Notes under the pieces: model-generated | What the model saw: the letters and a program-made list of their open reading frames with translations, nothing else | The model's database searches: none | Told to the model about the DNA's origin: nothing | Translations under genes and position numbers: made by a program | IMG/VR virus record: IMGVR_UViG_3300028607_002149 | Coordinates: 1-33,702 of that record | Source of the DNA: a virus | DNA length: 33,702 nt | Reading direction: 5' to 3' (one strand) | Shown: in pieces, positions 1 through 33,702 of the stretch | Position numbering within the stretch: position 1 is the first letter of the stretch | Layout: the number at the start of each line of letters is the position of its first letter

Positions 1-2
1 GA

Positions 3-527
3 CTCTTCCGCCAGGCAGAGAATTTACCGGGTGTGCGCATATTTAAGAACTCTCGCTACCATGTAAACGTAAATGTTATATTTTGTAAGGAAGTACCGGG
101 AGAGGAAGTCATCTGGCTTTCGATCAAACGCCTTGATCGTAGGCCGCTACATGATTGGCGAGATCTTCAACGGATCAAGAATGATCTATGTGGTCCCGAG
201 TGCGAAGCGGCAGAATTGTATCCGGCTGAGTCACGCTTGGTTGATACGTCGAACCAGTATCATTTATGGGTGATCAAGAGCGGGACTCGATTCCCGTTCG
301 GATATACAGACCGGCATATTATAAAAGGACACGCGCCGAGCCATCAGCCAGTTAATACCCCAGATGGAACTCGTTGGATGGGATCGCGGCAACGACCATT
401 TGAAGAAGACGCTGTACCCGAAGACGCCATCTCAATAGAGGATGAAGAAGAAAAACAGAAAGAAGAAATACTCGACAGGGTCGGCTATTTTGTGGACTCA
501 AAAGGAAAACTTTATACAAAGGAGTAG
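3..527 (+). CDS. DUF7694-like phage protein, 5' end outside window
   Basis: Small conserved phage protein of unknown function. The core contains LSIKRLDR, DWRDLQRIKN, a GPE/AAELYPAESRLVD stretch and NQYHLWV, which I recognise as the DUF7694 type often found among phage replication genes. A GTG at 33 could start a 164-residue protein, but it has no ribosome binding site. The frame is also open to the left edge, and its upstream residues (AENLPGVRIFKN) look like the usual family N-terminus, so the true start probably lies before the window. The C-terminus is a charged Glu/Lys tail. The next gene follows after 6 bases, so this is likely part of the + strand replication operon. Family assignment is from memory of conserved motifs; no activity is known to me. 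Confidence 0.75.
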   Translation, partial: LFRQAENLPGVRIFKNSRYHVNVNVIFCKEVPGEEVIWLSIKRLDRRPLHDWRDLQRIKNDLCGPECEAAELYPAESRLVDTSNQYHLWVIKSGTRFPFGYTDRHIIKGHAPSHQPVNTPDGTRWMGSRQRPFEEDAVPEDAISIEDEEEKQKEEILDRVGYFVDSKGKLYTKE

Positions 528-533
528 GAAAAG

Positions 534-932
534 GTGAACCAAAAAAATAAAGATGCGGTGGATGCCATTGTAACAAAAATTTCCTCATCAAAAAAAGGCC
601 TCTCGTACAAAGAGGTAAAAAGGATAATTGCCGCTTCTTTGGGCGTGCAAAGAATTCACGCGAGTAAGTTGGAGCCTATTTTAGAACTCGGTCTTTCGAT
701 GAACGTGTTTAGCGTAAAAGATAGCCGTTTAGTTGCTTGCAAACTTGACCACCCTAAAATATCGGGATTTTATCGCATGTCTGCGGACGCTCAAAAGTAT
801 TATGATAAAGCCGTAAAGATTAGCACCACCTACATAAATCAAGCCGAACATTACGTAGCTTATTGCGATTCTTGCACGGAGGAAGGAAAAGATCCTGTAT
901 CCCCAGAACAGTGGGTGTGCGGCGATGAATAG
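534..932 (+). CDS. Hypothetical protein, possible DNA-binding N-terminus
   Basis: Unrecognised 132-residue protein with a GTG start preceded by a purine-rich AGGAGTAGGAAAAGG segment. Residues about 5-60 are Lys-rich and look helical (SSKKGLSYKEVKRIIAASLG then LEPILELGLSMNVF), which could be a winged-helix fold; this is inference only. The C-terminal part contains SGFYRMSADAQKYYDKAV and a Cys-containing segment YCDSCTEEG. Its stop lies 8 bases inside the next gene, so the two are probably translationally coupled. Position between a DUF7694-like gene and the primase suggests an early or replication-associated role. Confidence 0.7.
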   Translation: MNQKNKDAVDAIVTKISSSKKGLSYKEVKRIIAASLGVQRIHASKLEPILELGLSMNVFSVKDSRLVACKLDHPKISGFYRMSADAQKYYDKAVKISTTYINQAEHYVAYCDSCTEEGKDPVSPEQWVCGDE

Positions 933-1254
933 AGGCAGTACAATTTCAAAGGTGATTATTGTGGGCACCTCTAAAGTTGATAAAACGATTCCAGAGAACC
1001 CAATGTTTGACGGCGCGGATTACATTCCAATCCGAGATAATGCGCGTCTTACAGGACAGATCAAGCGCATTTATTCACTCATGTCGGATGGGAAGTGGAG
1101 AACGCTACAAGAGATTGAGCAAGAGACTGGAGATCCGCAGGCATCTATATCTGCCCAACTGAGGCATCTAAGAAAGGCTCGCTTTGGTGGGCATACTGTC
1201 AAACGAGAACATTTAGGCGGGGGCCTCTACCGCTATAAACTAGGCGAAGAATGA
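925..1254 (+). CDS. Winged-helix DNA-binding phage protein
   Basis: 109-residue protein whose C-terminal two thirds (from about residue 40) reads as a winged helix-turn-helix: GQIKRIYSLMSDGKWRTLQE, then EQETGDPQASISAQLRHLRK (recognition helix), then a wing ending in GGGLYRYKLGEE. This layout is common in phage proteins next to primase or nuclease genes. The likely role is DNA binding, either transcriptional or replication-associated; the target is unknown. It starts inside the end of the previous gene, and its TGA overlaps the ATG of the primase gene (ATGA), so translation is probably coupled. Confidence 0.75.
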   Translation: MNRGSTISKVIIVGTSKVDKTIPENPMFDGADYIPIRDNARLTGQIKRIYSLMSDGKWRTLQEIEQETGDPQASISAQLRHLRKARFGGHTVKREHLGGGLYRYKLGEE

Positions 1255-2132
1255 ATTATCTATCACCTACCGACATAGCGCGAGAAGTGCTTGAGACACA
1301 CGAAACAGGCATCTCGGATTGGGTGCGCGTATCTTGCCCTTTTTGTATTACACGAATTGGAAAAGATGACCGTAGGTGTTCGTTTGGTGTGAATGGGGTG
1401 AGTGGTTTTTTTCACTGTTTTAGATGCGGCATAAAAGGGAAAATAAAAGGCGAGGAATTTGATGATTCTTTTTCTAAGCCACGAACACCCGTCGAGAAAC
1501 AAGAAATTGAAAGACCCGAAGGTTACGCGCCTTTGTGGATGGAACCTGGGCTAAATGCAGAGGCGCTTTCGGGTGCGCGTTGTTACCTCCGAGGCAGGGG
1601 GTTTGGTAGAAAAACATGGGAGGCCGCGAAGATAGGCGCGTGCTACTCAGGTTATTTTGCAAACAGAATTATTGTACCTATCCTAGAAGACTGCAAATGG
1701 TACGGTTTTGTCGCTCGCGATTGGGTAGGCGCTGCCGAGAGAAAATACTTGTATCCTCTTGGAATGAACCGAACTGAACTTCTTTGGCAAAAGTATTTAT
1801 TGTACGAAGAATCGAACGAACCCGTGATAATTGTAGAAGGCGTATTCGACGCTCTTCCATATTATGGTGCGGCTGTGGCGTGCCTAGGTAAGCCTACGCA
1901 CCGGCAAATTGAAATGATCAAACAGGCAAAAAGACCTATCGCCGTCGTTTTAGATGGCGATGCCTGGGAAGAAGGTTACGCACTCAGCCAACGGTTGAGA
2001 CTAAACGGAAATAAGGCCGGTTACGTGAAGCTGCCCGCAGGCGAAGATCCTGGGAGCGTAGATTGTGGCTGGCTGCTAGAGGAAGCGACTCAATGCGTCG
2101 TGAAGGGAGTAAGAAAAAGTGGCAAAAATTAG
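1251..2132 (+). CDS. DNA primase (CHC2 zinc finger plus TOPRIM)
   Basis: Makes RNA primers for phage DNA replication. The N-terminus holds a zinc-binding module with C29-P-F-C32 and C56-F-R-C59-G, as in CHC2/DnaG-type primases. A TOPRIM-like core follows at about residues 195-245, with the catalytic Glu in IIVEGVFDAL and the acidic metal site in VVLDGDAWEEG. At 293 residues it is a minimal primase: I see no P-loop helicase domain, so a separate helicase must come from elsewhere in the genome or the host. It overlaps the winged-helix gene by ATGA, and the next gene begins inside its 3' end. The immediate context (polymerase downstream) fits a replisome gene. Confidence 0.9.
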   Translation: MNYLSPTDIAREVLETHETGISDWVRVSCPFCITRIGKDDRRCSFGVNGVSGFFHCFRCGIKGKIKGEEFDDSFSKPRTPVEKQEIERPEGYAPLWMEPGLNAEALSGARCYLRGRGFGRKTWEAAKIGACYSGYFANRIIVPILEDCKWYGFVARDWVGAAERKYLYPLGMNRTELLWQKYLLYEESNEPVIIVEGVFDALPYYGAAVACLGKPTHRQIEMIKQAKRPIAVVLDGDAWEEGYALSQRLRLNGNKAGYVKLPAGEDPGSVDCGWLLEEATQCVVKGVRKSGKN

Positions 2133-2565
2133 GTTTGAGGGAGTTTCAGTAACGGCAAAGGTGATTGAGATTGACGACGTAGCCGACCCATCGGGATTTC
2201 TAAAGGGCTTAGGGCTGGAGAACGCAAAGGTAAATGACGGCATTAGTTACGAGACTAAGGGTCAAAAAAATCCAGCGCCGCCAGTTCCAGAAATTGATAT
2301 ACCAAAGGAAGTACCCTCGGCTGCGCAAATTGAGCAAATTGAGGAAGCTGAAAAACAAGAAATTGATAATTCAGATTTTGAAGGTGCGCGTAGGCTTCGC
2401 GATGTTGTGCAAGTGTTTATGGACCGGGGAGTTACAGACACCGATGAGATTGTGTCTCAATGTGTTGCGTTGAAGGAGTCGGTTTCGATCTTGAAACGAG
2501 TGGCCGATATTGAAGGCCGTATGCCTATTGCGGTTAGTAAGTGGCGCAAGTCCAATAGCAACTAA
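2119..2565 (+). CDS. Hypothetical acidic protein between primase and polymerase
   Basis: Unrecognised 148-residue protein with a GTG start inside the primase 3' end and a GGGAG about ten bases upstream. The N-terminal 40 residues look like a small beta-rich unit (IRFEGVSVTAKVIEIDDVAD). A Pro/Glu-rich linker spans about residues 50-80, and a helical C-terminus includes FEGARRLRDVVQVFMDRGVT and a basic end KWRKSNSN. Its stop TAA shares one base with the ATG of the polymerase gene, so it is coupled to it. A replication accessory role is plausible from position only. Confidence 0.65.
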   Translation: MAKIRFEGVSVTAKVIEIDDVADPSGFLKGLGLENAKVNDGISYETKGQKNPAPPVPEIDIPKEVPSAAQIEQIEEAEKQEIDNSDFEGARRLRDVVQVFMDRGVTDTDEIVSQCVALKESVSILKRVADIEGRMPIAVSKWRKSNSN

Positions 2566-5108
2566 TGGAATACCTCTCTTTGTACACCGAGCCTCAACTA
2601 GCAGAAGTTGAGAAGGTTACACCAATGGAGGTAGATCACGGGTGCCTTCTGTGTCCTCTTAGCGAGGCCTGTAAGAATCCGTGCATGTCACCCGAAGGAA
2701 ACGACGAAAAGGGTGGTTTGTTGATTATAGCAGATCACCCTTTCGTCGCGGACGACGCGAGGGGTAGGCCTTTTTCTAGCACGCTAGGCGCTAAACTCCG
2801 CAGGATTGTACGAGAACACTGGGATGGTCCTGTCTATCTCGACTACGCAATCAAGTGTGCCCCAAAGAGAGGTAGAAGAATAACGGATACTATCATCGCT
2901 ACGTGTCGCGGTTATCTTGCAAAGACTATTGAGGAATCGAGACCTAGCAAGATTATCCTTCTGGGCTCTATCGCTATGAAGTCTATGTTTGGCCGTAGTG
3001 CGGGAGCTTTTTCTACACGGAAATGTTTTGGCTGGCTAGAAAAAACGCATACACCAGTGTTTATGTTGATGAGTCAGCAAGTTGCGCTCAATAACCGTTT
3101 TTTAGAGAGATGGTTTGAGGAAGATCTTTCTTGGGCAATAAAACAAAAAGTCTCGGACTTACGTGAGCAAAGTAGTCGCGACGGCATTGCTAGCATGATT
3201 ACAACCAGCGACGAGGCCAAGGAAGCCGTTTCTATTCTTAGGGAGTCAGAATGGATCTGCTACGACACCGAAACAGTTGGTCTATTGTTCAACAAAGATT
3301 TTGAGATCATATCCGTTTCTGTGTCCTCCAAATATAGCGAAGACGCATTTGTTTGGTCGGGTAACTCGTTGAAAGATGAGGAAATTATATCTCCGCTTTT
3401 ACGCCTCCTAGAAGATCCGAATGTAAAGACAGTCGCGCAAAACGCTAAGTATGATTCAAACGCCATGTACTCGGCGTTCGGCATAGAAGTTCAAGGGCTT
3501 CATTTGGATACACGCCTTATCCGTAAGTTACTGGAACCAGAAAGTGTGGCAAAATTATCTGTTTTGCAAGAAGCCGTAGGCATGGGGGGAGGTAAAGAAA
3601 TTGCGGATAAACAAATTGCTTCTATTACGAGAAATATCAGAAAGGCAAAATCGGATGTTGAGCTTGCAGAAGTTGGTCCTATCGGATGGGTGAAGCCCAT
3701 AGCGGAGAAAACGTGTGCGCCGGGGGTGTACGCTTACGGCCTAATGGATCGCGTAGTCAGAGATAGGTATTGTGCGCGAGATACAGTTTCTACGGCCAGA
3801 GTTGCAGAACTGTACGAAGAAAGATTGAAGGGCACGTCAATCCAAGTTGTCTGGGATGAGATTATGTTACCGGCAGCGCGAGCGATTGAATATGTAGAAA
3901 GGTGGGGTGTTGCCGTTGACAAAAAGAAGATAGCCAACTTTTCTTTAGTCGTTACGGATCTAAAAGAAAAAGTTACGGCTAGACTGTTTGACAAAGGCAC
4001 GTTCAACCTCAACTCAACTCGCGAGCTATGCAATTATCTTTATACCGTTTATAAACTACCCATCCTATCAAAGACGGATACGGGTAGCCCTTCTACAGAC
4101 AAAGCTACGCTTGAGCTTTTATTATCAAAAAATCTAAAGACCGAACAAAAGCAATTCGTAGAAAACATGCTCGAATACCGAAAGGTATCAAAGATGCACT
4201 CCACATACGCGACTAAATTAGGAGGGTTCATACGAGATGACGGTAGAGTACACCCCTCTTTCAATCTCGTCGGCGCTAGAAGCGGGCGGATCTCCTGTAG
4301 TGATCCTAATGTGCAACAAATACCAAGGGCGGATACCGAACTAAGTTCGATGGCTAGAGATTGTTTCGTCGCGCCAAAAGGTCGCGTATTTGTTCAGCTA
4401 GATTATTCCCAGTTGGAGTTACGCATAGCCGCGATGCTTTCATTAGACAAAAATATGGGTGACGTGTTTCGCTCGGGTAGGGACTACCATATGCGAACTG
4501 CGCAAATTATATCGAAGCAAGCGTGGGGAATCTCTCCTAACAAGGTTACTAAAAATCATAGAACGATGGCTAAGTCCGTGAACTTTGGTTTGTTCTATGG
4601 AATGTCTACGGGAACCTTAGCCAAAAATATTGGGTGCAGCAAAGAGGAAGCACAGAAGATTCAAAACGCTGTGTTTGGAAGTTTCCCAGATCTAAAAAGG
4701 TGGTGTGACAACCACGTACAGGCGGCGCGTAGAGAAGGGTGTGCTTACACATATTGGAAGAACAATCGCGCTAGAGTGAGGCCTTTGTTTAGAATCGCGG
4801 ACCAGGATGACCATGTTAGAAAAACCGCAGAGAATGGATCGTTCAATACGCCCGTTCAGGGTACGGCCAGCGACTTCTGTTTAGCGTCATTGGCTAGGTG
4901 TGTTGAATGGTTAGTAAAAGAGAGGTTTCCTGCAAAACTTGTTTTGACGGTACACGATTCATTACTCTTTGAAGTAGACGAGAAACACCGAGATGAGCTT
5001 ATAGACTCTGCAAAACATTTGATGACGGACTGGGAATCAAATAATGTTCCTCTCGTTGTCGATGCTGAAATAGGGAAAACTTGGGGAAAATTAGAGGGCT
5101 TAGACTAA
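2565..5108 (+). CDS. Family A DNA polymerase with N-terminal UDG-like Fe-S domain
   Basis: Replicative polymerase of 847 residues in three parts. (1) Residues about 20-190 resemble a family 4 uracil-DNA glycosylase: the cysteines C27/C30 and C98/C114 sit where the 4Fe-4S ligands should be, with LGSIAM between. The usual GExPGxxED is replaced by ADHPFVADD (56-64) and the catalytic HPS-type motif by MSQQVALNN (169-177), so glycosylase activity looks lost. (2) A DEDDy 3'-5' exonuclease: D234xE236, N293/D297 (NAKYD), Y402xxxD406 (YCARD), apparently intact. (3) A PolA polymerase domain: motif A QLDYSQLELRI with D613, motif B RTMAKSVNFGLFYG with K670 and F674 (the Phe/Tyr site that governs ddNTP discrimination is Phe), motif C TVHDSL with H797/D798. 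UDG-PolA fusions occur in some phages; the degenerate active site is my reading. Confidence 0.95.
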   Translation: MEYLSLYTEPQLAEVEKVTPMEVDHGCLLCPLSEACKNPCMSPEGNDEKGGLLIIADHPFVADDARGRPFSSTLGAKLRRIVREHWDGPVYLDYAIKCAPKRGRRITDTIIATCRGYLAKTIEESRPSKIILLGSIAMKSMFGRSAGAFSTRKCFGWLEKTHTPVFMLMSQQVALNNRFLERWFEEDLSWAIKQKVSDLREQSSRDGIASMITTSDEAKEAVSILRESEWICYDTETVGLLFNKDFEIISVSVSSKYSEDAFVWSGNSLKDEEIISPLLRLLEDPNVKTVAQNAKYDSNAMYSAFGIEVQGLHLDTRLIRKLLEPESVAKLSVLQEAVGMGGGKEIADKQIASITRNIRKAKSDVELAEVGPIGWVKPIAEKTCAPGVYAYGLMDRVVRDRYCARDTVSTARVAELYEERLKGTSIQVVWDEIMLPAARAIEYVERWGVAVDKKKIANFSLVVTDLKEKVTARLFDKGTFNLNSTRELCNYLYTVYKLPILSKTDTGSPSTDKATLELLLSKNLKTEQKQFVENMLEYRKVSKMHSTYATKLGGFIRDDGRVHPSFNLVGARSGRISCSDPNVQQIPRADTELSSMARDCFVAPKGRVFVQLDYSQLELRIAAMLSLDKNMGDVFRSGRDYHMRTAQIISKQAWGISPNKVTKNHRTMAKSVNFGLFYGMSTGTLAKNIGCSKEEAQKIQNAVFGSFPDLKRWCDNHVQAARREGCAYTYWKNNRARVRPLFRIADQDDHVRKTAENGSFNTPVQGTASDFCLASLARCVEWLVKERFPAKLVLTVHDSLLFEVDEKHRDELIDSAKHLMTDWESNNVPLVVDAEIGKTWGKLEGLD

Positions 5109-5129
5109 AAATACCCCTCGTTTCATAAT
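5101..5129 (+). promoter_or_regulatory. Candidate sigma70-type promoter before the UvsY-like/SSB genes
   Basis: TAGACT at 5101-5106 matches TTGACA at four of six positions. It is followed after exactly 17 bases by CATAAT at 5124-5129 (five of six). It overlaps the polymerase stop codon and lies just upstream of the AAGGAG ribosome site of the next gene. The same TAG[A/T]CTAAA ... CATAATGT arrangement with identical spacing occurs at 11349-11377, which strengthens the call. No experimental support. Confidence 0.45.
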
Positions 5130-5153
5130 GTTACTGTGCAGAAGGAGAGCACA

Positions 5154-5603
5154 ATGGAAAATGATGAGTTTTTAGAGGAAGTAATCGACATAAACCCCCT
5201 GAACATCGACGAGCATTTTCGCCGGGTGCCCGCCGAACTAGCTTACTATAATCAGCAGTACGCCGACGCCTTCGAGAAATATCTAAGGTCAAAAATGTTG
5301 TGTGAACGCGCCCATGCCGAAGCATACAGAAGAATATCTCAAGAATCGGAAAGTGAAGGGAAAAGGGCTACGGTTGCTTCTCTTGAAGCCGCTGTTGAAA
5401 TGGATATGAGCTATCAAATGGCGGAAGAAGATCTCGTTGAGTCTGAGTCCGATAAACAACGGCTTAGGGGGAAAGTTGCTGTCGTGTTGGCAAAAAAAGA
5501 TATGTTGATCAGCCTAGGAGCCCATATCAGGGTAGAGATGAGCGACCCCATGATCCGCGCCCAAGTTAAGAATAATAAAGAAGCTATGGCACCGGAATAC
5601 TAG
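5154..5603 (+). CDS. Possible UvsY-like recombination mediator
   Basis: 149-residue, mostly helical, strongly charged protein. I chose ATG 5154 because AAGGAG (5142-5147) lies six bases upstream; a GTG at 5136 would place that site inside the coding region. Recognisable segments are HFRRVPAELAYYNQQYADA, then VASLEAAVEMDMSYQMAEEDL, then LAKKDMLISLGAHIRVEM. This A..E..V..D..Y..A..........KRDMLI.LGA pattern recurs in phage proteins encoded beside ssDNA-binding proteins, sometimes labelled UvsY-like. In T4, UvsY loads UvsX recombinase onto gp32-covered DNA. Here the next gene is gp32-like and a RecA/UvsX gene lies downstream, so the role fits, but the name rests on context and pattern memory. Confidence 0.6.
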   Translation: MENDEFLEEVIDINPLNIDEHFRRVPAELAYYNQQYADAFEKYLRSKMLCERAHAEAYRRISQESESEGKRATVASLEAAVEMDMSYQMAEEDLVESESDKQRLRGKVAVVLAKKDMLISLGAHIRVEMSDPMIRAQVKNNKEAMAPEY

Positions 5604-6560
5604 ATGATTTTTGGGTTTGACGAGTTTGACCCACTAATGATTATAGTGGACGAAGAGATAGACATGCTGCACTCAGACATGGAGGAGGAAAGGAGCACAC
5701 CAAAATACGAAATACGAGCTAACAAGCATAGGACACTAGAAGAAAAAGGAAAAAGGGAAATGGGAAATTTAGTAAAATACGGCGGGTTCGATTTAGGCGA
5801 ACTCGACAAACAAGACAACCAAGTAGCGGCAACAACAATGGTTGGTGCCGACTTTATGAAGTTGGTTCCTGGGAACAACAAAGTGAGGTTTATTCCTCCC
5901 GACGTTGGGGGATCTCCGTTCGTTATCGTGAACGAACACTTTATTGATACAGCAAGCGGACAGCGCGTGCGCTTTACTTGCCCACGGCTGATGGAAAAGA
6001 AACCGTGCCCAGCTTGCGCAGAGGCCGACCGACTAAAACGTACTGGCAATCCAATCGACCGGGATAAAGCGTGGGGGTTTTATCCAAAACTTCGCGTCTA
6101 CGCGAATGTTATTGATCGCGAAAACCCAGGCACACCTCGCATACTCGCTTTCGGTAAGACAATCTGGGACGGTCTAAAACGTATCCGACGCGACAAAGAT
6201 GAGGGAGGCGATTTCACTAACCCCAATGCGGACGGTTTTGATGTCATCATTACTCGCGAGGGTGCGGGCAAAAACGACACCCGATATAGTGTTCGGCCCG
6301 CTAGAACAGATAAGGCGCTAGCCGACTCATCAGATGAGATCGACGCTATTGTGAATGATCAATGGGATCTCACAAAATATTCATCCGTCCCTTCTCTGGA
6401 TGAAGTCATTTCCATGATGCAAAATGGGTATGAAAATAGAGATGCCGCACCACAAAGTAAACAAATTGCCGCGCCTCCTAGGAGCCTGCCAGCTAAGTCT
6501 GGTAGAGGAAAAGCAGAAGATCAAGTTTACGATGTAGACTCTGACGAAATACCTTACTGA
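5604..6560 (+). CDS. gp32-like zinc single-stranded DNA-binding protein
   Basis: Coats single-stranded DNA in replication and recombination. A zinc site H112-x13-C126-x8-C135-x2-C138 (CPRLMEKKPCPAC) closely parallels T4 gp32 (H-x12-C-x9-C-x2-C) and sits in an OB-fold-like region (NKVRFIPPDVGGSPFVIVNEH). The C-terminus is a Pro/Ser/Lys linker and an acidic tail ending DSDEIPY, resembling the DDDIPF tip of bacterial SSB. Start is uncertain: ATG 5604 follows the previous stop directly but has no ribosome site. ATG 5760 (residue 53, MGNLVKYGGFDLGELDK) has an AAGGA about nine bases upstream and matches how such proteins usually begin. The 52-residue upstream part is acidic then basic and may not be translated. 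Confidence 0.85.
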   Translation: MIFGFDEFDPLMIIVDEEIDMLHSDMEEERSTPKYEIRANKHRTLEEKGKREMGNLVKYGGFDLGELDKQDNQVAATTMVGADFMKLVPGNNKVRFIPPDVGGSPFVIVNEHFIDTASGQRVRFTCPRLMEKKPCPACAEADRLKRTGNPIDRDKAWGFYPKLRVYANVIDRENPGTPRILAFGKTIWDGLKRIRRDKDEGGDFTNPNADGFDVIITREGAGKNDTRYSVRPARTDKALADSSDEIDAIVNDQWDLTKYSSVPSLDEVISMMQNGYENRDAAPQSKQIAAPPRSLPAKSGRGKAEDQVYDVDSDEIPY

Positions 6561-6569
6561 TCTAAGAAT

Positions 6570-6599
6570 CCCCTTGGCTTTATTGGTTTGTCCAAGGGG
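6570..6599 (+). terminator. Stem-loop just after the SSB gene
   Basis: CCCCTTGG (6570-6577) and CCAAGGGG (6592-6599) form a perfect 8-base-pair stem with a 14-base loop, starting 10 bases after the SSB stop. There is no U-tract after it, so it is not a textbook intrinsic terminator. It may be an attenuator, an mRNA-stabilising 3' hairpin, or the first helix of the structured interval that follows. Confidence 0.4.
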
Positions 6600-6607
6600 T
6601 TAGGCAC

Positions 6608-6794
6608 AGGGCCATTTTCAGCCCTCATGGTTCTAGCGCGGGATGTAGCCGCAGCGTCAGGCGGGTGGGATGCCCGTCATTGCCAGTGGGCTTGTGTGCG
6701 CTTCGTTGTAGAGCAGTTTAAAATACACGATCCTTCGGTAGCCCAGTACGGGGTGGCGAGCGTGCCGGGTCGGTGGGATGCCGGTCGCTTTTTT
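6608..6794 (+). ncRNA. GC-rich structured leader or small RNA candidate
   Basis: This interval is visibly richer in G+C than its neighbours. It has a small hairpin AGGGC/GCCCT (6608-6612 with 6621-6625) and two copies of GGTGGGATGCCSGTC (6664-6678 and 6772-6786, one mismatch). Near the end CCGG...CCGGTCGC can pair with an upstream GCGA plus CCGG (bulged), directly followed by six T residues (6789-6794), like an imperfect terminator. A ribosome site and ATG for the next gene come right after. Alternatively this is coding: the frame is open from TTG 6588 or ATG 6627 and would place GWDAR and RWDAG in frame. I cannot decide from sequence alone. Confidence 0.25.
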
Positions 6795-6809
6795 ACGAGG
6801 GAGAAAAGA

Positions 6810-7142
6810 ATGAATTTAGAAAAAGCGTATGCGGAAGTTCGGGCGAACGGAAAGCATATCTGTAGTGTTGGATCGCCTTTAGAGTTTATCGCGCATGTAG
6901 GCCCCGAGAACCCCGTATTTGCAGCTATTTTCAGTAGGTTTACTTATTTTAGATGGGGTCCGGACACACCAATAATACTTGGGTGTGTTAACTCACAGGA
7001 CTTTAGGAATCTAAAGGGGTGCGAGAAATGGTTCACACGTATGCTACGCGATTTTTTCGGGGTGTCCTCGGAGTGGATTATTATAGACATTCCTAATCAT
7101 AACGAGTTGACCGGAGGCCCTATACAGGGCTTTGAAGACTAG
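6810..7142 (+). CDS. Hypothetical protein
   Basis: Unrecognised protein, 110 residues from ATG 6810, which has GAGGGAG (6797-6803) six bases upstream. Without that evidence the frame could start at ATG 6627 or TTG 6588 (184 residues). It contains MNLEKAYAEVRANGKHI, an aromatic-rich middle (FSRFTYFRWGPDTPIILG) and KWFTRMLRDFFGV; the end is Pro/Asn-rich. No signal peptide or membrane segment is evident. It lies between the SSB and RecA genes and starts the second part of the operon. A function cannot be named. Confidence 0.6.
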   Translation: MNLEKAYAEVRANGKHICSVGSPLEFIAHVGPENPVFAAIFSRFTYFRWGPDTPIILGCVNSQDFRNLKGCEKWFTRMLRDFFGVSSEWIIIDIPNHNELTGGPIQGFED

Positions 7143-7145
7143 AAA

Positions 7146-7358
7146 ATGAGCAAACTAGAATCACCAATAAATCCAAACGGTAAGCAAGAAATTCCAAAAC
7201 CTTCAGAGGCCATAATTGACACACCTATAAGCGGCCCTTCCGCGTGTAACTGTGATCAAGCATTGTTTCTTATTTCTATACTTGAACAGGCAAACAGAAA
7301 TAAAAAATCTAAAGAAGAACCTCGAAGAATCCAGACAAAGCGGAATCATATTGTGTGA
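7146..7358 (+). CDS. Small hypothetical protein
   Basis: 70-residue unrecognised protein starting four bases after the previous stop. The N-terminal half is Pro/Ser/Lys-rich and looks unstructured. A short helix DQALFLISILEQANRNKKSK follows, then a very basic tail (EEPRRIQTKRNHIV). A Cys pair (ACNC) precedes the helix. No ribosome site stands out, so expression would rely on coupling to the upstream gene. Function unknown. Confidence 0.5.
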   Translation: MSKLESPINPNGKQEIPKPSEAIIDTPISGPSACNCDQALFLISILEQANRNKKSKEEPRRIQTKRNHIV

Positions 7359-7412
7359 AGAAGTCGAAATGTATCGGTTCTCTTGTACGTGCGGCATTGG
7401 CAGGAGAAAATA

Positions 7413-7607
7413 ATGAAAAGAATTATTAGTGGAATCATAGTAACCGCTTTTTGTGTGTTACCTAATTGCGCAACATTTATTGCCAACAATCCTGGTATTA
7501 CGGATGCGCTAGCTAACTATAACTGCCGAAAAGGATACAGCGCGTGTACCCCTCAAATTGATCTAATATACTATGGCCCAGAGATCATCTACGTGTACGA
7601 AGACTAG
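7413..7607 (+). CDS. Small exported protein, possible lipoprotein
   Basis: 64-residue protein from ATG 7413, chosen because AGGAG lies at 7402-7406; a longer reading from GTG 7383 would bury the signal peptide. The N-terminus MKRIISGIIVTAFCVLPNC has a basic n-region and a hydrophobic core ending at a Cys. The lipobox is imperfect (LPNC), so lipidation is uncertain. The mature part has two further Cys residues (YNCRKGYSACTP) that could pair, then an aromatic and acidic end. An exported protein inside a replication operon is odd; superinfection exclusion is one possible role, purely inference. Confidence 0.5.
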   Translation: MKRIISGIIVTAFCVLPNCATFIANNPGITDALANYNCRKGYSACTPQIDLIYYGPEIIYVYED

Positions 7608-7613
7608 GCACAA

Positions 7614-8567
7614 ATGTCCGACACAATTCAAATCGTTATCGACGCACTAAAAGCTAAACATGGTAAAGAAGCTGCCCGCAAAATGTCAGATGGGGCGCGG
7701 TCAGCAGTAACGGATGTTATTCCTACTGGGATACTTCCTTTAGATAATTGGGTGACAGGGTGCGGGGGTCTTCCCGTTGGGAGAGTAACAGAACTCTTTT
7801 CCGAAGAAGGGGGAGGGAAGACCTCTTTGGTGTACCAGTGTATCGGACAGTGCCAAAAGATGGGAGGCATATCAATACTCGTAGAGACTGAGGATGCGCT
7901 TGACCCGCTTAGAGCCGAAGTATTTGGCGTAAACTTAGAAAATTTGGTCCTCATTGAGCCTAACAATATGGAGGAAGCCCTTGAGCAGATAAATACCGCG
8001 ATAAGCGCTCTACCAGAAGGCGTAGGGCCTATACTTTTGGCGTGGGATTCTTTAGCAGCAACACCTACAAAGGCCGAGATTGAAGCCGGTTTGGTTGGAG
8101 GCAATGCGATGGCTGATCGCGCTAGGCTAATGTCTCGCGCCTGCCGCGTATTAGGAAACATTGTTTCAAAACACAAAATTGCAATGCTTATTGTCAACCA
8201 GACACGGACTAAAATGGGCATCATGTTCGGCGATAATATGACTACACCTGGGGGGCAGGGCTTAAAGTTCTTGTCCAGCTTGCGTCTAAAAATATCGGGG
8301 GGCAAAGCAAATAAGAACGACCTAGGAGATCACACCGCAAAAGATATTTTGTTTCATGCTGTAAAGAACCGCATGGCCCCTCCTTGGCGCAAGTGCCGAG
8401 TAAGGCTGGACTATGAAACAGGGTTCGACAATGAATGGACCGTTATTGATTTCGGTAAAGAAAGGAAGATCCTAAAACCTCGCTCAAGAGGCAAAAAAGC
8501 GTATGATGAAGTGATTGAGGCTTTAGGTTGGAAAACAAGTACGGATCATGCCAAGGGCGACGAATGA
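7614..8567 (+). CDS. RecA/UvsX-type recombinase
   Basis: ATP-dependent strand-exchange protein for recombination-dependent replication and repair. Residues 63-71 form a Walker A variant (SEEGGGKTS). ILVETEDALDP (88-98) matches the RecA AEHALDP region. Walker B is ILLAWDSLA with D145. The DNA-binding loop region reads NQTRTKMGIMFGDN followed by TTPGGQGLKF, very close to bacterial RecA, with UvsX-like TPGG. At 317 residues it lacks most of the RecA C-terminal domain, as phage versions often do. Its stop overlaps the start of the SbcD-like gene (ATGA). It probably works with the gp32-like protein and the possible UvsY-like mediator upstream. Confidence 0.92.
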   Translation: MSDTIQIVIDALKAKHGKEAARKMSDGARSAVTDVIPTGILPLDNWVTGCGGLPVGRVTELFSEEGGGKTSLVYQCIGQCQKMGGISILVETEDALDPLRAEVFGVNLENLVLIEPNNMEEALEQINTAISALPEGVGPILLAWDSLAATPTKAEIEAGLVGGNAMADRARLMSRACRVLGNIVSKHKIAMLIVNQTRTKMGIMFGDNMTTPGGQGLKFLSSLRLKISGGKANKNDLGDHTAKDILFHAVKNRMAPPWRKCRVRLDYETGFDNEWTVIDFGKERKILKPRSRGKKAYDEVIEALGWKTSTDHAKGDE

Positions 8568-9721
8568 CACGTATAGCATTTGTTGGCGACGTTCACGTTG
8601 CTAACCATAAGAAATTTGGCGGACTTACAAATAAAGGTGTAAACGAAAGGTGTGAAAATATTCTTTACGCCCTCTCGTCTGCCGCAGTATTGGCAAGAAC
8701 ACAAAGGGCAGAAACTCTAGTAATCCTAGGGGATCTTTTTGATACGCCTAGGCCTAGCCCACAAATAGTAAAACGTGTGCAAGAAATCGTCGAGACTATT
8801 CCTACGGTTATCCTCGCTGGTAATCACGACCAATGTAGCGATGAACCTGGCGACAATGCACTAGCTCCCTTGTACCCTGTGGCTGAAGTCATCGACGCGC
8901 CTGACGTTGTTCCTGTGGGTGACGTAGACCTTCTCATGGTGCCTTATCTATCTGGCGACTACACAAAGAGGTTAGACGACGAGGTAACGACCTTAGTGCG
9001 CCAAGGGCTTGCAGGAACCAACGAGAAAAGAAAAAGGATACTCTGTTTTCACGCCGGAATAGTAGGAGAAAAGACACCTTTCTTTCTAAAAGAATCATCG
9101 GCCTCAATTTCTAAAGATAATCTTTTTGGATTAGCCGAAAAGCACAACATATCTATGTCTTTTGCAGGCCATTGGCATACGACAGAAACATGGCAGCACG
9201 ATAACGGCGAGCACAGGTGTTTAGCTGTACAAGCGGGTGCGCTGGCACCAACCGGCTTTGGCGATCAAGGTGTCCACTACGGCAACATGTATATCTTTGA
9301 TAGTGACAAAGACGAGCTTGAGTATCACACCGTTCCTGGTCCTCGCTTTATCGACGTTACCTTAGATCAAGATATTACGTGTATCTCGCAAGGACGAGAA
9401 GACAGACTAAAAGACTGCCGACTTTATGTAAGGATAAATGTTGATGAAACAGAGATTAGCTTAGGAGAAACAATCATAAAGGCGGGCATAGACGCTAATG
9501 CCATTGAAGACGGCGAGCTTTCTATAAACTCGGATAGGTCTAAAGAAGCCTGTGAAAAAGCCGCGAAAGCTACGCAATCTTCTGAGACACTAGAAGAAGC
9601 CTTGGCCGAGTACACAACACAAATGGTCGTAAAAGGTGTAGACGAATTAGATATCCCCGAAGCGAGACTAGAAATACTTGCCAAGGCGTTAGAATGTTTG
9701 AGGAAAAGCGGTGCTGATTAG
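8564..9721 (+). CDS. SbcD/gp47-type nuclease subunit
   Basis: Mre11-family metallophosphoesterase and nuclease partner of the SbcC-like ATPase encoded next. ATG 8564 is preferred (AAGG upstream, ATGA overlap with recA, and the family N-terminus MTRIAFVGDVHVAN) over a TTG at 8528. Metal-binding motifs are in order: D9-x-H11 (GDVHVA), GDLFD (57-60), GNHD (86-89), FHAGI and GHWHT. The C-terminal 100 residues are helical and acidic, the likely SbcC-contact region. At 385 residues it is near the usual size. It processes double-strand ends and hairpins, and in T4 the homologous complex resects ends before UvsX loading. Confidence 0.92.
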   Translation: MTRIAFVGDVHVANHKKFGGLTNKGVNERCENILYALSSAAVLARTQRAETLVILGDLFDTPRPSPQIVKRVQEIVETIPTVILAGNHDQCSDEPGDNALAPLYPVAEVIDAPDVVPVGDVDLLMVPYLSGDYTKRLDDEVTTLVRQGLAGTNEKRKRILCFHAGIVGEKTPFFLKESSASISKDNLFGLAEKHNISMSFAGHWHTTETWQHDNGEHRCLAVQAGALAPTGFGDQGVHYGNMYIFDSDKDELEYHTVPGPRFIDVTLDQDITCISQGREDRLKDCRLYVRINVDETEISLGETIIKAGIDANAIEDGELSINSDRSKEACEKAAKATQSSETLEEALAEYTTQMVVKGVDELDIPEARLEILAKALECLRKSGAD

Positions 9722-11351
9722 AAAAATTGAATTACAAAACTTCATGTCATACGAAAACTCTGTCATTGAGTTACCCAAAAATGGCGTGGTTGTTATTACG
9801 GGCGCAAATGGTTCCGGTAAATCAAGCATAGCTGAAGCTACGGCAACAAGTGTTTGGGGAAAGACACTCCGAGGTAGTTCCCCATGGGTTGCAGACAAAA
9901 AAGGTTTCTCTAAAGTAAGCGCCGAAATAGCAGGAAAAATTATTGAATTTACTCGGCAGACCACACCAAAAGGTAAAGTATCCGCCAAGTTTGATCCTTC
10001 GCCAGCTAACTATGCGACCGCGACAAAAACACAAAATGCTATAGATAGTCTAGTAGGAGACTTCGACACTTGGCGTAAATGCGCCGTATTTTCTTCACAG
10101 GATGCAGCGCACTTTACATTATCTACGGATGCCGAGAGAAAGAGACTACTAGAATCACTTTTGGGACTCGATAAATTCGATATCGCGCTAAAAACCTGCC
10201 GTGATGAACAAAAAATAATAACGGCAAAAATTCGTACTTTAGAAAACGATATTCTGAAAAACAAAACTGAGCAGAGTGTAAAAGAAACGATCATAGAGGA
10301 AGATACCCTGCGGCTTCGTAAGGCAAGATCAAAAGCGGATATAGAGGGCGCATACTCAGATGCGGAAATAAAGAACCTTGAAGCACGTATTGGCGAGCAG
10401 CAAACATCGCTTAAGGAAATGTACCAAGAACTTCGTAAGGGCAGAGATGAATTATCATGTTCACGCGCCGAACGAGAACAACATACAAATGCTGTATTGC
10501 GCTTAGACAGCGACACTTGCCCTACTTGTCGCCAGTCTTTGAAAACGTCTAGCGTTGAGAAAATGAAACGGGATGCGCACGCCGATATTGAGCGTGTAAG
10601 TATTGAAATAAATATGCTATCCGCGGACCAAGATTTACTAGACCAGGAAGTAGACGTACTAGAAAAAGAAGCCCGTAAAAATGAAGCAGAGTTAGCTAAA
10701 CAAAAAGCCATCATAAGTGTGGGGGAGAGATCTCTAATTGCTCACCTAGAAGCCTCAATTAAAAAGGCCAAACTAGATATGCTTCCTCTAAATTCTAAGT
10801 GTAAAAGTCTCGGCAGACAACTTGAAGATACCGAGTACGATCTTGCGCTATCTGAAAACACACAAACTGTATTGGGAACAAAGGGTGTTAGGGCTCATAT
10901 TCTAACGTCGGCCCTTGGCGCACTTGAGATTACTTCTAACAAATGGCTCAGAAAAATCGCGTCTAAAAATGCCCGCATATCTATAAGGCCATACGTTGAA
11001 AACAAGTCTGGTGGAATCCGCGAATCAATATCTTTAGATATTACTGGCATAGGTAGCGGCGAGGGTTATAAATCTCTATCAGGCGGACAACGCCGTAGAG
11101 TTGATGTAGCCTTATTGTTGGGCTTATCGGAGCTTGCGCAAGCGGCTAACCAACATACAAAAGGAACCGTATTTTTCGACGAAGTGTTTGATAGTTTAGA
11201 TTCTGAAGGCGTGTCCGCAGTAAGTAGTGTCATAGAAGAAATGGCTACGGATAGGTCTGTGATTATCATTTCTCATTCAGAAGCACTTGTAGATAGCTTG
11301 TCTTCATGCGCGCACTATGTAGTTGAAAATGGTGAGATAAATCTAAAATAG
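9711..11351 (+). CDS. SbcC/gp46-type SMC-like ATPase
   Basis: Rad50-family ATPase, 546 residues, closer in length to T4 gp46 than to bacterial SbcC. It has Walker A GANGSGKSS (31-39), Q-loop region SSQDAAHF, a coiled coil broken by a zinc hook CPTC (270-273), signature LSGGQRRRVDVAL (about 456-468) and Walker B GTVFFDEVFDSLD (about 484-496) with a D-loop, then IIISHSE. It starts at GTG with GAGGA seven bases upstream and overlaps sbcD by 11 bases. The coiled coil arms are short, as in phage versions. It works with the SbcD-like nuclease at DNA ends. Confidence 0.93.
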   Translation: MLIRKIELQNFMSYENSVIELPKNGVVVITGANGSGKSSIAEATATSVWGKTLRGSSPWVADKKGFSKVSAEIAGKIIEFTRQTTPKGKVSAKFDPSPANYATATKTQNAIDSLVGDFDTWRKCAVFSSQDAAHFTLSTDAERKRLLESLLGLDKFDIALKTCRDEQKIITAKIRTLENDILKNKTEQSVKETIIEEDTLRLRKARSKADIEGAYSDAEIKNLEARIGEQQTSLKEMYQELRKGRDELSCSRAEREQHTNAVLRLDSDTCPTCRQSLKTSSVEKMKRDAHADIERVSIEINMLSADQDLLDQEVDVLEKEARKNEAELAKQKAIISVGERSLIAHLEASIKKAKLDMLPLNSKCKSLGRQLEDTEYDLALSENTQTVLGTKGVRAHILTSALGALEITSNKWLRKIASKNARISIRPYVENKSGGIRESISLDITGIGSGEGYKSLSGGQRRRVDVALLLGLSELAQAANQHTKGTVFFDEVFDSLDSEGVSAVSSVIEEMATDRSVIIISHSEALVDSLSSCAHYVVENGEINLK

Positions 11352-11377
11352 TCTAAAGCGCTGGCAAAGATCATAAT
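11349..11377 (+). promoter_or_regulatory. Candidate promoter after the SbcC gene
   Basis: TAGTCT (11349-11354) lies exactly 17 bases before CATAAT (11372-11377), five of six matches to the -10 consensus. The -35 alone is weak (three of six). However, the segment TAGTCTAAA...CATAATGT repeats the pattern at 5101-5131 with the same spacing, and it sits in one of the few gaps of the operon. Both candidates overlap the stop codon of the preceding gene. Confidence 0.4.
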
Positions 11378-11385
11378 GTATATGT

Positions 11386-11616
11386 GTGCAATATACAGCA
11401 ATCATGCAAAATAGAGAAGGGCAAGGCGTGTGGGCCATAGACGCTACAAAGCGCCAAGCGTTAGCCAGTTGCCTAAGAATGTGGAAAAAGGCTCTTGGTA
11501 GTGACGTACCCACACTTGCCAAGGTACGAGCGTTTAGGCCCCTCAAAGGCGAAGAACCTTTTATTTCTCTAGCTGACGCAAGTTGGCAAGAAGTAGAGCG
11601 TTGGGAGATAAAATGA
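11386..11616 (+). CDS. Small hypothetical protein
   Basis: 76 residues from GTG 11386, or 70 from ATG 11404; neither has a clear ribosome site. The sequence is basic and Trp-containing: GQGVWAIDATKRQALASCLR, MWKKALGSDVP, AKVRAFRPLKGEEPFISL. It looks like a small soluble alpha/beta protein. The TGA overlaps the ATG of the next gene, so the two are likely co-translated. First gene after a candidate promoter. No family recognised. Confidence 0.55.
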   Translation: MQYTAIMQNREGQGVWAIDATKRQALASCLRMWKKALGSDVPTLAKVRAFRPLKGEEPFISLADASWQEVERWEIK

Positions 11617-12245
11617 CACAGGTAGTAAATCCGCTGAGATCGAAAATGAATATACACAAAAACTATTGGATTAGGATTCTAAAAGACCCTTCCGATGGCA
11701 GAGAACTAAAAATGCAGTTCGCCGAAGATCTAGGGTTTGATTGTCCGCTAGATGCAGCAAGGTATTTAGAAAACGCCGAGCAAACTACCTTTGTAGGTAG
11801 CTGGTTTCTTACGGATGAGGAAGTTGAACTCGAAGAAGTAAAACATAAGAGGGGATTGCCCAGCGTTTACTTATGCGCAGATAGAGATCCAGAAGGCATA
11901 AAAACGCTAAAGAAATCCTACACAGATATAAACGGAACCATTTTGTCCCTAAGCGAAAATCTTGATGAGTTTATGGAAGAAAATGCCGAAATAATTGATA
12001 CAACATTAGAAGCCATTGCTCAGATAGTTGAGTGGTCTGCGGACTTTGATGAAGAAAAAGACTGTCTGTCTCGGAGAGGGAGAACATCCCTCGGTCTTCT
12101 CGATTTATTAGAAGAACACTCAAGCAGTACAGACCGACTAATTGTTCTTCTCGATTTAGTGCGCTTGTTTGTTCAAAGCGAAATATCCACTGATTGGGCA
12201 TTTGGCAGCGGCTTATCTTCTAAAGATAATATGGAGATCATGTAA
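11613..12245 (+). CDS. Hypothetical acidic protein
   Basis: 210-residue protein from ATG 11613, chosen for GGGAG upstream and the ATGA overlap with the previous stop. The N-terminal part (NYWIRILKDPSDGRELKMQF) looks like a small beta-rich domain. The centre has GLPSVYLCADRDPEGIKTLK, and the rest is acidic helices (ENLDEFMEENAEIIDTTLEA, DEEKD, LLDLLEEHSSS). No catalytic motif is recognised and no membrane segment is seen. It shares one base with the next gene. Function unknown. Confidence 0.6.
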   Translation: MTQVVNPLRSKMNIHKNYWIRILKDPSDGRELKMQFAEDLGFDCPLDAARYLENAEQTTFVGSWFLTDEEVELEEVKHKRGLPSVYLCADRDPEGIKTLKKSYTDINGTILSLSENLDEFMEENAEIIDTTLEAIAQIVEWSADFDEEKDCLSRRGRTSLGLLDLLEEHSSSTDRLIVLLDLVRLFVQSEISTDWAFGSGLSSKDNMEIM

Positions 12246-12559
12246 TGGAAATTTACTTAGACGAGTACATTTGCGACAAGTTAGATCTTTCCTATTATGA
12301 AGGGCATAAAGACCTTAACGCCTTAGATGAAGTGAATTTACAGCTAGGCACGTTACTGTACCACCGAAGATGCTGGGATATAAAGCACCGCAAGATATTT
12401 GCCGATTACGTTTCTTCTGGAGAACCAATAAGGGTCGCCCCAGCTATCGGCCCAGGCTGGTACACCGTGACAAATTACCCAGAAAATAAAAAGTCTGACA
12501 AACTTATTGATATTCTTGACGACGGTGAAAACCCAATCGCAAAATTGAGTACAGGCTGA
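12245..12559 (+). CDS. Hypothetical protein
   Basis: 104-residue unrecognised protein. The ATG overlaps the previous TAA by one base, with GGAG about ten bases upstream inside the previous gene. It is Asp/Tyr-rich: IYLDEYICDKLDLSYYEGHK, then LLYHRRCWDIKHRKIFADYV, then PAIGPGWYTVTNYPENKK. The latter resembles a short beta-hairpin. No signal peptide or membrane helix. The operon position ties it to the neighbouring unknown genes. Confidence 0.6.
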   Translation: MEIYLDEYICDKLDLSYYEGHKDLNALDEVNLQLGTLLYHRRCWDIKHRKIFADYVSSGEPIRVAPAIGPGWYTVTNYPENKKSDKLIDILDDGENPIAKLSTG

Positions 12560-12576
12560 AATGTGGGGTGCAATAA

Positions 12577-13905
12577 ATGGATATTCCTGAAAGTATTGCC
12601 AACTACTACTTCTCGCTCGCTAACCTAAAATCACTAGGCCCATACGCTAACGTCGGTTCCAAAGGCTTTGGAACGGCGAAGCGCCTAAACTTAAACTACC
12701 GTTCTTCTCACGAGAACACCGGAGTAGCAGTAAGGGCAGGCACCAGTGCGTTTGGGGGGCGCGGCCTTCGTCCTAATGATGCAGTTGGGAAGCCTGATTA
12801 CAAGTGGGGCAAACCGTTCGTTAGAGAAAAGAAGCGTCATTTCGATAACTCTGGGACAGAGGTACAGGGCACAGTTGGTGCGCGTACTGATGATGAGATC
12901 GAAGGAGAAGCTGCATTAATGTGGCCTCGGCTAAGAAATTGCCGAATATTCGACGTGGGTCCGGAAGCCTTTGCAATGATATACCATGGGTCTGACGTTT
13001 ACACGACCGAGAAGATCGCTAAGGTAGATTGGTCTTTGGATCCTCAAGCAGTCACGGATATGAGTAAAGAAGAATCAATGCACCACTATCACTCTATAGT
13101 TCAGGCAGGTAAAAAAGCTCCTTTCCCCGAGCACCTACCTTTTGACTTCTGCTTATTCACATATGGGGAGGGAATAAGGCTAACAAAGTTACAAGCACAT
13201 GCTCGTTTGGGGCTGGCCGCCGATACAATTTTTGAGAAAGCAAGTGAGATCCGTTTGGTTTCCCACTTGGTATGCCACGACGGTCTAGTTTGGCAGATGT
13301 TCACTGCAACGCTAAGGCATAACCAAGGCATAATTTCATTTTACCGTATGAGTAGGAATAAATTTTTGTGGGACAATCCGTACAATTTAGATCCCTGGGT
13401 CATCCCAGCGCTTGTCACTTTAGTTAACCAGAACATCTCAGTCACTGAGGAAAAACAGAAATTTTCTCACAGGATGATGATGCAAAAGGCCTCTAAGAAA
13501 GCCGGTTTCAAAAAACCAATACCAGCCCCTTATTATCCACTGGTACTAAATACAGAACTGGTGAATAACGCGGTTAGCGAAACTCATAAGTCTTGTAAAG
13601 AGCGTCGTGCGCAGGAATGGAGACACGATGTTCGCGGCCACTGGCGTATGAGGATTAAAAGGGGGCCGCTTCCTATCGACGAAAAGACCCTCAAAAAGTT
13701 GAATAAATGCGGTTATGAGGTTCTTACAGCGGGACAGGTTCCTTATGATATTGCCTTGCATCTAAACAGAAGAAATATGAATCTCCGTAAAGAAGGGGAA
13801 TGGATAGCTTGGAAATTGACATGGATAAACGACCATGTAAGTCCTTCTAACCCCGACTTACCTTACGTGCCTGCTCGTAGAATCCTTTCAAAAATTGATT
13901 CTTAG
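12577..13905 (+). CDS. Large hypothetical phage protein with HDVRGHWRMR motif
   Basis: 442-residue protein starting at ATG 12577 with GGGG eight bases upstream. The N-terminal 150 residues are Gly/Arg/Asn-rich and probably flexible. Residues about 150-300 contain HHYHSIVQAGKKAPFPEHLP and DFCLFTYGEGIRLT, then VCHDGLVWQMF, then PYNLDPWVIPALVTLVNQNI. The C-terminus carries EWRHDVRGHWRMRIKRGPLP and later GEWIAWKLTWINDHVSPSNP. The VRGHWR element resembles the end of a group of phage and plasmid proteins of unknown function. No catalytic signature is certain. It is the largest unexplained gene of the + module. Confidence 0.65.
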   Translation: MDIPESIANYYFSLANLKSLGPYANVGSKGFGTAKRLNLNYRSSHENTGVAVRAGTSAFGGRGLRPNDAVGKPDYKWGKPFVREKKRHFDNSGTEVQGTVGARTDDEIEGEAALMWPRLRNCRIFDVGPEAFAMIYHGSDVYTTEKIAKVDWSLDPQAVTDMSKEESMHHYHSIVQAGKKAPFPEHLPFDFCLFTYGEGIRLTKLQAHARLGLAADTIFEKASEIRLVSHLVCHDGLVWQMFTATLRHNQGIISFYRMSRNKFLWDNPYNLDPWVIPALVTLVNQNISVTEEKQKFSHRMMMQKASKKAGFKKPIPAPYYPLVLNTELVNNAVSETHKSCKERRAQEWRHDVRGHWRMRIKRGPLPIDEKTLKKLNKCGYEVLTAGQVPYDIALHLNRRNMNLRKEGEWIAWKLTWINDHVSPSNPDLPYVPARRILSKIDS

Positions 13906-13947
13906 CCGGTGCGGCATATCCCTTGACGTGCTATAACCCCTACAATA

Positions 13948-14097
13948 ATGACCAGCGTAACTGTTGCTAGTTTTTTTGTTGGGATATTTATTGGATTCTT
14001 TCTCGGTCTTGGGTGGTTATGCGAAATCGTAAGCGATATAGAGGAAGGACGTACCAAAGCCGATTACTTGCAAAGAGAGGAAAAGCTGCTGAAGTAA
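13948..14097 (+). CDS. Micro-membrane protein, 49 residues
   Basis: Short ATG-to-TAA frame filling the gap before the resolvase-like gene. Residues about 5-25 form one clear membrane helix with a Phe/Gly pattern (ASFFVGIFIGFFLGLGWLC), followed by a charged amphipathic tail (EIVSDIEEGRTKADYLQREE). A cytoplasmic coiled tail after a single helix is typical of small phage membrane proteins. There is no Shine-Dalgarno sequence upstream, which lowers confidence. A TTGACG...AATAAT promoter-like pair (13923-13949, 15-base spacing) overlaps the start. Similar tiny Gly/Phe membrane frames occur at 14902-15051 and 15048-15188 on the other strand. Confidence 0.45.
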   Translation: MTSVTVASFFVGIFIGFFLGLGWLCEIVSDIEEGRTKADYLQREEKLLK

Positions 14098-14124
14098 TCG
14101 GCTTTGTTCTCAGGAAACTTGTTT

Positions 14125-14589
14125 ATGGGGATAATGCAGCGAAACAAAGGCAAGCGATTCGAGAGGTTAATTGCCCAAAAGTTACGGGAAGCGTTTCCAG
14201 AATATTCCGAGGAAATAAGAAGGTCGATACAGTCTCGGGTTGCAGAAGAATCTGATGTCACTGGATTACCTGGCTTCTGGGTTGAGTGCCAAGATGCGGC
14301 AAAACCAACTCCTTTGAAAAAGCTAGAACAAGCCGAACGTGACGTGATGGAAAATAAATTGAATGGGGAAATTTTACCAATCGCCGTAACGCACCAGAAA
14401 AACACAATAGAAATTTACGTTACGATGAGAATGCACCATCTACATTTTATATTCGGCCACCACATAAACGATTATAGGTACTGCACGCCTTTATCATGCG
14501 CAGGTATTATGCCGCATGTTACAGTAACCCTTTCCGACTTTCTTGAAACGGCAAAGGAATATATCCGACATGTTGGATCCCCGCGGTAA
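14125..14589 (+). CDS. PDDEXK nuclease, Holliday-junction-resolvase-like
   Basis: 154 residues from ATG 14125 (AGGA nine bases upstream); a TTG at 14104 and ATG 14134 are alternatives. The N-terminal 90 residues match the phage Hjr-like pattern: NKGKRFERLIAQKLREAFPE with E13, a basic Arg/Ser-rich strip, then SDVTGLPGFWVECQ carrying D44 and E54. The expected Lys after E54 is Gln (ECQ), as in some diverged members; activity is therefore uncertain. Then a helix EQAERDVMENK and VTHQKN. The C-terminal 60 residues (MRMHHLHFIFGHHINDYRY) are less typical. Likely role: resolving branched replication or recombination intermediates before packaging. Confidence 0.75.
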   Translation: MGIMQRNKGKRFERLIAQKLREAFPEYSEEIRRSIQSRVAEESDVTGLPGFWVECQDAAKPTPLKKLEQAERDVMENKLNGEILPIAVTHQKNTIEIYVTMRMHHLHFIFGHHINDYRYCTPLSCAGIMPHVTVTLSDFLETAKEYIRHVGSPR

Positions 14590-14785
14590 AGCGTTTTTAG
14601 ATAAGCAGAAGAAAAGAGCGTTTGATAGAATAGTAAACTCAGCCTCTAAGTATGTTCTTATGAGGAAGTTCAATTCTGCTAGTAGAGCCGGTCTAAGAGA
14701 ATACATAGATGAAGGAAAGATTGAGATAATTGACACCGCGTTTGGTAAGGCCTACGCGCTAATCAGCAGGACAAGCGTAGTGTGA
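14570..14785 (+). CDS. Small basic hypothetical protein
   Basis: 71-residue basic protein from ATG 14570 (AAAGGA 11 bases upstream); a TTG at 14543 would add nine residues. It overlaps the nuclease gene by 20 bases. It reads PRGKAFLDKQKKRAFDRIV, then KYVLMRKFNSASRAGLREYI, then EIIDTAFGKAYALISRT. This looks like a small helix-strand protein that could bind nucleic acid. It is the last gene of the + strand module, before the convergent junction. No family recognised. Confidence 0.55.
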   Translation: MLDPRGKAFLDKQKKRAFDRIVNSASKYVLMRKFNSASRAGLREYIDEGKIEIIDTAFGKAYALISRTSVV

Positions 14786-14859
14786 AGGCGCTGCGGCAAT
14801 AAGTAATAATCCTAAGAACACGTCTTCTCCATAAAATTGTCAGGCACCGCCTACCTCAC

Positions 14860-14883
14860 AAGTCCTCTTTACTTACGGGACTT
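14860..14883. terminator. Stem-loop in the convergent intergenic region
   Basis: The gap 14786-14901 separates converging gene sets, so terminators are expected for both strands. I find AAGTCC (14860-14865) pairing with GGACTT (14878-14883) across a 12-base loop, plus a tiny CCCT-AAAA-AGGG hairpin about ten bases downstream. Neither is followed by a U-tract in either direction, so they would be weak or factor-dependent. I see nothing else in this gap. Confidence 0.25.
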
Positions 14884-14901
14884 TCCACCCTAAAAAGGGG
14901 C

Positions 14902-15051
14902 CTACATTAAATCGTGTTCTGTTTCTTCAGCTTCTATCGGTTCCCAGATAAACATTACTAGGCCCCAAGCAATACCCGCCCCTATGATTAGTCCTATACT
15001 AAAAGAGATAATTATTGCCAGGGCTTCTGGCCGAATCATTGCAGCGATCAT
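14902..15051 (-). CDS. Micro-membrane protein, 49 residues
   Basis: ATG at 15051 to TAG at 14902. AGGA lies seven bases upstream of the ATG, and the ATG overlaps the stop of the preceding small gene as ATGA, which is strong evidence for real coupled translation. The protein has a short N-terminus (MIAAMIRPEA), one long hydrophobic helix with small residues (LAIIISFSIGLIIGAGIAWG, then LVMFIW), and an acidic tail EPIEAEETEHDLM. It would sit as a single-pass inner membrane protein. A holin-like, antiholin or exclusion function is conceivable, but nothing specific is visible. It is the last gene of the - strand module. Confidence 0.6.
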   Translation of the reverse strand: MIAAMIRPEALAIIISFSIGLIIGAGIAWGLVMFIWEPIEAEETEHDLM

Positions 15052-15188
15052 TGCTTGTTCCTAAACTTACCAGCCGCGAGCCTATGAAGTGCGGTTATGC
15101 CTAATCCCAAACAAATAATAAGCCCGCTACCTATTGTAAATCCGAAACCAAATAGAAAGCCTAGATATGCGACATCATTGGAATTCAA
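15048..15188 (-). CDS. Micro-membrane protein, 46 residues, TTG start
   Basis: Frame from TTG at 15188 to TGA at 15048. The 3' end overlaps the next ATG by four bases, and the 5' end overlaps the stop of the upstream 70-residue gene by 14 bases. The product is a hydrophobic Gly-rich single helix (VAYLGFLFGFGFTIGSGL, IICLGLGITAL) followed by a basic tail HRLAAGKFRNKQ, giving a likely N-out/C-in topology. There is no ATG or GTG in frame and no clear ribosome site, so the start is uncertain. The coherent membrane-protein sequence and the double overlap argue it is translated. Confidence 0.5.
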   Translation of the reverse strand: MNSNDVAYLGFLFGFGFTIGSGLIICLGLGITALHRLAAGKFRNKQ

Positions 15189-15387
15189 GATCGTGTACCA
15201 TTTTCCCTATTGGTGTCATCCAATAGCGGCTCTTACTTAAATAAGGTTCTTCGCGCATGGATACTAAGTGCTTCGAGGCAAGTTCATGGAGCGCGATAAT
15301 ATATTGATCAAGTTCTGTACCTTTTCGTTTACCTTTACCAAGCTCTTTTAGTGCTTCTCGTTGTGCCTTAGTAAGTGCCATGATCAT
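15175..15387 (-). CDS. Small winged-helix-like protein
   Basis: 70-residue basic protein: LTKAQREALKELGKGKRKGT, then LDQYIIALHELASKHLVSMR, then SRYWMTPIGKMVHDLEFQ. The order (helix from TKAQREAL, helix from ELDQYIIALHELASKHLV, then a wing running into a WMTPIGK end) resembles small MarR/PadR-like winged helices used in phage regulators. GAGG lies five bases upstream of ATG 15387; ATG 15381 is an alternative. It lies four genes from the end of the - strand set. Regulator role is inference. Confidence 0.6.
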   Translation of the reverse strand: MIMALTKAQREALKELGKGKRKGTELDQYIIALHELASKHLVSMREEPYLSKSRYWMTPIGKMVHDLEFQ

Positions 15388-15394
15388 TTTACCC

Positions 15395-15634
15395 TCATCT
15401 GTTGACTAGAACTACGTCAATACAAGTCAGAATTTCCGTAAGCATCCTGTCTAATTCACCGCGCACAGTTGGCGATATTTCTAGTCGTGTTTCGTCGTTT
15501 AGTATCTGCTGTACGCCCACCAATTTAGACAAGGCAGCGAGACTTAACTGTCTCCGATCCTTGAAAGAACCTCCAACAAATTCCGTCAACACCTTGAGGG
15601 CTTGGTCATCAAACATGGTTTTTGAAACAATCAT
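15395..15634 (-). CDS. Small hypothetical helical protein
   Basis: 79 residues with AGGAG about eight bases before ATG 15634; that ribosome site overlaps the stop of the MopE/vWA gene, so the two genes are adjacent in one transcript. The sequence is all-helical and soluble: FDDQALKVLTEFVGGSFKDR, RQLSLAALSKLVGVQQILND, GELDRMLTEILTCIDVVLVN. No motif I recognise. Function unknown. Confidence 0.55.
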   Translation of the reverse strand: MIVSKTMFDDQALKVLTEFVGGSFKDRRQLSLAALSKLVGVQQILNDETRLEISPTVRGELDRMLTEILTCIDVVLVNR

Positions 15635-15638
15635 TTAG

Positions 15639-16805
15639 TTACTCCTCACAACCCGTGTCCAGGTAGGTAATAATTGTTTGACCCATAGAGGTTGAATCTG
15701 TAAGGGCATGTATTGATCCACCTGATGCCAGCGCAATATCGTCGAAGCTGTCCGCACACATTTGAGGTACAAATGCTACAAACGTTAGAATGGTATTTTG
15801 TATTATTTTAGTAACGGCAGCTTCGTGGACCAGGGGCACCTCGAATGTCTGTCCCGGCTCGTCGGTCCACAAAAATAGTATGCGTGCCGCGGTGGCTCTG
15901 TAGTTTAGGCCTAGTGTATTTAGTGACACAGACCTAATCACGTCATAGGTTGGCTCAAGGCCTGAGTTACTTAGCCCAGTAAGGCCTCCTATGGTGCGTA
16001 AGGTGGCTGTTCCGTTTGTAAGGTCTTGGACAAGGATAGGGACCGGATTTGTGTCCTTGTCGGGCAAGACAATAACCGCAAACCTCACCGCGCTTACGCC
16101 AACATATTTTGTAACCGCCCGCGTCATTGCCTGTGTACTTGCGGCGAAGCTACCGCTGAGCATAGAACACGACCTGTCTATAGCGAATACAACGTCGTAT
16201 TGTTTTGTAGATAAGTTTTCGTCAACCCTACCGTTACAGTTGTTGTCTATGCCATCGCATGTTTCTGTAGACGCTGTTACTTCGTAAAGACATTCATACG
16301 AACCACCGACGCATGTTAGTACCCCCGCATGGCATGGGGGATAAGATAGCGTTTGTGGGTCACCGCTAAAACAAAAATCAGTAAAGCCCAAATCATCAAC
16401 CACACCATTGCAGTCGTCGTCCTTTCCGTTACACGTTTCTATTTGTGGGGGAACTTCCGCGTAACAAGTAAGCGCCCCTTTGTGGCATTGCCAAGACCCC
16501 GTACTGCACTCGCCTACGTTAGAGCCGCACCAATCCCCTATTTGTTCATCATATACGGCTTCGTCTATCTTCCCATCACAGTCGTCGTCTAAGCCGTTAC
16601 AAGACTCATATGAAGGAAGGCGCTGCCCCGAACATTCTATAAATGCGTTTTCTACGCATAAAGGTTTCCCAGATTTACACTCGCCTACGTTATAAGTTTT
16701 ACTTGGTCCGTCATAACATGGAAGATCGCACTCCGATGAAGATATAGATATTGCTTCACCACAAGCAAACCAAACCAATAGAAATAACAAAGCAAGTTTA
16801 GCCAT
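15639..16805 (-). CDS. Exported protein with three MopE-type repeats and a vWA domain
   Basis: 388 residues from ATG 16805 (a longer frame to 16862 overlaps the upstream gene needlessly). Residues 1-15 form a signal peptide ending in WFAC, an imperfect lipobox, so it is exported and perhaps lipidated at C15. Three Cys-rich modules end in CNGLDDDCDGKIDE (69-82), CNGKDDDCNGVVDD (125-138) and CDGIDNNCNGRVDE (183-196), the MopE-type Asp/Cys motif thought to bind metal ions. Residues about 202-385 are a von Willebrand factor A domain: VVFAIDRSCSMLSGS with the MIDAS D210-x-S212-x-S214, and LFLWTDEPG with D315. MopE-type repeats are typical of deltaproteobacterial surface proteins. In a phage this suggests an envelope-located adhesion or host-acquired accessory protein; the role is inference. 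Confidence 0.85.
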   Translation of the reverse strand: MAKLALLFLLVWFACGEAISISSSECDLPCYDGPSKTYNVGECKSGKPLCVENAFIECSGQRLPSYESCNGLDDDCDGKIDEAVYDEQIGDWCGSNVGECSTGSWQCHKGALTCYAEVPPQIETCNGKDDDCNGVVDDLGFTDFCFSGDPQTLSYPPCHAGVLTCVGGSYECLYEVTASTETCDGIDNNCNGRVDENLSTKQYDVVFAIDRSCSMLSGSFAASTQAMTRAVTKYVGVSAVRFAVIVLPDKDTNPVPILVQDLTNGTATLRTIGGLTGLSNSGLEPTYDVIRSVSLNTLGLNYRATAARILFLWTDEPGQTFEVPLVHEAAVTKIIQNTILTFVAFVPQMCADSFDDIALASGGSIHALTDSTSMGQTIITYLDTGCEE

Positions 16806-17097
16806 CCGGATTTTGGCCTTTCTCAAATAGAGATTGAAATACTTGGTGTAATAGCAAACCAAACGTCTGAATAACGTGGTGATCTAGGTTGGCTTCAGTT
16901 GTTCCATTTAGGGCTTCTATTACTTCGTGCCAAAATGTTTCCCACGCTAGGCTCTGATTAAGATCAGCGTCTATAGTGATCTGTAGGTTACCGTCATCCC
17001 ATTCGCCAAAAGCGCTTTCTCCTGCAATAAGATTTTTCTTATGGACAATCTTTATTACATGGCCGCCCAACCGTATGTATTTTGGAAAAGGAACCAT
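16798..17097 (-). CDS. HExxE-containing metalloprotease-like phage protein
   Basis: 99 residues with AGGAG seven bases before ATG 17097. The N-terminal part is a small beta domain (KYIRLGGHVIKIVHKKNL, then GEWDDGNLQITIDADLN). The helical C-terminal part holds FWHEVIEALNG (H57-E58-x-x-E61) and DHHVIQTFGLLLHQVF with H73/H74. Phages carry a family of this size with HE..H or HE..E and a second His pair, related in pattern to SprT/ImmA-type zinc proteins. Whether it cleaves anything is unknown; Glu replaces the second His of HExxH. It overlaps the MopE/vWA gene by eight bases. Confidence 0.65.
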   Translation of the reverse strand: MVPFPKYIRLGGHVIKIVHKKNLIAGESAFGEWDDGNLQITIDADLNQSLAWETFWHEVIEALNGTTEANLDHHVIQTFGLLLHQVFQSLFEKGQNPDG

Positions 17098-17099
17098 AG

Positions 17100-18341
17100 C
17101 TAGTCTCCTACAGGCTCAATCTCTGTCGCGATAACACCGCGTTTTTGATCCACAATATAAGCTATTAAAGCCTTTCGCGACTTGTAGCCGTGTTTGTGGT
17201 GCCATGCGTCTGTGCCCGCTAACGAAGGCATACGGTAAACAGTAACGTTACCAAATACTGGAAAGTCTCTTTCGGTATGTAAGTGCCCGCAGAAGATGAA
17301 TCTATGTTTAGAGTCACCCCACTCTTTTGGTTTTTCGCCTGCTATAATTGCGGGCCAATCGCGAGGCTTCCCAACGTCACCGTGTAAAAAGGTGAGTAAA
17401 GAGTTTCCATAAGACACATATTGCCTTGGTGAGAAAGTCTCAACAACATCAACATCCTTAGCTTTTGAAAACCACCCCTGCATAGCCACACGTAAAAGGG
17501 TCGCTGTGTAATAGTCGTGGTTGCCTGGAATTACGAACAGAGTAACTGGCGCAAGTTGCCTAAGCATATCAACATAGTCGCGACACAGCTTTACCCAATA
17601 CCAAGCAAGTTCAGCCGGTGTGCCGTCGCAATCTTGTGGCGTGCCTGCGGTTGTAGTCTTTTGTTGGTTGTCGATATGTAGACCATCCCCTCCAAGAGCT
17701 AAGAAAATCCTTTGTGGTTTTCCGCGTTTTATAATTCTTGAAAGGAGATTTTTTGTTACGTCCTTTAGTCTCTTTTTACATTTTGCTCTGTTGTATCCGT
17801 CGCCAGTGTAGTCCGGTGCATACTTTCCAAAATGGAAATCGGTTGGACTGATAACGATAGCGTATGGCGGCTTGGTTTGGGGTAACTTTATCGTAGGTAC
17901 GGCGTAGGTGGGTGCAATGTCTTCAAACCTTAGAGCCAACCTTTTGGCTATGAGATCAACACGACGAAATGAGTCTGCATCTTTCTTTATTTTGCTCCAC
18001 TCTCTTTTTTCGGCGGTTACTAAAACCTTTTCTTCTTTACGCCGAATTAGATCTTCTATTAGCTCATCTTCGCCGCTCTCACCTATTTCTTCATCTGTCC
18101 AAGGGGCGCTGTCGTGGGTGGTTTCCATAGCCCTCAAAATTTCGGTTATGGTGCGTTTTGCTAGTCCAAGTTTTCGGGCAAGTTCGTTCACACTTGCGGG
18201 TGCCCCATCCCAGTTTGAATAGGCCTCGCGTATGATTTTCCAAGACTCCCCCGGAATGGCTAAAGGGTTTTTCTTAGACGGCAAATGTACTACGTAAAGA
18301 TCTCTTGTCTTGTCATACCAGTACGGGCGGCTGTGTTCCAT
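17100..18341 (-). CDS. HTH-metallophosphoesterase fusion
   Basis: 413 residues with GAGGG six bases before ATG 18341. Residues about 48-72 (SVNELARKLGLAKRTITEIL) form a helix-turn-helix, then an acidic linker and a basic helix. Residues about 158-400 are a calcineurin-like phosphoesterase with all metal motifs: TDFHFGKYA (D168, H170), GGDG (D219), GNHD (273-276), LHGD (H320), CGHLHTE (H353, H355). It is distinct from the SbcD-like gene. Similar HTH-phosphoesterases occur in other phages, with DNA-end or DNA-repair nuclease roles suggested. It is encoded on the opposite strand to the replication genes, within the tail/lysis transcript, so it may act late. Confidence 0.85.
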   Translation of the reverse strand: MEHSRPYWYDKTRDLYVVHLPSKKNPLAIPGESWKIIREAYSNWDGAPASVNELARKLGLAKRTITEILRAMETTHDSAPWTDEEIGESGEDELIEDLIRRKEEKVLVTAEKREWSKIKKDADSFRRVDLIAKRLALRFEDIAPTYAVPTIKLPQTKPPYAIVISPTDFHFGKYAPDYTGDGYNRAKCKKRLKDVTKNLLSRIIKRGKPQRIFLALGGDGLHIDNQQKTTTAGTPQDCDGTPAELAWYWVKLCRDYVDMLRQLAPVTLFVIPGNHDYYTATLLRVAMQGWFSKAKDVDVVETFSPRQYVSYGNSLLTFLHGDVGKPRDWPAIIAGEKPKEWGDSKHRFIFCGHLHTERDFPVFGNVTVYRMPSLAGTDAWHHKHGYKSRKALIAYIVDQKRGVIATEIEPVGD

Positions 18342-18350
18342 TCTAAGCCC

Positions 18351-18602
18351 TCAAAAGCGCCTAATGTGGTTACGGGGGCGTTTAGGCTTTGGGGGTAACA
18401 TGCAGGCGCATACACCCTTCTCGTTCCACATCGGGCGAAAGCCGTATTTGACTAAAGGAGAACAGGCACGGATACACGCATCGACCGTAACTTTTGTATG
18501 AAAACTTGCCGCACAGCTCGAAAAAGCGATAAGGACGAGAGGCACTAGGAATTTTTTATGGTACAGTTTCAGAGATGGCCTCCTTCGGGTCAATGCCGCC
18601 AT
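18351..18602 (-). CDS. Small lipoprotein with uncertain start
   Basis: Frame of 83 residues from ATG 18602, which has no ribosome site and sits in an inverted repeat. Inside the frame is a perfect AAGGAGG (18585-18579), six bases before a CTG at 18572. A CTG start would give a compact lipoprotein signal peptide: K, L, Y, H, KK, then FLVPLVLIAFSSC with lipobox FSSC. The mature part is Cys-rich and basic (TVDACIRACSPLVKYGFRPM, GVCACMLPPKPKRPRNH). An outer spanin is one possibility, since phage lysis genes are nearby, but it is not adjacent to them. Rare CTG initiation is inferred, not shown. Confidence 0.5.
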   Translation of the reverse strand: MAALTRRRPSLKLYHKKFLVPLVLIAFSSCAASFHTKVTVDACIRACSPLVKYGFRPMWNEKGVCACMLPPKPKRPRNHIRRF

Positions 18603-18647
18603 CTAACACGGAGAGGTCGAGGAACTAATCAGTGTGTTAGATGGCGG
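18596..18647 (+). terminator. 14-bp inverted repeat followed by T-run
   Basis: CCGCCATCTAACAC (18596-18609) and GTGTTAGATGGCGG (18634-18647) are perfect inverted repeats separated by 24 bases. GCTTTTTCT follows on the + strand, giving an intrinsic-terminator shape for + strand transcription, opposite to the genes here. On the - strand the T-run would be upstream. It lies in the 115-base gap between the XRE regulator and the lipoprotein gene; a TATAAT on the + strand (18685-18690) lies further right. Alternatives are an operator for the XRE regulator or a 5' UTR structure. Confidence 0.45.
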
Positions 18648-18717
18648 GCTTTTTCTAGTTACCGCACATATAAATAATAAGGGCTATAATACCGATATGC
18701 AGTATCCTACCCGCAAA

Positions 18718-18996
18718 TCATTGGGGAAGGGATTTACCTCGTACTGGTGCGTTATCTTCGTCTATCCCGATCAGCCAGTCGATTGATGCCCCTAGTACGT
18801 TTGTAATCGCAAAAAGGCGCACAATATCTGGAACAGTACGGCCTTGGATCCAGTTTGAAATCGTACTACTGCTTACACCAGATCGAACAGCTAGTTCGGT
18901 AATGGTCATGCCTTCCATACAATCGAGCAGCCTAGGCCCGAAAACTTTTGTGATATGATTATATTCTTCGACCCATTCTTCAGGTTTCCTTGGCAT
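18718..18996 (-). CDS. XRE/Cro-CI family DNA-binding regulator
   Basis: 92-residue protein with a typical XRE helix-turn-helix: MTITELAVRSGVSSSTISNW, then IQGRTVPDIVRLFAITNVLG and SIDWLIG. The short N-terminal extension (PRKPEEWVEEYNHITKVFG) and the lack of a C-terminal peptidase domain suggest a Cro-like or small regulator rather than a LexA-cleavable CI. Its start overlaps the upstream membrane-protein gene by 17 bases. The 115-base gap downstream with its inverted repeat is the natural place for a binding site. Target genes are unknown; a lysogenic switch cannot be shown because no integrase is in the window. Confidence 0.8.
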   Translation of the reverse strand: MPRKPEEWVEEYNHITKVFGPRLLDCMEGMTITELAVRSGVSSSTISNWIQGRTVPDIVRLFAITNVLGASIDWLIGIDEDNAPVRGKSLPQ

Positions 18997-19177
18997 TGCT
19001 TTGGTCCGTCAACCAGCACCACAAGTCTGAGCCCGTTCCTAGAAGTCCAACTATAAAACTAGCAATAATAAATATTGCACTTAGCGCGAAAAGGTTCAAC
19101 GAAGTCGCTAAGTAATCCCAGTTCCCCATTTGTTGGTGTTTATGTGCAGCAGAAGGGTCAGTAAAGGCAGGTTGCAT
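18980..19177 (-). CDS. Small single-pass membrane protein
   Basis: 65 residues from ATG 19177 (GAGAG eight bases upstream). The hydrophilic N-terminus MQPAFTDPSAAHKHQQMGNW is followed by one long hydrophobic segment (LFALSAIFIIASFIVGLLG) and a short Trp-rich end (DLWCWLTDQSNAKET). It overlaps the XRE regulator gene by 17 bases. It belongs to the chain of membrane proteins downstream of the endolysin. Holin or antiholin activity is possible but unproven. Confidence 0.55.
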   Translation of the reverse strand: MQPAFTDPSAAHKHQQMGNWDYLATSLNLFALSAIFIIASFIVGLLGTGSDLWCWLTDQSNAKET

Positions 19178-19208
19178 GATAAATCTCTCAGAAATATCCT
19201 ACCATAAG

Positions 19209-19403
19209 TTATGATAGATAAATACGCTTCATTGTCCCGTCTACAGGGTAAATAAGAACAGCCTGTCCTACAGTTGTCCACACCGTTTCTAGCTCATCCC
19301 ATACGGGCGTGTCTTCTTTAACTCGCCTTTCTCGTTTCCACTTTCGGAGGGTATCTGCATCTTTGCATCTAAATTCTTGTTTGTTTACCAATACGATATA
19401 CAC
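19209..19403 (-). CDS. GYF_2-like small protein
   Basis: 64 residues from GTG 19403. The pattern is MYIVLVNKQEFRCKDADTLR, KWKRERRVKEDTPVWDELE, TVWTTVGQAV. This matches the GYF_2-type layout: a leading strand, a helix with a basic run, a polar VW..... and a second W. GYF_2 domains are small protein- or peptide-binding modules usually found at the ends of bacterial membrane proteins. Here the domain stands alone. AGGT lies just before the start. The assignment is by pattern memory, moderate. Confidence 0.5.
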   Translation of the reverse strand: MYIVLVNKQEFRCKDADTLRKWKRERRVKEDTPVWDELETVWTTVGQAVLIYPVDGTMKRIYLS

Positions 19404-19404
19404 G

Positions 19405-19767
19405 TTACCTCAGTGCGGCGGTAACTAATGTTCCTAAAACAAATCCGAGTACCCCCATACTCGTGTAAAGCACCAAGTCACTTTTAGAAAATAAGGATTT
19501 TTCAGAAGCAGGTTTTGGCGGCAATACAATCTTATTAATAACCGTAGAAGTTCTTACGGCAAGTTTATCTAAGCAACCATTTAGAGCAGATCTTGTTTCT
19601 TCTGTGCGGCCTTCCCACGTAATTGCAGCATCGTACAAACCTTTTTCGCATTTCGTTAGTACGCGATTAGGATCGCAAATACGGATTTCTTGTGCGTTGG
19701 CTATTACCGAAGGCGGCAAAAATGATAACGCAGATGCAACAATAGCTATTTGTTTCTTAGACGCCAT
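19405..19767 (-). CDS. Exported protein with C-terminal membrane anchor
   Basis: 120 residues. The N-terminus MASKKQIAIVASALSFLP...VIANAQE is a typical Sec signal peptide with an AxA-like cleavage site (ANAQ). The middle is a Cys-containing periplasmic region (IRICDPNRVLTKCEKGLYDA, NGCLDKLAVRTSTVINKIVL), and the C-terminus is a membrane helix (VLYTSMGVLGFVLGTLVTAA). It begins inside the end of the preceding coiled-coil protein gene (22-base overlap), an arrangement seen in Rz/Rz1-type spanin pairs, though outer spanins are lipoproteins and this one is not. Lysis-related role is inferred from position. Confidence 0.55.
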   Translation of the reverse strand: MASKKQIAIVASALSFLPPSVIANAQEIRICDPNRVLTKCEKGLYDAAITWEGRTEETRSALNGCLDKLAVRTSTVINKIVLPPKPASEKSLFSKSDLVLYTSMGVLGFVLGTLVTAALR

Positions 19768-20042
19768 GGCCTCAACACCCTTGATAGTAAGTTGTTTGCC
19801 GCGTTTCCGCTATTTTTAGAAAGCCTTTCTTCGGTAGTGGCTTTTATTTTTACACGATCTGCAACAACCTTTGAGTCAGTCGCCTTATCTTTTCTGGCAA
19901 TCTCTTTCTGAACCATATCGGCTTGGGTTTTCTGTCGCTCTACTGCTTGGTCGTAGCCGAGTGATGTAAACTTAGAGCGCAAACCGAAGTACGCCCCTAT
20001 TCCTCCAAGAATACTAATCAACGCGGCTACGACCCAGCCCAT
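19746..20042 (-). CDS. Candidate inner-membrane spanin (Rz-like topology)
   Basis: 98 residues: an N-terminal membrane helix (WVVAALISILGGIGAYFGL) then a long charged coiled-coil-like periplasmic region (YDQAVERQKTQADMVQKEIA, RKDKATDSKVVADRVKIKAT). This is the topology of inner-membrane spanins, which span the periplasm to fuse inner and outer membranes in Gram-negative hosts. It follows the holin candidate by two bases and overlaps the exported anchored protein. No sequence-level family match is claimed. Confidence 0.55.
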   Translation of the reverse strand: MGWVVAALISILGGIGAYFGLRSKFTSLGYDQAVERQKTQADMVQKEIARKDKATDSKVVADRVKIKATTEERLSKNSGNAANNLLSRVLRPWRLRNK

Positions 20043-20044
20043 AA

Positions 20045-20278
20045 CTATTTACCTGAGGCTATGACTGCCGGACGGACCTTACCATCGACGAAACTTTGCC
20101 CGCCGATAAGCGTTACGCCAGCAAGACCCGTTGTCGCGCCCATCGTCGTGACAATCTGTTCAAGTACGCTATTGCCAACGCCAAGAAAGAATCCGACTCC
20201 GAGTAATCCAACAGTCGCGCAAAGCATTAGCAAAAACACAATGCACTTTTTACTACCAAAAAATGATTTTTCCATCAT
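20045..20278 (-). CDS. Candidate holin-like membrane protein
   Basis: 77 residues from ATG 20278; the second ATG (20275) is better spaced after the very strong AGGAGG. Basic N-terminus (EKSFFGSKK), a hydrophobic helix (CIVFLLMLCATVGLLGVGFF), then a more polar second segment TTMGATTGLAGVTLIGGQSF and a short basic end VDGKVRPAV. The GGQxxxDGK ending resembles small phage holin-like proteins. Position near an M15 endolysin supports a membrane-permeabilising role. Confidence 0.5.
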   Translation of the reverse strand: MMEKSFFGSKKCIVFLLMLCATVGLLGVGFFLGVGNSVLEQIVTTMGATTGLAGVTLIGGQSFVDGKVRPAVIASGK

Positions 20279-20283
20279 TCCTC

Positions 20284-20607
20284 CTAATCACACTCGACAT
20301 CCAGTTTCGTGCAGATTCGCGCCATGCTCAACTGCATTTTCCCTAGGCTATTACGAAGTTCCCTATTGAGCTTCATAAGTTCCCTCCTGTCATCCTTCGA
20401 TTCCTGCGCTAATGCGCCGAACTTATCGTCACTGTGTTTTTCTAAATGTACGATTTTGGATTCGAGGCTGGACAGCCTGTATCGAGATTCCCCGATGATA
20501 GCAGCCGTTAGAACTAAAGCAACTATAAGTGGCCAAAACTTTACCAATACTTCAAAAGCATTGGGTTGTGGAATGTCGGCAGTTAGTAGTTCTGGATCGG
20601 TAGTCAT
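20284..20607 (-). CDS. Membrane-anchored coiled-coil protein
   Basis: 107 residues with AGGA eight bases before ATG 20607. The hydrophilic N-terminus is followed by a membrane helix (FWPLIVALVLTAAIIG) and a long amphipathic coil (RYRLSSLESKIVHLEKHSDD, then KDDRRELMKLNRELRNSLGK), ending in a Cys pair (ICTKLDVEC). It lies between the endolysin and the holin candidate. XhlA-like or a second spanin component is possible; I cannot choose. Confidence 0.55.
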   Translation of the reverse strand: MTTDPELLTADIPQPNAFEVLVKFWPLIVALVLTAAIIGESRYRLSSLESKIVHLEKHSDDKFGALAQESKDDRRELMKLNRELRNSLGKMQLSMARICTKLDVECD

Positions 20608-20617
20608 TGTTCATTTC

Positions 20618-21013
20618 CTATTCGTTCACCAATTCGTAATGAACAAGATCGTCGAACGAGTTATCGGCAGTCTTCCAGTCACGGTCCCAGTCTCCGCCCC
20701 AACGGATTAAAATTCCCATCTGTATTGCCGTTCCTAAAACGAATCCAGCAAATAAAGTAATACGCTCGCGGTCATTCCAATCTATCGGATAGCAAATTGC
20801 ATCAACGGCAAGGCTAGGCAATTTGTTATGCGTCGAGTCGGGCCATTGAAGCTGTGATCGGTTAGTCTCTTTCATTTCTTCCTGATCAGACTGGTTCCTA
20901 TGTCCAACCAAAATAGTGTTATCAAAAGTTTCAACCACGCGATTGAATACCCACTGCAAGCGTTCGTCGCATTGTGCAAGTTTGATTGCAGATCGTTTGC
21001 TGTATTTGGGCAT
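20618..21013 (-). CDS. M15-family peptidase endolysin
   Basis: Peptidoglycan hydrolase of 131 residues, the typical length of phage VanY-like L-Ala-D-Glu or D-Ala-D-Ala peptidases. It has LQWVFNRVVETFDNTILVGH, then STHNKLPSLAVDAICYPIDW with zinc ligands H62 and D71, RWGGDWDRDW, and FDDLVHYEL with H125. Together H, D and H form the M15 zinc site; no signal peptide is present, so release would depend on a holin, consistent with the neighbours. It ends host cell wall integrity at lysis. The start has only a weak ribosome site, so coupling to the upstream LamG gene is likely. Confidence 0.9.
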   Translation of the reverse strand: MPKYSKRSAIKLAQCDERLQWVFNRVVETFDNTILVGHRNQSDQEEMKETNRSQLQWPDSTHNKLPSLAVDAICYPIDWNDRERITLFAGFVLGTAIQMGILIRWGGDWDRDWKTADNSFDDLVHYELVNE

Positions 21014-21015
21014 AG

Positions 21016-22011
21016 CTATGGTACTTCAGAGACTAGATTGATCTGGCCTGTAGCAGACGACTTATTCACACAACAAAGGGTCGATGGATGGTCAGGGAGG
21101 GCAAAGGAGCCTAAGTTGTGGTCGTAGCCGCTCGACGTAGACATATCAAACACTAGATTGTTTTGCGTAGATGGCCAGCCAAGGTTGCTCCAGGTATCGT
21201 CCGTGCCGCCGAAGTCGCCATCGCCCATTCGCCACCAGTGGACCAAGCTCTCCGCTTGACTTGTAGCGTTTAAGTCGGGCGTTTTATCGGTTGTCGCGGT
21301 GTAGCATTCGGCAGCTTCGATCTCGGATAATGCAACATCCCAGATACTAAGTTCGTCAATCCAACCATTCCAATGATCTGCGTACCCACCAGTATATGTT
21401 TGCCCAATGCCCACCACAAAATTTAGGAAAGTGCTGCCTGGCGTCTTTATCGATGCGTCGAGCGTAACACCAGAGCCTGTTGACTCGTCCGCACCACCAT
21501 CCACGAAAATCTTTATTGCACTTGAAGCGCTGTTGCCGTCATAGGCGTACACCACAAAATGCCAATCTCCGTCGCCGATGGCTGTAGTTCCAATCCCTTT
21601 AATAGTATTGTCATTTTGATCTCGAATTTCGAGTACAGGAGTGTTGCCCAATGCGTTCGTGTTCACACCGCACATAAATCCAGACACTAAGTATTCCATT
21701 TTGCCGCAGAAAAATCGGTAACCTGTGCCGCTAGAATGCTTGACCCACGCACCGATAGACCAGGCATTTGTACGCTCAAATAGATCCCACAATGGACCCG
21801 AACGACCCGTGTAGTTTCCGGGGGGCGTGCGCGCCCAGCATTGGGCCGCGCAGCCATACGTCCGCGCCGACTTAGTGTTGTCGAGTAACGCTACGCCGCC
21901 CGCTGGGGCCTCGGCTGACGCGCCTATTTTAGCGACTGAAGCCTTAGCAACACCAGCCACTTCGGCGATGTCTTCCCAGACGATATCATTTACTTTGGCA
22001 ATTTCAGCCAT
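21016..22011 (-). CDS. LamG-like adhesion or tail protein
   Basis: 331 residues with a strong GGAGGGGG seven bases before ATG 22011. The N-terminus (MAEIAKVNDIVWEDIAEVAG) is followed by a Cys-containing segment (TYGCAAQCWAR). A concanavalin-A/LamG-type domain then spans about residues 75-240: WSIGAWVKHSSGTGYRFFCG, DGDWHFVVYAYDGNSA, IKIFVDGG, and the closing GWIDELSIWDVALSEIEA. LamG domains in phages are usually on virion adhesins that touch carbohydrates or surface proteins. It shares its first six residues and a 22-base segment with the next gene upstream. Confidence 0.7.
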   Translation of the reverse strand: MAEIAKVNDIVWEDIAEVAGVAKASVAKIGASAEAPAGGVALLDNTKSARTYGCAAQCWARTPPGNYTGRSGPLWDLFERTNAWSIGAWVKHSSGTGYRFFCGKMEYLVSGFMCGVNTNALGNTPVLEIRDQNDNTIKGIGTTAIGDGDWHFVVYAYDGNSASSAIKIFVDGGADESTGSGVTLDASIKTPGSTFLNFVVGIGQTYTGGYADHWNGWIDELSIWDVALSEIEAAECYTATTDKTPDLNATSQAESLVHWWRMGDGDFGGTDDTWSNLGWPSTQNNLVFDMSTSSGYDHNLGSFALPDHPSTLCCVNKSSATGQINLVSEVP

Positions 22012-22016
22012 TACGC
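21995..22016. repeat. 22-bp direct repeat, copy 1
   Basis: The + strand 22-mer beginning TTGGCAATTTCAGCC and ending ATTACGC, identical to 22267-22288. It covers the start codon of the LamG gene and the stop of the IN-motif gene, giving both gene products the same first six residues (MAEIAK). Confidence 0.85.
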
Positions 22017-22283
22017 CCCCTCCGTGGTGCCGCTCGCGAAGCCCTGATGAGCAGCAGAAACGTCGATAGCGATGTTTCTGCCATCCGCAGCGGTCAAGTC
22101 AGTATTGTCATCTACAACGACAGCCGTCACACCAGTCTCATCCGAATGAAGGTTGATCTGATTGACCATATCTTCAGCCGTATCCGCCTGACCGCTCTGG
22201 AATATATTCACTCCATTCACGGACAAGGTATAATTAGCGCTAGCATTCGCAAACACAGCGGAGAGCTTGGCAATTTCAGCCAT
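22011..22283 (-). CDS. Small structural protein with flagellin IN-like motif
   Basis: 90 residues. SANYTLSVNGVNIFQSGQAD, then AEDMVNQINLHSDETGVTAV, then DNTDLTAADGRNIAIDVS. This follows the flagellin/hook IN motif pattern (xLxINGVxI..., INA.S..TGVTA......L.L.A.DGRNI.I) closely. IN motifs occur in outer parts of flagellins and hook-associated proteins. In a phage tail region it is most likely a surface decoration or adhesin piece, perhaps copied from or mimicking flagella; this is inference. The first six residues match the next gene's start (MAEIAK). Confidence 0.6.
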   Translation of the reverse strand: MAEIAKLSAVFANASANYTLSVNGVNIFQSGQADTAEDMVNQINLHSDETGVTAVVVDDNTDLTAADGRNIAIDVSAAHQGFASGTTEGA

Positions 22284-22288
22284 TACGC
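22267..22288. repeat. 22-bp direct repeat, copy 2
   Basis: Second identical copy of the 22-mer at 21995-22016, here covering the start codon of the IN-motif gene and the stop of the fibre gene upstream. The repeats flank exactly one gene, so recombination between them would remove or swap it. Confidence 0.85.
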
Positions 22289-23455
22289 GATCTCAATAAT
22301 CGTTGAATCTGGATCGAAATAAATGGTGTCTGGATCTACAGCCCAACCAATTATCTGAACAAAATCTCCGGTAGTGGAAGGTGCGGTCTTTGTCGGAGCA
22401 CCGCCTGTCCCCTCATCGGTGTAAATAACATCGCCCGCTACAAAGGTTGGGAGTGTACCCGTGTCCTTGAGGAATCCTCGCAGCAAAAACCTGCCAGTAC
22501 TGTCTACGCCTATGTCCTCTGCTGCAATCGCGACCGCTCGCGAAGTCGCCGTCGCCGTCGCTATGGCTTTCCACATGCTGCTATCGGCAGGTTTATAGTA
22601 GACAACCTCACCGCGATCAAGATCCTCGCCCGCAACAAAACTTGCAGTCGTACCCGAGCAAGTTAGATCGTCTGGCGATGAGTCGAGATTAAGAGTCCCG
22701 TTCAAGGTGTGCTCGTCTGTACCAGCGTCACCGAGGGTTACGTTTCCATTGGCGACCAGATTGAGGACCGCTGTCGTGTTATTCGTGGAGTCAATCTTGA
22801 TTGCCCAGCCATTATTGACGCCCAGCCACAGCTTCGATGGAAAACCGTGCATATTAATACCGGCATCCCTTCCGGATGTCGAGATTACGAGCCCCTCAGT
22901 TGTTACATCGGCTTTGCCCGTTGTCGTGTTTTGGAGCATCAAATAGCAACTCCCATCACCTGACCTGAGCCACATGTTGCTGTCGGTCATTTCAATCGCA
23001 GCATCGCCGGTCGCTTTGCTCTGGATTTCCACGTATTCAGTTCCGTCAGTATGCGTCAACCTAAGTTGCGGATTCGTGTCGTCAAGAACTTCAAGCGTTC
23101 GATCTGGCGTTGCGGTGCCTATGCCAACCTTATCAGTATAGCCGGAAACATTCGCAACCAGAGTGCTTGTGTCAACGGTAATGTCATCAAAAGACCCAGA
23201 GCCTCCACCGCTAGCATCGACGTAAGCCTTGATCGACTCTGACGTTGCAAGAGAAGTGGCGGCGGCCGTTCCCATTGTATCGTCATCGATAAACGTTGTG
23301 ATCTTTACCGCCTCAGAACTTTTTAGAAAGATCTGCTGATCGTCGTTTACTTCAAGGACTGCTTCGCCTTGCCGGTTCTTTAGCTTCCCGATCTCATCTT
23401 GAAACTGAACCTCGGATGCGGACTGTCCGTATTCAAACTGTTTTCCATCTGCCAT
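22283..23455 (-). CDS. Tail fibre or receptor-binding protein (shorter)
   Basis: 390 residues with AGAGG eight bases before ATG 23455. After a polar N-terminus it contains YVDASGGGSGSFDDITVDTS, then TLVANVSGYTDKVGIGTATP, DRTLEVLDDTNPQLRLTH and beta-repeat-like segments (MWLRSGDGSCYLMLQNTT, LWLGVNNGWAIKIDSTNN). The C-terminal 130 residues (GEDLDRGEVVYYKPADSSMW, then ATATSRAVAIAAEDIG) resemble a DUF2190-like beta domain. GIGTATP modules are common in fibre and adhesin proteins. The same module (LVAN.PGY.DKVG.GTATP) is in the larger fibre at 24931-27000. Likely adsorption role. Confidence 0.7.
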   Translation of the reverse strand: MADGKQFEYGQSASEVQFQDEIGKLKNRQGEAVLEVNDDQQIFLKSSEAVKITTFIDDDTMGTAAATSLATSESIKAYVDASGGGSGSFDDITVDTSTLVANVSGYTDKVGIGTATPDRTLEVLDDTNPQLRLTHTDGTEYVEIQSKATGDAAIEMTDSNMWLRSGDGSCYLMLQNTTTGKADVTTEGLVISTSGRDAGINMHGFPSKLWLGVNNGWAIKIDSTNNTTAVLNLVANGNVTLGDAGTDEHTLNGTLNLDSSPDDLTCSGTTASFVAGEDLDRGEVVYYKPADSSMWKAIATATATSRAVAIAAEDIGVDSTGRFLLRGFLKDTGTLPTFVAGDVIYTDEGTGGAPTKTAPSTTGDFVQIIGWAVDPDTIYFDPDSTIIEIA

Positions 23456-23470
23456 TGTAATTTCCTCTCG

Positions 23471-23815
23471 TTACTTCAATGCGCCGTAAGGGAAGACCTC
23501 TACGAAAACTGTAGTTGCGGCATCTGCCGTAGTGGTCCAAGTGATTTTGTAACGAGGTAAATGAAAGTCAAAGTCAATCGCTGTGCAAGAGTCCGCGCCT
23601 ACCGGTGTTGTTTGCAGTAATCGGTCGTTGTTGTCTCGGTCGATGAAGTAAATTTTGATACTGCCTGCCTGTAACGTTGAGTGAACAAACATAACCGTTC
23701 CTCGCGTCAGGTTCTTTGCTTGTTGGTCATCCAATAAAGTTGCTTCAGTGTCGTCCGTTAGAGCCTGTTTGCTGTATGCTCCCTGCTCTGCGGTCCAATC
23801 GAAAGTTATTGCCAT
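23471..23815 (-). CDS. Hypothetical tail-region protein
   Basis: 114 residues with GGGG before ATG 23815. The sequence is beta-rich: AITFDWTAEQGAYSKQALTD, GTVMFVHSTLQAGSIKIYFI, DRDNNDRLLQTTPVG, RYKITWTTTADAATTVFVEV. It probably forms a small beta-sandwich. Position between two fibre/adhesin genes suggests a virion component. The 74-base gap between it and the next gene (23816-23889) holds only a small GGGC/GCCC hairpin and no convincing promoter. Confidence 0.55.
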   Translation of the reverse strand: MAITFDWTAEQGAYSKQALTDDTEATLLDDQQAKNLTRGTVMFVHSTLQAGSIKIYFIDRDNNDRLLQTTPVGADSCTAIDFDFHLPRYKITWTTTADAATTVFVEVFPYGALK

Positions 23816-23889
23816 TTTAGTATTCCCCTGTTGGGCTAAGTTTGCCCTGTCGAATCGTAGTTTTCAAAGTCTAATCCTCAATAGTTTGT

Positions 23890-24180
23890 CTATAAGAATA
23901 AAGGGCTTACAACACACAAAGCCAGCCCGTCTATGGGGTCCGCAAGGATGCGCCCCAGCGCAAACCCGGTTTCGGCCTTGACGGCTAGCCCATCTGAGTC
24001 GGAAGTGAACCAATCACCCGCAACGCACGTTGACGTTTTGACCTGCGCCGCCCCCGCGACTTGAACCATCGGCGGCGAGTACGACCGAAACACGCCCCAG
24101 GGCTGGCCATCCACGTCAATTATTTTGTTTTTGTCGGCAGCGCTTAACGACGCGCTAACCGATACATATAACGCACTCAT
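23890..24180 (-). CDS. Hypothetical structural protein, DUF2190-like pattern
   Basis: 96 residues: SALYVSVSASLSAADKNKII, WGVFRSYSPPMVQVAGAAQV, CVAGDWFTSDSDGLAVKAET, GFALGRILADPIDGLALCVV. The pattern (two-strand start, then V.AGD......G.a.......a.GrvL..p..g...v.l) resembles small decoration or fibre-tip proteins. The C-terminal part of the 390-residue fibre has a similar layout (FVAGDVIYTDEG...). A virion decoration role is likely but the family is uncertain. It shares one base with the LamG gene upstream. Confidence 0.5.
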   Translation of the reverse strand: MSALYVSVSASLSAADKNKIIDVDGQPWGVFRSYSPPMVQVAGAAQVKTSTCVAGDWFTSDSDGLAVKAETGFALGRILADPIDGLALCVVSPLFL

Positions 24181-24926
24181 TATATCACCCTATTGATTTT
24201 CAATCCGCTGCCAGAATTGTAGTACGCGGCGATTTCGGTCTGTGACAAGCTCCGTCCCCAGAGCGCGCACGTCCCAATCGTCAAAGCGGACTCAACGGAC
24301 TGACCATTGACCAGCCCCAAATTGATCTGGTTAAGATCAACCTCTTGAATTCCCGCGGATTGCGCTGTTTCCACCAGAGTTTCCGCGTTGACACTGATCC
24401 GGATTTTGTCTGCTGTCGCGTCATGCTGGACGACAACCAGATAGGTTGTGCCGTCCGCAACTGGGACAGTAGACACCGCGTTTACTAGGGTTCCGCTTGC
24501 GTCTGTTGCCGCGGTCATGTGCATCCTGTTCTCCGTGCCCCTGTTTTGTATGCCCCACTTGTATTTGGCCGTCACGCCGTTTTGCCAATCTATGATTACG
24601 CAGTCCCAGTTGCCCGCAAAGCCTGACCCGGCTTTGAACCACGCCGAAAAAGTAAACGTCTCGTGACCGCTTGGCCAGAATCCATCTACATTTTTTGTAG
24701 AATAATAAGTTCCACCATCGTCTGGGCAGACGTGAAACACGCCCTCGCCGACCGCCGTGTGCTCAATTACAGGCTCGGTGCCCTGCACCGCGAAAACGCG
24801 CCCGCTAATAATATCCCTGCAATCCCCCTCGGATTCTGAAAAGGGAAAATACATTGTTAGGCCGTCGCCCAGTGTTCCCGTGGTGTCGCCAAGAAACCGC
24901 GTTTGTGTTTCTAGTAAGTAAGTCAT
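24180..24926 (-). CDS. LamG-like (concanavalin fold) tail protein
   Basis: 248 residues with GAGGT six bases before ATG 24926. It has a typical LamG layout: TMYFPFSESEGDCRDIISGR, TFTFSAWFKAGSGFAGN, YLVVVQHDATADKIRISVNA, and the closing TIGTCALWGRSLSQTEIAAY. It is the second LamG-like protein here (see 21016-22011), sharing the DG..Y/W.vvV.hD........I.V and aLWdr.LS..EIAA elements. The whole protein is essentially one domain, consistent with an exposed virion adhesin. Binding target unknown. Confidence 0.7.
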   Translation of the reverse strand: MTYLLETQTRFLGDTTGTLGDGLTMYFPFSESEGDCRDIISGRVFAVQGTEPVIEHTAVGEGVFHVCPDDGGTYYSTKNVDGFWPSGHETFTFSAWFKAGSGFAGNWDCVIIDWQNGVTAKYKWGIQNRGTENRMHMTAATDASGTLVNAVSTVPVADGTTYLVVVQHDATADKIRISVNAETLVETAQSAGIQEVDLNQINLGLVNGQSVESALTIGTCALWGRSLSQTEIAAYYNSGSGLKINRVI

Positions 24927-24930
24927 GCCA

Positions 24931-27000
24931 TTACCTCACTAACCATTCTGAGCCTGTGCAAAAGAGCGTTATGTTTTGATACGCCGTCCCGCCGACGGTC
25001 AACGTCAAGGCCCCGTTGATTGTTTCGCCGTCGTCGCCGCTGAAGATGATATTGTTGCCGATGACTTTATGACACACGTCAATCGTCTTCCCTGCGTTTC
25101 CAGCCGTTCCAACCGCAGGAAGGGTTACGGTCACATCTCCACCAGATGAATCGACAGTGTAAAAGTAATCAACTGCGGCTGAGAAAGTAGCGGTCTTGTT
25201 TTGATACGTTAGGCCACTAGCACTCGGAGTTACCCACGACAAAACTCCGCTGCCGTTAGTTTCCATAACTTGATTAACCAGGCCAGCGTCCACGGGAAGC
25301 GTTAGCGTGTAAGAAGTAAGCGCATCGTTAAGCGGCACCGTTAAGTTAACGCTCTTTGTATTTGATTCGGCATTGATTCTAAGGACACCAGACTGCGCCG
25401 CCGATCCGCTGTTGGCATTAGCACGAACCGTTACCGCTCCTGTGCCTTTGCACATCAGGCCCATATCTATATTTGTGTCGCTTCCAGACGCCTCAAATAA
25501 GGGAGCTGTAGAAGTGGCGACGAGAGAGCTGCCTCCTGCCGCGGAGTTTGTTATGTTGAAATAATCTACGGCGCTACTCGTCTTCGTGAATAGTAGCTGC
25601 TCGTTATTTGCCTCATCATGTACGCCATACCCGGTAGTTGCTTTTATCGCGCCTCCTGATATGTTTATGTACTCGGTAGACTCAACATCAATACTAAAAC
25701 CGTTTAGGTCTAAGGTGCCCCCAAGTTGGGGGCTGGTGTCGTCTACAACTGCTGCGAGGCCGCCGCCTCCGCTAGCGTCAACATAGGTTTTATTTGCTGC
25801 ATCCGTTCCAACCAAGGGAGTTGCAACCCCACTAATAATACCGCTTACTTTTAGAGTGCCGTTTACGTCTAATTTTGTTGTCGGATTGCTCACGCCGATA
25901 CCCACAGACCCGTCATACTTCAGCATCAGTTGTTGGGTTGTGTTACGTGTAAACTGTAAGTTATCACCATCGGCTATTATTTCATGATACGCGCTGCTTG
26001 TGCTGTAGCCCTCTAACCTAATGATCCCGTCCTCGCCAGAATCCTCGCCATCGCCAATGTGCAACTGACGTTGCGGGCTATCTGTCCCGATACCAATGCG
26101 GTCCGTCCCCGCATTAGCAAAGAAGAGATTGTCATCGGTATCTCCCTTTATCCGAAAGTCCAGATTTATGGCATCACCATTCACGACGGTTTCGCCGCTT
26201 ATAAAACTAATTCTTTCCCCGGATACGTCTTGAATCCCGCTCTTGAGAGCGGTCGCAAACAGATCAATTCGATTGCCGCCCGTTTTTTGAACATGCAGAT
26301 GCGGATCGGTAGCACTATCCTCAACCACGAACTTCTGCCCCGGAGTCGCGGTTCCGACCCCTACCTTGTCTTCGTAACCTGGTAGATTGGCGACAAGTGT
26401 ATCACCATTGATCTTTAGTGTATCGGCAACAATATCACTCGGAATACTTACCGCATCATCTAGGAGCGTGTACCAACTAGTGCCGTCGCAGAATAACCAA
26501 ATGCGCGCATTGGTTTCGCTGATAACTTTATCCGAAGCAGAGCCATCAATAAGCTCGGCGGGAGAATCAGTCGTTAGGGTAAAGTTATTTGTAGCAAAGT
26601 TAGCGACCTTATCAATTATGTAGAAGACTTGCCCTTCTACAGTAGAGGGGTCTGCTAAAGTATAGGTAGTTGTACCACCAGAAGTATCAACCAGCACAAC
26701 AAAACTTGAGGCGAGCATAGCAACGGTGCCGTCTTCAACGTTTGTAACATTGTACTTGTGCCCACCACCCGATGTAAATAACCCGGTGCCTGCAAGCGTG
26801 AGTTTAGGATTCGTTGTGGTATTGCCTACGGTAACTTCCTCGGCACTATCCGTGGTGTCTATGACCAAGTATGCGTCGGTAGTATTGTCCTCGTATATGC
26901 GGTATGCCTGCGCTGTATTAGTATCGAGGGCTAGGGGGGAAGGAAACTTTCCTTTCGGATCGTGTAGATCGTCGCCTGCTAGATTTTTGTGTAATCCCAT
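24931..27000 (-). CDS. Tail fibre protein (large)
   Basis: 689 residues with AAGGA seven bases before ATG 27000. The N-terminus MGLHKNLAGDDLHDPKGK is the kind of leader common at the start of phage tail fibre proteins. A beta-rich region with a pyocin-fibre-like stretch (FVVLVDTSGGTTTYTLADPS) follows, then repeated modules: TLVANLPGYEDKVGVGTATP, DRIGIGTDSPQRQLHIGDG, GSVGIGVSNPTTKLDVNGTL. A second pyocin-like beta segment (AVDYFYTVDSSGGDVTVTLP) and an end GETINGALTLTVGGTAYQNI close it. There is no S74 chaperone. Probably the main host-contact fibre or its shaft. Confidence 0.8.
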   Translation of the reverse strand: MGLHKNLAGDDLHDPKGKFPSPLALDTNTAQAYRIYEDNTTDAYLVIDTTDSAEEVTVGNTTTNPKLTLAGTGLFTSGGGHKYNVTNVEDGTVAMLASSFVVLVDTSGGTTTYTLADPSTVEGQVFYIIDKVANFATNNFTLTTDSPAELIDGSASDKVISETNARIWLFCDGTSWYTLLDDAVSIPSDIVADTLKINGDTLVANLPGYEDKVGVGTATPGQKFVVEDSATDPHLHVQKTGGNRIDLFATALKSGIQDVSGERISFISGETVVNGDAINLDFRIKGDTDDNLFFANAGTDRIGIGTDSPQRQLHIGDGEDSGEDGIIRLEGYSTSSAYHEIIADGDNLQFTRNTTQQLMLKYDGSVGIGVSNPTTKLDVNGTLKVSGIISGVATPLVGTDAANKTYVDASGGGGLAAVVDDTSPQLGGTLDLNGFSIDVESTEYINISGGAIKATTGYGVHDEANNEQLLFTKTSSAVDYFNITNSAAGGSSLVATSTAPLFEASGSDTNIDMGLMCKGTGAVTVRANANSGSAAQSGVLRINAESNTKSVNLTVPLNDALTSYTLTLPVDAGLVNQVMETNGSGVLSWVTPSASGLTYQNKTATFSAAVDYFYTVDSSGGDVTVTLPAVGTAGNAGKTIDVCHKVIGNNIIFSGDDGETINGALTLTVGGTAYQNITLFCTGSEWLVR

Positions 27001-27011
27001 AGTTTTATCCT

Positions 27012-27323
27012 TTAGCTAAACCCTACACCATAGTACGAAACGATGTTCCACTTTTTAGAAACAGCCTCCCATATAAGTGTAAGATTATCGCCTGCCTCAT
27101 TCCAAGTTATTGTTGTAACAGCTCCATGACCCGCGCCAGCAGTGAGATTTATCAAGGTGTCCGCACTCGCGAGGGATGCAGTATTAGCCCCTCTAATCAT
27201 AATAATATGAAGAGGCTCATTAGGACGACCACCACCATTTGCTAATGATAAGTCTAATGCGTCATCCGTAGTATCCAGAAACATAATGTTTACATTAGGC
27301 GTAATGGCAAGTGCAGTAGTCAC
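27012..27323 (-). CDS. Small beta-rich tail protein
   Basis: 103 residues from GTG 27323, overlapping the hub gene stop (GTGA). TALAITPNVNIMFLDTTDDA, LDLSLANGGGRPNEPLHIIM, AVTTITWNEAGDNLTLIWEA and KKWNIVSYYGVGFS suggest a compact beta domain resembling the pyocin-fibre-like segments of the large fibre next door (a G..y.I/L....... W.....W.....). It might be a fibre-attachment piece. Family not certain. Confidence 0.55.
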   Translation of the reverse strand: MTTALAITPNVNIMFLDTTDDALDLSLANGGGRPNEPLHIIMIRGANTASLASADTLINLTAGAGHGAVTTITWNEAGDNLTLIWEAVSKKWNIVSYYGVGFS

Positions 27324-30300
27324 GGCAATGGTTCTTCCGTTTGGTCACTAGCACCCGCAGAAGGAAATTCTGAAATGCCTTTTACTAAATCCCCGGCGTA
27401 GGTATAAATAAGCCTTCCTTCGATATCAATCAAGGGAGTTAGGACGCCGACAGGTGAAACAATGATGGGGTTTACGGTCTCCCAAAAGAAGGTTCCTGGC
27501 ACAGTTGCATCTGCCCCTTGTCGCACCCAACAAAGCTCAAAAGTTATGCGGGGACTGTCGCCTTCTAATGCTACTTCCTTACGGACTATTTCAAACACTG
27601 TGTAAGCGTCTGTGCCGTCACGTTCGTACCTTAGATAGATGTCATTATCCATGGTGATGAAATCACCAATTTGTAAGTCTATGTGTTGTAAGCTAGTAGT
27701 TATTTCAACTACGGGAGCACCAGAACTAAACCTATCTAGAATTTGTTGGTTTACTTCTTTAGCGATAGTAACGTCGGTGGCTTTTATGCCAACCCAAAAC
27801 CAATTAGGGGGATCTGCATCTGCTGGGTCGCCGCCTCCACCAAAATTACCTGCGGTATAGTGGTTTGTAAACGTGGAAACAGTTTTTGGTACGTTATAAT
27901 TATACGCGGTAGTGCCATCTACACCCCTACCGGAAGGCTTTATAGCGCCATCCGAATCTATGCTTACGCTACTAGCCTCTGCTCTAAATACGCCACAGCT
28001 TCCCAGGCGTTGTTGTCGTTGCCCAGGTGGAGTACGGTCGCCTGTAAAAGCACTAGCAGGCTCATTAGATTCATAATTAAACCTGTGACAATGCCCCAGC
28101 GCACCAGATATCGCCCGAAGCCCAGGAGGCATAGGTAGTGCAGCGTCCCACCCAATGTCAGCAGCAAAGTAAGCCTGGTTACACTTTATAAGTTCTCGCT
28201 TGATAAATGATGTAGGGGCATAGGATCCGATACTCGTACCCGAAGGCTCATTGTACTCTAAAAGTATTTGAGCATACGCAGGTATGCCAATGTTTCCAGT
28301 AGATACGGGCTCTCTATCTATTCTCTCTTGTGGGCGTAGCTGAGCACAGTACGATTGGCCTCGATCACCGTAGGCAGGGGTTAGGGCCGTATAATAGTGA
28401 CCGTATTGGGATAGACCGTCTACCGACCACCCTGTAGTGGGCGCTATAAGTCTATTCATCCACGGCACAGGCCCTCGGTACTCATTCTTAGGCAACACAT
28501 TGTTGGCGTAAGGAGCTTGGGGCTGTAGAGCCATTCCAGAAAATCCAGCTAGCGAAGCGTGTTGGATATAAAAGTATCTCTGAAAGTCATTAGTGTGTGC
28601 TCCCGCAATACCGTATGTATTTTTGTGAGTTTCGACCCCGTGTGGTCTAGGAATAATACCAATGCTTGTAAGACTTTGGTATCCTGGAAAAGCAGTAACC
28701 CGTCGAGTTAGATCGGGAAAGATTGGAAATTGAGGCTCAAGAATTATCCACGCATAGGAAGAAGAAAAGTCTGCGGTAAACTCAGTTGTACTGTCGTTCC
28801 TCCAGTCTATCCATAAGATCGACCCTCCGGTGATACTTGAATTATCAATACGCGCAATCAAGCCTTCTTTAGCTACAACACCGTCTGCCTGCGCCGAAGC
28901 ACTGGTATCTACAATACGAATAACAGGGCTTTGAATAGGGATGAACGTTTTATCAGATAAAGTGGTCTGAGTAGAGTCTGTGCCATTATTAAAGGGCCAA
29001 ATAGTGTTGTACCCTGTAACAGAACCATCGGTGGTCGCACCGGGCTGGTTGCCGTTTATGATTTTATTCGGAATAGGGAGGCCGGATTGAACCACACTTT
29101 TTATGTAGTCTAGGCGCATCGGGTTTACACAGTTGAGCTTACCCTCAATAACCATCTTACCTAAAGTTCCATAAGAACCTGGGCCTAAAACTGAGTGTGT
29201 ATAGGAGGCACTACCATAAATTGTTCCGTCTATGAGAGGCAGATAGATGGTTGGCGCAAGTGACCTATCGCCGCTGCTGCATATTGTTGGTGCTCTAAGA
29301 AAGGAGCAACTAGACATTCCAGAACACCAGTCTAAGCTATCTTCAAGCGTCCTCCAAAAGTACGAGGAAGCGGGGAATGCGCCAGTCCCCGTATCGGGGT
29401 AAGCGAATGTTTGCGCAAGTGCGGATGACTGAGTCGTGTATTCTGTGTCAGAACTCACCCCGCCGAAGTATGTAGAGCTACTTCGGTGGATAGGTGTAAG
29501 GTCTGCACGTTGATTAGGTAAGTTCATGGCATCCCAAGGCTCAAAACCTGTTTTGGCTGCTACGGACTTTATATTGTGTGTAACACGGGTTATAACACTA
29601 CCGTACAAACCATCTTGCGAGAACGTGTCTATATCGTTTACCGTAAGATGTTTTGAAGCTGCCTTGTCTACTACGTATGGAACATAAGTTATTTTTCCAT
29701 TCTCGCTTTGATAAGTAAAACCTCGCGTGGCATACGAGATGCTGTTTACCAGCGACCACAACTTCACACCTTTTGGTTGCTTATTGGTTTTATAATACTC
29801 GGGATCCCCGGCAGTGTTATTGTCTTGCCGTATTGCCCAATGTCTCTTGTCCGCCTCAATAGTAGGAGAAAGATTATCGGTATAACCATACTCGGGATCG
29901 TAGCTTGCGCGGTCTAACTGTACGTCAGATAAGGCTGCTGTATGTCTTAGAATCTGATCTAATTGGGCAAAAGGAGTACGCGCCTTGAAAGCTCTATTTA
30001 CTGTGAAGTTTGTGCATAAATTAGAAAGCGACTTACAGCTAATTGTGATTATGCCTTCACTCGGAATGATATCCGAAACAGTGAAATTGCCTATGGGTAG
30101 AAACTTGCTTATATCTAAAGACTGCTCTCCTAGTAAAATGCTTATTTTTGAGTTGAACAGTTGATAGCTAGCGGTGGAATCTCCTATAGCTGCCCCACCA
30201 CTATCTAGTATTCGGCGAATATGTCCGTCATCAATAAGCACAATATCTGTGTCCGACATGGTGACTGCTCTACTCAGCGCGTCTACAGCCTGACCAAACG

Positions 30301-30508
30301 ACTGAATCTCAGTCACTATGTTTGGTATTATTCTCTGAAGTCTGTGGGTGCTTGCCCCTATTGTTACATTCCGTAAAGGTCGATCACCCGTACAAAACTT
30401 TAGGGGTTCGTCGTCTGTGCTTTTGCCTTTATAGATTTCTACAATGTATATAGGAGAAGAGGATCCCTTTTGTAGAACTTCTGCTAAATCTGGATCTAGA
30501 GTAAGCAC
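27320..30508 (-). CDS. Large tail hub or tail-tip protein
   Basis: 1062 residues, the largest gene here. GTG start with GGAGGT, which also encodes the end of the previous gene. Its position (after the TMP and two paralogous tail proteins, before fibres) fits a tail-tip/hub protein. The N-terminal part (VLQKGSSSPIYIVEIYKG, TVTMSDTDIVLIDDG-like core AVTMSDTDIVLIDDGHIRRI, ILLGEQSLDISKFLPIGNFT) looks like the hub-type first domain; GFTYQSENGKITYVPYVVDK follows. The centre is long and beta-rich, then VVEITTSLQHIDLQIGDFIT near the end. No NlpC/P60 or lysozyme motif is seen. Hub assignment is from order and N-terminal pattern. Confidence 0.6.
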   Translation of the reverse strand: MLTLDPDLAEVLQKGSSSPIYIVEIYKGKSTDDEPLKFCTGDRPLRNVTIGASTHRLQRIIPNIVTEIQSFGQAVDALSRAVTMSDTDIVLIDDGHIRRILDSGGAAIGDSTASYQLFNSKISILLGEQSLDISKFLPIGNFTVSDIIPSEGIITISCKSLSNLCTNFTVNRAFKARTPFAQLDQILRHTAALSDVQLDRASYDPEYGYTDNLSPTIEADKRHWAIRQDNNTAGDPEYYKTNKQPKGVKLWSLVNSISYATRGFTYQSENGKITYVPYVVDKAASKHLTVNDIDTFSQDGLYGSVITRVTHNIKSVAAKTGFEPWDAMNLPNQRADLTPIHRSSSTYFGGVSSDTEYTTQSSALAQTFAYPDTGTGAFPASSYFWRTLEDSLDWCSGMSSCSFLRAPTICSSGDRSLAPTIYLPLIDGTIYGSASYTHSVLGPGSYGTLGKMVIEGKLNCVNPMRLDYIKSVVQSGLPIPNKIINGNQPGATTDGSVTGYNTIWPFNNGTDSTQTTLSDKTFIPIQSPVIRIVDTSASAQADGVVAKEGLIARIDNSSITGGSILWIDWRNDSTTEFTADFSSSYAWIILEPQFPIFPDLTRRVTAFPGYQSLTSIGIIPRPHGVETHKNTYGIAGAHTNDFQRYFYIQHASLAGFSGMALQPQAPYANNVLPKNEYRGPVPWMNRLIAPTTGWSVDGLSQYGHYYTALTPAYGDRGQSYCAQLRPQERIDREPVSTGNIGIPAYAQILLEYNEPSGTSIGSYAPTSFIKRELIKCNQAYFAADIGWDAALPMPPGLRAISGALGHCHRFNYESNEPASAFTGDRTPPGQRQQRLGSCGVFRAEASSVSIDSDGAIKPSGRGVDGTTAYNYNVPKTVSTFTNHYTAGNFGGGGDPADADPPNWFWVGIKATDVTIAKEVNQQILDRFSSGAPVVEITTSLQHIDLQIGDFITMDNDIYLRYERDGTDAYTVFEIVRKEVALEGDSPRITFELCWVRQGADATVPGTFFWETVNPIIVSPVGVLTPLIDIEGRLIYTYAGDLVKGISEFPSAGASDQTEEPLP

Positions 30509-31555
30509 CTACACCTCCGAACTATAAAAAGGACCGACTTCAGTAAAAGCAAAGTCTACCTCGTGATCGGTAAGCCCACTAATGATCTTAGAAGGGAAAA
30601 CAAGATCGTCGGCGTACATAAAGAAGCACTCGTTGGGCTTGCCAGAAACATTAGGTAAGAAAAAGAAAGAGTGCGTACCATAGTCTGTGTCTGCCCAGAA
30701 TGTCTTTAAGGTAGCATAATCATTGAGGGAATATAAGTCTGTTGTTCCTAAGTCCGCGTCACCGCTAGGATTGAAAATGGGTGCTTGGGTTTCTCTACCT
30801 GTAGCAAAAGCGTAGCGTGTTTCGTTGCCTGCCTTAGACACAAATGAACCTATTATGTTCGTTGTGGAGTCCGCATCATAACTGTCAAACAAAGGTGTAC
30901 GCGAAAGCTGTCTTCTTGGCCCCGCGAATACCTCTCCAATCTGAGGACCATTTATATTAGCTGTTCCGTACATGAACACCTGTAAATAATTTACCTTAGT
31001 GTAAGAAGCATACGCGCCGCTTGCTCCTAAAGCGTTACCCAGGTCTAGGGATACAAGGCGCTCGTTAGTAAACGGGGCTTCCCATTCTTGGATAAGTGTA
31101 TAAGAAGTAAAGCTATTTGTATCCGATATAGCTACCTTTACACGTAAGTCCGATCCTATGCTGCCTGCTCCCGCTATCTGAGCGAAGTTATGATTAGCGA
31201 TAACTATGCTGTCTATTGGGGTTGTTGTGCCGAACTCGCAAGCAAAAATAAGCGCGTGTGTCCTGGCCGAACCATACCAGGGCGCGGAAGTTCCTGTTAA
31301 CTGCCTGTCGCAAGCAAGTAGAGGGTGCTGAAAGCTGTCGCTATTATTAGAGACCGTACCTGCCGCTGTAGTATTTAGAGGTACGGAAGATAGAGAAGTA
31401 TCCCTTCGCCAGCAAGCAGATATAGTTTCTGGTCCTCTGCCTCCCGTTACATCAGTAGTCTGCCCAGCAAGCATGTTTTTAGCCAAGAGTAACGGTTTAT
31501 TCGCGCTGTATGCCGTTATTTTATTAGCGTCCACGGTAGAGATAACAACTGTCAT
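30509..31555 (-). CDS. Tail protein, paralogue of the upstream gene
   Basis: 348 residues. It aligns by eye with the preceding protein: ANKPLLLAKNMLAG versus NDKPILFGHNILEG, IDSIVIANHNFA versus FDTVAIINHNFG, IGEVFAGPRRQLSR versus VGEILFGTRVQLRQ, and similar C-termini (FFLPNVSG..NECFFMY versus FLYVPRPT). This is a tandem duplication with divergence. Placement directly after the TMP suggests distal-tail or tail-tip ring proteins. It overlaps the start of its paralogue by one base (TAATG). Confidence 0.6.
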   Translation of the reverse strand: MTVVISTVDANKITAYSANKPLLLAKNMLAGQTTDVTGGRGPETISACWRRDTSLSSVPLNTTAAGTVSNNSDSFQHPLLACDRQLTGTSAPWYGSARTHALIFACEFGTTTPIDSIVIANHNFAQIAGAGSIGSDLRVKVAISDTNSFTSYTLIQEWEAPFTNERLVSLDLGNALGASGAYASYTKVNYLQVFMYGTANINGPQIGEVFAGPRRQLSRTPLFDSYDADSTTNIIGSFVSKAGNETRYAFATGRETQAPIFNPSGDADLGTTDLYSLNDYATLKTFWADTDYGTHSFFFLPNVSGKPNECFFMYADDLVFPSKIISGLTDHEVDFAFTEVGPFYSSEV

Positions 31556-32616
31556 TATGTTACTCTCTCGTTATATGGAGCTACTTCTTTCATGGTCAGC
31601 TCTAAGACTTGTTCAAATGGTCCCTCTACCGTGTTTAGAGAAAAGCTATCTTGTTCTAGCGCGACCCAGTAAGCCTCTCCCTCGCTAAAGACATTGTAGC
31701 TAGGATAAGCAAAACTTCCTCCCCCCTCGGCTTTTGTGGGTCTGGGCACATACAAAAAGTGTTTTAATCCGTGAGAGATGTGAGAGCTAAACCAAGTATT
31801 GATATCGCCACGCTCCGCAGAAGTCACAGTATATGTATTCTCAAACCGCATACCGCCAGAAGATCTCGCGTATCGTCGGAACTGCCCTCCAGTCGGCGCG
31901 ATTGTATTTGCGTCTGCGAAAAGATTATTATCACTATATGGAACGGTTGCTTGCTGCCTTAGCTGTACCCTAGTACCGAATAAGATCTCACCCACAGCAG
32001 GCTGTCCTGTACCTGTGCCCATTGTTGCGACAGAGCAGACTAACGATATTTGTGCATTCGTAACGCCCGTGTATTGCTGGTACGGCACGTCACTACTCCA
32101 CGAAAGATTGAACCCAATAAGAGGCTTATCATCGGCTGGGTTTTTCCAAGTATAAACTTTTGTGGCAAATGCAGCAGCATCAAACGCATCGTCGTTTGCT
32201 ATAACAGCATGGACATAAAAATCTGAGTTAGCTGGGTTAGCATTATAGCCGTAGACGTTAGATAAAGCTCCAAAGTTATGGTTTATAATCGCAACCGTGT
32301 CGAACGTAGAAGCTGGGAAAGAAAAGACAGCCGCCCATCTGTCTGTGTCCGTAAGCGCCCCCGGTAATGCAGCCTTTGACTGTAAGTAAGTGCGGTCATC
32401 CCAAACACGATATAACGGATAACTTGAATTGGCCGCTTCATAGTTGGTGGCTGAAGTTGCGTAAGCCGTAAAGTCAATGTACGTGGCAGTTATGGTCCAG
32501 GTACGCCAAGCAGACTGTGTAGTACCCTCTAGGATATTATGCCCGAATAGAATGGGCTTATCATTGTCGTAGGCAGCGCGGCTTTCTGCGCTTAGCTGTG
32601 AGCTAGTCCAGGCCAC
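31555..32616 (-). CDS. Distal-tail-like protein, paralogue of the downstream gene
   Basis: 353 residues from GTG 32616 (AAGGG about ten bases upstream). It starts MAWTSSQLSAESRAAYDNDK, has a jelly-roll-like, Ser/Thr-rich body with DTVAIINHNFGALSNVYGYN and the distinctive GEILFGTRVQLRQQATVPYS, and ends FEQVLELTMKEVAPYNERVT. It lies immediately after the TMP. Phages often have the distal tail protein at this spot, so a Dit-like role is likely; sequence-level recognition is weak. Confidence 0.6.
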   Translation of the reverse strand: MAWTSSQLSAESRAAYDNDKPILFGHNILEGTTQSAWRTWTITATYIDFTAYATSATNYEAANSSYPLYRVWDDRTYLQSKAALPGALTDTDRWAAVFSFPASTFDTVAIINHNFGALSNVYGYNANPANSDFYVHAVIANDDAFDAAAFATKVYTWKNPADDKPLIGFNLSWSSDVPYQQYTGVTNAQISLVCSVATMGTGTGQPAVGEILFGTRVQLRQQATVPYSDNNLFADANTIAPTGGQFRRYARSSGGMRFENTYTVTSAERGDINTWFSSHISHGLKHFLYVPRPTKAEGGGSFAYPSYNVFSEGEAYWVALEQDSFSLNTVEGPFEQVLELTMKEVAPYNERVT

Positions 32617-32620
32617 GACA

Positions 32621-33702
32621 CTAACCCTTTAGGCTAGCTAGCCTACCCCGAGTTTTAGCTACAGTATCTCGGAAGTACCGCATGTTTTGTACGGATGTAG
32701 GTAGTGCAATAGTTTCTATCCTTGGAGCGAAGACTATTTGAGTTCCGCCCCCCGCAGTAACCATACCCCCATGCGCATACCTACCAGGCGTAGATGGCGG
32801 CTTACCTTGGCGTATTGAATCTACAGTAGGCTTATTAAGAACAAATTCTCCTGGGGTGAGCATTGCACGAACGGAATCTCTTCCTACTGCACCTCCTGTA
32901 ACTAGCCCACCATGAGAATAATGCTCTGCTTCTTTTATGTAGAAGGCTTCTAGCTTTGTCGCTTCCCGGTACTTAGAGTCTTCATCATCCATGAGCCACG
33001 CGAGAAGTGCCCCTATGACAGCTATAAGCGCCATAATGGCGATACCCCACATACCTCCCATAGCACCGCCAGCAACACCACCAGCAGCCCCAGCAGCACC
33101 AGCAGCAACACCACCAGCAGCCCCAGCAACACCAGCAGCAACACCCGCTCCCGCAGCCGCTATTTTAGCGGCAGCTTGTTTTGCCTGATCTGCGACAACC
33201 ACGCCAGTTACCGTATTAGATGCCGTTATCTCAGCGGCAGCGGCTGTAATTTGTAAACCAGAGGTAAACGCGATCATGACCTGCTTCACACCTTCCCTAA
33301 CAAGGAATTCAGCCACAGCAGTCGCGCCCATTTCTAGGAGTGAGTAACCTAATTTTTTGAAAGCCTCCTCCGTAGTCGTTTCTTTATCTACAAGATCTTT
33401 TATAAGAGTAGAGCCAAGACTTACCACTGTAGAAGCGACCTGTGCGGCAAATTGTTCTATTTGCTTTAACTGTTTTACTGCGGCCCGGTCTCCCTCTTTG
33501 AAAGATTTTTCTGCTAGAGAAAAGCCCTTCTTTATTTCTTTCTTTTGATATGCAAGGCCTTTTTCTTTGAACTCTTTCAGTATTTCAAGTTTCGCTCTTT
33601 CCTTCTCGTACTCCATCTGAACTTCGCTCATGTTAGTGGCCCTAAGTACGGCTAGCTTATCTTGATAAAGTGCCTGGGCTGTTTGGATAGCCTGCATCTG
33701 TA
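32621..33702 (-). CDS. Tape measure protein, C-terminal part (runs off right edge)
   Basis: The frame is open to the right edge; an internal ATG at 33697 is not the real start. Visible parts: a charged coiled-coil (YEKERAKLEILKEFKEKG), a helix-rich core, an Ala/Gly-rich stretch (about residues 170-215 from 33697), a membrane segment WGIAIMALIAVIGALLAW, then HGGLVTGGAVGRDSVRAML and TPGEFVLNK. The GG.V.G....DSV.AmLtPGEfVlnk signature is typical near the C-terminus of tape measure proteins. It sets tail length and may form a DNA channel in the host membrane. It precedes the distal-tail-like gene in the usual siphovirus order. Confidence 0.88.
   Translation of the reverse strand, partial: QMQAIQTAQALYQDKLAVLRATNMSEVQMEYEKERAKLEILKEFKEKGLAYQKKEIKKGFSLAEKSFKEGDRAAVKQLKQIEQFAAQVASTVVSLGSTLIKDLVDKETTTEEAFKKLGYSLLEMGATAVAEFLVREGVKQVMIAFTSGLQITAAAAEITASNTVTGVVVADQAKQAAAKIAAAGAGVAAGVAGAAGGVAAGAAGAAGGVAGGAMGGMWGIAIMALIAVIGALLAWLMDDEDSKYREATKLEAFYIKEAEHYSHGGLVTGGAVGRDSVRAMLTPGEFVLNKPTVDSIRQGKPPSTPGRYAHGGMVTAGGGTQIVFAPRIETIALPTSVQNMRYFRDTVAKTRGRLASLKG
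32630..32645. repeat. 16-bp perfect palindrome at the end of the tape measure gene
   Basis: TAGGCTAGCTAGCCTA reads the same on both strands. It lies within the last codons of the tape measure gene (encoding ASL), a few bases before its stop and the next gene's ribosome site. It could be chance, a cruciform or a protein-binding site. Confidence 0.5.
33071..33148 (-). repeat. 33-bp tandem repeat in the tape measure gene
   Basis: The + strand unit begins AGCAACACCACCAGCAGCC at 33071 and 33104 (one mismatch between the two full copies), with a partial third from 33137. It encodes the Gly/Ala-rich 11-residue units VAAGAAGAAGG on the - strand. It sits just before the membrane segment. Confidence 0.75.

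Follow-up and report, generated by a model that had tools for sequence, protein, structure and literature searches.

The gene described here is not the curiosity of one phage but a member of a large phage family of unusual architecture, in which an export signal precedes a stalk of MopE repeats and a vWA domain carrying MIDAS residues forms the C-terminus. That an envelope-protein family built in this way exists is, in our judgement, very probable. An earlier note on the DNA analysed (a 33.7 kb IMG/VR virus record of 33,702 nucleotides, hereafter the window) had regarded this architecture as foreign to tailed phages. That view has to be given up for uncultivated phage contigs, in which the architecture is common: a scan of IMG/VR found relatives at 43 loci and another, which used an alignment of the long form, recovered 458, though a tblastn search of 50,697 deposited phage records returned no MopE-vWA relative. 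In the literature searched, no paper connected MopE and vWA proteins with phages. Bacterial and animal cells are known to display stalked, integrin-like adhesion domains on their surfaces; here, an apparently phage-restricted stalked adhesion domain recurs in many unrelated uncultivated phages. As no member turned up in the deposited phage genomes searched, a widespread surface strategy may be absent from the model phages of the laboratory.

The coding strand, which the earlier note had not named, is the minus strand, and the features of the gene and its product are as follows.

15639 to 16805, minus strand: MopE-vWA gene, 388 aa, stop included; ATG at 16805, stop at 15639-15641
16746 to 16805, minus strand: N-terminal export signal, residues 1-20, from the hydrophobic N-terminus
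16560 to 16601, minus strand: MopE repeat 1, CNGLDDDCDGKIDE, residues 69-82 (Pfam)
16392 to 16433, minus strand: MopE repeat 2, CNGKDDDCNGVVDD, residues 125-138 (Pfam)
16218 to 16259, minus strand: MopE repeat 3, CDGIDNNCNGRVDE, residues 183-196 (Pfam)
15642 to 16211, minus strand: vWA domain, residues 199-388, from profile and fold matches to integrin, vWF and TFIIH A domains
16164 to 16178, minus strand: MIDAS core D210-R-S212-C-S214 (DRSCSM; DxSxS), from the alignment of viral vWA domains
15849 to 15866, minus strand: T314-D315-E316-P-G-Q319, family motif [TS]DExxQ[ST], from the alignment of vWA domains
15648 to 15650, minus strand: Cys386, C-terminal family hallmark, invariant in 24 vWA domains

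Ahead of the ATG, at a distance of about 10-15 nt, is an AGAAAGG-like stretch that would serve ribosome binding. The three MopE repeats behind an export signal, as read in the earlier note, are well founded: the Pfam family Cu-binding_MopE (PF11617) matched three stretches above its curated cut-off (E 7e-16, 58.6 bits versus 27), and the protein opens with the hydrophobic segment MAKLALLFLLVWFAC. By comparison with the MopE holoprotein, copper binding is not implied for the phage protein by the repeat alone. The short hydrophobic stretch formed by the first 15 residues closes with Cys15, which is invariant among 11 aligned homologues and is a probable lipid-attachment site. The lipobox of the window protein, WFAC, is non-canonical and weak; most other relatives possess canonical LxGC/SxC-type boxes (e.g. 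LAGC, ITGC, FSGC, VISC and LTGC), and a lipoprotein-like N-terminus is found in nearly all MopE-vWA relatives, with signal-peptide calls made by pattern and not by a trained predictor.

Assignment of the vWA domain needed other evidence, because the match to Pfam VWA (PF00092), which covers residues 204-373, falls below the cut-off (E 0.017, 15.8 bits versus 23.8); the relative L003 clears the same cut-off at 28.9 bits. A profile built from 11 viral relatives matches integrin I/beta-A domains (E 3e-5). In the AlphaFold2 model, residues 199-388 are mostly at pLDDT 75-93, with the MopE part at low confidence, and the model aligns with the A domains of TFIIH p44, integrin and vWF at Z scores of 17-20 over 164-203 residues, with an rmsd of 2.5-3.1 A in nearly all rows of the structure alignment. 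Because this fold match shows an A domain, the vWA domain is present despite its sub-cut-off Pfam score, and the modelled residues 199-388 are best described as an A-domain fold and a divergent vWA domain. The vWA domain with its DRSCSM motif, as put forward in the earlier note, is thereby borne out. The best structural match in a viral library was the viral protein A0A516KYY5 (BFVD; E 4e-24, 31% identity, 272 alignment columns), which at 266 aa is shorter than the MopE-vWA protein.

Across 24 viral vWA domains, the Asp and the last Ser of the MIDAS core are invariant and the middle Ser is conserved in at least 90%, while in the [TS]DExxQ[ST] motif the Asp and Glu are invariant and the Gln is conserved in at least 90% of 24 vWA domains. 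A canonical MIDAS has five metal ligands (D-x-S-x-S, Thr and Asp); as candidates for these, D210, S212, S214 and D315 are present and conserved, with D315 likely to be the third MIDAS acidic residue. In the second loop region a Glu and an Asp are invariant across 24 vWA domains, and by the alignment an invariant Glu-Pro appears to occupy the position expected for the canonical loop-2 Thr of the predicted MIDAS. The phage domain has the fold, the D-x-S-x-S motif and the putative Asp metal ligands in common with MIDAS-containing vWA/integrin I domains, but differs from them in scoring below the Pfam VWA cut-off and in adding the [TS]DExxQ[ST] motif and the C-terminal Cys.

Most of the 43 loci repeat this domain order: the signal at the N-terminus includes a lipobox-like cysteine, the MopE repeats that follow number 2-9, and the vWA domain comes last. 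The vWA domain is present in 78 of the best 80 of the 458 long-form relatives, and the two proteins lacking it are apparently incomplete at contig ends. Full-length viral members score 90-220 bits against the vWA profile, many of them from outside the profile-building set; the near-identical L002 scores 156 bits, the window copy itself being part of the profile, and nearly all long-form members outside the profile reach 135-202 bits with MopE repeats in the same ORF. Estimated dN/dS is 0.05-0.08 in three homologue pairs, which shows strong purifying selection in these pairs; a fourth, nearly identical pair gave 0.27, and three more pairs were saturated. The genomic position of the gene varies: lysis genes adjoin it in the window, replication genes in L003, L012 and L024, a capsid-like gene in L042 (by reading of the sequence) and GroEL in several records, and no single conserved gene neighbourhood was found around it. 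A general excess of exported genes among its neighbours was weak (21/164 versus 34/466, p 0.04), and no weight is placed on it. At one locus (L037:10004-11080, plus strand), a MopE stalk carries at its C-terminus, where the vWA domain would be, another domain that was not recognised, which suggests that the tip of the stalk is swappable.

In the window, the plus strand carries replication genes (primase, DNA polymerase, SSB, UvsX and SbcD/SbcC), and the minus strand carries, in order, a tape-measure-like gene, probable tail genes, the lysis region, an HTH regulator, an 83-aa lipoprotein, a phosphoesterase, a 99-aa gene and the MopE-vWA gene. The next gene begins 5 nt past the MopE-vWA stop. 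The following neighbours lie upstream.

16798 to 17097, minus strand: upstream gene, 99 aa, phrog_1233 (unknown function), contains HEVIE; overlaps the MopE-vWA gene by 8 nt
17100 to 18341, minus strand: calcineurin-like phosphoesterase, phrog_704 'DNA repair exonuclease', genomic neighbour
18351 to 18602, minus strand: 83-aa predicted lipoprotein (LIAFSSC), genomic neighbour, no PHROG match
19746 to 21013, minus strand: lysis region, same strand as the MopE-vWA gene, endolysin and three membrane proteins

The overlap, together with the replication, tail and lysis genes around it, agrees with the setting among phage genes described in the earlier note. Chromosomal origin of the window, the reservation attached to that description, is ruled out by the matches to primase, DNA polymerase, SSB, UvsX, SbcC/D, endolysin and tape-measure-like genes. 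The endolysin (20618-21013) is phrog_465 (E 3e-25), and the three membrane proteins look like holin and spanin as judged by topology (hydrophobic segments) only. The 99-aa HEVIE gene is possibly a degenerate small zinc-peptidase-like phage protein. A second, different calcineurin-like phosphoesterase gene is present in the window at 8528-9721 (plus strand), and in L003 and L037 (in L024 by eye) the MopE-vWA gene likewise has a phosphoesterase 1-3 genes away. The DNA polymerase of the window occurs at 100% in three other IMG/VR contigs, one of which also has the MopE-vWA gene with one residue different. Because these genes recur, the window phage is real and recurrent; a search of IMG/VR found no relatives of its DNA polymerase beyond the same phage in other assemblies.

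Our overall reading, which is tentative and falls somewhat short of an even chance, is that the phage makes during infection an exported, probably lipid-anchored envelope protein, a MIDAS-tipped adhesin on display at the surface of infected cells that may mask or disable a receptor; the receptor-masking role specifically is possible, though likewise less than evenly probable. The export signal with its conserved cysteine would send the protein to the envelope, probably with a lipid anchor, and its seat after export would be the outer membrane. There, the cysteine-rich MopE stalk, differing in repeat number between phages, would carry the integrin-type vWA tip, and the MIDAS may bind an envelope or surface ligand. 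A bound receptor would be masked or disabled, leading to superinfection exclusion or keeping progeny off dying cells, and the protease, where present, could process the same surface target. Action at the cell envelope, as envisaged in the earlier note, is supported as probable, and a periplasmic location is equally compatible with the sequence as a surface location.

We favour receptor masking or superinfection exclusion as the most likely role on two grounds: phages are known to achieve such exclusion through exported lipoproteins that act on an envelope receptor, and the gene changes its genome position in the manner of accessory genes. T5 Llp is a phage superinfection-exclusion lipoprotein. 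The coliphage exclusion lipoprotein Cor resembles the MopE-vWA protein in phage-encoded export and an expected outer-membrane site, but Cor/Llp-type lipoproteins are small, whereas the MopE-vWA protein consists of a stalk and an A-domain tip. Superinfection exclusion in coliphages is mediated by phage lipoproteins (PMC11893012), and Cor excludes FhuA-dependent phages according to work cited there.

Many family records also encode an exported protease. Trypsin_2 scores above cut-off in 24/35 and 21/50 family records (45/85 together) versus 1/50 random IMG/VR records, the latter being records of at least 20 kb chosen by arbitrary 14- and 15-mers. The protease lies within 2.5 kb of the MopE-vWA gene in 7 of 12 protease-bearing lineages, where 2.2 are expected under a generous null (p 8e-4), with the distance picked after the data were seen and the lineages being records grouped at 50% identity that are related to each other. 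The close protease is usually next downstream of the MopE-vWA gene or flanking it. Among the Trypsin_2 proteases read, most combine catalytic H/D/S motifs with a lipobox-containing signal peptide; the L372 protease has a signal without a lipobox, and L378, the second protease in the L025 record, has no export signal. They are thus like the exported serine proteases HtrA, DegS and MarP in their Trypsin_2 domain and, mostly, their signal peptide, and resemble the models of these proteases, but score far below the curated cut-offs, those of HtrA and DegS included. The window record itself yielded no Trypsin_2, and the association therefore concerns the family and not the window phage; L003, L017 and L037 likewise yielded none. 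An adhesin-like lipoprotein with an exported protease offers a small testable gene pair. It is possible, though rather doubtful, that in hundreds of uncultivated phages, very large ones included, a previously unnoticed secreted module, comprising an envelope lipoprotein with a variable MopE stalk and a phage-specific MIDAS tip, often together with an exported HtrA-like lipoprotein protease, remodels or guards the infected-cell surface.

The proteases also bear on two other readings. The protein could be a lysis or egress factor, in which an outer-membrane lipoprotein, exported proteases and murein hydrolases weaken the envelope or outer layer late in infection, and the window gene does come after the endolysin and the probable genes for holin and spanin, all on one strand. 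Likewise, in the L004 clade the family gene lies beside a predicted lipoprotein with an SLT transglycosylase domain (L004:7618-8268, minus strand) and two exported Trypsin_2 proteases. This reading is nevertheless unlikely, as most other lineages have replication, recombination, GroEL or unknown neighbours instead of lysis genes, and a MIDAS binding domain is untypical of lytic parts. Quite unlikely, in turn, is a secreted sensing or processing pair, in which the vWA lipoprotein would bind a surface ligand and an HtrA/DegS-like lipoprotein protease would co-act, giving the infected cell a means to read or remodel the envelope. The enrichment and frequent adjacency of Trypsin_2, its resemblance to the MarP/HtrA/DegS models (far below cut-offs) and an M50 site-2 protease in the L012 clade (L012:6956-7756, minus strand; Pfam E 3e-53), which adjoins an exported Trypsin_2 near the MopE-vWA gene, speak for such a pair. 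However, several records, that of the window among them, lack Trypsin_2, no matching partner in the cytoplasm has come to light, and M50 occurs in just 4/45 records, on which count a site-2 protease cascade was rejected. That the protein belongs to the virion, for instance in adhesion or at the tail tip, is highly improbable: the fold is adhesin-like and virion-structural annotations exist for some phage proteins of the vWA fold (e.g. A0A0S0N896 in the BFVD list), but the N-terminal export signal has a conserved cysteine, the protein has no PHROG match, and its gene lies outside the tail gene cluster of the window.

The earlier note had suggested that the protein may be a captured host adhesin that alters the surface of the infected cell (predation, adhesion, receptor masking), or else a clue to the host, having placed such architectures in Myxococcota. 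On the capture reading, the protein would serve adhesion or predation much as it would on a myxobacterium. A genome scan found 80 bacterial MopE loci, largely in Myxococcota and Deltaproteobacteria, which favours such an origin, but these match mainly the MopE region and no ORF among them combines MopE with this vWA. The MopE-repeat surface proteins of Myxococcota (PF11617; 'MopE-related protein') accordingly share the exported state and the repeats with the phage protein, and differ in that the bacterial loci were found without this vWA, whereas members of the phage family bear a lipobox and end in a vWA tip. Against the vWA profile, the best cellular vWA domain reached 48 bits in a set of 20 genomes, and no cellular one exceeded 60.5 bits in 284 genomes drawn from the phylum of a Polyangium; no cellular gene with the MopE-vWA architecture was found in the sampled genomes, a sampling that is no proof of absence. 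In addition, the codon usage of the gene, which the earlier note had proposed to compare, is that of the rest of the window (correlation 0.857, GC3 0.433). Recent capture is thus not upheld, and the captured-adhesin reading retains a slim chance; because the family is divergent across many phage lineages, any capture would be old. By its sequences, the family seems phage-restricted so far and occupies its own highly divergent sequence space.

Of the host clue, the MopE-repeat matches stand, and the single strong match among the 284 Polyangium-phylum genomes is a 34.9 kb contig whose genes match viral contigs. This contig is weak host evidence because binned contigs can be misplaced, and the link of the phage family to Myxococcota is plausible but thin. 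Desulfobacterota as a source gave 0/297 genomes in a scan without a positive control. One 267 kb contig (L038) encodes several MopE proteins, one with a Cys-transmembrane-Arg-Arg tail that is MYXO-CTERM-like by eye; such a tail was rejected as host evidence, as an NCBIfam scan gave no such match in the L038 protein and TIGR03901 was found in 0 of 35 virus records. In a separate case, Pfam places a vWA domain inside a bacterial flagellin (L143:3991-5409, minus strand), where it separates the N- and C-terminal flagellin regions. The MopE-vWA family nonetheless offers a handle on the hosts of these phages. GroEL (phrog_5725, E 3e-137) lies near the MopE-vWA gene at L021:7499-9118 (plus strand) and related loci in several large phage contigs, and the GroEL genes of such contigs could help host assignment. 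Finally, terminase matches at G325:C1:83603-85018 and G321:C1:102017-102982 each contain one in-frame stop, perhaps reflecting an intron or a frameshift.
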